Part shown: positions 1 through 64,000 of the stretch, piece by piece
How positions within the stretch are numbered: position 1 is the first letter of the stretch
Layout of the letters: each line of letters starts with the position of its first letter
The notes under the pieces: model-generated
What the model was told of the DNA's origin: nothing
Seen by the model: only the letters and a program-made list of their open reading frames with translations
Databases searched by the model: none
Translations under genes and position numbers: made by a program
Assembly (NCBI GenBank): GCA_036493475.1
Contig: DASXPS010000019.1
Span: forward strand, 1-64,000
DNA: 64,000 bases
Source: Sporichthyaceae bacterium
GTDB lineage: Bacteria; Actinomycetota; Actinomycetes; Sporichthyales; Sporichthyaceae
Reading direction: 5' to 3'

Positions 1-33
1 CGGATTGGACCGAACGGGTTGCCCCGCGATGTT

Positions 34-1083
34 TCAGGCGTTGCGCTCGTACACGCCGAACGGCTCGAAGTCGTACACCTTGCCGTTGACCTGAAGGTCG
101 TCGACCGCACCCACGTAGGAGTAGTCAGAACCCTTGCCGACCGACAGCGTCGAGATCGTCGCGTGCGGCGCGGCGGCGTTGATCTGGGCCAGCGTGCATG
201 GCGTGCCCAGGGTGCAGCCGGTCGCCGTGCCGGTGCTGCCGGTGAAGTACCAGCGGCCTTCCGCATCGTCGGTGGCGTCGATCTTCGAGAACTTGCCCAC
301 GGCGACCCCGGCGCCGTTCGGGATGAACACGAGCGAGGCGTAGGTCTTGGTCCCACCCGCCGTCAGCGCACCGGGAACGACCTCGAGGCGGAGCAACGGC
401 AGGTTGCCGACGTCGCCGTGAGCGGCGTCGATGTTCTCCTGGGTCTGGTAGGCGTAGTAGGAGAGGTCGGTCAGGTCGGCCACGTTCTGGCCGACGAAGT
501 CCACCTCGTTGCCGAAGTCGACCTTGGTGTTGGCCTCGGTGGAGATCTGCAGGCTGCCATCACCGTCAACCGGCTTCAGGTTGTTGCCGAACGCGGACTC
601 GAACGGACCCGAGCGCAGCGTGGCCGAGCCACCCGGCGTGGTGTTGCGGTCGATCTCGCCCCAGTTCGGGCCCACGTAGGTGGCGTCCTTGCCGTCCGCG
701 CCGGCCGCACCGGTCGCACCGGTCGCACCGGTCGCGCCGGTGGTGCCGTTGGTGCCGGCGGCGCCGGTCGCACCGGTGGTGCCGTTGGTGCCGTTGGCAC
801 CGGCGGCGCCGGCCGCGCCGGTCTGGCCCTTGAGCAGGTTCTGCGCACCGTAGGTCAGGTCGTTGTGCGTGATGGTGTGGTTCTCGATGTCCTTGCCGGT
901 GAGCGAGCCGTTTTCGATGTCCACGCCGTGCAGCGAGCCGTTCTCGATGTCCGCGCCGGTGACCGAGCCGTTCTTGATGTCCGAGCCGGTGATGAACGCG
1001 TGTGCGCCCGCGGTCCCGGCAGTGCCCAACGCGACCACGGCAGCAATCGCGCCGACGGTCAGGACAGGACGACGAACCTTCAT
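34..1083 (-). CDS. Secreted collagen-like (Gly-X-Y) repeat protein
   Basis: A 349-aa exported protein of unknown role. A signal peptide covers residues 1-28 (MKVRR, hydrophobic core, cleavage near AHA). Residues 33-76 hold four degenerate ten-residue repeats of the type DIENGSLTGK, common in actinobacterial secreted proteins. Residues 86-131 are about 15 uninterrupted Gly-X-Y triplets rich in Ala and Thr, such as GTTGATGAAG, a collagen-like triple-helix region. The remaining 215 residues look like a beta-rich globular head. I chose the ATG at 1083 because it has a GGGGGA ribosome site 8 nt upstream and begins the signal peptide; an in-frame start at 1134 would bury it. It is divergent from the cobalamin adenosyltransferase gene. 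Surface exposure and adhesion are inferred, not shown. The low-complexity DNA (about 700-830) is a natural slippage site for length variation. Confidence 0.85.
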   Translation of the reverse strand: MKVRRPVLTVGAIAAVVALGTAGTAGAHAFITGSDIKNGSVTGADIENGSLHGVDIENGSLTGKDIENHTITHNDLTYGAQNLLKGQTGAAGAAGANGTNGTTGATGAAGTNGTTGATGATGATGAAGADGKDATYVGPNWGEIDRNTTPGGSATLRSGPFESAFGNNLKPVDGDGSLQISTEANTKVDFGNEVDFVGQNVADLTDLSYYAYQTQENIDAAHGDVGNLPLLRLEVVPGALTAGGTKTYASLVFIPNGAGVAVGKFSKIDATDDAEGRWYFTGSTGTATGCTLGTPCTLAQINAAAPHATISTLSVGKGSDYSYVGAVDDLQVNGKVYDFEPFGVYERNA

Positions 1084-1184
1084 TAGTGATTCCCCCGAAA
1101 TAGTGTGTGTCCCGGCAGTTGCCTCAACACCCACTCAGACGCCTAGGCCTGCGCAATCGACGCGTACTACCGGTCAATGTCCGC

Positions 1185-1200
1185 TCGACCGGACGGTCGA
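1185..1200. promoter_or_regulatory. 16-bp inverted repeat in divergent promoter region
   Basis: A perfect inverted repeat, TCGACCG-GA-CGGTCGA, lies between the divergent collagen-like gene and the adenosyltransferase gene. Its size and symmetry fit a dimeric repressor operator. No specific regulator can be named from the sequence. Confidence 0.4.
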
Positions 1201-1211
1201 TTCCAGATGAA

Positions 1212-1257
1212 GGCCGGCCGGCCGTTCTCCCGGGCCGGCCGGTCCTAGGCTCAACAC
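1212..1257 (+). promoter_or_regulatory. GC hairpin and leaderless promoter of adenosyltransferase
   Basis: Alternating GGCC arms (1212-1223 and 1233-1242) can form a strong stem. Just downstream, TAGGCT at 1246-1251 ends six bases before the ATG at 1258. No Shine-Dalgarno is present, so this looks like a -10 hexamer serving a leaderless transcript. The same TAGGCT arrangement precedes the pirin gene at 26333. Confidence 0.45.
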
Positions 1258-1827
1258 ATGGTCAATCTGACGCGGATCTACACCAAGACCGGCGACGACG
1301 GCAGCACGGCGCTGGGCGACTTCTCCCGCACCGACAAGAACGACCCGCGCCTGGTGGCCTATGCCGACGTGGACGAGGCGAACAGCGCGATCGGCGTGGC
1401 CATCGCACTGGGCGACCTGCCCCCGGACCTGGTCACGCTGCTGACCCGCATTCAGAACGACCTGTTCGACGTGGGCGCCGACCTGTGCAACCCGATCAGC
1501 GAGAACCCCGCCTATCCCCCACTGCGCATCGCCGAGGCCGACATCGAACGGCTCGAGACGGCCTGCGACTCCTACAACGACGCGCTACCGAAGCTGAAGA
1601 GCTTCATCCTGCCCGGCGGTACCCCAGGCGCGGCGCTACTGCACGTGGCCCGCACCGTCACTCGCCGCGCCGAACGCGCCGCCTGGGCGGCCAAGCAGGC
1701 CCATCCGGACAGCACCAGCGCGCTGCCCGCGAAGTACCTCAACCGGCTGTCGGACCTGCTGTTCATCCTCGGCCGGGTGGCCAACCCGGACGGCGACGTG
1801 CTCTGGGTGCCCGGCGCCAACCGCTGA
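1258..1827 (+). CDS. Cob(I)alamin adenosyltransferase, PduO type
   Basis: A 189-aa cytoplasmic enzyme that transfers the adenosyl group of ATP to cob(I)alamin, making coenzyme B12 for mutases and similar enzymes. The N-terminus carries the PduO-family ATP-binding signature TKTGDDGSTALGDFSRTDK. The conserved helical bundle follows, with LNRLSDLLFILGR near the C-terminus. Length is normal for the family. The ATG at 1258 has no ribosome site but has a -10-like TAGGCT six bases upstream, so the message is probably leaderless. It converges on atpC across a strong hairpin. Related actinobacteria also carry such a gene next to the ATP synthase operon. Confidence 0.93.
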   Translation: MVNLTRIYTKTGDDGSTALGDFSRTDKNDPRLVAYADVDEANSAIGVAIALGDLPPDLVTLLTRIQNDLFDVGADLCNPISENPAYPPLRIAEADIERLETACDSYNDALPKLKSFILPGGTPGAALLHVARTVTRRAERAAWAAKQAHPDSTSALPAKYLNRLSDLLFILGRVANPDGDVLWVPGANR

Positions 1828-1841
1828 CCGGGCCCCAACTA

Positions 1842-1876
1842 ACGAGGGCCGACGGGTGTTGCCCGCCGGCCCTCGT
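1842..1876. terminator. Bidirectional hairpin between convergent genes
   Basis: Sixteen-base arms (1842-1857 and 1861-1876, 14 of 16 able to pair) with a 3-nt loop sit between the convergent adenosyltransferase and atpC genes. No T-run follows, which is usual in actinobacteria. It could stop transcription in both directions. Confidence 0.7.
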
Positions 1877-1887
1877 CGTCCATGCGC

Positions 1888-2294
1888 CTATTTGGCGAGA
1901 CTCAGGAACGTTTCCCAGCGCTTCTTGTCACGCAGCGCTCCGCGGCGCCGCTCGGTGTTGTCGCCGGCCGCCTCGATCTCCTGCTCGGCGGCCCGAAGCC
2001 GCTCCCGCAACGCTTCGGCGTCCAGCTTGGCCACCGGGGTCACCTCTTCGACCAACAGCAACGCCTGGTTGTCGCCCACCTGCAGGTAACCCTCGGACTG
2101 GGCGAACCGCTCCACCTCGCCCTCGCCGGAGTGCAGGCGCAGCTCGGTCGGCTCGAGGGTGGCCAATAGCGGCGCGTGCCGAGCCATCACACCGATCAGG
2201 CCGACCGTGGTCCGGGTGGACACCATCTCCAGCTCGCCGTTGAAAACTTCACCCTCCGGGGTGAGGATCCTCGTCGGGAACTTGGCGTGCGCCA

Positions 2295-2295
<1 letters not shown>
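1888..2295 (-). CDS. atpC: ATP synthase F1 subunit epsilon
   Basis: A 135-aa central-stalk subunit that couples c-ring rotation to catalysis and inhibits ATP hydrolysis. It has the beta-sandwich N-terminus (PTRILTPEGEVFNGE, IGVMARHAPLLATLEP) and a C-terminal helical hairpin (LRERLRAAEQEIEAAG). Length is normal. It is the last gene of the atp operon, and its ATG overlaps the atpD stop codon by one base, implying translational coupling. The gene ends at the hairpin shared with the convergent adenosyltransferase. Confidence 0.97.
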
Positions 2296-4651
<2,356 letters not shown>

Positions 4652-4653
4652 GC

Positions 4654-6252
<1,599 letters not shown>

Positions 6253-6256
6253 TGGA

Positions 6257-6823
6257 TTACTCCTTGACCGACGACGCCAAGGGCGATCCGATGCGCGCCT
6301 TGGAGACCTGCTTGCGAAGTTGGTTGAGACTGCTCTTGATCGACGCGTCCATGACGAGGTTGCCCACGCGGAGCACCATCCCGCCGACGACCTCCGGGTC
6401 GACCACCGTGGTCAGCTGGATCCGGTTACCGGTTTCCCGGCCGATGCGTTCGCCAATGCTGGCCACCGTCGCCTCGTCCAGCGGCACCGCGGTGGTGACC
6501 TCCACCGGGAGCACCTTCATCTCGACGTCCCAGAGCTGGTCGAACCGCTCCCGGATCCGGGAGAGTTCCGGCATCCGGTGCCGCTCGATCAGCGCCTCGA
6601 GGAAGTTCATGAATGTGGGGTCCGCGTCGACCACCGCGCGCTTGGCGCCGTTGATCTTTTCCGCGGTGGAGAAGTTCGGCGAGAAGAAGAAGAGCTGGAA
6701 CTCCCAGTTGCTGGTGAGCGCCGTGTCGAACTGGGCCAGCTGTTCCTTGATCACGTCGAGGACATCCGACTCGGACGCGGCCTCGAACAGCGCCCGCGCG
6801 TAGACCTGTGCGACCTGTGCCAT
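6257..6823 (-). CDS. atpH: ATP synthase F1 subunit delta
   Basis: A 188-aa peripheral-stalk subunit linking the b subunits to the F1 head. It begins [16 protein letters not shown], the typical delta/OSCP N-terminal helix, and ends with the family motif [22 protein letters not shown]. Length is normal. It is a separate gene from atpF, as in Streptomyces and unlike the b-delta fusion of mycobacteria. The start overlaps the atpF stop by one base (TGATG). Confidence 0.96.
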
Positions 6824-7389
6824 CAGTTCTCGTGGGCCCGCCCGCCCGCCAGGGCGGAGAAGTCGAGGTCGGACAGCGCGTCCTGGACCAGCTGGCGCTG
6901 GTCCGCCTCGGTGAGGGTCTTGCGGGTGACCCGCTCGGTGGCCAGCACGGTGAGCTCCGCGACGTCGCGCATAATCTCGTCGAGCATGCGACGGCTCTCC
7001 GCCTCGATGTCCCGGCGCGTCTGCTCCAGCATCTGCTCGCCCCGGGTTTGGGCCGAGGTACGGGCCTCCGCCTCGACCGTGGCCGCCGCCTGCCGGGCGC
7101 GCTCGACGATGTCGTCGGCCTGCTGGCGGGCCTCCGCCAGACGCTCGCGGTACTCGACGAGGAGTGCCTCCGCCTCCTGACGCGTCCGGGCGGCCGCGTC
7201 GATCTCCTCCTCGATGGCGGCCTGACGCCGGTCGAGGGCCGCCCGGATCTGCGGGAAGACCGCCTTGGTCAGCACGACCAGGCTCACCGAGAAGACGACC
7301 AACGTCCAGATCGTCATCCCCACGTTGGGGGTGATCAGCCAGGTGCTCCCCTCCGCCTGGAGGGTGTCAGCACTCTTCGCGAGCAACAC
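6823..7389 (-). CDS. atpF: ATP synthase Fo subunit b
   Basis: A 188-aa stator subunit: one transmembrane helix near residues 17-40 (MTIWTLVVFSVSLVVLTKAVF) followed by a long charged coiled coil (ALDRRQAAIEEEIDAAARTR). I chose GTG at 7389 because AGGAG lies 9 nt upstream. A TTG three codons earlier would directly abut that ribosome site, leaving no spacing. It sits between atpE and atpH in the operon. Confidence 0.95.
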   Translation of the reverse strand: MLLAKSADTLQAEGSTWLITPNVGMTIWTLVVFSVSLVVLTKAVFPQIRAALDRRQAAIEEEIDAAARTRQEAEALLVEYRERLAEARQQADDIVERARQAAATVEAEARTSAQTRGEQMLEQTRRDIEAESRRMLDEIMRDVAELTVLATERVTRKTLTEADQRQLVQDALSDLDFSALAGGRAHEN

Positions 7390-7410
7390 GTCGGCCAACT
7401 CCTAGCTGAT

Positions 7411-7701
7411 TTAGAGGAAGAAGGCGATGAAGCCGCCGACGAGGCCGTAGAAGAAGCAGGCCTCGGTCAGGGCGAAGCCCAACCACTGGGTGGAGGCAAT
7501 CTCGTTGCGCATCTCGGGCTGGCGAGCCGTGGCCTCGACGACCGAGCCGAACAGCGAACCGATACCGGCACCGGCTCCGGCCGCGCCACCGCCCGCGCCA
7601 ACACCGAGCGCGATGGCCCGACCGGCCTTCTGCCCGATCGTGGTGTTGTCACCGCCGGTTACCTCGGCGGCGACGTTGAGGGCTTGCAGAATCTGCGACA
7701 T
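7411..7701 (-). CDS. atpE: ATP synthase Fo subunit c
   Basis: A 96-aa proteolipid of the rotor ring with two transmembrane helices. The first has the Gly/Ala packing motif (GVGAGGGAAGAGAGIG), the loop has R60-Q61-P62, and the second carries the proton-binding Glu80 (ALTEACFFYG). Glu with no sodium-site residues nearby suggests a proton-driven enzyme. It is longer than the usual 75-80 residues because of an N-terminal extension containing GGDNTT. AAGGAAA precedes the ATG. Confidence 0.97.
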   Translation of the reverse strand: MSQILQALNVAAEVTGGDNTTIGQKAGRAIALGVGAGGGAAGAGAGIGSLFGSVVEATARQPEMRNEIASTQWLGFALTEACFFYGLVGGFIAFFL

Positions 7702-7716
7702 GGATTTCCTTCTGGG

Positions 7717-8679
7717 CTAGTGGCTGTGGGTCGCACTGCCGATGTACATGGCGGTGAGGATGGCGAAGATGAAGGCCTGCAGGCCGGCGATCAAGACGGC
7801 CTCGAACAGATAGATCGCGATACCGAGGGGCAGGGTGAGCCACCCCAGGTAGGGCCGTCCGAGCAGCACCGCCATGTTGCCCCCCATGAAGTCGATCAGG
7901 AGGTGGCCGGCGAGCAGGTTGGCCCACAACCGGACGGTCAGCGAGAGCAGCCGCAGGAAGTTGGAGAGCATCTCCAGGGGGTAGAGCATGAACAACATGC
8001 CCTTGCTGACACCGGAGGGCACGAGGCTCTTGATGTAGCCGATCGGGCCGTGCGCCTTCACGCCCTCGTAGTTGAAAACGAGCCAGACCCCGAGCGCCAG
8101 GATGAGCGGCACGGCCACGTTGGTGTCCGCGGCGTAGAGCTGGAAGGACGGGAACTTCCCGCCGAAGATCTTCTCCGCCGAATTGACGGGCAGCGGGATG
8201 TACCCGAGCAGGTTGGTGACCAGGATGAACACGAACAGGGTCCCGACCAGGGGGAACCACTTCTTGGCCAGGCGCTCGTCCATGTTGTCGCGGGTCATGC
8301 TGCGGATCAGGTCATAGAACGCCTCGACCGCCGTTTGCACCCGGTTGGGCCGCATCGTCATCTTCTTGGCGACCCACAGCAGGATGCCGAGTGTGACGGC
8401 CGTGGTGAGCAGCAGGTAGAGGACGCCCTTGTTGAACTCGACGGGCCCGACGATCTTGAACCACCGGTCGAGGTGGAACGGCTGAACGATGTTGAACTCT
8501 TCGTTCTTCGTGCCGCTCAGGCCCCAGGTGGCGATGATCAGCACGAAGCCGAGGATGTACACGCCCACGGCCAGCAGGCCGACCTTCTTCACGGTGCTCA
8601 TCCCGGCCTTCGAGCTCTGCTCGGGCTCGGGCTCGGGGCTCGGCCGCGTCTCGGTGGGCATCTCGGACTGAAGCGTCAT
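7717..8679 (-). CDS. atpB: ATP synthase Fo subunit a
   Basis: A 320-aa membrane subunit forming the proton half-channels against the c ring. Essential Arg250 lies in LSLTVRLWANLLAGHLL, and the helix NLLGYIPLP is typical of the family. The cytoplasmic N-terminus is long and Pro/Glu-rich (residues 1-28, PSPEPEPEQ). The start overlaps the atpI-like stop by four bases (ATGA). Confidence 0.97.
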   Translation of the reverse strand: MTLQSEMPTETRPSPEPEPEQSSKAGMSTVKKVGLLAVGVYILGFVLIIATWGLSGTKNEEFNIVQPFHLDRWFKIVGPVEFNKGVLYLLLTTAVTLGILLWVAKKMTMRPNRVQTAVEAFYDLIRSMTRDNMDERLAKKWFPLVGTLFVFILVTNLLGYIPLPVNSAEKIFGGKFPSFQLYAADTNVAVPLILALGVWLVFNYEGVKAHGPIGYIKSLVPSGVSKGMLFMLYPLEMLSNFLRLLSLTVRLWANLLAGHLLIDFMGGNMAVLLGRPYLGWLTLPLGIAIYLFEAVLIAGLQAFIFAILTAMYIGSATHSH

Positions 8680-9092
8680 GCGGCAGCCTTACGTCGAGCG
8701 GGCGGTCCGGACAGCAGCCGGACGATAAACGCGACGGAGTACGCGGCGAGGATCACGACCGATGCGGTAAGCCCGTCGGAGCGTCCACCGACGACAGCCG
8801 AGAGGACGATCACGCCTGCCAGCAACCAGATCCGCCCGAAGGCCTCGAACAGGTTCGCGGCCAACTGCTTGATCGGGTCCTTCGCCCTGCGGATCAAGCG
8901 CCGGTCGAACACCGCGACCAACCGCTGCAGGATCCACCCGCCGGCGCCGAGCACGAAGCCGGGCTCGGGTGCGTCCAGCACCAGCGCCGGCACCACTGCG
9001 ACCGCCACCAGCAGCAGGTCCAGGTTTCCCCACAACACCGCCCTGCGGCTGACGAGGGGCGCGTGCGCGTCTGTCGGCGCGTCAGCGTCCAT
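8676..9092 (-). CDS. AtpI-like membrane protein at head of atp operon
   Basis: A 138-aa protein with four predicted transmembrane segments in two hairpins, occupying the position of AtpI/Rv1303-type proteins upstream of atpB. AtpI proteins assist c-ring assembly or supply magnesium; the exact job in actinobacteria is not settled. I favour ATG 9092 (MDADAPTDAH) over an in-frame start at 9194, because the extra 34 residues are basic and unlike the family. No strong ribosome site is visible, so the start is uncertain. Its stop overlaps atpB. Confidence 0.75.
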   Translation of the reverse strand: MDADAPTDAHAPLVSRRAVLWGNLDLLLVAVAVVPALVLDAPEPGFVLGAGGWILQRLVAVFDRRLIRRAKDPIKQLAANLFEAFGRIWLLAGVIVLSAVVGGRSDGLTASVVILAAYSVAFIVRLLSGPPARRKAAA

Positions 9093-9234
9093 CGCCACGT
9101 CGGAAGTCAAGCCAAACCCTTTCAGGAAGGCGGCACCGGTGCCAGAATTGCGCGGCCGGCAACGGGCCACGCTTACGAGGTGGGAAACTACCATCCGTTA
9201 ACGGGGTGTTTTGCCGCGGGGTGGGAGGCCCGGA
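9093..9234 (-). promoter_or_regulatory. Intergenic region upstream of the atp operon
   Basis: This 142-bp gap separates the wecA-like gene from the atp operon on the same strand. It holds two short perfect palindromes, GGCACCGGTGCC at 9132-9143 and CCGTTAACGG near 9195. It probably contains an atp promoter, but no clear -35/-10 pair can be assigned. Confidence 0.3.
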
Positions 9235-10374
9235 TCACATCTGGGCGTGCCCCGACAGGGGGGTCGGCGGGGGTGCGTCCGCGGACTCGGGGCGCAGTGG
9301 ACCGCGCAGTAACAACAGGCCCACCACGACCAGAGCCACCATCGCCAACAAGGCCCACAGCGCGACGCCCAGCAGGGACAGGCCGAGCACGCCCCAGGCG
9401 ATCAACGCCGACCAGAAGTACATGATCAGCACCGCCCGGCGGTGCGAATGGCCGATCTGCAACAGGCGGTGGTGCAGGTGCTGCTTGTCCGGGGCGAACA
9501 CGGAACGACCGGACCGGGCGCGACGGATCACCGCCAACACCATGTCCAGGAACGGCGCGGCGACCGCGGCCAGCGGCAGCAACAACGGCAGCAACGCCGG
9601 GGACAGGTTCTCCGTATCCACCGCCCCGAAATCGATCTGACCGGCGAAGCTGACCGTGGACGCGGCCAGGATCAGCCCGATCAGCATGGAGCCGGAGTCG
9701 CCCATGAAGATCCGGGCCGGGAAGAAGTTGTGCGGCAGGAAGCCCAGGCAGATGCCGGCCAGCAGCGCGGAGAACAGCGAGGGTGAGATCGCCCGGTCGA
9801 AACCCTGGTGCACGGCCAACACGTAGGTGTAGGTGAAGAACGCCGAAGCTGCGGTCAGCGCGATGCCGGCGAGCAGACCGTCCAGGCCGTCCACGAAGTT
9901 CACCGCGTTGACGGTGGCCACCACGATCAGCACCGAGAGCAGCGTGCCGGTGGTGGAGTCCAGCACGATCGTCGTGCCGGGGACGGGCAGGTAGGTCATC
10001 TGAATGCCCATCACCACCATCACGCCCGCGGCCAGCACCTGCCCGGCGAACTTGGTCAGCGCGTCCAGTCCCCACCGGTCGTCGACCGCGCCGAGCAGGC
10101 AGATCAGCGAGCCGCCGGCCAGCAGCGCCCAGGGGTCGCGGGAGTTCGCGAACAGCTCGCTGGACAGGAACGGCAGCTGGGAGGCCACCGCGACCGCGGC
10201 GATCAACCCGATGAGCATCGCGATGCCGCCCAGCCGCGGGGTCGGCGCGGCGTGCACGTCCCGGTCGCGGACCTCGGTCATCGCACCCACGGCGTGACCG
10301 GCGCGGCGGATGAGCCCGGTGGTCAGATAGGTCGCCGCCGCGGCGACCAACAGGACCAACAGGTACTCACGCAC
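9235..10374 (-). CDS. wecA: Polyprenyl-phosphate HexNAc-1-phosphate transferase (WecA/MraY family)
   Basis: A 379-aa polytopic membrane enzyme with about 11 helices. It moves a sugar-1-phosphate from a UDP-sugar to a polyprenyl phosphate, the first step of a cell-wall glycan such as the arabinogalactan linker in mycobacteria (WecA, formerly Rfe). Family motifs are present: AVDDRWGLD, NAVNFVDGLDGLLAG with the catalytic Asp cluster, ARIFMGDSGSMLIG, and the substrate His motif KQHLHHRLLQIGHSHR. Position next to atpI and sua5 matches Rv1302. The GTG start is six bases after GATAAC, a possible leaderless -10. The acceptor glycan in this organism is not known. Confidence 0.9.
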   Translation of the reverse strand: MREYLLVLLVAAAATYLTTGLIRRAGHAVGAMTEVRDRDVHAAPTPRLGGIAMLIGLIAAVAVASQLPFLSSELFANSRDPWALLAGGSLICLLGAVDDRWGLDALTKFAGQVLAAGVMVVMGIQMTYLPVPGTTIVLDSTTGTLLSVLIVVATVNAVNFVDGLDGLLAGIALTAASAFFTYTYVLAVHQGFDRAISPSLFSALLAGICLGFLPHNFFPARIFMGDSGSMLIGLILAASTVSFAGQIDFGAVDTENLSPALLPLLLPLAAVAAPFLDMVLAVIRRARSGRSVFAPDKQHLHHRLLQIGHSHRRAVLIMYFWSALIAWGVLGLSLLGVALWALLAMVALVVVGLLLLRGPLRPESADAPPPTPLSGHAQM

Positions 10375-10409
10375 CTGTCAGTTATCCCATTAAGAAGGTG
10401 AGCGCAGGC

Positions 10410-11015
10410 TCAGCCGACGGCGCCGAGTCGCCCGACCCGGTCGGCGGCCAGCAGACCGACGAAGGCACTGAGGCATTCGCTGATCTCCTCGACGCACAGC
10501 CGGAACACGTGCAACGGCGCGCCGTAGGGGTCGGCGATGTCGTCGTCCACCGGCAGGGTGGCCACGTGCTCGCGGCGCGCCGCGATGCGGGCCACCAACG
10601 CCCGGGCCCGGGCCGGTGCCGCGTCCGGCAGATCGCTGGTGTCCAGGCCCGCGGCGAGCCGGGCGAACTCGCGCAGGGTGAAGGCCCGGCCCACGGCATG
10701 CGGATCGAGCAGGGTGACCTGGTGGCGCTGCTCGGCCGAACCGGTGAGCACCAGGTCGGCCACCGCCAGGTGTTCGGGCAGCAGTTCGCGGGCCACGAAC
10801 GCGGTGTGGCGTATCCCGCGCTCCATCAACATCTGGCGGGCGTGCGGCTCCATGGACGCGCCGTCGTGGCCCCAAGTGCCGGCACTGGACATCCGGAACG
10901 CCCCGGCCGCGTCGCCCAGCGCCACGTCGAGGTCGTGCTCGGCGATACGTTCGGCGAGCGGGGAGCGGCATACGTTGCCGGTGGAGACGAACAGGACTTC
11001 GAACCGACCCGTCAT
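10410..11015 (-). CDS. LMW protein-tyrosine-phosphatase homologue with Cys-to-Ser nucleophile
   Basis: A 201-aa protein with the LMW-PTP/arsenate-reductase fold. The P-loop normally reads C-x5-R-S, but here it is S11-TGNVC-R17-S18-P: the invariant nucleophilic Cys is Ser (codon TCC on the coding strand). The acid-loop region DDDIADPYG, with DP at its core, is retained. Without the thiol it should not form the phosphocysteine intermediate, so it is probably a phosphate- or phosphoprotein-binding pseudoenzyme, or it uses Cys16. The start overlaps the sua5 stop (ATGA), so it is translated with Sua5. I recall similar STGNVCRSP proteins at this locus in Streptomyces, but could not search to confirm. 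Confidence 0.85.
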   Translation of the reverse strand: MTGRFEVLFVSTGNVCRSPLAERIAEHDLDVALGDAAGAFRMSSAGTWGHDGASMEPHARQMLMERGIRHTAFVARELLPEHLAVADLVLTGSAEQRHQVTLLDPHAVGRAFTLREFARLAAGLDTSDLPDAAPARARALVARIAARREHVATLPVDDDIADPYGAPLHVFRLCVEEISECLSAFVGLLAADRVGRLGAVG

Positions 11016-11659
11016 CCGAGAACTTCCAGGTCCGCGGCAACCGAACGCAATTCCTCGGCGGACACCGCGCCCACCCGCAACAAGCGAGGGCGCCCACTGG
11101 TGACGTCGATGATCGAGGAGGGCTGGGAGTCGCTGGTGGGCCCCCCGTCCAGGTACACCTCGACCCAGTCCCCCAACTGGTCCTCCGCCTCCTCCGCGGT
11201 GGTGGCGGCGTCCTGTCCGGACAGATTCGCGCTGCTCACCGCCAGCGGACCGGTGGCACGCAGCAGTTCCAGGGCCACCGCGTGCAGCGGCATCCGCACC
11301 GCGACCGTGCCGCGGGTCTCGCCGAGATCCCACATCAAGGTGGGCTGCTGGTGGCAGATCACTGTCAACGGGCCCGGCCAGAACGCGGCCACCAGGTCCC
11401 GGGCGATGTCCGGGATGTTCGCCGCGATGCCGTCCAGGGTGCGCACCGAGCCGATCAGTACCGGTACGGGCATGTCCCGCCCACGGCCCTTGGCCAGCAA
11501 CAGACGGGCCACCGCCTCGGCGGAGAAGGCGTCCGCACCGAGCCCGTAGACGGTGTCGGTGGGCAGCACCACCAGGTCGCCCTGGGCAACCGCGGCCGCG
11601 GCGGCCGTGATGCCCTCGACCCGTGCCTCCGGGTCCGCACAGTCAAACGATCGCGACAT
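11012..11659 (-). CDS. L-threonylcarbamoyladenylate synthase (Sua5/YrdC family)
   Basis: A 215-aa cytoplasmic enzyme making threonylcarbamoyl-AMP from Thr, bicarbonate and ATP for t6A37 modification of ANN-reading tRNAs. The YrdC signature is clear: LVVLPTDTVYGLGADA, KGRGRDMPVPVLIG, FWPGPLTVI and PLAVSSANLSG. It is the short, single-domain form. ATG at 11659 has AAAGG 7-8 nt upstream; upstream in-frame sequence is basic and non-conserved. It lies about 80 bp after prmC and overlaps the phosphatase homologue. Confidence 0.94.
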   Translation of the reverse strand: MSRSFDCADPEARVEGITAAAAAVAQGDLVVLPTDTVYGLGADAFSAEAVARLLLAKGRGRDMPVPVLIGSVRTLDGIAANIPDIARDLVAAFWPGPLTVICHQQPTLMWDLGETRGTVAVRMPLHAVALELLRATGPLAVSSANLSGQDAATTAEEAEDQLGDWVEVYLDGGPTSDSQPSSIIDVTSGRPRLLRVGAVSAEELRSVAADLEVLG

Positions 11660-11739
11660 GCAGTGACCTTTCGATGCGTGCCGGCGAGTGGGGAAAACCC
11701 TACGGCCAATCGGTGATGCGGGGCCAATCCGGTCGGTGT

Positions 11740-12579
11740 TCAGATCCGCAGGGCGGTGAGGTATCGATCCCGTCCGGCCAGGTCCGGGTGATCGGCCACG
11801 GCCCGCCAACGACCCGATGCGCGGAACACGCCGGGTGCGCTGCTGCCCTGCACATCGGCGTGTTCGACGGCCACCAGTCCGCCGGGTCGCAGCAACACCC
11901 CGGCCCGCGCCTCGACGGCGCGGATCATGTCCAGGCCGTCCTCGCCGCCGCCCCACAGAGCCGACGCCGGATCGTGGTCGCGCACCTCGACGGCCACGGA
12001 TTCCCACGCCTGCAGGGGAATATATGGCGGGTTGCTGATTACCGCGTCCACCGTGCCGGCCAGTTCCTCCAGTGCGGTGCGCGCGTCGGCCAGGTGCAAC
12101 AAGACGCCGGAGCCGGCTAGATTACGAACCGCCCAGTCGTGCGCCACGGGGTCCGCCTCGACCGCGTGCACCCGCGCCCCGGGCACCTCGGTGGCAATCG
12201 ACAGGGCGATCGCCCCCGACCCGGTGCACAAATCCACCACCAGTGGTTTCTCCGGACCGCCCCGGAGGTGATCTATAACCTGATCCACCATCATTTCTGT
12301 CTCGGGCCGGGGCACGAAGACGCCGGGCCCGACCGCGAGGGACAGATAACGAAAGTGCGCCAGGCCGGTCAGGTGCTGCAGCGGTCGTCGTTGTTCCCGG
12401 GCCGTAATCAACGTCTCGTAGGCCGCCGCGTCGAGCTGGTCATGGCGCAGGAGTTCGGTCCGGTCCACGCCGAGCAGGTGCGCGGCCAACTCCTCCGCGT
12501 CGAACCGCGGCGAACCCACCCCCGCCGCGGCCAATCTGGCCGTCGCTGCGTCGACCGCCGCGCGCAGATCCTCAGTCAT
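11740..12579 (-). CDS. prmC: Release-factor glutamine N5-methyltransferase
   Basis: A 279-aa SAM-dependent enzyme that methylates the Gln of the GGQ motif in release factors. It has the N-terminal helical recognition domain, the SAM-binding motif DLCTGSG (116-122) and catalytic NPPY (183-186). ATG at 12579 overlaps the 3' end of prfA by 8 bases, so the methyltransferase is translated directly with its substrate RF1. The C-terminal substrate/SAM region is intact, and length is normal. Confidence 0.95.
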
Positions 12580-13645
12580 CGTCCCCCGCGGACAACGCCG
12601 CGGCCTGGTCGGAGTCCACGCAGGCTCCGATGATCGCGTCCAGGTCACCGTCGAGGACCTGGTCGAGGTTGTACGCCTTGAAGTTCACCCGGTGGTCGGA
12701 GATCCGGTTCTCCGGGAAGTTGTAGGTGCGGATGCGCTCGGAGCGGTCCACGGTGCGCACCTGGGAACGGCGGGCATCGGCGGCATCCTTGTCGGCTTCC
12801 TCTTGAGCCACCGCGAGTAACCGCGCGCGCAGGATGCGCATCGCCGAATCCTTGTTCTGCAGTTGGCTTTTCTCGTTCTGGCAGGACACCACGATGCCCG
12901 TGGGCACGTGGGTCAGCCGCACCGCGGAGTCGGTGGTGTTCACCGACTGCCCGCCGGGACCCGACGAGCGGAACACATCGACCCGGATGTCGTTCGGGTT
13001 GAGGTCGATTTCGACATCCTCGGCCTCGGGTAGCACCAGCACCCCGGCGGCCGAGGTGTGGATGCGCCCCTGCGACTCGGTGACCGGCACCCGCTGCACA
13101 CGGTGCACCCCGCCCTCGTACTTCAACCGCGCCCAGACCCCAGCGCCGGGTTCGGCATGGCGGGCCTTCACCGCGATCGAGACATCCTTGTATCCGCCGA
13201 GGTCGGATTCCTGGGATTCGAGCACCTCGGTCTTCCAACCCTGCCGCTCCGCGTAGCGCAGGTACATCCGCAGCAGGTCGCCCGCGAACAGGGCGGATTC
13301 CTGCCCGCCCTCCCCCGCCTTGATCTCGACGATCACGTCCTTGTCGTCCAGGGGGTCGCGCGGGATCAGCAGATGGCGCAATTTCTGGGCAAGTTCGTCG
13401 CGGGCGACCTCCAGGGCCGGGATCTCCGCACGGAAGGAGTGGTCCTCATCGCCGAGTTCAGTGGCCGCAGCCACGTCGTCGTCAGCGTGTGACCAGGCGG
13501 TGTAGGTGGCCACGATCGGCGAGAGTTCGGCGTAGCGCCGGCCGTATTTCTTGGCGACCGCCGGGTCGGCGTGCACCGCCGGGTCGGCCATCTTCTTCTC
13601 GAGCTCGGCATGCTCGTTCAGTAGCTCGGTGACCGCCTCGAACAT
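12572..13645 (-). CDS. prfA: Peptide chain release factor 1
   Basis: A 357-aa translation termination factor that reads UAA and UAG. GGQ at residues 231-233 ([20 protein letters not shown]) triggers peptidyl-tRNA hydrolysis. PVT at 187-189 is the RF1-type PxT codon-reading motif, separating it from RF2 (SPF). ATG at 13645 has GAGGGG upstream. It is followed by prmC with overlap and preceded by rpmE, the usual actinobacterial order. Confidence 0.97.
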
Positions 13646-13722
13646 CTCGCGCCCCTCGTTCCGGTTCGGCAGCAAACACAACGCCGGCGCCCCCGCAGAG
13701 CGAGGCGCCGGCGGCGGAGGAC

Positions 13723-13935
13723 CTACTTGGTCTTCTTGCCGAACCGCTTCTCGAAGCGGGCCACCCGACCACCGGTGTCCAGAATCTTCTGCTTACCGGT
13801 GTAGAAGGGGTGGCACTGCGAGCAGACGTCAGCGTGGATCACGCCGTTCTTCGCGGTGCTGCGCGTGGTGAAGGTCGAACCGCAGGTACAGGTGACCTCG
13901 GTGACCTGATAGTTCGGGTGGATGTCGGGCTTCAC
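13723..13935 (-). CDS. rpmE: 50S ribosomal protein L31 (zinc-binding form)
   Basis: A 70-aa large-subunit ribosomal protein. C16, C18, C38 and C41 form the zinc ribbon, so this is the zinc-containing C+ form; many actinobacteria have a second Zur-repressed C- form elsewhere. GTG at 13935 is the start: GAGGAG lies 7 nt upstream, and the protein begins [10 protein letters not shown] as in the family. It sits upstream of prfA, downstream of an inserted plus-strand gene. Confidence 0.96.
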
Positions 13936-14174
13936 GGCGTGCTCCTCGGAATTCGTTGTCCCGGGTCGTCGTGGCGGGTGCACTCGACGTGAACCGGGAC
14001 CGGCACAGTCTGCCAGGGACTGCAACACCAGGGAAAACGCCGGACCGAACACGGGCATTCCGCCGTGCCCGAATCGTCCCATTAGCCCGATCGGACCATT
14101 CTTCGCCCGTTTCGGTAGCTTCACCGCTACTTTTTAGCCACTCCAGCACCAGTGGAAACGGGGAAGGACGCACG
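13936..14174. other. Divergent intergenic region, rpmE and DUF642-like gene
   Basis: This 239-bp region holds only the opposing starts. It carries the GAGGAG site for rpmE at its left end and GGAAGGA for the plus-strand gene at its right end. Promoters for both genes must lie here, but I see no convincing -35/-10 pairs, riboswitch or long repeat. Confidence 0.4.
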
Positions 14175-14948
14175 ATGCGCGGCGGACGGACATCGATTAA
14201 TCCCTCGATACCGCTCGGGATTCGTCACCGCGGCCGCAGGACTGGCGTCGTCATTGCACTCAGCGTCCTGCTGCCCACGATCACGGTCGGCCCCGCGATG
14301 GCCGACGGCAACGACCCCTCGGTACGCGGCCCCCGAAAGCCCGTTGCCGCTGCCCCGGTGAAGCCCGCGCAACCGGCGGCGCAGCCTGCGGACGCGGCGG
14401 CACCGGACTCGGTGGACTCCGGTCAGGCAGTGATGATCGCGCAACTACCGGCGCCCGAGGAGATGCTGCCCAACCTGGTGCGCAACGGCAGCTTCGAGGA
14501 CCCCAACTCCCCCCGCTCCGGGTTCGTCGGCACGTTCGCGTCGATTCCCGGCTGGACGGAGACCACCGGCCGCGGCATCGAGATCCAGAACCGACTGTTC
14601 CCGCCGCCGCCCAACGGCGGTTCGCAGTACGCGGAGATGGCCTCGGACGGTCCGTCGAGCTTCTATCAGGACGTGCCCACCCAGCCCGGCGTGCACTACC
14701 GGCTGACCTTCCGCTACAGCCCGCACCCCAACACCGCGGCGAGCGTGAACCCGTTCGACGTGACCTTCGGGCAGAACACCATGTCGGTCGCGCCCGCCGC
14801 CTCGTCCGACGTGGACTGGAAGACCACCGTGCTGGAGATCACCGCGGAGGGGCCGACCACGCGGTTGACCTTCACCGACTCCGCGGCCGACACCGACCAC
14901 GGGCTGGGCGCGTTTCTCGACATGATCGAGGTGCGCCGGATCAACTGA
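14175..14948 (+). CDS. Secreted DUF642-like / galactose-binding-fold protein
   Basis: A 257-aa exported protein. A basic N-terminus (GIRHRGRRT) and hydrophobic stretch end in AMA-DG, a signal-peptidase site near residue 45. A Pro/Ala-rich linker (residues 50-85) leads to a beta-rich domain opening NLVRNGSFEDP and containing GWTETTGRGIEI, YRLTFRYS and LGAFLDMIEV. The NGSFE start and W-rich strands are typical of DUF642/jelly-roll carbohydrate-binding modules; a cell-wall role is inference. GGAAGGA precedes the ATG. It sits on the opposite strand between rpmE and rho and ends 9 bp from the rho stop. Confidence 0.82.
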   Translation: MRGGRTSINPSIPLGIRHRGRRTGVVIALSVLLPTITVGPAMADGNDPSVRGPRKPVAAAPVKPAQPAAQPADAAAPDSVDSGQAVMIAQLPAPEEMLPNLVRNGSFEDPNSPRSGFVGTFASIPGWTETTGRGIEIQNRLFPPPPNGGSQYAEMASDGPSSFYQDVPTQPGVHYRLTFRYSPHPNTAASVNPFDVTFGQNTMSVAPAASSDVDWKTTVLEITAEGPTTRLTFTDSAADTDHGLGAFLDMIEVRRIN

Positions 14949-14957
14949 GCCGACGCA

Positions 14958-16859
14958 CTACTCGTCGGCCGCGAGCCCCTCGGCCCCCGGCGTGGTCTTC
15001 TGCACCTGCATCAGGAACTCGATGTTGGACTTTGACTTGCGCAGCCGGTCCAACAACAGCTCGAGGGCCTGCTGGTCGTCCAGGGCGGCCATCACCCGAC
15101 GCAACTTCCAGACGATGGCCAACTCCTCGCGGGACATGAGGATCTCCTCCTTGCGGGTGCCGGACGCGTCCACGTCCACCGCGGGGAAGATCCGCTTGTC
15201 GGCGAGCTTGCGATCGAGCTTGAGCTCCATGTTGCCGGTGCCCTTGAACTCCTCGAAGATCACCTCGTCCATCCGCGAGCCGGTCTCGACCAGCGCGGTG
15301 GCCAGGATGGTCAGCGAACCGCCGCCCTCGATGTTGCGGGCGGCGCCGAAGAAGCGCTTGGGCGGGTAGAGCGCGGTGGAATCCACACCACCGGACAGGA
15401 TGCGACCGGACGCCGGGGCGGCCAGGTTGTACGCGCGGCCCAGTCGGGTGATCGAGTCCAGCAGGACGACCACGTCGTGGCCGAGTTCCACCAAGCGCTT
15501 GGCGCGTTCGATGGACAGCTCGGCGACCGTGGTGTGGTCCTCGGCGGGCCGGTCGAAGGTGGAGGCAATGACCTCGCCCTTCACCGAGCGCTGCATGTCG
15601 GTGACCTCTTCGGGGCGCTCGTCGACGAGCACGACCATGAGGTGCGCCTCGGGGTTGTTCCGGGTGATCGCGTTGGCGATCGCCTGCAGCACCATGGTCT
15701 TGCCGGCCTTGGGCGGAGAAACGATCAGCCCACGCTGGCCCTTGCCGATGGGACAGACCAGGTCGATGAGCCGGGTGGTCAGTGAGCTTGCATCGTGCTC
15801 CAGGCGCAGTCGCTCCTGCGGATAGAGCGGCGTCAGCTTGCCGAACTCCACGCGATCGCGGGTCTTGTCCGGCTCCATGCCGTTGACCGAATCCAGCCGG
15901 ACCAGCGCATTGAACTTCTCCCGCCGCTCCCCCTCGCGGGGGGCGCGGATCGCCCCGGTGATCGCGTCGCCCTTGCGCAACGCGGACTTGCGGACCTGGG
16001 CCAACGACACATACACGTCGTTGGGCCCGGGCAGGTAGCCGCTGGTCCGCACGAAGGCGTAATTCTCGAGGATGTCGAGGATCCCGGCGACCGGGATGAG
16101 CACGTCGTCCTCGGAGATCTCCGGCTCGCCGGTGTCGTATCCGCCGGGGCCGCGGCTGCCCGGCCGGTTGCGGTTGCGGTCGCGATAGCGACCGCGGCGG
16201 CGTCGCCGACCGGAACCGTCGTCATCGTCATCGTCGACACCGCGCGGCCCGGTGTCGGCGGCCGGCCGGTTGTCGTGCTGGCGGTTGTCCGGACGGGAGC
16301 GGTCACTGCGATCGGGGCGGTCGAGGCGGTCACCGCGATCAGGGCGGTCGAGGCGGTCGCCGCGATCAGGGCGGTCAGGGCGGTCGGGGCGATCGGGGCG
16401 CTGGCGATCCCGCTGCCGCTCCCGGCGCTCGCCGCGATCACGCTGCTCGCCGGTACCCGCCTCGCCGGGTTCACCGGCGGGAGCCGAACGCGGGGCCGGC
16501 TCGGTGGCCGGTTGGTCGTTGTCAGCAGCGACGGGCGGCGCGGATTCGGTTCGGCTCTTGGCGGGTTCGGCGCGGGTCGGCGCGCGCTGCGACCGGGACG
16601 CGGCGGGCCGTTCGGCCGGCGCCGCAGGAGTTGATTGCTTGTCCTTGATGGCCTCGACGAGTTGGGCCTTGCGCATGCGCCCGGTGCCGGTGATGCCGAG
16701 GCCGGAGGCCATCGACTGCAAATCGGCGAGCATCATGCCCTGCAATCCGTCGGCCTTGCGTCGCCGGGTCGACCCGCCGCTGTCCGCACCCGCTTCGGGG
16801 TCGGCGGACGAGCCGGCGGAGTCGGAGCGAGCCTCGACCAGTTCGGAGGTGTTACTCAC
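14958..16859 (-). CDS. rho: Transcription termination factor Rho
   Basis: A 633-aa hexameric RNA helicase for factor-dependent termination. The order is: Rho N-terminal helix ([15 protein letters not shown]), a roughly 150-residue Arg/Asp-rich disordered insert with RPDRPDR repeats and an acidic DDDDDD run, the primary RNA-binding OSB fold ([20 protein letters not shown]), and the RecA-like motor with SPPKAGKT near residue 380 and [11 protein letters not shown]. The insert is typical of actinobacterial Rho and raises RNA affinity in relatives. GTG 16859 is the start, with AAAGGA about 10 nt upstream and [11 protein letters not shown] as the N-terminus. Confidence 0.96.
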
Positions 16860-17053
16860 GTGGTGTGTGTCCTTTCGCGACCGCTCCGGAGAAATTCGGA
16901 CGCAGCCGGTGGGAAAACGCCCATACGAAGGGCAGTTCCAGAGGAGATTGCACGGCAAGCGCCTAGGGACGGCGCGCCCGGTGCGCTATCACGATAACAC
17001 CCCTCCCGCGGCACCCACATCGGGACGCTGCGTGTCGTCAGACAGTGCCGACT
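16860..17053 (-). other. rho leader region
   Basis: The 194 bp between thrB and rho carry the rho promoter and leader. A TATCGTGATA near-palindrome around 16990 on the minus strand is a -10 candidate. Long rho leaders are autoregulated in other bacteria, but I see no clear attenuator hairpin here. Confidence 0.3.
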
Positions 17054-17965
17054 TCAAGACGTGACGCGCACGGTGGCGCCGACGGGGTCCACCGCCAGGC
17101 GTTCCACCCGCCAACCGGGGCCCGCAGCGGCACCTACCCGGTAGAGATCGGCCTTACCGGCCAGCGCGAGCACCGTCGGCCCGGCGCCGGAGATGGTCGC
17201 GGCCACCCCCTGTGCCCGCAGCGACTCCATCAACTGCAGGCTCAGCGGCATGGCCGGGCGCCGATATTGCTGATGCAGCCGGTCCTCGGTGGCGGCGAGC
17301 AGCAGCGAGGGATCGGAGGTCATCGCAGCCACCAACAACCCCGCGCGCGCGGCATTCGCGGCGGCGTCGGCGTGCGGCACCGTCGCCGGCAGCAGGCCGC
17401 GGGCGCGCACGGTGGCCAGTTCGGTGGACGGGATGAACACCACCGGCAGAATCCGCTCGTCCGGCGTACGGCTGATCACCCGCGGGCCGTCGGCCGCTGT
17501 CCAGGCCACCGTGAAACCGCCGCGCAGACAGGCGGCAACGTTGTCCGGATGGCCCTCCAATTCGCAGGCCAACCCCAGCAGCCCGTCCTCGTCGAGCAGT
17601 TTCTCGGCGCCGTCCACCAACCCACGCGCGGCGCTGATGCCCGCCACGATGGCCGCCGAGGACGAACCCAGCCCGCGCCGGTGCGGAATGCGATTCGTGC
17701 ACGAAACCTGCAGCCCGACGTGGCCCACGCCGAGCCGGTCCAGGCAGGCGCGGGCCGAGCGCACCAGCAGGTGCGACTCGTCGCGCGGCAGGGTGTCCGC
17801 ACCCTCGCCGGTGATCTCGATGGCGACGCCGAACTCCATGGTGCGCACGGTGACGTCGTCGTAGAGGCCCAGCGCCAACCCAAAGGAGTCGAAGCCCGGA
17901 CCGAGGTTCGCGCTGGTGGCGGGCACCCGCACCGACACCGCGCCCGCACGCAGGTTTGTCGACAA
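17054..17965 (-). CDS. thrB: Homoserine kinase
   Basis: A 303-aa GHMP-family kinase making O-phosphohomoserine for threonine synthesis. VRVPATSANLGPGFDSFG at the N-terminus and the phosphate-binding loop RRGLGSSSAAIVAG are diagnostic. The longest start is TTG at 17965, just after the thrC stop. A GTG 10 codons in (VSVRVPATS) would match the family N-terminus equally well, so the start is uncertain. It is the last gene of hom-thrC-thrB and probably relies on coupling to thrC. Confidence 0.94.
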   Translation of the reverse strand: MSTNLRAGAVSVRVPATSANLGPGFDSFGLALGLYDDVTVRTMEFGVAIEITGEGADTLPRDESHLLVRSARACLDRLGVGHVGLQVSCTNRIPHRRGLGSSSAAIVAGISAARGLVDGAEKLLDEDGLLGLACELEGHPDNVAACLRGGFTVAWTAADGPRVISRTPDERILPVVFIPSTELATVRARGLLPATVPHADAAANAARAGLLVAAMTSDPSLLLAATEDRLHQQYRRPAMPLSLQLMESLRAQGVAATISGAGPTVLALAGKADLYRVGAAAGPGWRVERLAVDPVGATVRVTS

Positions 17966-17966
17966 G

Positions 17967-19049
17967 TCAGGCCAGGCCGAGCTGAGCGGCGGCGACGGCC
18001 GCGTCGATCGGAACGGTGACCGGCTTGGGCGCTCCGGCGATGGCCCATTCCGGGTCCTTCAGGCCGTTCCCGGTCACGGTGCACACCACCTGCAGCCCCG
18101 CGGACAGCCAGTCGTTCTCCCGGGCGAGCAGCAGACCGGCCACGCTGGAGGCCGAGGATGGCTCCACGAACACGCCCTCCTTGCCGGCCAACAATCGATA
18201 CGCCGCAAGAATCTGACGGTCAGTCACAGCTTCGATGCGACCGCCGGACTCCTCCCGCGCGGCCACCGCCTGGTCCCAGGACGCAGGGTTGCCGATACGG
18301 ATTGCGGTGGCAATCGTTTGCGGGCTTTTCACCGGCGCGCCATTCACGATGGGCGCGGCCCCGGCGGCCTGGAAGCCGAACATGCGCGGACATCGGGTGG
18401 CCGGACCGTCCGCGTGGTACTCGGTGTAGCCCTTCCAGTAGGCGGTGATGTTGCCCGCGTTGCCCACCGGCAGGCAGTGCACCAGTGGGGCATCGCCGAG
18501 CGCGTCGACGATTTCGAACGCCGCGGTCTTCTGCCCCTCGATCCGATACGGGTTCACCGAGTTCACCAACGCCACCGGATAGGCCTCGGACAGCCCGCGG
18601 GCCAACTCCAGGCAGTCGTCGAAGTTGCCGTCCACCTGCAGGATGCGCGAGCCGTGCACCAGGGCCTGGCTCATCTTGCCCAGCGCGATCTTGCCCTGCG
18701 GCACCAGCACCGCGCAGACCATGCCGGCGCGCACTGCGTAGGCCGCCGCGGATGCCGAGGTGTTGCCGGTGGAGGCGCAGATCACCGCGCGCGCACCCTC
18801 CTGCGCGGCGCGGGAGATCGCCATGGTCATGCCGCGGTCCTTGAACGACCCGGTGGGGTTGGCACCCTCGACCTTCAGCCACACCTCGCACCCGGTCATC
18901 TCCGAGATCACCGGTGCGGGCACCAACGGCGTGCCGCCCTCGCGCAGCGTCACCACCGGGGTGGTCGCGTCCACCGGGAGCCGATCGCGGTACTCCTCGA
19001 TCACCCCGCGCCATTGGTGTGTGCCCACGCGCGGCGTCACGGTCCTCAT
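17967..19049 (-). CDS. thrC: Threonine synthase
   Basis: A 360-aa PLP enzyme converting O-phosphohomoserine to threonine. The PLP lysine is K70 in [13 protein letters not shown], and the phosphate-cup motif [14 protein letters not shown] follows. The short form, about 360 residues, is the bacterial actinobacterial type. The ATG overlaps the hom stop (ATGA), and the gene stops just before thrB. Confidence 0.97.
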
Positions 19050-20341
19050 CTGGACTGCTCCGCTCCCTCGACCCGCATGACACTGCCAACGCTGCGCACC
19101 ACGTCGGTGCGGCGCAGTTCTTCCACGGTCGATGCCAGCGCGGCGTCACTGGCCCGGTGGGTGACGATGACCAGCGTGGCGTCGTCCGCGTGGCCCTCCT
19201 GACGGACCGTCTGGATCGACACGCCGTGCTCGGCGAACACGGTGGCCACGCCCGCGAGCACACCGGGCTTCTCGGCCACGTCGAGACTGATGTGGTAGCG
19301 GGTGAGGTTGTCCCCCATCGGCCGCACCGGCAGTTGCGCATAGGCCGACTCCCCCGGCCCGCGCCCACCGACCACCCGGTGCCGGGCCACCGCAACCAGG
19401 TCGCCGAGCACCGCACTGGCGGTCGGCGCACCACCGGCACCACGGCCGTAGAACATCACCGGGCCGGCCGCGTCGGCCTCCACGAACACCGCGTTGAACG
19501 CATCGCCCACGCCGGCCAACGGGTGGCTGCGCGGGATCATCGCCGGGTGCACCCGCACGCCGATCCGCGACTCGTCCTCGGACAATTCACAGATGGCCAG
19601 CAACTTGATCACGCTGTCCATGTCGCGGGCCCGGGCCACGTCCGCGGCACTCACGTCGGTGATGCCCTCGCGATGCACATCGGCCGCGGTGACCCGGCTG
19701 TGGAAGGCCAGCGAGGCGAGGATCGCGGCCTTGGCCGCGGCGTCGAATCCCTCCACGTCCGCACTCGGGTCGGCCTCGGCGTAGCCCAACGCGGTGGCTT
19801 CCTCCAGCGCGTCAGTGAACGAGGCGCCGGAGACGTCCATCCGGGACAGGATGAAGTTGGTGGTGCCGTTCACGATGCCCAACACCCGGCGCACCTTGTC
19901 GCCCACCAATGACTCGCGCAGCGGGCGCAGCAACGGGATGGCGCCGGCCACCGCGGCCTCGTAGTACAGGTCCACGCCGTGCTTGTCGGCGGCCGCGTAC
20001 AGCGTGGCGCCGTCCTCGGCGAGCAGCGCCTTGTTCGCGCTGACCACCGAGGCGCCGTGCTCCATCGCGGACAGGATCAGCGTGCGGGCGGGCTCGATGC
20101 CGCCGATCACCTCGATGACCACGTCCAGGTCGCGGGTGACCAGCTCGGTGGCGTCGGTGGTGAACAACGCGGGGTCGACGTCGGTGTCGCGGGCCCGGTT
20201 GGCGCGGCGCACCGCGATGCCGACCAGCTCGATCTCCGCGCCGACGCGTTGGGCCAGGTCACCGGCGTGCAACTGCAGTTGCCGGACCACTTCGGTGCCG
20301 ACCACACCGCAGCCGAGTAGGCCCACTCGCACCGGTGCCAT
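19046..20341 (-). CDS. hom: Homoserine dehydrogenase
   Basis: A 431-aa enzyme reducing aspartate semialdehyde to homoserine, the branch point to Thr, Met and Ile. It has the NAD(P)-binding [13 protein letters not shown], the catalytic region [12 protein letters not shown] with [13 protein letters not shown], and a C-terminal ACT domain ([18 protein letters not shown]), which in relatives gives threonine feedback inhibition. GAGGAG precedes the ATG at 20341. It heads the hom-thrC-thrB operon, 52 bp after lysA. Confidence 0.97.
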
Positions 20342-20393
20342 CGTGCTCCTCAGATCGTCGTCGGTGGCGTCATTCTTTCACCGACCGTGCCTG

Positions 20394-21797
20394 TTACCCG
20401 ACCTCGAGACGCGCCAGGTCGTCGTCGGTTTCCCGCCGAACGATGAGTCGGGCCCCTCCGTCGCGCACCGCGACCACCGGTGGGCGGCCGATCAGGTTGT
20501 AGTTAGAAGCCATGGATCGGCAGTAGGCACCGGTGGCGGCCACCGCGACCAGGTCGCCGGCGGCAATGTCCGCGGGCAGCCACAGGTCGCGCACCACGAT
20601 GTCGCCACTCTCACAGTGCTTGCCCACCAGTCGGGACAGCGCGGGCGGGGCGTCGGAGGCCCGGGAGACCAGCGCGGCGGTGTACTGCGCGTCGTAGAGC
20701 GCGGTGCGGATGTTGTCGCTCATCCCGCCGTCCACCGACACGTACACCCGCCCGGCGCCCCGCTCCCCGGTGCCCACGGTCTTTACCGTGCCCACCTCGT
20801 AGAGGGTGATGGTGCCCGGCCCGGCGATCGCCCGACCGGGTTCGACGGCCAGTCGCGGCAGGTCCAGCCCGGCCGTCTGGCACTCCCGCTCGACGATCTT
20901 GCGCAGCGCGATCGCGGTGGCCGCGACGTCGGCCGGGTCGTCATCGCAGGTGTAGGCGATGCCCAGCCCGCCGCCGAGGTCCAACTCCGGCAATTGCACG
21001 CCGTGCTCGTCGCGCACCGCGGCGGCCAGGCCCACCAACCGGTGCGCGGCCACCTCGAATCCGGAGGTGTCGAAGATCTGGGAGCCGATGTGCGAGTGCA
21101 GACCGACCAGTTCCAGCGACGGCAGGCCCAGCACCCGGCGCACCGCTTCCGCGGCGTCCCCGCCGGCCAGCGAGAAACCGAACTTCTGGTCCTCGTGCGC
21201 GGTGGCGATGAACTCATGGGTGTGCGCCTCCACGCCCACGGTGACCCGGATGAGCACCTTGGCGCGCACGTCGCGACGGGTGGCCGCATCGGCCAGCCGC
21301 GCGATCTCGGCGAAGGAGTCGAGCACGATGCGTCCGACCCCGGCCGCCACCGCCGCTTCCAGTTCGGCGACGGACTTGTTGTTGCCGTGCATGGCGATCC
21401 GGGCCGGCGGGAAGCCCGCGCGCAGCGCCACGGCGAGTTCACCGGCGCTGCACACGTCCAAATTGAGGCCCTCCTCATCCACCCAGCGGGCCACCGCGCC
21501 GCACAGGAAGGCCTTGCCCGCGTAGAAGACATCGGCCCCCGCGAACGCGGTCGCGTAGGCCTGCGCACGGGCCCGGAAATCGGCCTCGTCGAGCAGGAAC
21601 ACCGGGGTGCCGTACTGCGCGGCGAGGTCGCGAATATCCAAACCGGCCAGGGAAACCACGCCGTTCTGATCCCGCGTCAGATTTCGCGGCCACACCTGCG
21701 GGTCCAGCGCGTTGAGATCAGCCGGGGGGGCGCCCACGCCGTCATGGCCGAGGACCTCGGCATGCCGCGGCCCGGCCGGGTGAGCCGACCTACTCAC
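20394..21797 (-). CDS. lysA: Diaminopimelate decarboxylase
   Basis: A 467-aa PLP enzyme performing the last step of lysine synthesis. The PLP lysine is K95 in [28 protein letters not shown] and CESGDIV form the alanine-racemase-fold active site at the dimer interface. GTG at 21797 has GGAGGGG about 8 nt upstream. That ribosome site nearly touches a dispersed palindrome (copy 1), which separates this gene from argS. Confidence 0.96.
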
Positions 21798-21813
21798 CGG
21801 GTCGCCCCTCCCC

Positions 21814-21865
21814 CGTTGCGTCCGAAGAAGAGTGTCCGCGCACCCACAGTTCTTCGGACGTAAGG
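21814..21865. repeat. Dispersed palindromic element, copy 1 (argS-lysA)
   Basis: Arms CGTCCGAAGAA (21819-21829) and TTCTTCGGACG (21850-21860) flank a 20-nt loop. Outer flanks CCGTTG and TAAGGG extend the pairing imperfectly. The loop is 15/20 identical to the reverse complement of the loop of copy 2, so the copies share ancestry and lie in opposite orientation. It sits between the argS stop and the lysA ribosome site. It could end argS transcription or be a mobile repeat remnant. Confidence 0.8.
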
Positions 21866-21869
21866 GTGT

Positions 21870-23531
21870 TCACATCCGCTCCGGGGCGGAGACGCCGAGC
21901 ATGGCCAGGCCGTTGGAGATCACCGTGCGGGTGGCGTCGTTCAGCCAGAGCCGGGCCAGGTGCAGGTCGGCGACCTCCTCGTCCCCGCGGGGCAGGATGC
22001 GGCAGCCGTCGTAGAAGCGGTGGTAGGTGCCCGCCAGGTCCTCCAAATACCGGGCGATGCGGTGCGGTTCGCGCAGCTCGGCGGCGGCGGCCACCACCCG
22101 CGGGAACTCCCCCAACGCGCCCAGCAGCAGCGCCTCCCGATCGTCGATGAGCAGGTGTGGGCGGAAGGACTCCGGCGCCGACCAGGTCAACCCGAGTTCG
22201 CGGGCGTTGCGGGCCAACGAGGCGGTGCGCGCGGCCACGTACTGCACGTAGTACACCGGGTTCTCCGGTGCGGCGCGGGTGATCTCCTCGACGTCGAGCA
22301 CCAACTGCGAGTCGGTCGACGCCCGGGCCAGGCTGTACCGCGCCGCGTCCACGCCCACCAGGTCGACCAGTTCGTCGAGGGTGACCACGGTGCCGGCGCG
22401 CTTGGACATCTTGAGTTCCTCGCCGCCGCGCATCAGCTTGACCAGCTGACCGATCAGCACCTGCACGGAACGGTCCGGGTCGTCACCCGCGCAGGCCGCC
22501 AGTGCCCGCAACCGGCCGATGTAGCCGTGATGGTCGGCACCGAGCAGATACACGCAGGTGTCGAACCCCCGGGAACGCTTGTCCAGGTAGTACGCGGCGT
22601 CGGCGGCGAAGTACGTCTTCTCCCCGTCGGCCTTGACCAGCACCCGGTCCTTGTCGTCGCCGAAATCGGTGGTGCGCAACCACACCGCACCCTCGGAGTC
22701 GAACACGTGGCCCTGTTCACGCAACGTTGCGATGGCCTCGTCCACCCGCCCGCTGTTGTGCAGGCCACGCTCGGAGAACCACACGTCGAAGTACACCCGG
22801 AAGCGCTCCAGGCTGGCCGCGATATCGGCGAGCATCAACCGGTAGCCGCGCTCCAACAGTTCGGGCAGCGCGTCGGCCTCCGCCATCTCGGCCAGCTGCG
22901 GAGCAGCCTGCAGGATGCGCGCGGTGACCTCGGCGATGTAGTCCCCGCCGTAGCCGTCCTCCGGCGCGGGCAACCCGCGAGCGGCCGCGTACAGCGACTG
23001 GGCGAACTTCTGCATCTGCACGCCGGCGTCGTTGATGTAGTACTCGCTGACCACGTCCGCGCCCGCCGCCTCCAGGACCCGGCGCAGGCTGTCACCGACG
23101 GCGGCCCACCGGGTGTGCCCCAGGTGCACCGGGCCGGTCGGGTTGGCCGAGACGTATTCCAGGTTGATCCGCTGCTTGCGCAGCGATTCGCTACGGCCGT
23201 AGGCCGGGCCGCCGGCCACGATCGTCAGCGCCAGTCGACCGGCGGTCTCGGAGTCCAGGGAGATGTTAAGGAAGCCCGGACCGGCCACCTCCACCGCGCG
23301 CACGCCGCCCGCGGCCCGCAGATGCCGGGCCACGATCTCGGCCAGCTCCCGGGGCGGCATACCGGCCGCCTTCGCCAGCTGCATGGCCACGTTGCTCGCG
23401 TAGTCGCCGTGGTCGCGTCGCTTGGAACGTTCCAGGTGGATCTCCCGGGGCACGTCGACGTCGAGTTCGCCGGCCTGGACCGCGGTGTAGACGGCGATCT
23501 GGACAGCATCGGCGAGTTCGGCGGGCGTCAC
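21870..23531 (-). CDS. argS: Arginyl-tRNA synthetase
   Basis: A 553-aa class I aminoacyl-tRNA synthetase. It has the N-terminal Add-1 tRNA-binding domain, the HIGH-type motif [19 protein letters not shown], the KMSKS-type motif LKMSKRAGT, and a C-terminal DALR anticodon domain. I chose GTG 23531 ([11 protein letters not shown]), which matches relatives' N-termini. TAGTCT eight bases upstream suggests a leaderless transcript. A GTG nine codons earlier is also open. A tRNA-Arg gene lies 0.5 kb away. Confidence 0.96.
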
Positions 23532-23573
23532 GCGGGCAAGACTAGTGCGCGCGCGCACCGCACCCGACGCTCA

Positions 23574-23957
23574 TTACGGGGGGCCCGCGCGCAGAGCTCC
23601 CCGCACCACGGCCACCAGTTCCGCGGGCTCGAACGGCTTGTTGAGCACCGCGCTCACCCCGATCTTCTCGGCCAACTCCCGGTCCTCGGCGGTGAGCACC
23701 GCGCTGATCAGCACCACCGGCAACGCGTCCAGGCCGTCGGTGGCGCGCAACTGCGCGGCAGCCGCCAATCCGTCCAACACCGGCATGGCCAGATCCAGCG
23801 TGATCACGTCCGGCGGGTCGGCCAGCACATCGGCCAGCGCCGCCCAACCGTCGCACGCCGTGCGCACCACAAACCCGTCCAGCTCCAGGTTCAACGCGAT
23901 CAACCGACGCACCGATGGGTCGTCGTCGACCACCAGCACCCGGGCACCCTGCGACAT
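23574..23957 (-). CDS. Stand-alone response-regulator receiver protein
   Basis: A 127-aa CheY-like protein with no output domain. It has the acidic pair D11-D12, phospho-acceptor D55 (VITLDLAMPVLDG), the switch Ser85 (VVLISA) and K107 (NKPFEP): a complete active site. It must act by protein-protein contact or as a phosphorelay intermediate. No histidine kinase lies nearby, so the partner is unknown. It is upstream of argS on the same strand with a 42-bp gap. Confidence 0.9.
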   Translation of the reverse strand: MSQGARVLVVDDDPSVRRLIALNLELDGFVVRTACDGWAALADVLADPPDVITLDLAMPVLDGLAAAAQLRATDGLDALPVVLISAVLTAEDRELAEKIGVSAVLNKPFEPAELVAVVRGALRAGPP

Positions 23958-24050
23958 GACCGGAGGCTAGCCGGGCGGATCGCCCGATTTGCGGCACTTT
24001 GCCCAACTGCGGCGAGTCTGCGGGCCTTGGTAAGGTCAGCGTCGCCCCGA

Positions 24051-24122
24051 GCCCCCGTAGCTCAGGGGATAGAGCGTCGCCCTCCGGAGGCGGAAGCGCA
24101 GGTTCGAATCCTGCCGGGGGCG
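24051..24122 (+). tRNA. tRNA-Arg, anticodon CCG
   Basis: A full cloverleaf is visible. The acceptor stem GCCCCCG/CGGGGGC pairs perfectly, the D arm is GCTC-AGGGGATA-GAGC, the anticodon stem TCGCC/GGCGG encloses loop CTCCGGA (anticodon CCG, reading CGG), and the T arm contains GGTTCGAATCC. The discriminator is G, and CCA is not encoded. No integrase or phage gene is nearby, so it is not evidently used as an attachment site. Confidence 0.96.
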
Positions 24123-24131
24123 CCGCCCCAG

Positions 24132-24695
24132 CTACTGCGCAGGACCGTCGCCACAGAGGTTGTGGTGGCTCTTGGCGTACTCCGGGTCAGCCTTCGGTCC
24201 CCAGCACATGGCGTAATACGGGTTGGTCGGCTTCTCGTAGCGCTTGACCACATGAGAGTTGCCGTTCTGGTCGCACTGGACGACATAGTTGAAATCCTGC
24301 CCGCCGGCCACCTGATCGCCGTCCATGGGCGCCGTCTCCCCTTCCTGAATGTGCTTGCCCTGGATGTCACAACCACCACTTTCGGACGGCTGGGGCGTGG
24401 TGCTCGGCCGAGGGGTGGGCTCGGTGGTCGGCTCGGGTGACCTGCTGGGCCTCGGTGACTTGCTTGGCCTGGGTGTGCCCGGCTTGGGTGTGCCCGTTTC
24501 GGCCGCGGCGGTGGGCTCCGTGCTCGGCGCCCCGGTCGCCTCCGCGCTCGGCTCGGCTGTCGGCGCGGCTGCGGGCGTCGCAGTACTGATCGTGGTCACC
24601 ACCGAGGTGGCGGGTGCGGAACCGTGGCACCCACCCAGCGCGAGTAGGGCGGCGACGCCCATGATGACGGAACCATTGATCCCGCGGGTGCGCAC
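24132..24695 (-). CDS. Putative lipoprotein with Pro/Thr/Ser-rich stalk
   Basis: A 187-aa predicted lipoprotein. The N-terminus (VRTRGINGSVIMGVAALLALGGC) ends in a lipobox, LGGC. A roughly 80-residue linker of Pro, Thr, Ser, Glu and Ala (such as PRPSKSPRPSRSPEP) follows, then a compact C-terminal part of about 75 residues with four Cys (SGGCDIQGK, VVQCDQNG, YAMCWGPK, HNLCGDG), consistent with two disulfides. GTG at 24695 is the best start. No function is recognised. It is divergent from the DsbA-like gene, which may or may not be relevant to its disulfides. Confidence 0.75.
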   Translation of the reverse strand: MRTRGINGSVIMGVAALLALGGCHGSAPATSVVTTISTATPAAAPTAEPSAEATGAPSTEPTAAAETGTPKPGTPRPSKSPRPSRSPEPTTEPTPRPSTTPQPSESGGCDIQGKHIQEGETAPMDGDQVAGGQDFNYVVQCDQNGNSHVVKRYEKPTNPYYAMCWGPKADPEYAKSHHNLCGDGPAQ

Positions 24696-24736
24696 GCAGG
24701 CAGTATGGACCGCAGTTGCATCTCGGAGGTGTGCTG

Positions 24737-25426
24737 GTGCGGGTTGAGGTCTGGGCCGACATCGTCTGCCCATGGTGCGGCATCGGCCACCACCGCCTGC
24801 ACCAGGCGCTCGACCGCTTTGAGCACGCGGATGAGGTCGAGGTGCGCTACCGCTCCTTCCAGCTGGACAAGCACGCCCCGGCGGAGACCAAGCGGGTTCG
24901 GGACCATCTGAAGGGCAAGTACGGGCTGGACGACGCGGCCGTGGACGTCATGCTGGACCGGATCGAGCGGACAGCGGCCGCCGACGGCCTGGTGCCCTAC
25001 CGGCTACGCGACAACCTGCGGGGCAACAGCGGGCTGGCCCACGAGCTGTGCGCGTTCGCGACCGCCCGCGGACTGGGTCCCGCGGCCTGGGCCCGGATGT
25101 ATCGGGCGTACTTCGGCGAGGCCCGGTCCATCTACGACATCGACAGCCTGATCCCGCTGGGGGTGGACATCGGGCTGGACCCCGCGGAGTTGCGCACGGC
25201 GCTGGCCGAGCGGCGCTACCGGTCGGCGGTGGACGACGACGACTCTGCCGCGCACGCCCGCGGTGTGCAGGGGGTGCCGTTCCACGTCTTCGCCGGTCAC
25301 TACGTGCTGCCCGGCGCGGACACCGTCGAGACCGTGCTGCACGGCCTGCGGCTGGGCTGGGAGCACGCCCGGGCTACCCCCGCGGGCGCAACCGAACGTT
25401 CGGCATCGGCGGCGCGCCGAGGGTGA
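24737..25426 (+). CDS. FrnE-like DsbA-family oxidoreductase
   Basis: A 229-aa thioredoxin-fold protein with the active site C11-P-W-C14 (VWADIVCPWCGIGHHRL) right after the first strand, the helical insertion, and a cis-Pro loop at GVQGVPFHVF. No signal peptide is visible, so it is a cytoplasmic FrnE/2-hydroxychromene-isomerase-like member, often tied to polyketide or redox stress functions. GTG at 24737 has GGAGG 7 nt upstream. Its last 53 bases overlap the 3' end of the convergent pirin gene. Confidence 0.9.
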   Translation: MRVEVWADIVCPWCGIGHHRLHQALDRFEHADEVEVRYRSFQLDKHAPAETKRVRDHLKGKYGLDDAAVDVMLDRIERTAAADGLVPYRLRDNLRGNSGLAHELCAFATARGLGPAAWARMYRAYFGEARSIYDIDSLIPLGVDIGLDPAELRTALAERRYRSAVDDDDSAAHARGVQGVPFHVFAGHYVLPGADTVETVLHGLRLGWEHARATPAGATERSASAARRG

Positions 25427-26333
25427 ACGACCAGGCCTCCGGCAGGGTCCCGAAACGCCGGCCGCCGCCCGCCGCGCGTTCGCGTTCCCAGTCGGCGCGG
25501 AACTCGACGATCTCGGAGTGGCTGCGGCCGAGGAAGTTCCACCACATCACGACCTGCTCGCCCAACGGTTCGCCACCCAGCAGCAGGATCCGGGTCGGCT
25601 CGTCGGCGGCCAACCGCACCCGGCGCGCGCCGGGCGGGCAGTAAACCAGGTCCTCGGACTTCGCGGATTGCCCGTTCACGGTCACCGCGCCGGCGTCCAC
25701 CAGCACGCCGTGCTCGAACTCCGCGGGCACCGCGAGCTCCAGCACGTGGCCCTGACGCAGCGTCAGTTCCGCGCCCAGCAGCGGAGAATGTGCCTGGACC
25801 GGGGAGACCGTTCCGCCCAGCTCCCCGAGGAACACCAGCGTGCGCGCACCGTCGAGGTCGACCGGGTCCGGTGCGTGGTGCACGAAGCCCGGTTCGACGA
25901 AGCGATCCGCTTCCGGTAGCGCCAGCCACAACTGGGCACCGTGCAGCACCTCGGTGTCCGGGGTGGAGAACTCCGAGTGCGCGATGCCGCGCCCGGCGGT
26001 CATCAGGTTCAACTCCCCCGGTCGCACCAGCGCGTGCACCCCGGTGGTGTCCCGGTGCTCCACGGTGCCATCGAACAACCAGGAGACGGTGGACAACCCG
26101 GTGTGCGGGTGACCCGGTACCTGCATGCCGCCACTGTCCGCGACCCGATCCGGGCCGTAGTGATCGAGGAAGCACCAGGCCCCGATCAGCGACTTCTCGC
26201 GTTGCGGCAGGGTGCGCCGCACGGTCATCGCCCGGGGGCCGCCCAACGGCACCTGACGTGGCGTCAGCACGCATGGTCCCGCGACGGGGCAGGCGTCGCC
26301 GTCCACGAACGGGTCGGCCTTGGTGTTGCTCAC
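25374..26333 (-). CDS. Pirin family protein
   Basis: A 319-aa bicupin. The N-terminal cupin has the pirin metal motif: FLDHYGPD, HPHTGLSTVSWLFDG and E/H residues in AGRGIAHSEFS. The C-terminal cupin follows, with LLLGGEPLGEQVVMWWNFLGRS near the end. Bacterial pirins include quercetin dioxygenases and metabolic regulators; the substrate cannot be told here. GTG at 26333 follows TAGGCT by 7 bases with no Shine-Dalgarno, so the gene is probably leaderless. The 3' end overlaps the DsbA-like gene. Confidence 0.92.
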   Translation of the reverse strand: MSNTKADPFVDGDACPVAGPCVLTPRQVPLGGPRAMTVRRTLPQREKSLIGAWCFLDHYGPDRVADSGGMQVPGHPHTGLSTVSWLFDGTVEHRDTTGVHALVRPGELNLMTAGRGIAHSEFSTPDTEVLHGAQLWLALPEADRFVEPGFVHHAPDPVDLDGARTLVFLGELGGTVSPVQAHSPLLGAELTLRQGHVLELAVPAEFEHGVLVDAGAVTVNGQSAKSEDLVYCPPGARRVRLAADEPTRILLLGGEPLGEQVVMWWNFLGRSHSEIVEFRADWERERAAGGGRRFGTLPEAWSFTLGAPPMPNVRLRPRG

Positions 26334-26346
26334 GCGGCCCAGCCTA
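26334..26346 (-). promoter_or_regulatory. Leaderless -10 element of pirin gene
   Basis: On the minus strand TAGGCT (26341-26346) lies seven bases before the GTG. It matches the hexamer and spacing seen before the adenosyltransferase gene and resembles the actinobacterial TANNNT -10. Confidence 0.45.
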
Positions 26347-27543
26347 AGCAGCGATCGCCGAGCGCTCCCAGCGCGCCCCGTTCGTCGCCAGCACGATGGC
26401 CGCGACGGCGGCCACCACGCCGGAGAACACCAACGGCCCGCGCCCGTTGTGATGCCAGGCCAGTCCCGCGACCACCCCGGCGATCAACACGCCGGCGCCG
26501 GTCACCGCCTGGTAAAGGCCCTGCGCCGCGCCCTGCCGGTCCGGCGGCGCGAGCGCGGCCACCCAGGCCTTGCCCACCCCGTCGGTGCACGCGGCGAACA
26601 GCCCGTAGATCGGCAGCAGCAGGAATATCCAGGCCTTCTCGTGCACCAACCCGAGACCCACGTAGCCGACGGCAAAGCAGGCCAACCCGATCGCGAACAC
26701 CAGGTGCCGCGGCAGCCGATCGGACAGCGCCCCGGCGGGATAGGCGGCCAACGCGTAGACGGCGTTGTAGAGGATGTACACCCCGATCACCCCGGCGGTG
26801 GACACCCCCAGGTTGTGCGCGCGCAGCAGCAACAGCGCGTCCGGGAAGTTCACCAGCGAGAACACCCCGAGCACGATCAGCAGCGACCGCAACTGCGGCG
26901 GCAGGCCCTTGGCCGACACCACCGGTCGCGCGACCGTTCCGGCCGCGGCCGCCCGCGGGGGCTCGTGCACCCAGCGGACCAGCAGCACCGAGCCCACGGC
27001 GGGCACCAACGCCACCCACAGCAGCGGTCGGATGTGGTGGCCGAACGCCTCATAGAGCCCCAGCCCAACGGCCGGACCGAGCACGGCACCGGCGGTGTCC
27101 GCCGCGCGGTGGAACCCGAAGATGTGTCCGCGGGCGGCGGGGTCCGCGTCCACCATGAGCAGCGCGTCGCGCGGGGCACCGCGGATGCCCTTGCCGATGC
27201 GGTCCACCGCTCGCCCGGCCAGCACCACCGGCCACACCGCGGCGAGGGCGACCAACAACTTGCCGACCCCGGCCAGCCCGTAGCCCACCGCGATCAGCGG
27301 CCGGCGCGCCCGGCGGTCGGCCAGCCATCCGCTGTACATCTTGAGGATCGAGGCGAGCCCCTCGGCGAGCCCTTCCACCAGCCCCACCACCGCGGCGGGT
27401 GCGCCGAGGGTGACGGTCAGGAAGATCGGCAGGACCGGGTACAGCATTTCGCTGGCGGCGTCCTGCAGCAGGCTGACCCCGGACAGCACCCGCAGATTGC
27501 GGGTCAGCCAGCTTCGGCCGGCCGTTCCCGCCGGCGTGCTCAC
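26344..27543 (-). CDS. MFS transporter
   Basis: A 399-aa membrane protein with about 12 helices and the loop 2-3 MFS signature GWLADRRARRPLIAVG. A matching loop 8-9 motif, GALSDRLPRHLVFAIG, is also present. The central segment KGIRGAPRDALLMVD resembles the family annotated as YfcJ-like or multidrug efflux. GTG at 27543 overlaps the stop of the 524-aa gene (GTGA), so the two are translated together. The substrate is unknown; the coupled partner is the best clue to its job. Confidence 0.88.
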   Translation of the reverse strand: MSTPAGTAGRSWLTRNLRVLSGVSLLQDAASEMLYPVLPIFLTVTLGAPAAVVGLVEGLAEGLASILKMYSGWLADRRARRPLIAVGYGLAGVGKLLVALAAVWPVVLAGRAVDRIGKGIRGAPRDALLMVDADPAARGHIFGFHRAADTAGAVLGPAVGLGLYEAFGHHIRPLLWVALVPAVGSVLLVRWVHEPPRAAAAGTVARPVVSAKGLPPQLRSLLIVLGVFSLVNFPDALLLLRAHNLGVSTAGVIGVYILYNAVYALAAYPAGALSDRLPRHLVFAIGLACFAVGYVGLGLVHEKAWIFLLLPIYGLFAACTDGVGKAWVAALAPPDRQGAAQGLYQAVTGAGVLIAGVVAGLAWHHNGRGPLVFSGVVAAVAAIVLATNGARWERSAIAA

Positions 27544-29114
27544 GCGCCTGCGCCGGTCTCTTCGTGGTGGCGCAGATGTCCACCCACGTGACCGACCACA
27601 ATGCGTCGGGCGGCAGCGTCGAACCACCAGTAGATGCGCAGCACCCCGGTCTCCGTCCCGTGCCCGCGGGCGATGTGCGGGCCCAGGGTGATCTCCTGGC
27701 CCTCGAACGACCGACGGTAGGCCGCGACGTAAGGAAGCTGCGCAGTGTGCAGGTCGGCGTGGTAACCGCTGCACCGCTGCACGAACGCCTCGTGCGGGCC
27801 GTCGGGCAGCTCACCGGAGATCCAGTCATCGCCGATCTGCTCGATCAGCAGGAGGTTGGCCAGCACGCGCTCGGGGTCCTCGTACTTGCTGACCGCGGCG
27901 GAGGCGAAGACCTCCTCCAGAATCACCAGGTGCGGGCAGCGCTGCCGAGCCATGCGTACCGCGTCCAGCACCGAGCCCGGGGTCAACTCCTCCGCCGGGG
28001 CCTGGACCGCCGTCGGGGTCAGTGGGCGGTCCGGGGCGAGCACCGTGGCCAGGTCGGCCGACCGCACCCCGCCCTCGGGATCCAACTCGCCGCGCAACGC
28101 CTCGGCCTGCGCTCGGGCCTCCACCAGCTCGTCCTCCAACAGCGCGATGCGCCGCTGTTGACGTTCGTGGTCCGCGGACAGCGCCGCCCACGCATCGTGG
28201 TCCACGTTGACCAGGCCGGCGGGCTCGACGGGTGCCGCGTGGAGCGCCGCGGTGTCCTGCAGGTACTGCTCGCGACGCAGTCGGCGGCGCAGGTTCGGCT
28301 CGGCGATGGACAGCGCGGACAGCCGTCCCAGGGTGTCGAACAACTCCGTACCCATGCCCTCCCGACCCAGGTAGGCCAGGCTGCCGCCGACGAAGGCGCG
28401 GTGGAAGTACGGGTCGTCGCCGACCGCGAAACCCGGCCAGTACATGCGCACCGCGCCGGAGTAACAGGACAACGTCTTACCGATGGCATCGGTGACCGCA
28501 TAACTGGACGGCAGGTCGATTTCCACGACGTGGGCCAGGCCGAGCAACCGATCAGCAGCACGGGCGCGGTCCAGGAACGGCTCGCCCTCGGCGTCGTGCG
28601 CGATGGCCAACACCGGCAGCCGCCGGTCCCGGCTGGTCAGGAACTTCACGTAGCCGGGCACCTGCGCAACGGTGAGCACCCATGGTTCGCCGACCCGGCG
28701 TCCGTCGACGCGCACGTCGATGCGGTCCACCACGCGGCGCACCACCGGAGGACGGTGCGGGGCGACCTTCGGTCGGGTGACCAGACCCTCCTGCGGGGTG
28801 AACAGCGCCAGCCGCACCCGCAGCCAGGCCTGGCCGGACTCCACGCCGATGTCGATGTGCGTACACCAGCGCCAGGTCGGGTCTTCCGAATCGGCTTGGT
28901 CGACCTCGAAACCGACCAAGCCACCTGCCTCGCCGAACAGGGTCTCCCACTCGATGACCAGGTCATCGGTTCGGTGAGAGCCGCCGGACAGTGGGGTCGG
29001 GGTGATCGCGAACCGGTCCTGCAGCCAGCTGACCACGGCCGCGACGGCCTGGTCGAGAGCCCTGGGGCCGAGTTCGGGGGGCAGCGGCAGGTGGGTCGCG
29101 TAGATCGTGAGCAT
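27540..29114 (-). CDS. 524-aa protein of unknown function with central coiled coil
   Basis: I do not recognise a named family. An N-terminal region (1-285) of mixed alpha/beta contains conserved-looking patches GKTLSCYSGAVRMYWPGF (212-229) and VLTVAQVPGYVKFL. A short coiled coil lies at 315-345 (HERQQRRIALLEDELVEAR). A C-terminal domain (378-515) ends IYWWFDAAARRIVVGHVGGHL. That VVGHxGxHL ending resembles a C-terminal module I recall from large uncharacterised, partly defence-associated proteins; this is memory, not a search. There is no signal peptide or TM helix. ATG 29114 has GAGGAG 6 nt upstream. It is translationally coupled to the MFS transporter. Confidence 0.8.
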   Translation of the reverse strand: MLTIYATHLPLPPELGPRALDQAVAAVVSWLQDRFAITPTPLSGGSHRTDDLVIEWETLFGEAGGLVGFEVDQADSEDPTWRWCTHIDIGVESGQAWLRVRLALFTPQEGLVTRPKVAPHRPPVVRRVVDRIDVRVDGRRVGEPWVLTVAQVPGYVKFLTSRDRRLPVLAIAHDAEGEPFLDRARAADRLLGLAHVVEIDLPSSYAVTDAIGKTLSCYSGAVRMYWPGFAVGDDPYFHRAFVGGSLAYLGREGMGTELFDTLGRLSALSIAEPNLRRRLRREQYLQDTAALHAAPVEPAGLVNVDHDAWAALSADHERQQRRIALLEDELVEARAQAEALRGELDPEGGVRSADLATVLAPDRPLTPTAVQAPAEELTPGSVLDAVRMARQRCPHLVILEEVFASAAVSKYEDPERVLANLLLIEQIGDDWISGELPDGPHEAFVQRCSGYHADLHTAQLPYVAAYRRSFEGQEITLGPHIARGHGTETGVLRIYWWFDAAARRIVVGHVGGHLRHHEETGAGA

Positions 29115-29234
29115 GCCCACCTCCTCGGTCGGCGTCGGGTGCCCCGGCCGTGTTTACGATCATTAACTAGGTGGGCCGCGTGACGATTTTGCCACGTCGG
29201 GGGGCCGGTGGCTCAGTGACGATCGACAGGCGGG
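29115..29234 (-). other. Intergenic region between dnaE2 and 524-aa gene
   Basis: This 120-bp gap carries an AT-rich patch on the minus strand (TAGTTAATGATCGTAAAC, near 29155-29172), unusual for this genome. It is a promoter candidate for the 524-aa gene. No LexA box is seen, so the gene need not belong to the SOS operon. Confidence 0.3.
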
Positions 29235-32200
29235 TCAGCGGAAGTCGCGCGATCGACCGCCGGTGGCCACCTGCAGGGGCGTGAACGCCTCGGCAACCAG
29301 GCTGATCACCTCATCAGTGCGTTCCAGCCGGCCACGGACGATCAGCGCCGCACTGTCCCGGGCGATCCGGCGATGCCGGGCCCAGGCACCGGGTGAGCAG
29401 ATCACGTTGAGCATGCCGGTCTCGTCCTCGAGGTTGAGGAAGATGGTCCCGGACGCCGTCTGCGGCTGCTGACGGTGCGTGACCACCCCGGCCACGCTCA
29501 CCCGGTCCCGATTCCGCCGCTCCCCCAGCCCGGCCACCGACAGCACCCCGTCAGGCAGCTGTCCCCGCACGTGTTCCATCGGATGCCCGTCCGGGGTGAT
29601 GCCGGTGGCCCACAGGTCGGCCATGGTCTGCTCGACGACGGTCATGGCGGGCAACTGGGGCGCCCGCCCGCCGAGCACGGTGCCCGCCAACCGGTCCGGC
29701 CGGTTCTCGGCCACCGCACCGGCCGCCCACAGTGCCTCCCGCCGGGCCACACCCAGACCGTCGAAGGCGCCGGCGGTGGCCAACGCCTCGATGTGCGCCG
29801 CCCCCGCGCCGGTGCGCAACGCGAAGTCGGCCAGGTCGGCATACGGGCGACCGGCGGCGATGCGTTCGGCCAACTCGCTGCCGATGCCGCGCACCGAATC
29901 GATGCCCAGCCGCACCGCGGCCCGGCCAAGCACGGTGCCCGGCTCGGCGTCGTCGGGACCGTGCGGTTCCAGTCCGGCCGACGCCGCGGAGACGTTGACC
30001 TCCGGGCGGCGCACCTCGACGCCGTGCCGGCGGGCATCGGCGACCAGCGACTGCGGGGAGTAGAAGCCCATCGGTTGGGCGTTGAGCAGCGCGGCGCAGA
30101 ACGCCGCCGGGTAACGCAGTTTGAGCCAGGAGCTGGCGTAAACCAGCAACGCGAAGCTGATCGAGTGGCTCTCCGCGAAACCGAAGTTGGCAAACGCGGC
30201 GATCAGGTTGAAGATCTCGTCCGCGGTGGCCCCGGTAATGCCGTGGGTGCGGGCCATCCCCTCGTACAGCTCGGCGCGCAACGCGGCGATCTGTTCGGCG
30301 GAGCGTTTGGAGCCGACCGCGCGGCGCACCCGGTCTGCCTGGGTGGGCGTGCAGCCGGCCGCGTCGACGACCATCTGCATGAGCTGTTCCTGGAACATCG
30401 GCACGCCGAGGGTGCGGCGCAGGCAGTTCTCCAACGACGGGTGCGGATAGGTGATCGGCTCCTTGCCCGCACGCCGACGGATGAACGGGTGCACCGAGCC
30501 GCCCTGGATGGGGCCGGGACGGATCAGCGCGATCTCCAGCACCAGGTCGTAGAAGCAGCGCGGTTTGAGCCGGGGCAAGGTGGCCATCTGCGCGCGGGAC
30601 TCCACCTGGAACACCCCGACCGAATCGGCCCGGCACAACATGTCGTAGACCTCGGGCTCCTCCTTGGGCAGCGTCGCCAACGTCCACTCGGTGCCGTGGA
30701 AGTCCTTGACCATGTCGAAGCAGCCGTGCAACGCGGCGAGCATGCCCAGCCCGAGCAGGTCGAACTTGACCAGGTTCACCAACGGGGAGGCGCAGTCGTC
30801 CTTGTCCCACTGGATGACCGTGCGGTTCTCCATGCGCGCGTGCTCGACCGGCACCACCTCGACCACCGGCCGGTCGCAGATCACCATGCCGCCGGAGTGG
30901 ATGCCCAGATGCCGCGGGAACCGGGCCACCTGCGTGGCCAGCTCCAGCACCTCGTCGGGAATGTCGTCGTGGTTGGTCGGGGTGGCGTCGTACCTATGTG
31001 CCTCGCGGGCGAAGGCGTCCTGCGCGCCCAGGGAGTAGCCCAGCGCCTTGGCCATGTCCCGCACCGCCGAACGCGGCCGGTAGGAGATCACGTTGGCCAC
31101 CTGGGCGGCATGCCGGCGGCCGTAGCGGGTGTAAACGTGCTGGATCACTTCTTCGCGACGCTCGGACTCGATGTCAATGTCGATGTCCGGTGGCTCGCCG
31201 CGCTCCGGAGACAGGAAACGTTCGAACAGCAGGTCGTAATAGACGGCGTCCACCGCGGTGATGCCCAGCGCGTAACAGACCGCGGAGTTGGCCGCCGAGC
31301 CGCGGCCCTGGCAGAGGATGTGCTGCGCGCGGGCGAATTCGACGATCTCGTGCACGATGAGGAAGTAGCCGGGAAAGTCCAGCTGCTCGATCATCGCCAG
31401 CTCGTGGTCGATCTGCGCGTACGCCCCGGGTTGGCGTTCCGCGCCGCGTGGGCCGTAGCGCTCCGCGGCGCCGCGCTCGGTGAGCTCACGCAGCCAACTC
31501 ATCGCGGTGTGGCCCGGCGGGACCGGGAAGTCCGGCAGCCGCGGGCGGATCAGCGCCAGGTCGAACGCGCACTGCGCGCCGAACTGCGCGGCCCGGGCGA
31601 CCGCGTCGGGGTATCGGGCGAAGCGCCCCCTCATCTCCGCACCCGTATGCAGGTGCGCGGTACCGGCGGCGGGCAACCAGCCCGCCAGCTCGTCCAGGCT
31701 GCGCCCGGAGCGCACCGCGGCCAATGCGGTGGCCAGTCGACGCCGGTTCGGTGCGGCGTAGTGCACGTTGCCGGTGACCACGGTGGGCACCCGGGACCGG
31801 GCGGCCAACTCGACCAACGCGTCGATGCGTTCGGAGTCGGTGGGATGCCCGTGGTCGGTGAGCTCGACGGCGATGTTTTCCTTGCCGAACAGCGCAATCA
31901 GCCGGTCCAGCTCGCGGGCCGCGGCAGCCGCGTCACCGCCGGCGAGCGCGGCGGGCACGGCGCCCTTGCGGCACCCGGTGAGCACCAACCAGTGCCCGTC
32001 CGCGGCGGCACCGAGAGCCTCCAGATCATGCACCGGGCGGCCCTTCTCCCCGCCCGCGGCGTGCCCGTCGCTGATCGCGGTGGACAGCCGGGCGTAGCCG
32101 TCCGGGTCGCGGGCCAGCACCAACAGGTGGTTGCCCTCCGGATCGCAGATTCCGTTCTGAGGCTGCGTCAGACCGAGACTGAGCTCCGCACCGAACACCG

Positions 32201-32561
32201 TGGGCAGCCGGTAGCGGGCGGCCGCCTCGGCGAATCTGACGACCCCGTAGAAACCGTCGTGGTCGGTGATGGCCAACGCGGACAGCCCGAGCCGCACCGC
32301 TTCCTCGACCATCTCCTCGGGGTGCCCGGCGCCGTCCAGGAAGCTGAAGTTGGTGTGCGCGTGCAGTTCCGCGTACGGGACGGTGTCGGTGACCGGTTCG
32401 ATGGCGCGGGGTTTGTAGGGCGCGCGGTGGTGGCTGCCCGGCCGTTCCGGTTCCTCGCCGAAGGCGAGCTTGGGCGGTCGGTTCTCCCCCCGTGGGTTGA
32501 ACTTGCCGGACAGCCGACGTTCCAGCTCCCGCCACGGCATCGGCGGGTTCCCCCACCCCAT
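29235..32561 (-). CDS. dnaE2: Error-prone DNA polymerase III alpha subunit DnaE2
   Basis: A 1108-aa translesion polymerase, the catalytic part of the actinobacterial mutasome. It has a PHP domain (AELHAHTNFSFLDGA), polymerase palm motif PDIDIDIESERREEV, fingers, tandem HhH, and an OB fold near the C-terminus (VSVAGVVTHRQQPQTASG). Length is typical of DnaE2 and shorter than replicative DnaE1. ATG 32561 has GGGAGGTGA upstream. It is last in the imuA'-imuB-dnaE2 array and is separated from imuB by dispersed palindrome copy 2. SOS induction would come from the LexA boxes at 34256 and 35107. Confidence 0.96.
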   Translation of the reverse strand: MGWGNPPMPWRELERRLSGKFNPRGENRPPKLAFGEEPERPGSHHRAPYKPRAIEPVTDTVPYAELHAHTNFSFLDGAGHPEEMVEEAVRLGLSALAITDHDGFYGVVRFAEAAARYRLPTVFGAELSLGLTQPQNGICDPEGNHLLVLARDPDGYARLSTAISDGHAAGGEKGRPVHDLEALGAAADGHWLVLTGCRKGAVPAALAGGDAAAAARELDRLIALFGKENIAVELTDHGHPTDSERIDALVELAARSRVPTVVTGNVHYAAPNRRRLATALAAVRSGRSLDELAGWLPAAGTAHLHTGAEMRGRFARYPDAVARAAQFGAQCAFDLALIRPRLPDFPVPPGHTAMSWLRELTERGAAERYGPRGAERQPGAYAQIDHELAMIEQLDFPGYFLIVHEIVEFARAQHILCQGRGSAANSAVCYALGITAVDAVYYDLLFERFLSPERGEPPDIDIDIESERREEVIQHVYTRYGRRHAAQVANVISYRPRSAVRDMAKALGYSLGAQDAFAREAHRYDATPTNHDDIPDEVLELATQVARFPRHLGIHSGGMVICDRPVVEVVPVEHARMENRTVIQWDKDDCASPLVNLVKFDLLGLGMLAALHGCFDMVKDFHGTEWTLATLPKEEPEVYDMLCRADSVGVFQVESRAQMATLPRLKPRCFYDLVLEIALIRPGPIQGGSVHPFIRRRAGKEPITYPHPSLENCLRRTLGVPMFQEQLMQMVVDAAGCTPTQADRVRRAVGSKRSAEQIAALRAELYEGMARTHGITGATADEIFNLIAAFANFGFAESHSISFALLVYASSWLKLRYPAAFCAALLNAQPMGFYSPQSLVADARRHGVEVRRPEVNVSAASAGLEPHGPDDAEPGTVLGRAAVRLGIDSVRGIGSELAERIAAGRPYADLADFALRTGAGAAHIEALATAGAFDGLGVARREALWAAGAVAENRPDRLAGTVLGGRAPQLPAMTVVEQTMADLWATGITPDGHPMEHVRGQLPDGVLSVAGLGERRNRDRVSVAGVVTHRQQPQTASGTIFLNLEDETGMLNVICSPGAWARHRRIARDSAALIVRGRLERTDEVISLVAEAFTPLQVATGGRSRDFR

Positions 32562-32597
32562 CGCTTCACCTCCCTTCACCCCCGTTGCGTCTCACCC

Positions 32598-32651
32598 CCG
32601 TTGCGTCCGAAGAAGTGGGGGTACCCGGACACTGTTCTTCGGACGCAACGG
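32598..32651. repeat. Dispersed palindromic element, copy 2 (imuB-dnaE2)
   Basis: The best-preserved copy: perfect 17-bp arms CCGTTGCGTCCGAAGAA (32598-32614) and its complement (32635-32651), loop 20 nt, itself containing GGGTACCC. It begins directly at the imuB stop codon. A partial tandem duplicate of the left arm, CCCCGTTGCGT, lies just left of it, at about 32580-32590. It may form a hairpin that shapes the imuB-dnaE2 mRNA. Confidence 0.85.
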
Positions 32652-34241
32652 CTAGTCGTAGACGGCCTCCACCGACCAGGCGCCGTCCTCGAACACCAGC
32701 AGCCAACCGGTGCCGTCGGCGGTGGCCACCTGAAAGCGGACCCGGACCCGCGCGGTGCGCGCGTCCCACCAGCGTTCCTCGGCCGGCCACGGCCCGGCCC
32801 AGGACAGCACTGGGCGGGGCGGGTCGCGGCCGATGAGCAACCGGACGGGCGGCGCGGAGACCGCGTAGCGGGTGGTGACGGTGACCGGGTGGCCGCCGTC
32901 GTCGAGCACCCGGGCCTGCACCGGGGTGGGCGGCACCAACGCGGGGCTGGGCGCGGGCACCCGGCCGGGCCAGGGCCCGTCACCCTTCCCGTCCTCCCGC
33001 GGGTCGCCCCAGGGCACGTAGCGGACCCGGTCGGCCGGGCCGCGGCCGCCGCCGAGCACCGCGGTGAGCACGGCGGGTTGGCCGAGCATGCCCTGCACCC
33101 GGGACAGCGCACGCCCGGCCCGTTCGGCTCCCTCGGCGTCGCCACCGGCGGACCACAGGCCGAGTTGGTCGCCGGCATGCGGAATCACCTCGTCCGGGAC
33201 CAGCCGCAGCACGCTGATCCCCGACCGCGGGCGGCCGGTGGTCAGCCACCCGTCGAGCTGCCAGCGCACCCGGTCGGCGACCGCGGCCGGGCTGAGCACG
33301 CCCTCGTGCCGCCACACGCGTTCGTGCCGTTCGCCGTGCTCGGTCTCCGCCTCGATGCGCAGCCGGGTGCAGCCCAGGCCGAGCGCGGCCAGCCGTTCGT
33401 GCAGCGCGTCGGCCAGTGGGCGGGCGGCGAACGAGGCGCGCTCCACCGACTCCGCGGGCGGATCGAGGGCGGAGGTCACCACCAGGTCCGGCGGTGGGCG
33501 ACGGGCCGAGGGCGGACGTGGATCCAAACCGCGGGCCAGCCGGTGGGCCAGCGCCCCGTCGGCGCCGAACCGGGCGATGACATCGGCGGCGGGCAACGCC
33601 CCGAACTCCCCCAGCGTGCGCAGCCCCAACCGGCGCAGCAGGTCGGCCAGTTCCGGGCGCTCCAGGACGTCGAGGGGATGCGGCGCGAGGAACTGTGGGG
33701 TGACGCCGGGCGGCACCACGGTGCCCGACCGGGCAGCCAATTCGGCGGCGAAGGCGCCCTCGGCGACCCCGGCCCGGCAGCGGTCTCCGGGGCCGGCCGC
33801 GGAGGCCTCCTCGGCCAGCCTCGCCGCGGCCGGCGCGTCCCCGCCGAAGTAGCGCGCCGGACCGCGGGCGGAGACCGTGCACAGGCCGGGCCGGACGATC
33901 TGCACACCGGGAGCCAGCACCTCGACGGCGACCACCACGGGTTCGAACGCGCGCGCCTCCTCGGCCGGGTCGCGCTCCAGGGTGGCCAACGTCGGGCAGC
34001 GGTACTGCGCCTCGCGACGTCGCAGCCCGCGGCGCACCCCGACGGCCCGGGCGGCAGCGGTGCAGGACAGCACCACGCCGGTGTGAAACACCGCGGCCGG
34101 GTCGCCGGGGGGCAGGCCCGCCGCGGCGGCCGCGGCCAGCACCGGCCAGTCCGGTGACCAAACCGCGATCGTGCGCCCGGCCGGGCGCTCCTCGGCGGCG
34201 TCGCTCGGGGGGGCCGAGCGAACCGTCGAGGAGGGGGCCAT
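32652..34241 (-). CDS. imuB: ImuB, catalytically dead Y-family polymerase homologue
   Basis: A 529-aa mutasome scaffold with Y-family polymerase fold. The N-terminal catalytic Asp motif is replaced by AVWSPDWPV (about residues 26-34), the ImuB hallmark, so it should not polymerise. A beta-clamp-binding motif, QLGLW, is at 359-363, and the C-terminus ends in a strand-rich region that in mycobacteria contacts ImuA' and DnaE2. I chose ATG 34241: CACAGT lies 7 bases upstream and TTGACG a further 17 bases, giving a leaderless SOS promoter with the LexA box in its spacer. GTG 34250 is an alternative. Confidence 0.92.
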   Translation of the reverse strand: MAPSSTVRSAPPSDAAEERPAGRTIAVWSPDWPVLAAAAAAGLPPGDPAAVFHTGVVLSCTAAARAVGVRRGLRRREAQYRCPTLATLERDPAEEARAFEPVVVAVEVLAPGVQIVRPGLCTVSARGPARYFGGDAPAAARLAEEASAAGPGDRCRAGVAEGAFAAELAARSGTVVPPGVTPQFLAPHPLDVLERPELADLLRRLGLRTLGEFGALPAADVIARFGADGALAHRLARGLDPRPPSARRPPPDLVVTSALDPPAESVERASFAARPLADALHERLAALGLGCTRLRIEAETEHGERHERVWRHEGVLSPAAVADRVRWQLDGWLTTGRPRSGISVLRLVPDEVIPHAGDQLGLWSAGGDAEGAERAGRALSRVQGMLGQPAVLTAVLGGGRGPADRVRYVPWGDPREDGKGDGPWPGRVPAPSPALVPPTPVQARVLDDGGHPVTVTTRYAVSAPPVRLLIGRDPPRPVLSWAGPWPAEERWWDARTARVRVRFQVATADGTGWLLVFEDGAWSVEAVYD

Positions 34242-34282
34242 GTCGGCCACTGTGCTCGAACAATTGTTCGAACGTCAATACA
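34242..34282 (-). promoter_or_regulatory. SOS promoter of imuB with perfect LexA box
   Basis: TCGAACAATTGTTCGA at 34256-34271 is a perfect actinobacterial LexA box (TCGAAC-N4-GTTCGA). On the minus strand TTGACG stands immediately upstream and CACAGT downstream, 17 bases apart, so LexA would occupy the -35/-10 spacer. The ATG of imuB is 7 bases after CACAGT. Confidence 0.85.
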
Positions 34283-34305
34283 GATTGGCGTGTCGTGGAG
34301 GGCCT

Positions 34306-35097
34306 TTACTCAGCCCGTCGCCGCCCTACCCACCCCCTTACGTCCGAAGAACCGCGCGCTATAGCGACCGTTCCTTCGGCCGCAAGCGAGGGGGGCCCGA
34401 CGTCGGACAGGTGCAGGTGCACGCTGCGTTCCGCACCGGGCACGCCGCGGCCGCGCGCGGACACCCGCAACCGCCGGGAGCGCAGCCGACCGTGCCCCGC
34501 GCCCAGGCCATCCCAGGCCAGCTCGTCGCAGGACAGCCGCAGGTCCGCCCCCGGCCAGGGGCCCAGCGAGACCAGCACGCTGCCGTGGTGCCGGGCCCGA
34601 CCGGCCAGCGCCCGGGCGTCACCGGGGGTGAAGCCCTCCGGTGGGCGCACGGCGACCAGGTCGAAACCGTCGAACAACGCCCCCACCACGCGGGACCAGG
34701 CCCGGCCGGGCGCGGGGATCAACGCCAGTCGGGCCAGCTCCACCCCCGTCTCCGCCGCCGCCGCCAATCCGACGCCCGGCGCCCCGACCAGCGCGCACCA
34801 GGAGCCCGTCGCCGAGGCCTCGGCGAGCAGCAGCAGCGCGAGCGTGCTCCCCCCGGCCGCCACCCGCTCGTGGTAGCCCGCGCCGTCGACGTCCCCGTCC
34901 CGCCGGGAGTGCCCGAGCGAGACCGGCCCGGTCAGCCCGACCTCGACCGTGCTCCCCTTGCGCAACCCGCCACCCATCAGCAACGGCCGCAACGCCGCCA
35001 CCACCGGCAACACGGGCGCCACCGGCGCGACCGCAGACGCCCGCCGCACGGCACCGTCCGGCAGCCGGGCAAGAAGTTCGGCGACGTCGGCGGGCAC
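34306..35097 (-). CDS. imuA': ImuA' (RecA-like mutasome accessory protein)
   Basis: A 263-aa protein with a degenerate RecA/ImuA fold. LLMGGGLRKGSTVEVGLTG and STLALLLLAEASATGSWCALVGAPGVGLAAAAE match the ImuA' layout; the Walker A is eroded. In mycobacteria ImuA' is required with ImuB for DnaE2-dependent mutagenesis. The final 20 or so codons run through dispersed palindrome copy 3, so the C-terminal tail (ARGSSDVRGWVGRRRAE) is probably repeat-encoded. The start is GTG 35097, close to a LexA box. No strong Shine-Dalgarno is seen. Confidence 0.88.
   Translation of the reverse strand: MPADVAELLARLPDGAVRRASAVAPVAPVLPVVAALRPLLMGGGLRKGSTVEVGLTGPVSLGHSRRDGDVDGAGYHERVAAGGSTLALLLLAEASATGSWCALVGAPGVGLAAAAETGVELARLALIPAPGRAWSRVVGALFDGFDLVAVRPPEGFTPGDARALAGRARHHGSVLVSLGPWPGADLRLSCDELAWDGLGAGHGRLRSRRLRVSARGRGVPGAERSVHLHLSDVGPPSLAAEGTVAIARGSSDVRGWVGRRRAE
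34334..34386. repeat. Dispersed palindromic element, copy 3 (3' end of imuA')
   Basis: A degenerate copy: left arm TTACGTCCGAAGAA (34338-34351), right arm TTCCTTCGGCCGCAA (34371-34385). The loop contains a perfect CGCTATAGCG palindrome. It lies inside the 3' end of imuA', implying the repeat inserted there and supplied a new stop. Confidence 0.65.
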
Positions 35098-35106
35098 ACC
35101 CCATCA

Positions 35107-35132
35107 TCGAACACACGTTCGGATGATCGCAA
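35107..35132 (-). promoter_or_regulatory. SOS promoter of imuA' with LexA box
   Basis: TCGAACACACGTTCGG at 35107-35122 matches the LexA consensus in 11 of 12 fixed positions. On the minus strand TTGCGA (35127-35132) is a plausible -35, and GATGAT a -10, placing the box in the spacer, as at imuB. GTG of imuA' follows 5 bases after GATGAT. Confidence 0.8.
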
Positions 35133-35143
35133 TGCCCCGATCG

Positions 35144-35223
35144 CTTGCGCATGTCATGCGCCAATGGGTCTTGTCATCCGTCTGGACGCCTGACAAGACC
35201 GTTCTGCCCATGACATGCGCAAG
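35144..35223. repeat. 80-bp concentric three-tier palindrome
   Basis: Three nested perfect inverted repeats share one centre (35183.5): outer arms CTTGCGCATGTCATG (35144-35158/35209-35223), middle arms GGTCTTGTCA (35167-35176/35191-35200), inner CGTC/GACG (35179-35182/35185-35188). The tiers are separated by matched 8- and 2-nt non-pairing gaps. Each outer arm is itself palindromic around T (GCGCATG-T-CATGCGC). It lies between the LexA box of imuA' and helR, in non-coding DNA. Confidence 0.85.
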
Positions 35224-35245
35224 GGTGGAGCCGGACCCGGGCAAC

Positions 35246-35270
35246 AAAAAAGGGGCGGAGCCGCAGCTCC
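35246..35270 (-). terminator. Possible intrinsic terminator on minus strand
   Basis: Read on the minus strand, GGAGC-TGCG-GCTCC (35257-35270) is followed by GCCCC and six T (35246-35251). This has the stem-plus-U-tract form and would shield the imuA' promoter from leftward transcription. It could also be a plus-strand leader hairpin of helR. Confidence 0.45.
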
Positions 35271-35299
35271 TCCCTCACTTTCAAGGTATAGCCGAACCG

Positions 35300-35318
35300 G
35301 GGGCTTGCGGCAAGGCCC
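35300..35318 (+). promoter_or_regulatory. Rifamycin-associated element (RAE) upstream of helR
   Basis: GGGGCTTGCGGCAAGGCCC matches, base for base, the 19-bp RAE reported upstream of rifamycin-inactivating and helR genes in actinomycetes. It extends to a 27-bp imperfect inverted repeat (35296-35322). It lies 31 bp before the helR ATG, just downstream of a -10-like TATAGC at 35287. Confidence 0.9.
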
Positions 35319-35349
35319 CGGTCGGGCCGCACAATCGCGGAGCTGAGCC

Positions 35350-37527
35350 ATGAACCGGGGGGACGTGGACAACCTGACCAGCAGCGCATTCGAGCTTCCC
35401 GAACACCTGTCCGCCAAAGCGGATCCGACGCTGATCGGTGACGACGAACGGCACTTCGCGGCGATCGGCGCCGCGCTCGCGGAGTCCATCGCCGACCTCT
35501 CGCAGCGCCTGGCCGACCAGCTGCGGGCGCCCGGCGCTCGGGGCCAGGCGGTGATGGAGCGGGACCTGGAGGTGCACCGGCTGACCTCCCGGCTGAACGC
35601 GCTGCGCCGCTACGGCCTGGACCTGTGCCTGGGCCGGATGGTGCCCGCCGACGGCTCCGCGCCCGTCTACATCGGCCGGCTCGGACTCACCGACCCCACC
35701 GGGGACCGACTGCTCGTCGACTGGCGCTCCCCGGCCGCCGAGCCGTTCTTCGGCGCCACCCACGCCACCCCGATGGGCCTGGCCAGCCGGCGCCGCTACC
35801 GCTGGACCAAGGGCAGGATCAGTGACTACTGGGACGAGGTCTTCACTCCCGACGGGCTGGACGGACACGCCGCGCTGGACGACCAGTCCGCGTTCATCGC
35901 CAGCCTGGGCAGCACCCGCAGCGACCGGATGCGTGACGTCCTGGCCACCATCGCCGCCGACCAGGACGCCATCATCCGGGCGAGCGCCAAGGGCGCGCTG
36001 ATCGTGGACGGGGGTCCCGGCACCGGCAAGACCGTGGTCGCGCTGCACCGCGCCGCGTACCTGCTGCACGCCGACCCGCGCCTGCAACAGCAGCGCCGCG
36101 GCGGGGTGCTGGTGGTCGGCCCGAGCCGGCCGTACCTGACCTACGTCGCCGACGTGCTGCCCAGCCTCGGCGAGGAGGGCGTGCGCACCTGCACGCTGCG
36201 CGACCTGGTGCCCGAGGGCGCCACGGCCCCGATCGAGGACGATCCCGCGGTCGCGCGGCTGAAGGCCGACCTGGACCCGCCGGCGGTGCTCGAGGCAGCG
36301 GTGGCGATGTACGAGGAGCCGCCCACCAAGGCCATGGCCATCGACACCCAGTGGGCCGAGGTCCAGCTCACCGTCGGTGACTGGGCGGAGGCGTTCGGGG
36401 CCGCCGAGTCCGGCATCGCGCACAACGACGCCCGCGAGGTCATCTGGGCCGAACTCCTCCGGCTCCTCATCGAGAAACATGACGCCGAGGTGCCGGCGAA
36501 CCAGGTACGTCGGGTGCTCAACGAGCACAGCGACCTGCGCGAGGCGTTCAACCGAGCCTGGCCACTGCTCGAACCGCCCGACATCGTCGGCGACCTGTGG
36601 TCCGTGCCCGCCTACCTGCACAAGTGCGCGCCGCACCTGGCGGTTGACGACGTGCGCCGACTGCAGCGCCCCGACGCGGCGGCCTGGACGGTGTCCGACC
36701 TGCCGCTACTGGACGCCGCCCGGCAGCGGATCGGCGACCCCGCGATGGCGCAGACCAAACGGCGGCGCACCGCGCAGGCCGCGGCCGCCGCCGAGGAGAT
36801 GCAGCGGGTCGTGGAGACCATCATCGAGGCCGACCACGACGGCGAGGCCGCGGTGACCATGCTGCGCGGCGAGGACCTGGTGGCCGCGCTGGCCGACGAG
36901 TCCGTACTGTCCGTGCTCATCGTGGACGCGCTGGCCGGCCCGTTCGCGCACATCGTGGTTGACGAGGCGCAGGAACTGACCGACGCGGAGTGGCAGATGC
37001 TGCTCTCCCGCTGCCCGTCGCGCAGCTTCACCGTGGTCGGCGACCGCGCCCAGGCCCGCCACGGGTTCACCGAGTCCTGGCACGAGCGGCTCAAGCGGGT
37101 CGGCTTCGACCACCTGAACCTGGCCACGCTGAGCATCAACTACCGCACCCCGGCGGAAATCATGGCCGAGGCCGAGCCGGTCATCCGCGCGGTGCTCCCG
37201 GATGCCAACGTGCCGACGTCGATCCGCAGCAGCGGCATCCCCGTCCGACACGGATCGGTGGCCGAACTGCCGTCGATTCTCGACGCGTGGCTGGCGGACA
37301 ACATCGAGGGAATCGCTTGTGTCATAGGCGATCCGCGCGTCCAGCCCACCCGCCGCATCCGCTCGCTGACCCCGGAGCTGGCCAAGGGTCTGGAGTTCGA
37401 CCTGGTCGTGCTCATCGACCCGGAATTGTTCGGCACCGGCATCGAGGGCGCGGTGGACCGCTACGTCGCGCTGACCCGCGCGACCCGGGAACTCGTCATT
37501 CTCCGTACGCCGGACCCGTCCGACTGA
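35350..37527 (+). CDS. helR: HelR/HelD-type RNA polymerase-rescue ATPase
   Basis: A 725-aa superfamily-1 helicase-like protein. An N-terminal coiled-coil arm (about 33-92) precedes a split motor: Walker A GGPGTGKT at 221-228, Walker B HIVVDEAQELTD near 534-545, motif III VVGDRAQARHGF, and a C-terminal motif V/VI region (DRYVALTRATREL). HelD proteins push arms into RNA polymerase channels and recycle stalled enzyme; Streptomyces HelR displaces bound rifamycin. The RAE upstream supports the HelR subtype. ATG 35350 has GGAG 8 nt upstream. The AhpD-like gene follows after 61 bp and may be co-transcribed. Confidence 0.92.
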   Translation: MNRGDVDNLTSSAFELPEHLSAKADPTLIGDDERHFAAIGAALAESIADLSQRLADQLRAPGARGQAVMERDLEVHRLTSRLNALRRYGLDLCLGRMVPADGSAPVYIGRLGLTDPTGDRLLVDWRSPAAEPFFGATHATPMGLASRRRYRWTKGRISDYWDEVFTPDGLDGHAALDDQSAFIASLGSTRSDRMRDVLATIAADQDAIIRASAKGALIVDGGPGTGKTVVALHRAAYLLHADPRLQQQRRGGVLVVGPSRPYLTYVADVLPSLGEEGVRTCTLRDLVPEGATAPIEDDPAVARLKADLDPPAVLEAAVAMYEEPPTKAMAIDTQWAEVQLTVGDWAEAFGAAESGIAHNDAREVIWAELLRLLIEKHDAEVPANQVRRVLNEHSDLREAFNRAWPLLEPPDIVGDLWSVPAYLHKCAPHLAVDDVRRLQRPDAAAWTVSDLPLLDAARQRIGDPAMAQTKRRRTAQAAAAAEEMQRVVETIIEADHDGEAAVTMLRGEDLVAALADESVLSVLIVDALAGPFAHIVVDEAQELTDAEWQMLLSRCPSRSFTVVGDRAQARHGFTESWHERLKRVGFDHLNLATLSINYRTPAEIMAEAEPVIRAVLPDANVPTSIRSSGIPVRHGSVAELPSILDAWLADNIEGIACVIGDPRVQPTRRIRSLTPELAKGLEFDLVVLIDPELFGTGIEGAVDRYVALTRATRELVILRTPDPSD

Positions 37528-37588
37528 CAAGTACTGTCGCTGCATCAGATCGGCTCCACGACGGGCCGGCAGGACGGCGGGACACTCA

Positions 37589-38872
37589 ATGACTGCGCCA
37601 GACGCGCACGAATCCACGGCGCTGACGCCGCTGCTACGGGACTCCATGGTCGAGTGGGACGTGCTTGCGCAGCGCTATTCCGGGTTGCTGCGACTGGTCG
37701 ACACGTTGATCGGAGTGGTGCCCAACTGCGACCGGTATCTGGAGATCTGGCCGCCCGCATTCCGGACGTACAACATCATGGTTCCGAACCTGTTGAATCT
37801 CCCCGTCCCGGTGTTCGGCGTCGGCGGCCCACCCGCTGCAGTTGTCGGCCTCGCCATGTACGTATCGAGTCGCACCGCCGGTTGCGCCTACTGTTCGGCG
37901 CACTCCTGTTCGTTCGCCCTTCGCCGCGGCGCAACACCGGCGAAGGTCGCGGCTGCGCTTGTCCCGGAGCAGAGTTCGTTCTCCCGGGGAGAGCTGGCGA
38001 CCGTCGCGGTGGCCCGATCGCTGGGATCCATGCCCTGCGAACTGGCCACGGCCGAGCGCGACGAGCTGGTCGCGGTCTACGGCGAGCGGAACGCCGAATG
38101 GATCGCGCTGGCCGCGGTCATGATGGGGTTTCTGAACAAGTTCATGGACGCCATCGGCGTCGAGCTCGAGCAGCCGACAGCAGCCGAAGTGGCGGGCACC
38201 ATGGGAGCTGACTGGTCGGCGGGCAAAGCCGGCGTCGGCCTCGACCCGGGTTCACCCGCCAAGCCCGCGCCGCCGGCCGACGGGCTGCGCACCAAGCTGA
38301 GTGTGTTGCCGCTGCTTCCGGCCGCGATCCGTTTTGACCGTCAGGCCCAGCAGGGCACACCGAAACGGTGGCCGGAAGTGGGCCACTATTTGGCCGAGCG
38401 CACCGGTCACAACTTCCCGGTGCTGGCGAAGCTGCACTCGTCCCGTGCCCGTCGCAGCATCGCGTCCATGCTGCGGGAGAACCTCGATCCGGAATCCTCG
38501 GTCATCGGCATCGAGCAGAAGGTGACGGCGGGCGCCGTCTTCGCGACGGTCGTCGAGAACGGGCGACTGCTCGACGACATCCGGGCCCTGGCGCGGCACA
38601 CCGGCGTCGAGGACGCCTGCTTGCAGGCGGCAGTGGATTTCGCCGGGGGTACCCAGTCGGCGGCCCTGCCGGACGACCCGTCGACGTCAGCGATGCTCAC
38701 GTTGGCGCGGGCCGCCGCCTACAGCCCTGCCCGCATCGATGCCTCGACCCTGGCCGCATGCCAGGCTGCCTGCCTGCCGGCGCCCGCGGTCGTCGAGCTG
38801 ATCACCTGGCTCTCGGTCATGCAGATGTTGCACCGGTTGACCTGCTACCTCACGACCGCGGGATCAGCGTGA
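37589..38872 (+). CDS. AhpD-like (carboxymuconolactone decarboxylase fold) protein
   Basis: A 427-aa helical protein. The N-terminal half has the alkylhydroperoxidase D motif in SRTAGCAYCSAHSCSFALRRG (CxxC then His), followed by the family's GATPAKVAAAL helix. The C-terminal half looks like a second, diverged AhpD-like domain without the CxxC pair. At 427 residues it is more than twice the usual AhpD length. Peroxidase or redox-relay activity is inferred from the CxxC. It follows helR by 61 bp, so it may be co-induced. Its last 23 bases overlap the convergent VOC gene. Confidence 0.82.
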   Translation: MTAPDAHESTALTPLLRDSMVEWDVLAQRYSGLLRLVDTLIGVVPNCDRYLEIWPPAFRTYNIMVPNLLNLPVPVFGVGGPPAAVVGLAMYVSSRTAGCAYCSAHSCSFALRRGATPAKVAAALVPEQSSFSRGELATVAVARSLGSMPCELATAERDELVAVYGERNAEWIALAAVMMGFLNKFMDAIGVELEQPTAAEVAGTMGADWSAGKAGVGLDPGSPAKPAPPADGLRTKLSVLPLLPAAIRFDRQAQQGTPKRWPEVGHYLAERTGHNFPVLAKLHSSRARRSIASMLRENLDPESSVIGIEQKVTAGAVFATVVENGRLLDDIRALARHTGVEDACLQAAVDFAGGTQSAALPDDPSTSAMLTLARAAAYSPARIDASTLAACQAACLPAPAVVELITWLSVMQMLHRLTCYLTTAGSA

Positions 38873-39368
38873 GGCCCTCGAACTCGCCGAGCGCCTCGCG
38901 GTAGACCTCCAGGCCGACGCCGTTGGGGTCGCGGAAGTACATGCTGTCCTCGACGCCGCGGTCCGGGCCCAGGTAGTCGATGCCGGCCCCGTCCAGCTTG
39001 GCCTTGATCTGGTCGAAGTGCTCGGCGTCCACGGACAGCGCCAGGTGCTGCACGGCGCCGATGGTCTCGGAGAACGCCGGGTGGTCGTGACCGGGGAAGT
39101 CGAAGAAGCCGAGCATGTTGCGGTTGCCGATGTCGAAGAAGAAGTGCGCGGAGCCCTTGTAGTCGCGGTTCTCCACCAACTCGACCAGCGGGAAGCCGAG
39201 GAATTCCTGGTAGAACTCGATGGTCTCCTCGACGTCGGAGCAGATCAGCGCCAGGTGATGCACGCCACGGGTCGGCGGGCTGCCGGCCGGGCTGTGCAGG
39301 TACTTCGCGCGCAGTTCCTTGCGATGGGCCCGGATGGCTTTGAGTTCGTCACCCTGTGGTTGGGGCAT
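38850..39368 (-). CDS. VOC (glyoxalase/bleomycin-resistance) family protein
   Basis: A 172-aa two-module vicinal-oxygen-chelate protein. GVHHLALICSDVEETIEFYQEFLGF and GAVQHLALSVDAEHFDQIKAKL give the two beta-alpha-beta-beta-beta modules; His in each and the late Glu in GLEVYREAL are likely metal ligands. Members include glyoxalases, dioxygenases and epimerases; the substrate is unknown. ATG 39368 has GGAGG about 8-10 nt upstream. It is divergent from the CoA-ester lyase gene, sharing its control region. Confidence 0.9.
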   Translation of the reverse strand: MPQPQGDELKAIRAHRKELRAKYLHSPAGSPPTRGVHHLALICSDVEETIEFYQEFLGFPLVELVENRDYKGSAHFFFDIGNRNMLGFFDFPGHDHPAFSETIGAVQHLALSVDAEHFDQIKAKLDGAGIDYLGPDRGVEDSMYFRDPNGVGLEVYREALGEFEGLTLIPRS

Positions 39369-39398
39369 TGGCCACACCTCCGATCGGCGATTGCCCAC

Positions 39399-39410
39399 GA
39401 TAATCGCCGC
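39399..39410 (+). promoter_or_regulatory. Leaderless -10 element of CoA-ester lyase
   Basis: GATAAT (39399-39404) ends six bases before the ATG at 39411. No Shine-Dalgarno is present, which points to a leaderless mRNA. Confidence 0.5.
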
Positions 39411-40244
39411 ATGTCCACCGCCGGCCTGGCCACCGTCACCAGCCTGCTGTTCGTCCCCGGTCACCGCCCGGACCGCTTCGCCAAAGCGGCCGACGCCGGT
39501 GCGGGCGCGATCATCCTCGATCTGGAGGACGCCGTCGCGCCGGAGGACAAGGACGCCGCCCGCGAGCACGTCGCCGCCTGGCTGGCCGACGACGGCCGCG
39601 GCATCGTGCGGATCAACGCGCCGGGCACTTCCTGGTACGCCGAGGACCTCAAGGCCGTGGCCGGCCACCCGGTGATGCTGCCCAAGGCGGAGACCGCAAA
39701 CCAGGTCGCCGAGGTGGCCGCCGCACTCGGCCGGGATCCCGCCGTGCTGCCGCTCATCGAGACCGCCGCGGGCATTCTGGCCGCCGCGCAGATCCTCGCC
39801 GCGACCGGAGTGGTGCGCGCCGCGTTCGGCTCCATCGATTTGTCCGTCGGCCTGGGCGTGGATCCGGAGGACCGCACGGCGCTGCTGTTCGCCCGCTCGC
39901 GGTTGGTGCTGGCCTCGGCCGCCGCCGGGGTGGCCGGGCCGGTGGACGGCGTCACCACCGACGTCACCGATGAGACGCGGCTGGCCGCGGACGCCCGGCA
40001 CGGCGCCGCGCTCGGCTTCACCGGGAAACTGTGCATCCACCCGCGCCAGCTGGCCGTCGTGCACGAGGCCTTCCGCCCCTCCGACGACGAGCTGCGCTGG
40101 GCCCGCCACGTGGTCGAGGCCTTCTCCAACGCGGGGATCAGCACCCTGGACGGAAAGATGATCGACAAGCCGGTGGTGGACCGCGCGCGCCGCATGCTGG
40201 CTCGGGTCGGCGAGGGCGCAGCGGTACCGTCACGGACGTGCTGA
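39411..40244 (+). CDS. HpcH/HpaI-family CoA-ester lyase (CitE-like)
   Basis: A 277-aa TIM-barrel enzyme of the citrate lyase beta / malyl-CoA lyase group. SLLFVPGHRPDRFAKA, the metal-binding ILDLEDAVAP, VRINAPGTSWYAEDL, PLIETAAGIL and the CoA-proximal GFTGKLCIHPRQ are all present. It would cleave or condense a 3-hydroxy-acyl-CoA such as malyl-, citramalyl- or methylmalyl-CoA; which one is undetermined. It heads a probable operon with the next three genes; the stop overlaps the following ATG (TGATG). Confidence 0.92.
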   Translation: MSTAGLATVTSLLFVPGHRPDRFAKAADAGAGAIILDLEDAVAPEDKDAAREHVAAWLADDGRGIVRINAPGTSWYAEDLKAVAGHPVMLPKAETANQVAEVAAALGRDPAVLPLIETAAGILAAAQILAATGVVRAAFGSIDLSVGLGVDPEDRTALLFARSRLVLASAAAGVAGPVDGVTTDVTDETRLAADARHGAALGFTGKLCIHPRQLAVVHEAFRPSDDELRWARHVVEAFSNAGISTLDGKMIDKPVVDRARRMLARVGEGAAVPSRTC

Positions 40245-41149
40245 TGAGACGGATGCAGCGGCCGGGCCCGAACACCTGGTCCCATCCGTACCGTGGGCTG
40301 TCCATGCAGGAGGTCGACTTCCGGCTGACCACCCCGGCGATCCTGGAGTATCTGGACGGCCGCGAGGTCTACCGGCGCACGGATTTCCTGGCGCTGCGAC
40401 ACCGGGACAACACCGCGTTGGTGATGGTGGAGAAGGCGAGCACCGAGCCGCTGTTCTCCCCGGTCACCGACGCGATCGTGCTGGCCGGCCCCGACGAGGT
40501 CGCCTATGTCGAGGACCAAAGCGTCGACGTGGGCAACGCCAGCGCACTGGCCCGGGCCGCCGACCGGAGCAAGCCGGCCACCGTCGTGCTCGGCATGTTC
40601 TCCCACGTCAACTTCATCTACCGACCGCAGCCAATCACGGTGCGGGTCACCGAGGTCGTCCCGCCGTGGCCGCCCAAACTGCTCACCCAGGCCCAACAGG
40701 TCGTCGACTTCGATGAGGACCTGCCACCCATCGAATTGGTGCTGGACGCGGTGCGCGTCGAAGACCTGGCCGTGGCCAACCCCGCCGACCACTACCTGCT
40801 GCCCTGCCGCGGATCCGGGGCCGGCATCCCCGGCTCCGATGTGGCGTTCCTGGACACCCGCCCGGCCACCCGGCAGGACTGGTTGCTGATCGGCTGCGAG
40901 CGGTCCATGCAGCTGCATCGGCATTTCTACGGCGACGAGCCCCGCCAGGTGGACCTGTGCCCGCGCGCCCGACTCGCCGCGGACGCCGCGTTCCACGCCG
41001 GCGACGAGCGCGCGCTGATCAAGTGCTGCCTGATCGAGCGCGGCCTGGAGGTCGACGAGCGCTCCGCGGTGGTGCCGTGGGGGGCAAACCTGGACGAGAT
41101 CCGCCAGGGTCTGCGGCACCTGCTGCTACCCGGAGCCGACGGGGCCTGA
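40244..41149 (+). CDS. 301-aa Cys-rich protein of unknown function
   Basis: I do not recognise this family. It is soluble, with mixed alpha/beta composition. Notable features are HVNF at 121-124 in VLGMFSHVNFIYRPQP, and five Cys in the C-terminal third: C188 (LLPCRGSG), C218 (IGCERSMQLHRHFYG), C239, and the pair C261-C262 (KCCLIERG). Clustered Cys and His suggest a metal site. ATG 40244 overlaps the lyase stop; GTG 40238 is an alternative. It lies between a CoA-ester lyase and a fumarase-superfamily lyase, so a role in that pathway is likely. Confidence 0.82.
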   Translation: MRRMQRPGPNTWSHPYRGLSMQEVDFRLTTPAILEYLDGREVYRRTDFLALRHRDNTALVMVEKASTEPLFSPVTDAIVLAGPDEVAYVEDQSVDVGNASALARAADRSKPATVVLGMFSHVNFIYRPQPITVRVTEVVPPWPPKLLTQAQQVVDFDEDLPPIELVLDAVRVEDLAVANPADHYLLPCRGSGAGIPGSDVAFLDTRPATRQDWLLIGCERSMQLHRHFYGDEPRQVDLCPRARLAADAAFHAGDERALIKCCLIERGLEVDERSAVVPWGANLDEIRQGLRHLLLPGADGA

Positions 41150-41171
41150 GTCCCCCGGGAACCTTTCGATC

Positions 41172-42509
41172 ATGAGCTCGCACCTCGCCGATTCACAGAT
41201 CTACGGCCACCTGTGGACCACACCGACGTTGCACGCGCTGTTCGACGACGCCGGGCGTACCCAGGGCTGGCTGGACGTGCTGGTGGCCCTCGCCGAGGCC
41301 CAGCACGAGGTCGGTCTGCTGCCCGAGGGGGCCGCCGCGGCGATCCGCGAGCACGCCAGGGTGGATCGGTTGGACCTGGCGGCGGTGGCCGCCCAGACGC
41401 GGGCCACCGGTCATTCCACCCTCGGTCTGATCCTCCAGCTGCGCACGGTGCTGCCCGAATCGGCGCGGGAGTGGGTCTACTACGGCGCCACCGTGCAGGA
41501 CGTCACCGATACCTGGACCGCACGCACCATGCTCGCCGTGCTCAACCAACTGGAGCGTGACCTCACCCGCTGCCGCCGGGCCGCGCTGGTGCTCGCGCGT
41601 ACCCACCGGGACACGGTGATGTGCGGTCGTACCCATGGCCAGCCGGGCCTGCCGATCACCTTCGGGTTCAAGACCGCGGTGTGGGCAGACGAACTGGGAC
41701 GGCACGCCGAGCGGCTGGCGCAGGCCCGCCCCCGCATCGGCGTGGTGCAGTTGGGCGGGGCCCTGGGCACCATGGAGTTCTGGGGGCCGGCCGCGCCGCA
41801 ATTGCTGGACGCCTTCGCCCGCCGCACCGGCCTGACCACCCCGGACGTGCCCTGGCTCACCGCCCGCGACCGAGTCGCGGAATTCGCCACCCTGCTGGCC
41901 ATGATCACAGGTACGTTGGCCAAGATCGGCAACGAGATCTTCGAGCTCTCCCGCCCGGAGATCGCGGAGGTTTCCGAACCGTTCACCGAGGGCACGGTGG
42001 GCAGCATCACGATGCCGCACAAACGGAATCCGGAAATCGCCGAGCACCTGGACACGCTGGCCCGGCGGGTTCGTCTGGATGCCGCGTCCTGTCTGGAGGG
42101 TCAGATCGCTCTGCACGAACGCGACGGTCGCAGTTGGAAGGCGGAATGGCTGGCCGTCCCCGAGGCGAGCCAATTGTCCGGGGCCGCGCTCAGCTTCGCC
42201 GCGCGGCTGTTGGAGGGACTGAACGTGGACGCGGAACGCATGCGGGCGAATCTGGACGCCCGGCGCGGCTTCCTGCTCTCCGAGCCGATGATGCGCGCGC
42301 TGAGTGACCGCATCGGCCAACATGCCGCGCACGAGGCCATGTACGAAACCGCGATGGCCGCTCTCGCCGAGGGTGTCGACCTGCCCGCCGCGGTGGCCGC
42401 GCGCGGATTGCTGACGGCAGATCAGCTTGCGGCCGCCACCGACCCGCACGCGGCGCTGGGCGCGGCCACCACGTTCGTCGATCGAGTGCTCGCCCGAGGA
42501 GGCGCATGA
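41172..42509 (+). CDS. Aspartase/fumarase-superfamily lyase (PurB/CMLE-like)
   Basis: A 445-aa homotetrameric lyase. The superfamily signature is GSITMPHKRNPEIAE, with VYYGATVQDVTDTW and GRTHGQPGLPITFGFK forming the other two active-site regions. This arrangement is shared by adenylosuccinate lyase and 3-carboxy-muconate cycloisomerase. Genome context is not purine synthesis, so a catabolic fumarate-releasing or cycloisomerising activity is more likely. The stop overlaps the next gene (ATGA). The ribosome site is weak. Confidence 0.9.
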   Translation: MSSHLADSQIYGHLWTTPTLHALFDDAGRTQGWLDVLVALAEAQHEVGLLPEGAAAAIREHARVDRLDLAAVAAQTRATGHSTLGLILQLRTVLPESAREWVYYGATVQDVTDTWTARTMLAVLNQLERDLTRCRRAALVLARTHRDTVMCGRTHGQPGLPITFGFKTAVWADELGRHAERLAQARPRIGVVQLGGALGTMEFWGPAAPQLLDAFARRTGLTTPDVPWLTARDRVAEFATLLAMITGTLAKIGNEIFELSRPEIAEVSEPFTEGTVGSITMPHKRNPEIAEHLDTLARRVRLDAASCLEGQIALHERDGRSWKAEWLAVPEASQLSGAALSFAARLLEGLNVDAERMRANLDARRGFLLSEPMMRALSDRIGQHAAHEAMYETAMAALAEGVDLPAAVAARGLLTADQLAAATDPHAALGAATTFVDRVLARGGA

Positions 42510-43501
42510 CCACGGCTGCGGCGCGCGCCAGTTGGGCCGCTTTCGTACGCCGGCCGCGAGTGCGGCTGGGTACCCTGCCCACGCCGCTGCACCCGGCGCC
42601 ACGGTTGTCCGAAGCGGTCGGCGTGGAGATCTGGCTCAAACGTGACGACCTGACCGGCTTGGGCCTGGGCGGTAACAAGGTCCGCGTGCTGGAGTTCGTG
42701 CTCGGCGACGCCCTGCAGCGCGGCGCGGACACGTTGATAACCGGCGGCGGGCCGTCGTCGAACTGGGTGATGCTGGCCGCGCTGGCCGCCCGCACCCGCG
42801 GGCTACAACCGATCCTGGTCATTTACGGCGAGCCCGTGCCATTGGTCGGCAACCTGGCCCTGGCCGAACTGGCCGGCGCGGAGATCGTGTTCACCGGTGA
42901 GCAGGACCGCGCGTCGGTGGAACGTGGCATCGACGCACTCGGCGCACAACTGCGCGCGCAGGGCCGCAACCCGTACCTGCTGGGCCGCGGTGGCGCGAGC
43001 GCGGTGGGTGCGCTGGGTTACGCAGCGGCCACCCTGGAACTGGTCACCCAGACTCGCGAGCAAAATCTGACCGCACATCAGTTGTGGTTGGCCACCGGCT
43101 CGTGCGGCACCCAGGCCGGACTGGTGGCCGGGCAGGCCTGGCAGGCCTGGCAGCAACCGAACTGGGCCGTGCACGGGGTAACCGTCAGTCGCCCGGTGTC
43201 CGAATGCGTGCAGCGCGTGTGGAACATCGCCGCGGAGGCCTGCGGACTGCTCGAAGTGCCACCGTGGGACCAGCCACCGATCGTGCACCCGGACACCGGG
43301 GACACCGAGTACGGCAAACGGTCCGCGGCCGCGGACACCGCCGCGGAACTGGTGGCCCGCACCGAGGGCGTGTTCCTGGACCCCGTCTTCGCCGCCAAGG
43401 GGATGGCCGGGTTGCTGGCCGCCACCGCCGCAGGTCAGGTGACCGGTCCGGTGATTTTCCTGGTCACCGGCGGTGCGCCCACCCTGTTCACTCCTGCGTG
43501 A
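42506..43501 (+). CDS. D-cysteine desulfhydrase / ACC deaminase-like PLP enzyme
   Basis: A 331-aa fold-type II PLP enzyme. The PLP lysine is in TGLGLGGNKVRVLEF, and the phosphate-binding region is ATGSCGTQAGLVAG. Relatives are D-cysteine desulfhydrase, 1-aminocyclopropane-1-carboxylate deaminase and L-cysteate sulfo-lyase; all release ammonia and an oxo acid from a small amino acid. The exact substrate is not readable. It is coupled to the upstream lyase, which could supply its amino-acid substrate. Confidence 0.9.
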   Translation: MTTAAARASWAAFVRRPRVRLGTLPTPLHPAPRLSEAVGVEIWLKRDDLTGLGLGGNKVRVLEFVLGDALQRGADTLITGGGPSSNWVMLAALAARTRGLQPILVIYGEPVPLVGNLALAELAGAEIVFTGEQDRASVERGIDALGAQLRAQGRNPYLLGRGGASAVGALGYAAATLELVTQTREQNLTAHQLWLATGSCGTQAGLVAGQAWQAWQQPNWAVHGVTVSRPVSECVQRVWNIAAEACGLLEVPPWDQPPIVHPDTGDTEYGKRSAAADTAAELVARTEGVFLDPVFAAKGMAGLLAATAAGQVTGPVIFLVTGGAPTLFTPA

Positions 43502-43678
43502 CTACGCCAAATGGGTGAAACCCACCCGATCGGATGATCGCGAAGTAACCGATCGGGCCATTTCCAAGCGCGGTGAAACCGGCGGTCTGCCGGCGTGCGT
43601 CTACCTGGGGAAGAAACGCACAGCCCGCCGCACCATCCGCCCCGACCCGCCAGTCGGGTCGAGAGGAGACCGAACGTC
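43502..43678 (+). other. Intergenic leader with hairpin before the Cys-rich small protein
   Basis: The 177-bp leader has a perfect 7-bp hairpin, CGACCCG-CCAGT-CGGGTCG (43643-43661), ending at the GAGAGGAG ribosome site of the next gene. It could gate translation. Nothing else is recognised here. Confidence 0.45.
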
Positions 43679-43882
43679 ATGCACACCTGCTCCTGGTTCG
43701 TCTCGAACGAAGAGCCGCACTGCGGTGCACCGGCCACCCATCAGGTGACCGTCACCACCACGCTGTACCGCGCCACCGTCTGGTTCTGCACCGAGCACCG
43801 CGCGCAGCAGGAAGCCAACTTCGCCCGCCGCGGGGCCCGGATCCCCAGCGCGCGGCGCGCCTCGGAGAATGTCGCGGGCTGA
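43679..43882 (+). CDS. Small Cys/His-rich protein, possible zinc ribbon
   Basis: A 67-aa protein. C4, H14/C15, H21, C37 and H40 (VWFCTEHRAQQE) give a plausible four-ligand zinc site; the rest is basic. No named family is recognised. ATG 43679 has GAGGAG about 10 nt upstream, right after a hairpin. It converges on the argininosuccinate-lyase-like gene with a 6-bp gap. Confidence 0.7.
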   Translation: MHTCSWFVSNEEPHCGAPATHQVTVTTTLYRATVWFCTEHRAQQEANFARRGARIPSARRASENVAG

Positions 43883-43888
43883 TCGTGC

Positions 43889-45349
43889 TCAGCCGCCGAT
43901 GCGGCGGGCATGTGCCAGTAGCGCGCCCTCCGCGGCGTCCAATTTCTCCCGCCGCTCGACCGCCCGGGCCGCGGCCGCCCGTCCGGCCTGCATCACCTCG
44001 GCCGCCATTCCCCGCACCACCCCGGGCTCGGCACCGCCCCGGGTGACCCGGGACCCCACGATCGCCCGCGGATCCAGCGCGGCACGCAGATCCAGCGCGG
44101 CCAAGCCGAAGTCCTGCCCGGCCACCTCGATCGCGCTCTTGGCCAGCAGATCGCCGGTCATGTCCACGCCCCGGATGCCCGCCGCGGCCGCGGCACGCAC
44201 CGCTGCGCCCACGACGCAATACGCGGTGCGGTAGTCGATGCCGACGGTCAGCATCAGGTGCTCGGCCAGGTCGGCAGCGACCGCATAACCGTTCTCCAGC
44301 GAGGCGTACATGCGCTCGGCGTTGACGGTCAGCCCGGCGATCACGCCCGTCATCAACCGCGTCTGACGCACCGCCAGGTCCATTGCCCGGGGTACCTCGC
44401 CATAGGCGAAGATCAGGTTGTCACTGCGTGCCGACGGGCTCTTGGTGACCGCGAGCATCCCGGTCAATCGGCCGATCAACACCCCGCACTCACCGCGGAT
44501 CATGGTCAGCGCGTAAGGGTTGCGTTTGTTCGGCATCAGCACGCTGGTGCGCGAGTGGCCGTCGGCCAACCGCACGTAGTCGAACTCGTTGCTGGCCCAG
44601 ATCTCCAGGTCCTCGGCCAACTTGGCCGACGTGGTGGCCAGACTCGTCACCGCGGACAGCAGCGCGATGTAGCCGTCGGTCTGCCACATGGCGTCGCGGG
44701 TGTGCTCGATGATGCCGTCGAAGGCGAGCAGGTCGGCCACCGTCTCCCGGTCGCCGGTCAGCGCGCTGCCGTTCACTCCGCCCGCGCCGCCGGGACTCTG
44801 GTTCAGCCACGCGTAGGCGTCCTGCAACCGACCCAGATCGCGCTGCGCCGCGTAGGCCGAGGTGAGCAGGAAATGCCCAAAGGTGGAGGGCTGCGCGTGT
44901 TGCAGGTAGGTCTGTTCGGCCAGATAGGTCTCCGCGTGCGCCTCGGCCTGCTCGCCGATCGCGACCAGCAGCGCCGCCGCGGCCTCCACCAGGTCCAACA
45001 CGTCGCGGCGCAAGCGCAGCCGCAACGCGATGCGCACCGCCTCGCGACGCGGGCGGCCCGCGTGCAACCAACCCGCGTCATTCCCGATGCGCGCGGCCAG
45101 CCAGTCCTCGCGGCAGTTGTAGAGCTCCCCGCGCGCCGGGTCGTAGCCGAACTGCGCCACCGGCGTGGCGTGTGCCTCCAGCAGTGCACCGAGCAACCGC
45201 GCGGTGGCGCCATCCGGGCCGACGCCGCGCTCGCGCAGCACCAGGACGTGCGCGATGTCCGCATAGTCCAGCGGGTGGTGCAGCAACTCGGCGTCGGCGA
45301 TCTCGATCGCGAACGCGCCCTCGATGAGCTCGGGTGCGTACTCCGGCAA
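43889..45349 (-). CDS. Argininosuccinate lyase-like fumarase-superfamily enzyme
   Basis: A 486-aa superfamily lyase. The signature loop SRTSVLMPNKRNPYALT has the catalytic Ser/Lys/Asn region, and TYLQHAQPSTFGHFLL carries the general-base His region. It looks like ArgH but has no arg genes around it; EDDS lyase and related C-N lyases resemble ArgH. The start is TTG at 45349, the only in-frame start before the fold; AGGGG lies 5 nt upstream. The unusual start and context argue against housekeeping ArgH. Confidence 0.85.
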   Translation of the reverse strand: MPEYAPELIEGAFAIEIADAELLHHPLDYADIAHVLVLRERGVGPDGATARLLGALLEAHATPVAQFGYDPARGELYNCREDWLAARIGNDAGWLHAGRPRREAVRIALRLRLRRDVLDLVEAAAALLVAIGEQAEAHAETYLAEQTYLQHAQPSTFGHFLLTSAYAAQRDLGRLQDAYAWLNQSPGGAGGVNGSALTGDRETVADLLAFDGIIEHTRDAMWQTDGYIALLSAVTSLATTSAKLAEDLEIWASNEFDYVRLADGHSRTSVLMPNKRNPYALTMIRGECGVLIGRLTGMLAVTKSPSARSDNLIFAYGEVPRAMDLAVRQTRLMTGVIAGLTVNAERMYASLENGYAVAADLAEHLMLTVGIDYRTAYCVVGAAVRAAAAAGIRGVDMTGDLLAKSAIEVAGQDFGLAALDLRAALDPRAIVGSRVTRGGAEPGVVRGMAAEVMQAGRAAAARAVERREKLDAAEGALLAHARRIGG

Positions 45350-45370
45350 CGACGCCCCTATTCCGCCGGA

Positions 45371-45739
45371 CTAAACCGGCTTGCCGTCCACGAACAGCTG
45401 CGTGCGGTCCGGGTAGAAGCTCATCATCCCGGCGATCGCGGTGCACTGCGGGATCGGCGTTGGATACGTCCAGATGAGGTCGGAGTAGACCTTGCCGCCC
45501 ACCTCGGCGGACCAGTAGCCGGCCTCGCCCTTGAACGGACACGTGGTGTGCAGGTCCGAGGGCCGCAGCAGGCTCGCGTCCACGTCCACCGCCGGGATGT
45601 ACCAGCGGTCCGGAAGCCCGGTCTCGTGCAGGATCATCGCGCCGAACGTGCGGGCCAGCACTACCCCGGCCAGCTCCACGCGGACCTCCTGCCCAGCAGG
45701 AGCGGCCTCGATTGTCACGGCGTGTCCGGCGGTCTGCAC
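45371..45739 (-). CDS. DUF427 domain protein
   Basis: A 122-aa single-domain protein with the DUF427 pattern: [39 protein letters not shown], and the closing region YPDRTQLFVDGKPV. The family is widespread in actinobacteria with no firm function; a binding role is assumed. GTG 45739 has GGAGG 5-6 nt upstream. It lies between serS and the ArgH-like gene on the same strand. Confidence 0.9.
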   Translation of the reverse strand: MQTAGHAVTIEAAPAGQEVRVELAGVVLARTFGAMILHETGLPDRWYIPAVDVDASLLRPSDLHTTCPFKGEAGYWSAEVGGKVYSDLIWTYPTPIPQCTAIAGMMSFYPDRTQLFVDGKPV

Positions 45740-45759
45740 GGTGTCCTCCCGGGTAGTGG

Positions 45760-47049
45760 TCAATCCCGAACGCCGTCGGGACCCAACGACTTGAAACCCA
45801 GATAGGGCACCAGAACTTCCGGCATCGCCACCGAACCGTCGGATTGCTGGTACTGCTCCAGGATCGCGGCCATGGTGCGTCCGATGGGCAGCCCGGAACC
45901 ATTCAGCGTGGCCGCCGGCACCCGACTGCCGTCCGCGGTGCGCACCCGGATACCCGCCCGGCGGGCCTGGAACTGCCCGCAGTCCGAGCAGGAGGAGATC
46001 TCCCGGTAGCGGTCCTGGCTGGGCAGCCACACCTCGATGTCGTAGCTCAGCTGCGCGGAGAAGCTCATGTCACCGGCGGCCAGCTTGATCACCCGGTGCG
46101 CCAGGTTGAGCTCGGTCAGGCAACGCTCCGCGTGGGTCACCATCAACTCGAGTTCGGCCGCGGAGTGCTGCGCCACACAGATACGCACCAGCTCCACCTT
46201 GGAGAACTGATGCAGCCTCAGAATGCCGCGGGTGTCCCGGCCGTAGGAGCCGGCCTCGGAGCGGTAGCACGGGGTGTGCGCGGTGTAGGCGAACGGTAGG
46301 GCGGCCTCGTCGAGAATCTCGTCCGCGTGCAGGTTGGTCAGCGGCACCTCGGCGGTGGGGATCAGGAACAGCTCGCGGCCACCTGCGGAGGTGGCGAACA
46401 GGTCCGCCTCGAATTTGGGCAGTTGACCGGTGCCGGTCATGGTGGCCCGGGTGACCAGCGTGGGGAGCGAATACTCCGTGTAGCCGTGCCGACGGGTGTG
46501 CAGGTCGAGGAAGAAGGTGGCGAGGGCCCGCTCCAGCGCGGCCCCCGCACCGACGGCAACCGCGAACCGCGGCCCGGACAGCTTGGTGGCGCGGGCAAAG
46601 TCCAGAATGCCCAACGACTCACCCAGGTCGACGTGGTCGGCCGGGGTGAAGTCGAACGAGGGCGGGGTACCCCAGCGGCGCACCTCCACCGCGTCGTCCT
46701 CGCTGTTGCCGTCCGGGGCGGCCTCGGACGGGAAGTTCGGGATGCCCAGCAGCGCCTCGTGCAATTGCGCGCCGAACCGGTCGGCGTCCTCCTCGGCCGA
46801 GCGAATGCCGTCCTTGAGCTGCCGAGCGGACTCCTTCAGCCCTTCGACGTCGCCACCGGACCTGGCCGCGGCTGCGACCTCGGCGGCGATCCGCTTGGAC
46901 TCGGCCCGCAGTTCATCGCCGGTGCGGATCGCCGCGTTGCGTGCGGCCAACAGATCGGCCAGTGGTGCCGGGTCCAACCGGTAGCCACGCCGGGCGAACC
47001 GGCGGACGGCCTCGTCGCCGAGGGAGATCAGCTCTTTGGCATCGTGCAC
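45760..47049 (-). CDS. serS: Seryl-tRNA synthetase
   Basis: A 429-aa class II synthetase charging tRNA-Ser and tRNA-Sec. It has the long coiled-coil arm (residues 35-105), motif 2 CYRSEAGSYGRDTRGILRLHQF, and motif 3 LNGSGLPIGRTMAAILEQYQ. The N-terminus (VHDAKELISLGDEAVRRFARRG) lacks the usual MIDLRxLREDP opening, so this may be a second or divergent SerS. GTG 47049 follows TAGATT by six bases, pointing to a leaderless mRNA. Confidence 0.93.
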   Translation of the reverse strand: MHDAKELISLGDEAVRRFARRGYRLDPAPLADLLAARNAAIRTGDELRAESKRIAAEVAAAARSGGDVEGLKESARQLKDGIRSAEEDADRFGAQLHEALLGIPNFPSEAAPDGNSEDDAVEVRRWGTPPSFDFTPADHVDLGESLGILDFARATKLSGPRFAVAVGAGAALERALATFFLDLHTRRHGYTEYSLPTLVTRATMTGTGQLPKFEADLFATSAGGRELFLIPTAEVPLTNLHADEILDEAALPFAYTAHTPCYRSEAGSYGRDTRGILRLHQFSKVELVRICVAQHSAAELELMVTHAERCLTELNLAHRVIKLAAGDMSFSAQLSYDIEVWLPSQDRYREISSCSDCGQFQARRAGIRVRTADGSRVPAATLNGSGLPIGRTMAAILEQYQQSDGSVAMPEVLVPYLGFKSLGPDGVRD

Positions 47050-47061
47050 CAAGCCAATCTA
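47050..47061 (-). promoter_or_regulatory. Leaderless -10 element of serS
   Basis: TAGATT (47056-47061, minus strand) is six bases before GTG 47049, with no Shine-Dalgarno. It fits the TANNNT hexamer used in this window. Confidence 0.5.
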
Positions 47062-47066
47062 GTGGG

Positions 47067-48968
47067 CTACGCGCCGCCGTCCGCCTCGTCCTTCCCGTTG
47101 ACCGTGAGCTTGTACCCGGCGTACGTCTCGGCACCGGAGTTCACATCGTCGTTGTCGTCATGTGCGACCACCGCGATGACCTGCGGGTAGCCGGCGAAGG
47201 CCTTGAGCGCCTTGGCGTCCATCGAGGCGTCGAAGCCGTTGAAGCTCTTGACCAGGATGCGGTTGGTCTTCGGGTCCAGGCCGACCAGGCTCACGTACCA
47301 GTTGTCGACCTTGGCCCCGCCGGCCGAGGGGTCGGTGCTCGGCGGGATGGTGATGGTGCCGGGGTCGGTAGCACCACCGGTCACGGTGGCGTCACCGAGG
47401 AAGTCGAATTTTCGCAGCGCCTTGCCGGGCAGGTTCTTGTCGCCGTCCTTGAGCAGGATGTAGTCCGCACCGTTGGGTCCGACACCCGGCATCTGGTAGG
47501 AGGTCGCGTTCGACAGGTTGATGGTCGAGTCCAGGCTCTTCGTGGTGATGCGGCTCGCCTTGATGCCCTTCACCTGCGCGCCCTTCTGGCTTGCGTAGTG
47601 GTCGAGCAGGTTCATCAACTGGTAGTCGTGCAGTACCTGCGCGACGGTCGTGCCCTTGGCGAACTTGTCCAGCTGGGTCTGCACACCCTTCAGGCCCTGG
47701 TCGGCCCCGTCCTGGTGCAGGGCACTCATGAAGTCCCGACCGTAGCGATCGTCGAGGAACTGCATGAACGACCAGGCGTTGCCGTAGTCCGCGAGCACCT
47801 CCGAGCCGGTGCCCTCGTCCTGCCACATGGTCAGCGAGTTCTCCGCGCCACCGCACGGGTTGGGGTTGGGGTTGGACGGGCCCTTGACCGTGCCGTAGCC
47901 GTGGAAGCAGAAGATGTGGCTCTCCGCGTGCGTCTGGTGCACGTTGCGCCGGGTGTCCCCGTAGCCGACGAGGCCGATCGCGAAGTCCGAGAGACCCTCG
48001 TTGATCCAGGTGACCTCCTGCGGGTCCTGGTACTGCTGCAGGAGGTGTTGCCACTCGTGGGCGAACACGCCCTCGTAGGCACGGGGGCGGGCCGGGCGGG
48101 ACTTGCACAGGTCTGCGCTGGGGTCGTTGGCCGGGTCGGCGCCGGTGCGGTGGATCCAGTCGAACGCGTCGATGGTCATCACGTTGCGGTCGGTGAGCTG
48201 GTTGAAAATCGGCGCGTAGAAACCCGCGATGTAGGTCTTGTTCTTCGGGAAGTCGTAGAAGTTCGGGTCGCGGACGTTGTCCACCAAGGTGACCGTGTGA
48301 CCGGCGTCACCGGCGAAGTCGATGCCCGCCGCGGCAATACCGGGGATGGTCGAGGAACCCGAGCGGTCCTTCGGGACCGAGAAGGTCTTGGTCTCCTTCG
48401 GATACATATTGTTGTCGAACTCGCTGACCAGCGACTTCACCTGCGCATCGGTCACGTCGGTGCTGTGCGGGGTGTTGTTGCGGCAGTCACCGGTCGGGAA
48501 CGCCGTGCCGTTGGACACGCCGTCGTTGCCGGAGGCCACCCACACCTCGATGTGCTGACCGACCGCGCGCAGCGTGTACTGCTTGAGGTAGATACCGGTG
48601 ACGCCGTCATGGGTGGCGTCGATGGCCGGCCAGAACAGCTGTGTCCCCACCGCCGGAGTCGACTCACCGGGCAGCATCGGGCGAGCCGCGTCGCGCAGTT
48701 TCGCCAACTGGGACAAGGTGATCGTGGGGGTACCGAGCATGGCGGCCAGTTGCGGGGAGAGCACGTACTGTGCCGCGGGCGACAGGGTGGCCATGTCGCC
48801 ACCCAGCGATACCCACTGCTGGTTGCTCGCCGGCGCGCTCGTGAAATCAGGCGGCGCGGCCGCGAAGGCGTGATTGCTCGGGATGGTCGCGCCGGCGGCG
48901 GCCAACAACCCGAACACGCCGACAGCCACACCTGAGCGCAGCACAGCACCGCGACGGATCACCCGCAT
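47067..48968 (-). CDS. Secreted HExxH metalloprotease-like protein
   Basis: A 633-aa exported protein. The signal peptide ends near AFA (residue 36). A zinc-protease site, GVFAHEWQHLLQQYQ (HExxH near residue 304), is followed by the third-ligand-type Glu in WINEGLSDFAIGLVGYG. A C-terminal beta-rich portion ends in a strand-forming tail. It resembles immune-inhibitor-A/M6-type secreted peptidases, but I cannot fix the family. ATG 48968 has GGAG upstream. An 11-bp arm inverted repeat lies in its upstream region. Confidence 0.85.
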   Translation of the reverse strand: MRVIRRGAVLRSGVAVGVFGLLAAAGATIPSNHAFAAAPPDFTSAPASNQQWVSLGGDMATLSPAAQYVLSPQLAAMLGTPTITLSQLAKLRDAARPMLPGESTPAVGTQLFWPAIDATHDGVTGIYLKQYTLRAVGQHIEVWVASGNDGVSNGTAFPTGDCRNNTPHSTDVTDAQVKSLVSEFDNNMYPKETKTFSVPKDRSGSSTIPGIAAAGIDFAGDAGHTVTLVDNVRDPNFYDFPKNKTYIAGFYAPIFNQLTDRNVMTIDAFDWIHRTGADPANDPSADLCKSRPARPRAYEGVFAHEWQHLLQQYQDPQEVTWINEGLSDFAIGLVGYGDTRRNVHQTHAESHIFCFHGYGTVKGPSNPNPNPCGGAENSLTMWQDEGTGSEVLADYGNAWSFMQFLDDRYGRDFMSALHQDGADQGLKGVQTQLDKFAKGTTVAQVLHDYQLMNLLDHYASQKGAQVKGIKASRITTKSLDSTINLSNATSYQMPGVGPNGADYILLKDGDKNLPGKALRKFDFLGDATVTGGATDPGTITIPPSTDPSAGGAKVDNWYVSLVGLDPKTNRILVKSFNGFDASMDAKALKAFAGYPQVIAVVAHDDNDDVNSGAETYAGYKLTVNGKDEADGGA

Positions 48969-49039
48969 ACCCGACCCCACTCCCCAACGAACACCCTCAT
49001 TGCAGGGTGGGCGAGAAAATCCTCCCGCCGTGACGAATG

Positions 49040-49118
49040 TTAGGTGACCGGCATGACGGATACCTGCGCCATTCGAGTGCCATTGTCCGTCTTTGGCGCG
49101 CGCATAACGGTCACCTAA
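49040..49118. promoter_or_regulatory. Long-spaced inverted repeat upstream of protease gene
   Basis: TTAGGTGACCG (49040-49050) and CGGTCACCTAA (49108-49118) are perfect 11-bp complements 57 bp apart. They sit between the protease start and the ZnuA gene end. They could be paired operator half-sites. Confidence 0.5.
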
Positions 49119-49154
49119 TATCCGGCAACCCACACCCGGATGGCCGAAAGCCGG

Positions 49155-50048
49155 TCAAATCGGACAATTCAGACCACGCTGCAACGCGGTGAGATTCCTT
49201 CGCATGATGCTCAGGTAATCGCCGGGCGTACCCGGCGCCAGACCTTCCAGCGGGTCGAGGGTGGCGGTGCTGACACCGGCCTCCCGGGCCAGGGTGTCGG
49301 CCACCCGCGGACTGGCCAGCGTCTCGGTGAACACGGTGCTGACATGGTCCCGGCGGATCAGCGACACCAGATCGGCCATGTGCCGCGGCGAGGGTTCCGC
49401 CTCGGGGTCCAAACCGGTGACCCCAATCTGGGTCAGGCCGTAGCGGCGGGCCAGGTGCCCGAATGCCTGGTGGTTGGTCACGATCCGGGTGGAGGTGCAC
49501 CCACGCAGTCCGTTGGCATAGTCACGGTCCAGCGCCTGCAGGTCGGCGATGGTGTCGGTCTGCCGGGTCCGGATGCTCGCGGCGTGGTCCGGGTCCAATT
49601 GGGCCAGGGTGTCGCCGACCGCGGCGACGATGCGTTGCATGGCCACCGGGTCCAGCCACACGTGTGGGTCGGTGGCATCGGTCGGGTCGTCGAGCACTGC
49701 GCGCACGTCGAGTGCGTCGTGCGGCGGTGCGATGCGCACCGCATCGTCCAACGCGGGTTGGAATCGGCGTTGGTAGATGACCAGATCCGCCCGGCCGATG
49801 GCGGCCACCTGACGTGGGGACAGCTCCAGGTCGTGGGGTTCGGCGCCGGCCGCGGTGACCAGGCCGACCGCGAGGTCGTCGCCGGCCAACCGGCCGGCGG
49901 CCCAGTAATAGGGGTAGAACGCGCCCAGCACCACCGGACGGCCGTGCGCGTTGGCCACCATCTGCACCGGTCCGCAGCCCGCGAGCAATGCGGGCAGCGC
50001 GAGCGCTGCCGCAAGAACCCGCCGGGGCCTGGAGAACACGGTAATCAT
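49155..50048 (-). CDS. ZnuA/TroA-family metal-binding lipoprotein
   Basis: A 297-aa cluster 9 solute-binding protein for zinc or manganese. The lipobox is LLAGC. The metal-ligand His residues fall in [20 protein letters not shown] and [14 protein letters not shown], as in TroA/ZnuA. There is no His-rich zinc loop. Partner permease and ATPase genes are absent here, so they must lie elsewhere. ATG 50048 was chosen; a GTG at 50039 would be leaderless downstream of TTGACA-N17-GAACAT and is a credible alternative. Confidence 0.88.
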
Positions 50049-50190
50049 GTTCAATAAGCTGGGCCGACATGTCAATTCCCGGGATGCTCGCGGGGGCCGG
50101 CGAACGTTGCATCTGTGCGCCGGGGCCGGTGCGCAGCAGGCCCGAGCGAGCGCTAAGCTACTGGCGAGTCACTTCGCAGGGAGGCCAGCC

Positions 50191-51417
50191 GTGAGCACCG
50201 AAGCTTTCGTGTACGAGGCGATCCGCACCCCCCGTGGACGCGGCAAGAAGACCGGGTCGCTGCACACCGTCAAGCCGATCACGCTGGTCACCGGCCTGAT
50301 CGATGAGTTACGCCGGCGCAACCCCGGCCTGGACACCGATCGCATCGACGATCTGGTGCTCGGCGTGGTCTCCCCGGTGGGCGACCAGGGCGCCGATATC
50401 GCCAAGACCGCGGCGATCGCCGCAGGCCTGCCGGAGACCGTGGCCGGCGTGCAGATCAACCGGTTCTGCGCCTCCGGCCTGGACGCGGTGAACCTGGCCG
50501 CCCAGAAGGTGCGCTCCGGCATGGAGGACCTGGTGCTGGCCGGCGGCGTCGAGTCGATGTCCCGGGTTTCCATGGGCTCCGACGGCGGCGCTTGGGCGAT
50601 GGACCCGGAGACTGCCTACGAGACGTACTTCACCCCGCAGGGCATCGGCGCCGACCTGATCGCCACCCTCGAGGGCTGGACTCGCGAGGACGTGGACCGT
50701 TATGCGCTGCTCTCCCAGGAGCGGGCCGCCAAGGCGCAAGCGGGCGGGCACTTCGTGAACTCGCTGATCCCGGTTCGCGACCGCAACGGCGTGGTGCTGC
50801 TCGATCACGACGAGCACGTGCGCGCGGACAGCACGCTGGAGGGCCTGGGCACGCTGCCCGCCTCCTTCGAGATGATCGGCGAACTCGGCGGCTTCGACTC
50901 GGTGATCCTGCAGAAGTACCACTGGGTCGAGAAAGTCAACCACGTGCACCACGCCGGTAACTCCTCCGGCATCGTCGACGGCGCCGCCCTGGTAGCTGTC
51001 GGCACCGAGGCCATCGGCAATGAACTGGGCCTGATCCCGCGGGCCCGCATCGTGTCCACCGCGGTCAGCGGCGCCGACGCGGCGATCATGCTCACCGGCC
51101 CGGCGCCGGCCACCCGCAAGGCGCTGCTCAAGGCCGGTCTGGACGTGGACGACATCGACCTGTTCGAGATGAACGAGGCCTTCGCGTCGGTCGTGTTGCG
51201 CTTCTGCAAGGACATGGGCCTGTCCCAGACGGAGATCGAGGAGAAGGTCAACGTCAACGGCGGCGCGATCGCGCTGGGCCACCCGCTGGGCGCTACCGGC
51301 GCCATGCTGATCGGCACCATCGTCGACGAGCTGCACCGCCGCGACGCGCGCTATGGCTTGGTCACCATGTGCGTCGGTGGTGGCATGGGCATCGCGACCG
51401 TCGTCGAGCGCGTCTGA
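50191..51417 (+). CDS. fadA: Acetyl-CoA acetyltransferase (thiolase)
   Basis: A 408-aa thiolase catalysing the last step of beta-oxidation. Nucleophile C93 is in [13 protein letters not shown]; the His/Cys base motifs are [15 protein letters not shown] and CVGGGMG near the C-terminus. GTG 50191 has GGGAGG 6 nt upstream. It forms an apparent fadA-fadB-enoyl-CoA hydratase unit; fadB starts 65 bp later. Confidence 0.96.
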
Positions 51418-51482
51418 TCCAGCACCCTGTAATTCCCCTGGCACCAGTCTTGTGATGCACCGTCAGTTGTAGAGGAGAACCG

Positions 51483-53669
51483 GTGACGGCTTCGGAGATG
51501 ATCGGCACCTTCCGGTGGGAGGTCGATCCCGATGGGATCGTCGTGCTCACCATGGACGACCCGGCCGGTTCGGCCAACACCATGAACGCCGCCTGGGTGG
51601 AGTCGATCGCCAAGGTGAACGACCGCCTGGAGGCGGAGAAGGCCACCATCACCGGCGTGGTGATCACCTCGGCCAAGAAGACGTTCTTCGCGGGCGGCAA
51701 CCTCAACGAGATCATCGCCACCCGTCCGGAGGATGCGGCGGCGTGCACGGACAACGTCAATCTGATCAAGAAGCAACTGCGCCGGCTGGAGACCCTGGGT
51801 CGCCCGGTGGTCGCGGCCATCAACGGTGCCGCACTCGGTGGCGGCTACGAGATCGCTCTGGCCTGCCACCACCGCATCGCGCTGGACGCCAAGGGCAGCC
51901 AGATCGGCCTGCCCGAGGTAAGCCTCGGCCTGCTGCCGGGCGCCGGTGGCGTGGTCCGCACGGTGCGCTTGCTGGGCATCCAGGACGCGCTGATGAACGT
52001 GCTGCTGCAGGGCCAGCGCTACGCCCCCTCCGACGCGCTGAGCAAGGGTTTGGTGCACGCGCTCGTGGACAGCCCCGAGGCGCTGCTCGCCGATGCCAAG
52101 GCCTGGATCAAGGCCAACCCGAAGGCGGTGCAGCCCTGGGACTCCAAGGGCTACAAGATTCCCGGCGGCACCCCCACCACCCCGGCCTTCGCGGCGAACC
52201 TGCCCGCATTCCCGGCCAACCTGCGCAAGCAGATCAAGGGCGCGCCGATGCCCGCGCCGCTGAACATCATGGCCGCGGCCGTGGAGGGCGCGCAGGTCGA
52301 CTTCGACTCCGCGCTGCTCATCGAGACGCGCTATCTGGTGGATCTGATTATCGGTCAGGTCTCCAAGAACATGATCAAGGCCTTCTTCTTCGACATGCAG
52401 TTCGTCAACTCCGGCGGCTCGCGGCCGCAGGGCTATGACGTCTACAAGGCCAAGAGGGTCGCCGTGCTCGGCGCCGGGATGATGGGCGCGGGCATCGCGT
52501 ATGTCTGCGCCAAGGTCGGCATCGAGGTCGTGCTCAAGGACGTCAGCCTGGAGGCGGCACAGCAGGGCAAGGCCTACTCCGAGGGCCTGGTGGCCAAGGC
52601 CGTGGGCCGCAAGAAGATGACGCAGGAGGCCGCCGACGGCCTGCTCGCGCTGATCACCGCGACCGACAAGGCCGAGGATTTGGCAGGCGCGGACCTGGTG
52701 ATCGAGGCGGTGTTCGAGAACACCGAGCTCAAGCACAAGGTGTTCGGCGAGATCGAACACGTGGTCAACGCCGACGCGGTACTCGGCTCGAACACCTCCA
52801 GCCTGCCCATCACCGGCCTGGCCGAGGGTGTGCAGCGCGCCGAGGACTTCATCGGCCTGCACTTCTTCTCCCCGGTGGACAAGATGCCGCTGCTGGAGAT
52901 CATCGCCGGCAAGCGCACCAGCGACGCCACCCTGGCCAAGGCCTTCGACCTGGCCCAGCAGATCCGCAAGACCCCGATCCTGGTCAACGACTCCCCCGGC
53001 TTCTTCACCAGCCGGGTGATCGGCACCTTCATCAACGAGTGCCTGGCCATGGTGGGCGAGGGCGTGGACCCGCAGTCCATCGAGCAGGCCTGCACCCAGG
53101 CCGGGTACCCGGTGGGTGCGCTGGCGCTGATCGACGAGCTGAACATGTCACTGATGCGCAAGATCCGCGCAGAAACCAGGCGCAACGTCGGCGACGCGGG
53201 CTGGGCGAACCACCCGGCCGACGCCGTGGTGGACCGCATGCTCGACGAATTCAACCGTCCGGGCCGCAAGGACGGCGTGGGCTTCTACAACTACGTCAAC
53301 GGCCAGAAGGCCGGACTGTGGCCGGGCATCCGTGAGCACTTCGGCAACGACGAGGCCAACCCGGCACTGGGCACGGCGGGCCTGATCGAGTTGCAGGAGC
53401 GGATGCTGTTCATCGAGTCGATCGAGACCATCCGCTGCTTCGACGAGGGCGTGCTGCGCTCGGTCGAGGAGGCCAACATCGGCGCGATCATGGGCATCGG
53501 CTTCCCGCCGTGGACCGGCGGCGTGGTGCAGTACATCGCGCAGTACGCCGACGGGCCGCAGGGCTTCGTGGACCGGGCCCGGGAACTGGCCGACAAGTAC
53601 GGCGACCGCTTCACCCCGCCGGCCTCGTTGGTCGCCGCGGCCAAGGAGGGCAAAGTCCTGCTCGGCTGA
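51483..53669 (+). CDS. fadB: Bifunctional enoyl-CoA hydratase/3-hydroxyacyl-CoA dehydrogenase
   Basis: A 728-aa beta-oxidation fusion. The N-terminal crotonase domain has FFAGGNLNEI and NGAALGGGYEIALACHHRI as the oxyanion pocket. The linker precedes a Rossmann domain, VAVLGAGMMGAGIAYVCAK, and the dehydrogenase signature IGLHFFSPVDKMPLLEII. GTG 51483 has GAGGAG upstream. With FadA it gives the alpha and beta components of a trifunctional complex. Dispersed palindrome copy 4 follows the stop. Confidence 0.97.
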   Translation: MTASEMIGTFRWEVDPDGIVVLTMDDPAGSANTMNAAWVESIAKVNDRLEAEKATITGVVITSAKKTFFAGGNLNEIIATRPEDAAACTDNVNLIKKQLRRLETLGRPVVAAINGAALGGGYEIALACHHRIALDAKGSQIGLPEVSLGLLPGAGGVVRTVRLLGIQDALMNVLLQGQRYAPSDALSKGLVHALVDSPEALLADAKAWIKANPKAVQPWDSKGYKIPGGTPTTPAFAANLPAFPANLRKQIKGAPMPAPLNIMAAAVEGAQVDFDSALLIETRYLVDLIIGQVSKNMIKAFFFDMQFVNSGGSRPQGYDVYKAKRVAVLGAGMMGAGIAYVCAKVGIEVVLKDVSLEAAQQGKAYSEGLVAKAVGRKKMTQEAADGLLALITATDKAEDLAGADLVIEAVFENTELKHKVFGEIEHVVNADAVLGSNTSSLPITGLAEGVQRAEDFIGLHFFSPVDKMPLLEIIAGKRTSDATLAKAFDLAQQIRKTPILVNDSPGFFTSRVIGTFINECLAMVGEGVDPQSIEQACTQAGYPVGALALIDELNMSLMRKIRAETRRNVGDAGWANHPADAVVDRMLDEFNRPGRKDGVGFYNYVNGQKAGLWPGIREHFGNDEANPALGTAGLIELQERMLFIESIETIRCFDEGVLRSVEEANIGAIMGIGFPPWTGGVVQYIAQYADGPQGFVDRARELADKYGDRFTPPASLVAAAKEGKVLLG

Positions 53670-53694
53670 GCCCCGGACGACCGCTTCTACCCGG

Positions 53695-53738
53695 GCGTCC
53701 GAAGAAGCGTGAGCTATGGCTCACGGTTCTTCGGACGC
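53695..53738. repeat. Dispersed palindromic element, copy 4 (fadB-ECH)
   Basis: Perfect 12-bp arms GCGTCCGAAGAA (53695-53706) and TTCTTCGGACGC (53727-53738) flank a 20-nt loop. The loop itself pairs (CGTGAGC/GCTCACG), so the whole forms a long near-continuous stem. It lies between fadB and the enoyl-CoA hydratase gene. Confidence 0.85.
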
Positions 53739-53758
53739 GCCGCCTGATGGAGGATGCC

Positions 53759-54529
53759 GTGAGCGGCGACGCACTGGTTCTGTCGACCACGACCGGTGGC
53801 GTGGCCACCCTGACGTTGAACTCGCCGGCCAACCGCAACGCCCTGTCCACCGCGATGCTCACCGCGCTGACCGATGCGCTGGACGCCGCCGAGGCCGATG
53901 CCTCCGCCCGGGTGGTCGTGCTCACCCACAACGGCCCGGTATTCAGCGCCGGCATGGACCTGAAGGAATCCGTCGTCGTCGGCCTGGAGAAGGTCTCCGG
54001 AATCATGTTGGGCATGCTGCGGCGCATTGCCGCGCTGTCCAAGCCGGTGGTGATCCGGCTGGCCGGCCCGGTGCGCGCCGGCGGCCTGGGCATCGTCGGG
54101 GCGGCCGATGTGGTCATCGCCGCCGACGACATCACCTTCGCGTTCACCGAGGCCCGCATCGGGGTGGCGCCGGCGATCATCTCCCTGACCGTGCTGCCGC
54201 GCATGGAACCGCGCAAGGCCCACCGGTGGATGCTGTCCGGCGAGACCTTCGACGCCACCGCCGCTGCGGACGCCGGGCTGATCAGCCAGGCCGTGCCCGC
54301 CGCCGACCTCGACGCCGCCGTGCAGGCCGTGCTCGCCGAACTGCTCCTCGCCTCCCCGCAGGGTCTGGCCGAGACCAAGAAGTTGCTCGGGCAGGAGATC
54401 GTCGGCCTGCTCGACCGCGACGGCGAGGACATCGCCCGGCTCTCCGCGAACCTGTTCGCCTCCGAGGAGGCCAAGGAGGGCATGACTGCCTTCCTGGAGA
54501 AGCGCAAGCCCCGCTGGCAACAGGTCTGA
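53759..54529 (+). CDS. Enoyl-CoA hydratase/isomerase family protein
   Basis: A 256-aa crotonase-fold enzyme: ATLTLNSPANRNALST, VFSAGMDLKE and RAGGLGIVGAADVVIA form the CoA pocket and oxyanion hole. Catalytic Glu positions seem partly altered compared with typical hydratases, so substrate and reaction are open. GTG 53759 has GGAGG 5 nt upstream; ATG 53747 is in frame but overlaps that site. It follows fadB through palindrome copy 4. Confidence 0.92.
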   Translation: MSGDALVLSTTTGGVATLTLNSPANRNALSTAMLTALTDALDAAEADASARVVVLTHNGPVFSAGMDLKESVVVGLEKVSGIMLGMLRRIAALSKPVVIRLAGPVRAGGLGIVGAADVVIAADDITFAFTEARIGVAPAIISLTVLPRMEPRKAHRWMLSGETFDATAAADAGLISQAVPAADLDAAVQAVLAELLLASPQGLAETKKLLGQEIVGLLDRDGEDIARLSANLFASEEAKEGMTAFLEKRKPRWQQV

Positions 54530-54641
54530 TGCGACGTCCCGTCAGCCGCGGGCGGGACGCGCTCGACCCACTGTCATACCCGGGGCGTCATCTGCAGGCC
54601 CAATTCGAGCCCCAAAACGACGCTGCGCGTATGAGAGTGCT

Positions 54642-54667
54642 CGCTGCGCTCATGAATGAGCGGAGCG
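54642..54667. terminator. Hairpin between convergent genes
   Basis: CGCTGCGCTCAT-GA-ATGAGCGGAGCG gives 12-bp arms with one mismatch, in the gap between the convergent hydratase and lipase genes. A second, weaker pair, CGTCCCG/CGGGACG, lies near 54535-54560. Probably a bidirectional terminator region. Confidence 0.6.
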
Positions 54668-54677
54668 GACCCCCTCG

Positions 54678-55928
54678 TCAGCAGGTGGAGGGTGCGGCCG
54701 TGCCGGCGAAGCGGGCGGCGATCCAGTCCAGCGCCGCGAAGGCACCCGACCCGGCCACGAATACGTGTTCGCCGGAGGTGTACTCGCGGTAGTCCACCGC
54801 AAGGCCGTGCCGGCAATAGTTCGCGACCAGCGCCTGCACATCCTTGAGCGGGATCAACTCGTCATTGGTCGCCTCGTAGATGTGCATGGGCGCCGTGGGG
54901 GTCCGCCGGCCCAACAGGTTGGCGGCCAACACGGCGCGGACGGCGGGCAGGCCCAAGGGGTCGGGCACCCGGCTGTAGTCGGCGAGGCGCTTGAAGGCGT
55001 AGGTCGAGGCGATCTGCCCGACGCACTCACTCGCCACCTCGGCGGCGGCCTCCTTGCCCCGGGCATTGAGGATCTGATCCAGCCTGAGCTGCGGATAGGC
55101 GCGGTTCAGGCCCACCGCGGCGGCGAGCAGGAGCCCGGACCCGGGCCCGCCGTCAAGGCCCCGGGCGACGTGTTCGAGGTTGACCGGGATGCCGCCCGCG
55201 GCGATACCCACCAGGTGAAGATCCGGCGCGTAGGACGCGGCCAGTTCAGCCGCCCAGGTCGAGGCCAGCCCGCCCTCGGAGTAGCCCCAGATTGCGGTCG
55301 GGGTGGCCGGGTTCAGCCCAAGCTCGGGCAGGTGCAGTGCCGCGCGGGCGCCGTCCAGCACCGCGTGCCCGGTGGCCGGGCCGGAGGCGTAGGTGTGCGG
55401 GCCGGGGGTGCCCAGGCCCTCATAGTCGGTGATCACGACCGCCCAGCCGCGGGCGATCACCGACGCCATCAGGGCCTCCTCCGGGTCGAAACCCAGGCGC
55501 AGCAAATAGGACGGGGCGCACAACGGGCCCATGCCGTGGGTGCCGATGTTGTAGGCCACCAGCGGCCGACCGGAGTCGGGCTTGCCGTCGTCCGACACCC
55601 CGACGGTGCCGCTGACCGCATTGGGCCGGCCTTGGGTGTCGGTGGATCGGTAGAGCACCTGGTAGGTGCGCACCGGCATGGGCAGGCCCAGCCCACGCAC
55701 GGTCACCGGACGCGAGCGCAGGATGGTGCCCGGCGGCACGTTCGGGATCGGGTTGGGCGGGGTGTAGAAACTGTCCGCGCTGGGCGGCTGCGGGTAGCTG
55801 CTCCCGTCGGGCTCTGCCCATTCCTTTTGGCCAGCGGCCCTGGCCACCCCCGCCGGGGCCAGGAACGCCAGTAGAGCGGTGATCATCGCCAGGGCCAGAC
55901 CCTGACGGAATATCCGGTTCGTCCCCAT
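54678..55928 (-). CDS. Secreted lipase/esterase (secretory lipase family)
   Basis: A 416-aa alpha/beta hydrolase. The signal peptide covers residues 1-32 (hydrophobic LALAMITALLAFLAPAG, cleavage near ARA). The nucleophile S217 is in GYSEGG; DYEGLGTPGPH upstream is typical of the fungal/actinobacterial LIP family. Asp in NDELIPLKD and His in GEHVFVAG complete a likely triad. ATG 55928 is preferred over TTG 55964, since it begins the signal peptide. It probably supplies fatty acids for the neighbouring beta-oxidation and desaturase genes. Confidence 0.9.
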   Translation of the reverse strand: MGTNRIFRQGLALAMITALLAFLAPAGVARAAGQKEWAEPDGSSYPQPPSADSFYTPPNPIPNVPPGTILRSRPVTVRGLGLPMPVRTYQVLYRSTDTQGRPNAVSGTVGVSDDGKPDSGRPLVAYNIGTHGMGPLCAPSYLLRLGFDPEEALMASVIARGWAVVITDYEGLGTPGPHTYASGPATGHAVLDGARAALHLPELGLNPATPTAIWGYSEGGLASTWAAELAASYAPDLHLVGIAAGGIPVNLEHVARGLDGGPGSGLLLAAAVGLNRAYPQLRLDQILNARGKEAAAEVASECVGQIASTYAFKRLADYSRVPDPLGLPAVRAVLAANLLGRRTPTAPMHIYEATNDELIPLKDVQALVANYCRHGLAVDYREYTSGEHVFVAGSGAFAALDWIAARFAGTAAPSTC

Positions 55929-56000
55929 ACCGGACAGCTTCTTACCGCGGGTAATGAAGGTCAATAGCCTCGACGGTAAAAACCCGACCCGAGGTCGGAT

Positions 56001-56957
56001 TTAACTCCGAGCAACGTCCCGAGCCGCGTCGCGAGCCAGCTTGGCGTCCCGGCGCTCGGTGAACCGGGAGGCGGCGGAGTCCAGTTCCTCCAGCGTCGCG
56101 TCCAGCTCGAGGCGGGCCTTCTCCCCTTCGGCGCCGAACTCGCGCTCCCAGACGTTCCAGAACTTCAGCACCGGCAGCACCACGGCGTCGCGATGTTGGC
56201 GGATGTCGTAGATACCGGCCATGGCGATCTCCAGCGCTTTGCGCTGGAAGCCCGGCAGGTCGTAGCCCGGCATCTGGAATTTCTTCACCACGTCGGTGAT
56301 GGCGCGCATGGTCCGGTCCGGCGCGATCTCCAGTGAGGCCTCCAGCAGCCGCCGGTAGAAGACCATGTGCAGGTTCTCGTCGGTGGCGATGCGGGAGAAC
56401 AACGCCTCCCCGACCGGGTCGCCGGTCGCCTTGCCGACGTTGCGGTGCGAGACCCGGGTGGCCAGCTCCTGGAAGGACACGTAGGCGATCGAGGCGATGG
56501 CGTCGCCGGGGTTGTCGTTGGCGAAGCCCTGCGACATGTGCACCATCCGCTCGCGCTCCAGCGCGACCGGGTCGCAGGCCCGGGTGACCAGCAGGTAGTC
56601 ACGGATGGCCTGGCCGTGCCGGCCCTCCTCCGCGGTCCACCGGTGCACCCACTCGCCCCACGCGCGTTCGCGGCCGAACAGCACGGCGATCTCGAAGTGA
56701 TAGCTGGGCAGGTTGTCCTCGGTGAGCAGGTTGACGGCCAACGCGGTGGCCACCGAGGACGGCACCGAGGACTGCTCGCGTGCCCACGCCTCGCCGCCGA
56801 GGGGCCCGTCATAGGTACGGCCCTGACTCCACGGCACGTACTCGTGCGGCATCCATTCCTTGGCATGCAGCAGGTGACGGTTGAGTTCGGCCTCCACCAC
56901 CGACTCGAGTTCGAGCAGGATCTCGGCTTGACCGATCGGTTCAGCGGTAGTCGTCAC
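56001..56957 (-). CDS. Acyl-[acyl-carrier-protein] desaturase
   Basis: A 318-aa soluble di-iron desaturase that introduces a double bond into acyl-ACP. The ligand helices are visible: E80 region (LLTEDNLPSYH), E111/H114 (TAEEGRHG), E164 (SFQELATRVSHRN), E194/H197 (TDENLHM). Relatives are mycobacterial DesA1/DesA2. GTG 56957 has GGGAG close upstream. Two 20-bp direct repeats lie 33 bp upstream of the start, as probable operators. Confidence 0.94.
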   Translation of the reverse strand: MTTTAEPIGQAEILLELESVVEAELNRHLLHAKEWMPHEYVPWSQGRTYDGPLGGEAWAREQSSVPSSVATALAVNLLTEDNLPSYHFEIAVLFGRERAWGEWVHRWTAEEGRHGQAIRDYLLVTRACDPVALERERMVHMSQGFANDNPGDAIASIAYVSFQELATRVSHRNVGKATGDPVGEALFSRIATDENLHMVFYRRLLEASLEIAPDRTMRAITDVVKKFQMPGYDLPGFQRKALEIAMAGIYDIRQHRDAVVLPVLKFWNVWEREFGAEGEKARLELDATLEELDSAASRFTERRDAKLARDAARDVARS

Positions 56958-57250
56958 AATTCTCCCGTGCGGCAGCAGGTACAGATTTAAGGTTACGCAA
57001 CCGTAGGTACCCACTCATCAGGTTACGCAACCGTAGGTAGTGTTGTCACCAAGAACCTGGTGAAGCCGATCACCATGGTGTGCCGCAGCCCCATAAATGA
57101 CCATGGACGAGGGCTGTTTCGATGCACCCTGTGGGCGCTCGAACACATAGAGCGACAGATCTGACGGAACGTCTTATGTCGGCCCAAAACCTCGGATATG
57201 ACTGCCGTCAGGGCCGGCGCAAGTGCCCCGAAACACGGCACGATTTCCCT
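56958..57250 (-). promoter_or_regulatory. Upstream region of desaturase with 20-bp direct repeats
   Basis: AGGTTACGCAACCGTAGGTA occurs at 56990-57009 and again, exactly, at 57020-57039, 30 bp apart (about three helical turns). Each unit contains the near-palindrome GGTTACGCAACC. TTAAAT near 56986-56991 is a -10 candidate on the minus strand. This fits a regulator such as the TetR-type desaturase repressors known in mycobacteria. The rest of the gap to 57250 shows nothing recognisable. Confidence 0.65.
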
Positions 57251-57436
57251 ATGCCCGTGAGGAATACGCACCCCGCCGACGTCGCGTCGATGTTTGCCGT
57301 CGACAGCCCGGCCCCGTCCGTGCGGCGGGTCAATCGCGGCTCCGCGGTGCTGCTCGGGTTGGCGGTCATCAGCGCCTCGGCGACGGTGAGCTTCGGCGTC
57401 TGGATGGCCAGTTACGCCCAGCACATCTCCCACTGA
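57251..57436 (+). CDS. Small single-TM membrane protein (hypothetical)
   Basis: A possible 61-aa protein: a short polar N-terminus and one transmembrane segment (SAVLLGLAVISASATVSFGVW). No Shine-Dalgarno is seen before ATG 57251, and a longer frame opens at 57122. It lies between the divergent desaturase and the convergent mce operon end. It may not be expressed. Confidence 0.4.
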   Translation: MPVRNTHPADVASMFAVDSPAPSVRRVNRGSAVLLGLAVISASATVSFGVWMASYAQHISH

Positions 57437-57455
57437 TTCACACCAACACCCTCGC

Positions 57456-58064
57456 TCACAGCAGGTCCAGTGAGCTGATCAGCCACTTGCCGGCGTGCTT
57501 CTCCAAGCTCATCTTCATCCGGCTGCGATCGATCTTCGGGGCCTTGCTGCTGGCGTTGATGACGGTCTGATCGACGAACAGCAGCAGCGTGGCGTGCTTG
57601 GTGTCCGAGGAGAGCACCGCGGTCTCCAGCACCTGCCCGGTGGCCCTGGCCTGGAATTGCGCGATGAGGTCACGCAACTGCTGGCTGGCCGCGGTGTACT
57701 GCGCCCGGAAGGTCCCGGTGGAGTTGCTCAGGACCTTGTTGAAGTCGGCGTCCAAGTGGTCGTGGTCGTAGGTGGTGAGGTCGACGGCATAGCCCTGCGC
57801 GGTGGCCACCGCGGAATCCCGGGCAGAGTCCAACTGATGGTGATGGCGCACCTTCAGCCCCAGCCACCCGGCCAACAGCAGGGCGAGCACCAACGCCATC
57901 GCGAGCACCAGCACGGCGCCAGGTCGGCGCGGGCCACCGGCCCGGCTCCGGCCGCGCCGGCGTCCGGGCGAGGGGTCGGCGGGTGCGGTCTCCGGCGCCG
58001 TCGCGGACTCGGTCACAGCCAACTGCTCCAGGGGTCGGGTCGGGGAAAGGGTTGTGCGGGCCAT
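57456..58064 (-). CDS. Mce-associated membrane protein
   Basis: A 202-aa protein: a cytoplasmic basic, Pro-rich N-terminus (1-48), one TM helix (VLVLAMALVLALLLAGWLGL), and an extracytoplasmic NTF2-like domain (DLTTYDHDHLDADFNKVL, SSDTKHATLLLFVDQTVIN). This is the standard layout of Mce-associated (Mam) proteins that stabilise the transporter. It is the last gene of the mce operon, 13 bp after the mceF-type gene. Confidence 0.9.
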   Translation of the reverse strand: MARTTLSPTRPLEQLAVTESATAPETAPADPSPGRRRGRSRAGGPRRPGAVLVLAMALVLALLLAGWLGLKVRHHHQLDSARDSAVATAQGYAVDLTTYDHDHLDADFNKVLSNSTGTFRAQYTAASQQLRDLIAQFQARATGQVLETAVLSSDTKHATLLLFVDQTVINASSKAPKIDRSRMKMSLEKHAGKWLISSLDLL

Positions 58065-58077
58065 TGTGACCTGCCGA

Positions 58078-59352
58078 TCAGGACTGCAGCATCGCCAGCA
58101 GCAGGGCGATCACGGAAGCCGCGCTGCCCAACGCGCGCAGTGGTTGCACCTGCAGCCGGGTGCCGTCGGGCAGGAGCACCAGACCATCGGCGGGGTCGTA
58201 CCCGCCGAGCGTGATCGGTTGCGAATCCCGCACCGGCGGCGGCGCGCCCGGACCCGACGGTTCGGGTCGCGGGGCGTTCTGCGCCCCCCGGGCACCCACG
58301 CCGGGCGTGGTGGTGTCCTTGCAGTAGCGATTGAGGTCCGGCGGCACCCGGGTCGGGTCGATCGGGTTGCGTCGGGGCCCCCCGTAGCTGCACACCGGAT
58401 TGCCGGTGAGGTGCAACTCGTTGCGGAAGTTACCGCCCTGCGCGGTGGTCTTCAGCGCCGCGGTGGCCTGCGGGAAGGCGATCAACAGCGCGTTGAGGGC
58501 GGGCAGCCGCGCGGCGACCAGCGAACCCGGCGTCACCAGATTGCCCAGTAGCGCCGAGACCGGGCTGGACAGCGTGGTGATGAAGTCGTTGAGGTTGCCG
58601 ATGCCCGCCGGGCCGGTGTCCAGCACCTTGCTCACCGTCGGGCTGCCCTGCTTCAGCGCCTTGGTCAGCGTGCGCAGCGAAGCGTTGAAGGACTTGAACT
58701 CACCGGACAGCTCGTTGGCCGTGTCCAGGTCGGTCTTGCCGTTGCGCAGCAGATCGACCGCGGCCGGCAGGCTCTGCTGCATCGAGGCGAGCAGCTTGTC
58801 GGAGTTCTCCACCAGCTGCGCCAGCTCGGGACCGCTGCCGACGAACGCCGCGGCCAACTCGTCGATCACCGTGCGCAGATCTTTGGTGCCGATCTGGTCG
58901 AGCAGTTGGGCAACGTCGCGCACCACCACCGCGATAGGCAACGGCACGCTGGTGCGCGCCACCGGGATCACGCTGCCCTCGGCCAGGTAGGGCGGGTTCG
59001 CGGTGCGCGGGCGCAGGTCCACGAACTGCTCCCCGGCCGGCGACAGCTCGGCGACCGCTGCGTCGGTGTCGATCGGGACCTTCGTACCGCGGTCGATGGT
59101 CAGATCTGCCGTCACCCCGCCGGGGCGCAGCTGCACATCGGCGACCCGGCCGACGATCTTGCCCCGATAGGCGACCTCCGAGCGCGGGTAGAGCCCGCCG
59201 GAGGAGGCCAGCTCCAGGTGCACGGTGAACGGCCGCTTGCCGATCTGCAGGCGCAGCACATTGAAGGCCACGTGGTACACACCCAGCGCCAATACCAGCA
59301 GCACGGCGATGTTGGCCAGCAGCGTTCCGCGACGGCGCAGCAGGGCTATCAT
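58078..59352 (-). CDS. mceF: MCE family protein, MceF position
   Basis: A 424-aa extracytoplasmic lipid-transport subunit. One N-terminal TM anchor (LLANIAVLLVLALGVYHV) precedes the MCE domain (KRPFTVHLELASSGGLYPRSEVAYRGKIVGRV), a long helical needle (about 150-330), and a Pro-rich tail. The C-terminus ends in a second hydrophobic stretch (AASVIALLLAMLQS), which is unusual. ATG overlaps the mceE stop (ATGA). It would form the heteromeric tunnel with MceA-E. Confidence 0.92.
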   Translation of the reverse strand: MIALLRRRGTLLANIAVLLVLALGVYHVAFNVLRLQIGKRPFTVHLELASSGGLYPRSEVAYRGKIVGRVADVQLRPGGVTADLTIDRGTKVPIDTDAAVAELSPAGEQFVDLRPRTANPPYLAEGSVIPVARTSVPLPIAVVVRDVAQLLDQIGTKDLRTVIDELAAAFVGSGPELAQLVENSDKLLASMQQSLPAAVDLLRNGKTDLDTANELSGEFKSFNASLRTLTKALKQGSPTVSKVLDTGPAGIGNLNDFITTLSSPVSALLGNLVTPGSLVAARLPALNALLIAFPQATAALKTTAQGGNFRNELHLTGNPVCSYGGPRRNPIDPTRVPPDLNRYCKDTTTPGVGARGAQNAPRPEPSGPGAPPPVRDSQPITLGGYDPADGLVLLPDGTRLQVQPLRALGSAASVIALLLAMLQS

Positions 59353-60380
59353 CGGCGCCGCTCCTGCCATACCTGACGTAGACTCAGATCGGGTGCGGTA
59401 TCGGGGTTGACGCCCAACCCGATCGATCTGCTGTTGAACAGCGCGTCGCCGGTGAGGTAATCGGCGGGGACTGACTCGTCGAGGAACTTGCCGAACCGGA
59501 TGAGCTGTTGCAGCGTGGGACCGACCTGGTTCTGGATGGAGATCAACGCGTCCAGCACGGGTTCCGCCGACTTCAGTGTGCTGACCAGGTCCGCGCGGCT
59601 GGCACGCACGACCTTGTCCCCGGCCTTGCCCAATGCCGCCACCCGGGCGAGCAGGTCAGCGAACCTGTCGGTCTGATCGGCCAACAGTTTCGCGGCGGGC
59701 GCGGTGTCGGCCAACGCGGCCCGAATCGTCTCCCGGCGTTTGGCCAACGTCGCGGACAGCGAATCCAGGGCGCCCAATGCCCGGTCGATATCCGCGGTGC
59801 GGGCATTCAGCGCGCCGAGCGCGTCGTTCAGCGAACGCAACAGGCTGGGGGTGTCGCCGGCGTGGCCGGAGATGACCTTGTTCAGCTCCACCACGATCGT
59901 GCGCAACTGGGCCAGACCACCGCCGGTGATCAGCACCGAGGCGGCGGCCAGCATGTCCTCCACGCTGGCCGCCGTGGACGTGGCCGCCGCGGGAATCACG
60001 TCGCCCGCGTGCAACGTGCGGGCACCGTGGCCGGGATCAATCGCGATAAACCCCTCGCCCAGCGGGGTGGTCAACCGCAGTTCCGCGGTGGCCTGATCAG
60101 TGAGCACCACCTTGGTCGGCAGCCGCAACTGCACCCGGGCGATGAAGTTGGTGGTGCTGATGTGAGCGACCCGACCCACGTCCACGCCGTCCACCCGGAC
60201 GTGCGCACCGTCCGGCAGGTTCAGCGCATCGGCGAATTCCGCGGTGAGCTCATAGCTCGGCCCGGACACCGACCCGCCGGGTCGCGGCAGAGCACTGAGC
60301 GCCGGGCCGCATCCGCTCAGCGTGAGCGTCCCGGTGAGCGCAAGGGCGACGACTCGCGCACTTAATGGGCACCGTCTCAT
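59349..60380 (-). CDS. mceE: MCE family lipoprotein, MceE position
   Basis: A 343-aa lipoprotein: canonical lipobox LSGC after TLTL, then the MCE domain (YELTAEFADALNLPDGAHVRVDGVDVGRVAHIS) and the helical barrel region. MceE/LprK proteins anchor the complex through lipid. ATG overlaps the mceD stop (ATGA). Confidence 0.93.
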   Translation of the reverse strand: MRRCPLSARVVALALTGTLTLSGCGPALSALPRPGGSVSGPSYELTAEFADALNLPDGAHVRVDGVDVGRVAHISTTNFIARVQLRLPTKVVLTDQATAELRLTTPLGEGFIAIDPGHGARTLHAGDVIPAAATSTAASVEDMLAAASVLITGGGLAQLRTIVVELNKVISGHAGDTPSLLRSLNDALGALNARTADIDRALGALDSLSATLAKRRETIRAALADTAPAAKLLADQTDRFADLLARVAALGKAGDKVVRASRADLVSTLKSAEPVLDALISIQNQVGPTLQQLIRFGKFLDESVPADYLTGDALFNSRSIGLGVNPDTAPDLSLRQVWQERRR

Positions 60381-61441
60381 CGCGCACCCCGCGGCGGAAA
60401 CGCATCGGAGATCGACCCGATCGGCTTGCCCGCATTGGAGCACAGGAACGGGCCGAGGCCGTCGCAGAACTGCTGGGCGACCACCGGGTTGAGCAGATTC
60501 GCCGCGGCCGAGGCGTGCACAACGATGCGCTGGTCCTTCGGGTTCACCGCCATGTACAGGTTCTGAAAGGTCAGTGGCAGCACGTCGAGGGCCTCGGTGA
60601 GTTGCTGACGGTGCGCGTTGATCACCTGGAGCACCGCGGTGAGGTCCTGTAGGGTGCTCTTCGCCGCGCCCTGGTTCTTCTTCACGAATGCGCCCACCTC
60701 GGTGACCGCGGTGGACAGCGCGTTCAGCGTGGAGTTCAACTGCTCGCCGTTGTCGGCCAGCACTGCGGTGGCCGTGGTGACGTTCTTGCTGAACGCCCGC
60801 ACGGTGGCGTCGTTGCGGGCGAACGCCCCGGCCAGCCCGTCCAGGCTGCGGATCAGCCCACTGATGTCGTCCCGGTTGTCGGCCAGCGTGCCGATCGCCG
60901 CGGCCAGCCCCTGGATGCTCTGGTGGATCTTCAGACCGTTGCCCTTGAGGTTGCTCGCGGCCACGCCCAGCGCGTCCCGGATCACGCCCACCGTCCGCTG
61001 GTCGGCGGTGAAGCTGGTGGACAGTTTGTCCAGGGCCGCCACGATCCGGTCGAACTCCACCGGGGTGTGGGTGCGCGCCAGCGGAATGGTGGCGCCGTCG
61101 ACCAGGCTCGGCCCGGACTTCCAGGCCGGGCTGAGCTCGACGTAACGATCGGCGATCACGCTGGGCGGAATGATCAGCGCGCCGGCGTCGGCCGGGATCG
61201 GTTGGCTCTTGCGCACCGACATCCGCACCAGCACCTGCGCGCCCTGCGCGGTGACCTTGGTGACCCGACCCACCGGCACACCGAGCACGTCCACGGTATT
61301 GCCGGGGTAGACACCGACGGACTCGACGAACACCGCGCTGATCGTGATGTGGTCGGCGCCGAACGGCACGCACCCGGCACACAGCAAGCCGGCCACCACA
61401 GCCACCCCTGCGGTGAATCGGCGCGCGATCTGACGCATCAT
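60377..61441 (-). CDS. mceD: MCE family protein, MceD position
   Basis: A 354-aa subunit. The N-terminus has a hydrophobic stretch ending LLCAGC, a lipobox-like sequence with Cys at -3, so it may or may not be lipidated. The MCE domain (ITISAVFVESVGVYPGNTVDVLGVPVGRVTKV) and helical repeats follow. The start is a double ATG at 61441, 4 bp after the mceC stop. Confidence 0.92.
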   Translation of the reverse strand: MMRQIARRFTAGVAVVAGLLCAGCVPFGADHITISAVFVESVGVYPGNTVDVLGVPVGRVTKVTAQGAQVLVRMSVRKSQPIPADAGALIIPPSVIADRYVELSPAWKSGPSLVDGATIPLARTHTPVEFDRIVAALDKLSTSFTADQRTVGVIRDALGVAASNLKGNGLKIHQSIQGLAAAIGTLADNRDDISGLIRSLDGLAGAFARNDATVRAFSKNVTTATAVLADNGEQLNSTLNALSTAVTEVGAFVKKNQGAAKSTLQDLTAVLQVINAHRQQLTEALDVLPLTFQNLYMAVNPKDQRIVVHASAAANLLNPVVAQQFCDGLGPFLCSNAGKPIGSISDAFPPRGAR

Positions 61442-61445
61442 CGGC

Positions 61446-62438
61446 TCAGCCACCACCCGTGGGCGGGGTGCACTTGCCCTGCGGTGCGCACAGCATGGAG
61501 TCCGGGAAGACCGCGTCCGGGCCGTTGATGTCCATGTAGGGGCCGTTGCCGACGACGTTCGCGAAGTAGCGGGCGGCCGGCCCCAGCAGGATGCCGATCT
61601 GGTCCAGCGCATCGGAGTTGGCCCGCAGCGTGGCGAGCACCACGTCCAGATGTGCCAGCAACGGGGTGATCGTGGCCTGGTTGTCCCGGACCAGGCCGGT
61701 GAGCTGTTCGCTGATCGCCTGGGCGTCCACCAGCAACTTGTCGATGGCGTCGCGCCGCCGGGTCACCTCGGCGAGTACCAGCGAGGCCTGCTGCATCAAC
61801 TGCACCAGGGAGTCGCGATTGGCATCCAGGTTTGCGGTGACGTTGTCCGCCTGCTGCAACAAGGTGTTCAGCTGCGCCCGTCGGGTGAGCACCACGGCCG
61901 ACAGCCGGGAGATGCCGTCCAGTGCCTGGCGGGTCAGCGCCGGGGTGCCGCGGAAGTCGTCGGAGAGCACCTTGAGCGCGCCGCGGATCTTCGCTCCGTC
62001 GAGCTCCTCCAGCGCCGCCCCGCCGGCCTGGACGATGTCCTCGACCTGGAACGGCACCAGCGTGTTGGCCACCGGGATGGTGCGGTCGGGCAGTGGCCCA
62101 CCGCCGCCGGGCACCACCTCCAGGAAGTGGTTGCCGAGCAGCGTGGCCACCTTCACGTTGGCCTGGCTATCCCGGCCCAGATCGATGCTCCGACGTATCT
62201 GCAAGGTGGCCCGCACCATGGCATCACGGATCTGCAGCGAGGTGACATGGCCCACCGGCACGCCGGCCACGCGCACCTCATCGCCGGACTTCAGCCCGCC
62301 GGCCTCGGCCAACTGGGCGTGCCAGGTGCGCTTGCCCAGCGAGATGTTGTTGGGCAGGAACAGCGCGAGGAGCAACGCGAGTACCACGGCGACGGTGACC
62401 GTGCCGAGGAACCGCGGCCCGCGCGCTTTCCTTCTCAT
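61446..62438 (-). CDS. mceC: MCE family protein, MceC position
   Basis: A 330-aa subunit with one N-terminal TM anchor (FLGTVTVAVVLALLLALFLP), MCE domain (WHAQLAEAGGLKSGDEVRVAGVPVGHVTSL) and a long helical section. It ends in a short Gly/Pro/Cys tail. ATG 62438 overlaps the mceB stop (ATGA). Confidence 0.93.
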   Translation of the reverse strand: MRRKARGPRFLGTVTVAVVLALLLALFLPNNISLGKRTWHAQLAEAGGLKSGDEVRVAGVPVGHVTSLQIRDAMVRATLQIRRSIDLGRDSQANVKVATLLGNHFLEVVPGGGGPLPDRTIPVANTLVPFQVEDIVQAGGAALEELDGAKIRGALKVLSDDFRGTPALTRQALDGISRLSAVVLTRRAQLNTLLQQADNVTANLDANRDSLVQLMQQASLVLAEVTRRRDAIDKLLVDAQAISEQLTGLVRDNQATITPLLAHLDVVLATLRANSDALDQIGILLGPAARYFANVVGNGPYMDINGPDAVFPDSMLCAPQGKCTPPTGGG

Positions 62439-63451
62439 GCGCACACCGCCGAGTTGGCACCGGAGCTGGCGATCTTCTGTTGCTTGCCGTCGGCCGAGGT
62501 GTAGATCAGGTTGCAGAGATAGAGGTTGACCCACGAGCCGTACTGCATGGTGCGGGCGAACGCGGACAGCGCGACCGGCAGCCCGCGCACCGCACCGGCG
62601 AGGTTGTCCTTCTGCGCGGCGTAGATCGTTGAGACCCGCAGCAGCTTGTCCAGGTCGGTCTTCAGCTGCGGGCGGATCTCCCGCAACAGCGCCGTGGTGG
62701 CTTCGGTCAGCCCGGAGAGCGCCTCGATCGAGCCGCCGATCTTGTCCCGGTCCGCGGCGGTGGCGGCGGCCAGCCGGCGCAGCTGCGCGATCAGGTCGTC
62801 GACCTGGGTGTCCTTCTGCCCCACCTCGGTGAGCACCTGCGCGAAGTTGTCGATCACCCGACCGATCACGGCATCCCGGTCGGCCAGGTTGGTGGACAGT
62901 TCCGCAGTGGTGCGCAGCAGGTTGATCAGGCTGCCGCCCTGCCCCTGCAGCACCTGGACCACGGCCACCGACAACCGGTTGATGTCCTGCGGTGAGATCA
63001 CCTGGAACAGGGGTTGGAAGCCGTTGATCACCACGGTGAGATCCAGCGCCCGCTCCGTGCTGCCCGGCGGGATCTGGGTACCCGACTTGAGCGGGGTGCC
63101 GGCGCCCGATCCGGGTTCCAGCGCCAGGAACCGCTGCCCGATGAGGTTCTGGTAGCGAATGGCCACCCGGGTGTTGGTGAACACCGGCTGGTCCGAGCGC
63201 ACGCTGAACTTCACCTTGGCCACGTTCCCGGACAGCGAGACGCCGTCGACCCGACCGACCCGGACCCCGGCCACCCGCACGTTGTCCCCGCCGTGCAGCC
63301 CGGAGGCGTCGGCGAACATCGCGGTGTAGGAATGCGTGTCGCGGCCCAACGAATTCGTCAACGTGTTGAACAGCAGCATCGCGATGCTGCCCGCCGCCAC
63401 CGCGAAGATCACCAGCCGGACCAGGGCCCCGCGGACCTTCATCGCGTTCAT
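62435..63451 (-). CDS. mceB: MCE family protein, MceB position
   Basis: A 338-aa subunit: TM anchor (LVRLVIFAVAAGSIAMLLF), MCE domain (HSYTAMFADASGLHGGDNVRVAGVRVGRVDGV), then coiled helices. The ATG overlaps the mceA stop by four bases (63448-63451); MKV three codons in is an alternative start. It ends with two Cys-containing segments (YLCNLIY, NSAVCA). Confidence 0.93.
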   Translation of the reverse strand: MNAMKVRGALVRLVIFAVAAGSIAMLLFNTLTNSLGRDTHSYTAMFADASGLHGGDNVRVAGVRVGRVDGVSLSGNVAKVKFSVRSDQPVFTNTRVAIRYQNLIGQRFLALEPGSGAGTPLKSGTQIPPGSTERALDLTVVINGFQPLFQVISPQDINRLSVAVVQVLQGQGGSLINLLRTTAELSTNLADRDAVIGRVIDNFAQVLTEVGQKDTQVDDLIAQLRRLAAATAADRDKIGGSIEALSGLTEATTALLREIRPQLKTDLDKLLRVSTIYAAQKDNLAGAVRGLPVALSAFARTMQYGSWVNLYLCNLIYTSADGKQQKIASSGANSAVCA

Positions 63452-64000
63452 CCGGCACCGTCCGGCAGCACCACGGTCAGCCCGCGCAGCAACGAACCGG
63501 CGAGCAGCAGACCGACGTCGCCATAGTCCCGATCGGCGCCGCCGCCGAGCACCGCGAGGATCTGGCTCAGCGCAACGCGGTCACTGACGCTGCCCACCGC
63601 GCCGATACCGCCATAGGTCACCGCCGGGGCGAGCTGGGCCGGACCGGGCATCGCCGACTGCGGCTTCCCGGCTCCCGACGTGCCGCAGTTCGGGCCGTCC
63701 AACCCGGGGTAGCGCGGACAATCGGCCGGCCCGTAGACATGCAGTGGGGCGGGGTCGATCTCCACGTCCAGGCCGATCTTGCCGCCGGGGTGGATGGCCA
63801 ATCCGCCAAGGAAATCCCCGAGGTTCACGAACCCGTCGCTGAAGGCCCTCGGGTGCTTGCCGAAGGCCCCGATGATGCCCGCACTCTGGTGGCTGACCTG
63901 GATCAGGTTGTCGCTGTTGGTGGACAGCAGGTCCTTGGCGTTGCGCGCCAGTCCCAGCCCGCCGGAGAGCAGTTCCACGAACTTCGCCTGACGGGCCACC
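63448..64000 (-). CDS. mceA: MCE family protein, MceA position (C-terminal part; runs off window)
   Basis: Only the last 183 or so residues lie inside the window; the N-terminal TM and MCE domain are beyond 64000. The visible part is the distal helical/loop region, with a Cys pair in ADCPRYPGLDGPNCGTSG, and ends in a hydrophobic DVGLLLAGSLLRGLTVVLPDG, much like other MceA tails. It is the upstream member of the overlapping mceA-F chain; yrbE permeases should precede it outside the window. Confidence 0.85.
   Translation of the reverse strand, partial: VARQAKFVELLSGGLGLARNAKDLLSTNSDNLIQVSHQSAGIIGAFGKHPRAFSDGFVNLGDFLGGLAIHPGGKIGLDVEIDPAPLHVYGPADCPRYPGLDGPNCGTSGAGKPQSAMPGPAQLAPAVTYGGIGAVGSVSDRVALSQILAVLGGGADRDYGDVGLLLAGSLLRGLTVVLPDGAG

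Follow-up and report, generated by a model that had tools for sequence, protein, structure and literature searches.

A concentric palindrome between imuA' and helR probably belongs to a lineage-specific family of dispersed palindromic repeats

In the genome of a Sporichthyaceae bacterium, the divergent genes imuA' and helR are separated by a 252-bp gap that holds an 80-bp palindrome, which raises the question whether such an ordered sequence serves its two neighbours or belongs to something more widespread. The stretch of DNA analyzed here (64,000 nucleotides, referred to as the window) had been subjected to a sequence-only reading, which offered a multi-dimer operator, a cruciform and a MITE-like remnant as possible explanations. 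The features of the locus are as follows.

34306–35097, minus strand: imuA' (NCBIfam NF058630), left and divergent neighbour, with which the imuA'-imuB-dnaE2 group begins
35107–35122, no strand: LexA-type box TCGAACACACGTTCGG, assigned by sequence and consensus, separate from the element
35144–35223, no strand: whole palindromic element, a copy of family A (aligned unit 35145–35222)
35147–35161, plus strand: left outer arm GCGCATGTCATGCGC, self-palindromic, a motif that elsewhere in the genome is also found solitary
35162–35166, no strand: left spacer, fixed in length and nearly free in sequence
35167–35200, no strand: central dyad GGTCTTGTCATCCGTC-TG-GACGCCTGACAAGACC, with the TG centre at 35183–35184
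35201–35205, no strand: right spacer, fixed in length and nearly free in sequence
35206–35220, plus strand: right outer arm GCCCATGACATGCGC, inverted relative to the left arm, the arm centres being 59 bp apart
35257–35270, minus strand: hairpin GGAGCTGCGGCTCC that resembles a terminator, with a T run after it, in the interval separating the element from helR
35300–35319, no strand: palindrome GGGGCTTGCGGCAAGGCCCC resembling a rifamycin-associated element (RAE), upstream of helR and distinct from the element
35350–37527, plus strand: helR (NCBIfam NF041254 at 1205 bits, cut-off 750), right neighbour

Around position 35183.5, consecutive pairs were found at offsets 2–5 (4 bp), 8–17 (10 bp) and 26–40 (15 bp), which bears out the three exact inverted repeats with a common centre that had been read from the sequence. 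The symmetric unpaired gaps described along with them are only partly present: offsets 6–7 are unpaired and form the 2-nt gap, but three of the eight offsets 18–25 do pair, so the 8-nt gap is partly paired. Likewise, the left outer arm is self-palindromic around one T as had been stated, while the right arm is so with one mismatch; the four occurrences of TGTCA/TGACA are all in place. Pairing extends to 32 of 40 symmetric positions, and a repeat search reported the element as a single inverted repeat of 39 nt with 82 % complementarity. When all centres of the 64-kb window were scored with arms of 40, the element was the top-scoring one with 32 matches, whereas the highest score in 100 Markov-1 versions of the window was 27 and the mean of the maxima 25.0. 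This comparison and the recurrence of the element across the genome rule out a chance origin, as the earlier reading had suspected, and its presence at 15 places is the strongest argument against chance.

These places were located in the genome of the window (G000, 4.27 Mb in 217 contigs), where a BLAST search with 100 bp around the element gave 26 matches at 14 places including the window. A sequence-only model built from 14 rows, with places counted at E < 1e-14 on at least one strand, extended this to 15 distinct places including the window copy, hereafter called family A (contigs C10, C14, C19, C35, C62, C74, C93, C108, C158, C181, C194, C197, C201, C204 and C210). The output of the model consisted of full copies and solitary arms only, the five weaker rows (E 0.14–0.74, four places) being portions of solitary arms. 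Except for the C74 copy, which lacks the left arm and was omitted, all copies align free of gaps over 78 columns in the consensus order TGCGCATGWCATGCGCAA, spacer, GGCCTTGTCAKGCGTC, YR, GACGCCTGACAAGGCC, spacer, TGCGCATGWCATGCGC. Outer arms (GCGCATGWCATGCGC) and central dyad (CTTGTC...GTC-YR-GAC...TGACAAG) are well conserved, with a mean divergence from the consensus of 9 % in the arms and 13 % in the core versus 41 % across the ten columns of the spacers (p 5e-5 by permutation); despite this divergence, spacer length is invariant across the 14 aligned copies. Between copies, spacer identity amounts to 0.42 against 0.26 expected from composition, and judged by this excess the copies of family A share descent.

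Position in a gap between divergent genes and operator-like symmetry would suit a local operator for the SOS operon, helR or both. The fourteen further copies, however, lie beside unrelated genes, with flanking families comprising zincin/DacB, GPDPase-membrane/IF-2B-like, periplasmic-binding-like, metallophosphatase/transpeptidase, RuvA with YebC nearby, MetK/PriA, KsgA/GHMP kinase, RibD/Rpe, AsnC/helicase-like, AurF, AMP ligase, TetR/acyl-CoA dehydrogenase, FAD oxidoreductase and aminotransferase. Genes were called from frame composition and backed by family matches; the frames upstream of the copies L010 and L012 gave no Pfam match. With neighbours as unrelated as these, the copies do not represent a regulon. 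TetR-type genes stand beside three sites (L019, L032 and L038), which we judged to be a coincidence. LexA/SOS operators follow a TCGAAC(N4)GTTCGA-type consensus, and by this consensus we take 35107–35122 to be the LexA-type box of imuA'; it stands apart from the element, which itself does not carry such a box. The same applies to the RAE, described in PMC10719064 as a 19-bp palindrome shortly downstream of the helR promoter: the RAE-like sequence of this locus is found at 35300–35319 and not in the element. Furthermore, arm and core motifs were found in none of 12 loci when helR, ksgA and metK were inspected in the relatives G001–G004, so the helR loci of all four relatives are without the element. 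As a switch for these neighbours, the multi-dimer operator put forward initially is therefore highly improbable, and we do not think that the element specifically controls the antibiotic-resistance gene helR or the DNA-repair genes imuA'-imuB-dnaE2.

Outside its own genome, the element gave zero BLAST matches in 59 other actinobacterial genomes, including one of the same genus and three of the same family. The 17-mer of the arm, allowing up to two mismatches, matched 28 times in the genome of the window and 0–2 times per genome in 29 others, where its reversed control likewise matched 0–2 times per genome. The relatives G001–G004 are distant, their HelR proteins being 68–70 % identical. Lack of conservation in relatives, which had been named as speaking against the earlier reading, thus applies at the species level, but conservation is strong between the copies within the genome. 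Plasmid and phage records contained no match to the element, so that a phage or plasmid origin was rejected, and in viral contigs the arm 17-mer was seen in 5 stretches and the core in 0, about chance by our own estimate. A pattern scan of genome contigs returned 35 stretches with one match each from scattered phyla; as we estimate about 30 for chance, occurrence in other named species was rejected. Among open-licence PMC papers, searches for arm, core and the strings of a 42-bp family described below brought up nothing relevant, and no account of family A among actinobacterial palindromic repeats was found.

To see what is constrained in the element, we compared pairing between its two halves across the aligned copies with column shuffles. 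Pairing was observed in 88.6 % of cells versus 86.9 % in the shuffles, 11 of 500 of which were as high, and pairs changed on both sides numbered 4 against 4.1 in the shuffles, the main two-sided change being an exchange of T-A for A-T or the reverse, found in four copies at the centre of the arm. Covariation for a three-hairpin structure was no better than for one long hairpin, both being only marginally above shuffles, and RNA structure was thereby ruled out as the main constraint. Such weak covariation means that the constraint acts no less on the sequence than on pairing, which leaves room for a protein reading the element genome-wide. The element could accordingly be a chromosome-wide site for a nucleoid, segregation or global regulatory DNA-binding protein of the host, with three dyads at fixed helical spacing that are kept by selection and not by mobility. 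Constrained sequence blocks separated by free spacers of invariant length point in this direction, as do two-sided pair changes no commoner than in shuffles, and solitary arms could act as weaker sites. Blocks kept this well, with spacers between them that vary in sequence but not in length, also resemble protein-binding sites under selection more than insertions in decay. Against such a site speak the unrelated neighbours without a regulon, the lack of the element in the rest of the genus and family, a related copy within gcvP (see below) and the spacer sequence that the copies have in common by descent, so that we regard it as rather unlikely.

Five sequences from four copies, the window copy being taken on both strands, all gave RNA folds below their shuffles, with z-scores from −3.9 to −12.5 and values of −8.8 and −9.8 for the two strands of the window copy; a cruciform or hairpin, the former among the initial suggestions, is possible at the element by base pairing. 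Nine of the 15 copies (L009, L010, L012, L013, L014, L015, L017, L020 and L021) are found at a reading-frame stop, overlapping it or following it at a distance of up to about 25 bp. Strong hairpins in all five folds and this preference for gene 3' ends would agree with an RNA element that acts in transcripts as terminator, processing site or stabilizer and is possibly a co-opted repeat. It would also agree with palindromes detected de novo in samples of three genomes (464 kb of G000 including the window, 283 kb of G001 and 400 kb of G002), where noncoding ones favour convergent over divergent gaps: by our own sums, convergent gaps contained 16 in 39 kb, tandem gaps 23 in 142 kb and divergent gaps 3 in 37 kb, with one extra at a sample edge, 27 called coding and not all of the palindromes being repeats. 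Different palindromes, moreover, follow metK in the relatives. However, a search for intrinsic terminators, in which a T run comes after a G+C-rich hairpin, found neither a T run nor a terminator-like site at the element, strong as its hairpin is, three copies including that of the window (with L011 and L019) lie between divergent genes, and covariation is slight. An RNA element thus appears unlikely; for the remaining copies L016, L018 and L033, the gene context was assigned on one side only.

Parts of the element are also used independently. The arm motif CGCATGWCATGCG occurs 41 times in the genome at up to one mismatch, compared to 5 times for its reversed control, and besides full elements there are solitary arms, for instance at C7, C20, C46, C147 and C181:19712, as well as a third arm outside the full element of C158. 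In a family B, the arms of family A surround a different core (CGCCCGG...TCCGGGTTTGCCG), with copies at C120 and C168, whose arms are 60 bp apart, and a C69 copy with a decayed left arm. The C168 copy (L037, about 1465–1545) lies in frame within a glycine dehydrogenase (GcvP) reading frame, in the variable linker that joins the two halves of GcvP; this frame aligns to solved GcvP on both sides of the linker, where it is about ten residues longer as counted from the alignment. No transposase was seen among the reading frames examined beside solitary arms. Two weak arms of C12, 1.35 kb apart, were considered as IS or transposon ends and rejected: by eye, the frames between them do not look like a transposase but resemble a short protein and a flavin protein of luciferase-like type.

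Taken together, we consider the element to be probably one copy of a lineage-specific, dispersed and non-autonomous palindromic repeat of REPIN/MITE-like type. Family A is multi-copy, uniform in architecture, modular and restricted to its lineage. The gap-free plan of its copies, their shared descent, the reuse of arms alone and with another core, the family B copy in the GcvP frame, unrelated neighbours, the frequent position at stop codons, absence from the relatives searched and the other palindrome families of these relatives all argue for a small mobile or selfish repeat. Against it stand the three copies between divergent genes, the free spacers of fixed length, the lack of a target-site duplication and a search for the Y1/RAYT domain that yielded no copying enzyme (see below). 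Copying and recognition are the most likely origin of this pattern: an enzyme, perhaps now lost, may have copied the repeat as a unit by recognizing the palindromic arms and the core, which would thus be the parts read by the copying enzyme or by a host protein. Copies would then persist at sites of least harm, often directly after stop codons, and the transcribed element would form a long hairpin, which may protect or terminate transcripts in the way suggested for REPs. The MITE-like remnant was therefore the closest of the three initial options, except that about 15 well-kept copies are present and not a single remnant.

Dispersed bacterial palindromic repeats are already known as a kind, and family A is a variant new to it. 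Palindromic repeats copied by RAYT transposases have been described mainly in proteobacteria. Like REPINs and BIMEs, in which inverted REPs are paired and associated with RAYT transposases, family A is dispersed, multi-copy, mostly extragenic and lineage-specific, and it consists of two inverted self-complementary units that also occur singly. It differs in its number of about 15 copies, its rigid 59-bp spacing, a conserved third palindrome between the units and consensus arm ends without the GTAG tetranucleotide of the palindrome foot. A search for the Y1/RAYT domain (PF01797), the one transposase class covered, was negative in the genome of the window (0 of 1) and positive in 5 of 14 control genomes, so a RAYT-driven REPIN was rejected. 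Family A resembles MITEs in being short and non-coding, with inverted terminal repeats and a hairpin if transcribed, but it consists solely of inverted repeats and a full-length parent transposon was not seen. At the outer edges of 13 copies, no direct repeat of 3–9 bp indicative of a target-site duplication was found, the listed hits falling inside arms or spacers. The relatives are too distant for an empty site to be aligned, their ksgA-ispE and metK gaps not aligning with those of the window's genome. Rickettsial palindromic elements (RPE) can sit in frame inside genes, as the family B copy does in gcvP; here, sequence and host are different and a single intragenic copy was seen. Di Nocera et al. 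2013 (PMC3733652) mention RPE and describe CGTC-tagged REPs as stem-loops of 20–40 bp with an unpaired CGTC tag, found mainly in alpha-Proteobacteria, mostly downstream of genes and in some cases intragenic, with no dedicated transposase known. Family A shares with them the palindromic repeats, for which no dedicated transposase is known, and the placement mostly downstream of and sometimes in genes, whereas its unit has 78 bp and its CGTC lies within the paired core and not in an unpaired tag.

The palindromes detected de novo in the samples of G000, G001 and G002 form further dispersed families, which makes family A one of several palindrome populations in the clade. Of 98 genomes searched for the 42-bp family CGTCCGAAGA-N22-TCTTCGGACG, G000 contains 15 members, G002 17, G003 5 and G004 1, and the other 94 contain none; its length is always exactly 42 bp within a search range of 30–54. 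Its inner 22 bp are characteristic of the genome in question and pair no better than shuffled within G000 or G002. In the window it is found at the following positions.

21819–21860: 42-bp family copy
32604–32645: 42-bp family copy
53696–53737: 42-bp family copy
about 34341–34382: decayed copy

Several palindromes are thus present among the SOS genes, with one copy of this family situated between imuB and dnaE2 and the decayed one within the 3' end of the imuA' reading frame. The arm-core-arm plan might even be the substrate of a recombinase or transposase that recognizes the two arms and the core, with its central TG/CA, as three palindromes set at a fixed helical spacing; actinobacteria of the family Sporichthyaceae would then carry several such fixed-length populations (78 bp and the 42-bp CGTCCGAAGA family) without RAYT, as a repeat class with its own copying enzyme, a proposal we consider unlikely. 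With a rigid and well-conserved palindrome family in an actinobacterial genome where no RAYT domain was found, and relatives that have families of their own, the spread and persistence of transposase-less repeats become testable in one small clade.

Several other families were noted in passing. G000 contains the family CTGTCATACG.GGGGCGTCA...TGACGCC..CGTATGACAG around L125 18947, L131 13262, L129 16960 and L086 1490. The family CCCGAAAGCGCAGAAC...GTTCTGCGCTTTCGGG was seen at L134 around 9080, at L139 around 1299 and 2396 and, in G002, at L115 around 16199 and L116 around 15152, meaning that similar palindromes occur in two genera of Sporichthyaceae. Near-perfect palindromes make up the families CTTCTGCTGCCTGTCCCAC... 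of G001 (L145 around 18748, L146 around 7063 and 9869, L163 around 7487) and AAGAAAGGGTGACACCCCTTACTGCGCAGTAAGGGG... of G002 (L109, L112, L114 and L101) and G003 (L099). The window furthermore contains an L31-Actinobacteria ribosomal protein leader (Rfam RF03158) at 13957–14003 on the minus strand.

Follow-up and report, generated by a model that had tools for sequence, protein, structure and literature searches.

The rifamycin-associated element (RAE) has, in aligned sequences, the look of a -35 region at which two divergent promoters overlap, and of these the antisense one appears to carry the better -10. This wider promoter architecture, absent from the first-pass annotation, is the more interesting part of the locus described here; the RAE-helR pair itself is an ordinary, routine example of a known pairing. 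In actinobacteria at large, mycobacteria among them, RAEs precede genes for rifamycin resistance, and papers of 2022 and 2026 left unexplained how the drug is sensed. If the element does contain a strictly conserved antisense promoter, as the alignments suggest, this question comes down to a handful of reporter mutants whose expected outcomes are opposed, and if polymerase proved to be the sensor, rifampicin sensing in actinobacteria and in Bacillus would be unified.

An exact RAE precedes a gene of the HelR family

The window analysed (the whole stretch of 64,000 nucleotides from a Sporichthyaceae bacterium, contig DASXPS010000019.1) contains the RAE palindrome GGGGCTTGCGGCAAGGCCC as an exact match at 35300-35318, with its dyad centre at 35309 and no strand of its own; when up to 3 mismatches are tolerated, chance alone would produce 0.08 matches in the window. 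The element was reportedly defined in a 2014 paper. A search of the 4.27 Mb assembly for all RAEs identified the window site as the only exact copy, the second-best site (C25) showing 2 mismatches against a relaxed pattern whose centre was left unconstrained. Identity with the published RAE, claimed in the first-pass annotation, was borne out by comparison with the M. smegmatis arr promoter oligos, which contain the same core (PMC7882622), and with the 19-bp palindrome as described in PMC10719064. This core also recurs among the RAEs of a Mycobacterium-like genus. The M. smegmatis arr promoter, used as a search pattern for that genome, gave 0/397. The element ends at 35318, leaving the previously noted gap of 31 bp to the ATG at 35350, and the window thereby shows the sequence arrangement that marks the RAE regulon, a 19-bp palindrome upstream of a rifamycin-resistance gene.

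The gene behind the element (35350-37527, plus strand) encodes 725 aa with a Walker A motif, GGPGTGKT, at residues 221-228 and the further motifs DWR at 124 and DEAQ at 538, in agreement with the HelD/HelR-type ATPase first proposed. The coiled-coil arm that had also been proposed is probably present: two long N-terminal helices span residues 26-59 and 66-94 in an AlphaFold model of low confidence (mean pLDDT 56), which we set aside as evidence, and better support comes from the alignment of residues 35-718 with the solved M. smegmatis HelD (6yxu/6yys, E 5e-102). Fold and ATPase are common to HelR and HelD, and the protein might be a general polymerase-recycling HelD with no role against rifamycin and a merely coincidental RAE; one of the acids at the tip of its PCh loop is indeed replaced, H496 aligning with E484 of M. 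smegmatis HelD. We regard this as very improbable. The PCh loop is present and its second tip acid is retained (D497, aligned with D485; the tip is D-D in most relatives), the NCBIfam model NF041254 for HelR scores 1205 bits over residues 14-719, well above its cutoff of 750, and the HelD_MYCSM model reaches 400 bits, under its cutoff of 1051. In a phylogeny, where the deep branching order is not fixed and the 100/100 support applies to the clade in question, the protein falls in an 18-row clade with named HelRs, apart from other HelD paralogs. Its clade-mates, HelRs of Streptomyces, Nonomuraea, Actinomadura and others, nearly all have an RAE upstream, as do 78/80 of the closest relatives. On the NCBIfam model, the tree and PDB homology, we annotate the gene as helR, encoding an RNA polymerase recycling motor ATPase HelR (class II HelD).

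Rifampicin inducibility and resistance have been shown for RAE-helR pairs elsewhere (PMC10719064, PMC8655204), and HelR is known to insert its PCh loop into polymerase and to displace rifamycin (PMC10719064); by homology, the HelR of the window would act likewise on polymerase-bound rifamycin. SVEN_6029 of S. venezuelae and MAB_3189c of M. abscessus resemble the window in having a HelR-family protein with an RAE just upstream; function was measured in those systems and is predicted from sequence in the window. The first interpretation, a HelR behind an RAE, is thus supported, with inducibility and drug displacement standing as its predictions. The genome contains one HelD-family gene and one RAE, Arr was not found in it and neither Rox nor Rph scored above curated cutoffs, which leaves HelR as the sole resistance gene found in association with an RAE. 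Of the strain's rpoB, examined for its rifamycin-binding region, only an N-terminal fragment at a contig end was found.

RAEs lie at the centre of a conserved two-sided layout

About 200 RAE elements were compared. The first of them came from three sources: the regions upstream of helR in 78 of its 80 closest relatives, a phylum-wide set of 247 genomes, and a Mycobacterium-like genus. Whether before helR, arr, rox, rph or rgt, and both within and beyond the class, the RAE forms the centre of a rigid layout of ~60 bp. Across 134 sites, each side of the dyad centre has an NAnnnT hexamer at a distance of exactly 21 nt, and no other offset between 10 and 59 gives a comparable signal. This distance of 21 nt corresponds to a 19-bp spacer when counted from the TTGCnG inside the palindrome. 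The two sides differ in kind, the gene side carrying [C/G]AnnnT and the opposite strand TAnnnT, a hexamer whose background rate is 0.05-0.1% per position.

In the window, the sense -35-like hexamer TTGCGG (35305-35310, plus strand), whose TTG is invariant in the alignments, is separated by 19 bp from CACAAT (35330-35335, plus strand), the candidate sense -10, and [CG]AnnnT occupies the same offset in nearly all RAE sites; transcription of helR is accordingly predicted to start at about 35341-35343 on the plus strand. The antisense -35-like hexamer TTGCCG (35308-35313, minus strand) overlaps the sense one and is separated by another 19-bp spacer from TACCTT (35283-35288, minus strand), the candidate antisense -10, a position at which TAnnnT is found in 78/79 helR sites and in nearly all others.

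Site orientation was set by resistance-gene homology or motif, independently of the hexamers. In a gene-oriented first set of 50 sites (Rox, HelR, Rgt, Rph, Arr), [CG]AnnnT was found on the gene side in 49/50 and TAnnnT on the opposite strand in 47/50, with 0 reversed. A second set, from 296 genomes of the class, was gathered after the rule had been stated, and its 34 sites classified by gene motif showed the gene-side hexamer in 32/34 and the antisense hexamer in 34/34, again with 0 reversed. Another 32 sites of this set were unclassified; of the 31 that were readable, 30 combined the two kinds of hexamer, one on either side, and their gene-side frames are mostly HelR, although the side was here picked by the hexamer and the result is hence a consistency check only. 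Over all 84 classified sites, the antisense TAnnnT keeps its T in 83, its A in 82 and its final T in 81, and the sense hexamer keeps its A in 83 and its T in 83. RAE sites share descent and these counts are not independent events; a stronger argument for the layout is that it recurs in front of five gene families and outside a single class.

Two other promoter assignments were rejected. TATAGC, upstream of the RAE, was considered as a sense -10; it ends in C in 99% of helR sites, and its TATA is not retained before mycobacterial arr, the minus-strand TAnnnT being what persists everywhere. A 17-bp antisense spacing (TATAnn) was discarded on the same ground, TAnnnT being the conserved form.

Some sites depart from the common pattern. 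Both hexamers are missing from two RAE-like sites (L109, L112) that lie before no recognised rifamycin gene, and two RAE sites before glycosyltransferase-like (Rgt) genes (L221, L226) have TAnnnT on both sides. HelR is also present in four other genomes of the family, and the best RAE-like site upstream of these helR genes has 1 mismatch in one of them and 2 to 5 in the rest. In two genomes of the same family, at L260 (about 1401) and L262 (about 1400), the right CCC arm of the RAE before helR has been lost, although its left half and the antisense hexamer persist, which makes them natural test cases for which half of the element is required.

The predicted antisense start and its terminator-like hairpin

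Antisense transcription is predicted to start at a G at 35276 on the minus strand, a position derived from the distance of 7 nt from the -10 and from a conserved plus-strand CC. This +1 G (a C on the plus strand) is kept in 81/84 classified sites, and a GG start 7 nt beyond the antisense -10 is conserved in most relatives, the window having GA. From the antisense +1 the window contains an intrinsic-terminator-like hairpin followed by six U, GAGGGAGGAGCUGCGGCUCCGCCCCUUUUUU (35246-35276, minus strand), with a folding energy of -16.9 kcal/mol and a z of -2.55. Near the predicted antisense start, a terminator-like hairpin with a U-run occurs in 55/79 helR sites, compared with 26% of shuffles, and the same structure is found on the plus strand in 7/79 helR sites. 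The hairpin is supported by compensatory base pairs, its first base not being sharp, as shifts of 1-2 nt pair about equally well. Mycobacterial sites are mostly devoid of a terminator (3/30). In the window, this terminator would block antisense transcription from entering the divergent imuA' gene. A hit to Rfam SorY on the antisense strand, at 21 bits against a gathering score of 111, was judged to be chance.

How rifamycin may be sensed

The published RAE, according to the excerpts available, is a 19-bp palindrome overlapping the sense -35, and a symmetric antisense promoter is not mentioned in those excerpts. We did not find the two-promoter reading in the literature searched, a collection that lacked Spanogiannopoulos 2014, Hurst-Hess 2022 and Surette 2022, so a prior description is possible.

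Our preferred account, to which we give just short of an even chance, is that helR is a rifamycin-inducible target-protection gene whose RAE serves as the shared -35 of back-to-back sigma-A-type promoters, with the antisense RNA polymerase as drug sensor. Both promoters would have a 19-bp spacer, the gene-side -10 (CACAAT) being the weaker, and the antisense promoter, with its better -10 (TACCTT; TAnnnT generally) and its G start, would lead straight into the terminator and yield an RNA of only ~30 nt. RNA polymerase cycling at this promoter would be the sensor: rifamycin would arrest it and thereby permit the sense promoter to fire or, alternatively, the arrested polymerase would become a platform on the DNA and help another polymerase, one free of drug, to fire the sense promoter. 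Once helR was transcribed, the PCh loop of HelR would enter the main channel of polymerase and displace the drug. Pure promoter occlusion was rejected as the inducer, since it gave a fold change <1 in 200,000 random parameter sets. Plain competition cannot raise sense output, so induction needs either a permissive or assisting arrested polymerase or a separate regulator.

Such a regulator could be an unknown dimeric transcription factor that binds the RAE and answers to rifamycin, the flanking -10s then belonging to its two promoters. We consider it a serious contender, with clearly less than an even chance. Published work has so far assumed such a factor (PMC10719064, PMC12802891), and the RAE genes have been said not to be of the B. 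subtilis dual-promoter type, with an unknown factor that may bind the RAE (PMC12802891). The failure of simple polymerase occlusion to yield induction also speaks for it, as do the outer GGG/CCC and the CTTG/CAAG, invariant across gene families, though the search pattern fixed these bases; the outer GGG/CCC, in addition, lie outside the -35 hexamers, and their invariance is more in keeping with a dimeric regulator than with recognition by sigma alone. However, no such factor is named in the literature examined, and the finding of single RAEs in some genomes, including this one, and of the element before five unrelated gene families within and beyond the class suits a universal factor. Nor does a dimeric regulator provide a reason for keeping a better -10, a conserved start and a frequent terminator on the antisense side. 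Polymerase as the sensor is slightly favoured by the single RAEs kept in genomes like this one and by the presence of the element before unrelated genes phylum-wide. The more specific claim that the RAE needs no dedicated regulator, the factor responding to rifamycin being RNA polymerase itself, which once arrested at the stronger antisense promoter would act as a signal on the DNA and switch on the divergent sense promoter, and that the element would work wherever it is moved within the phylum, is possible but in our view rather doubtful.

A precedent for sensing by paired promoters exists in B. subtilis, where helD and pps sense rifampicin via sense and antisense promoters, the antisense one having a 19-bp spacer and an early intrinsic terminator, and where a deletion that forced the promoters into steric conflict abolished induction (PMC12802891). 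The antisense partner, the 19-bp spacer and the early terminator have predicted counterparts in the window, and a HelD-family gene lies downstream in both. However, the promoters of the B. subtilis alarm converge without overlapping (39 bp between starts) and have no RAE, whereas those predicted at the window's RAE are divergent and have a common -35 region, a geometry unlike the convergent, non-overlapping one of B. subtilis. The pairing of a stronger antisense with a weaker sense promoter is matched in the window at the sequence level only (TAnnnT versus CAnnnT).

Interference of the B. subtilis kind, in which a farther-upstream sense promoter would collide with the RAE antisense promoter until rifamycin arrest freed the sense polymerase, is unlikely. 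The antisense promoter with its 19-bp spacer does parallel Panti-helD, and a sense start of M. smegmatis helD has been reported about 20 bp upstream of the RAE (PMC10719064), a start for which the two-promoter layout does not account. Yet this start would nearly coincide with the antisense start, and a plus-strand TAnnnT upstream of the RAE is not conserved in the helR, phylum-wide or mycobacterial sets.

Neighbouring features

Downstream of helR, a 427-aa frame (37589-38872) shows weak similarity to alkylhydroperoxidase-type enzymes, with no Pfam match at the threshold used. Upstream, between the LexA box of imuA' and the antisense terminator, lies a large inverted repeat (35144-35223) with 39-nt arms that are 82% complementary and 2 nt apart; it was not found in the loci examined from other genomes. 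Divergent from helR is an SOS mutasome (29235-35097, minus strand) composed of imuA' (NF058630), imuB and dnaE2, with LexA-like boxes TCGAACnnnnGTTCG at 35107 and 34256. The gene dnaE2 also stands beside helR or helD in three further loci (L052, L138 and L164), and genes for a stress polymerase and for polymerase rescue may thus be neighbours more often than by chance.
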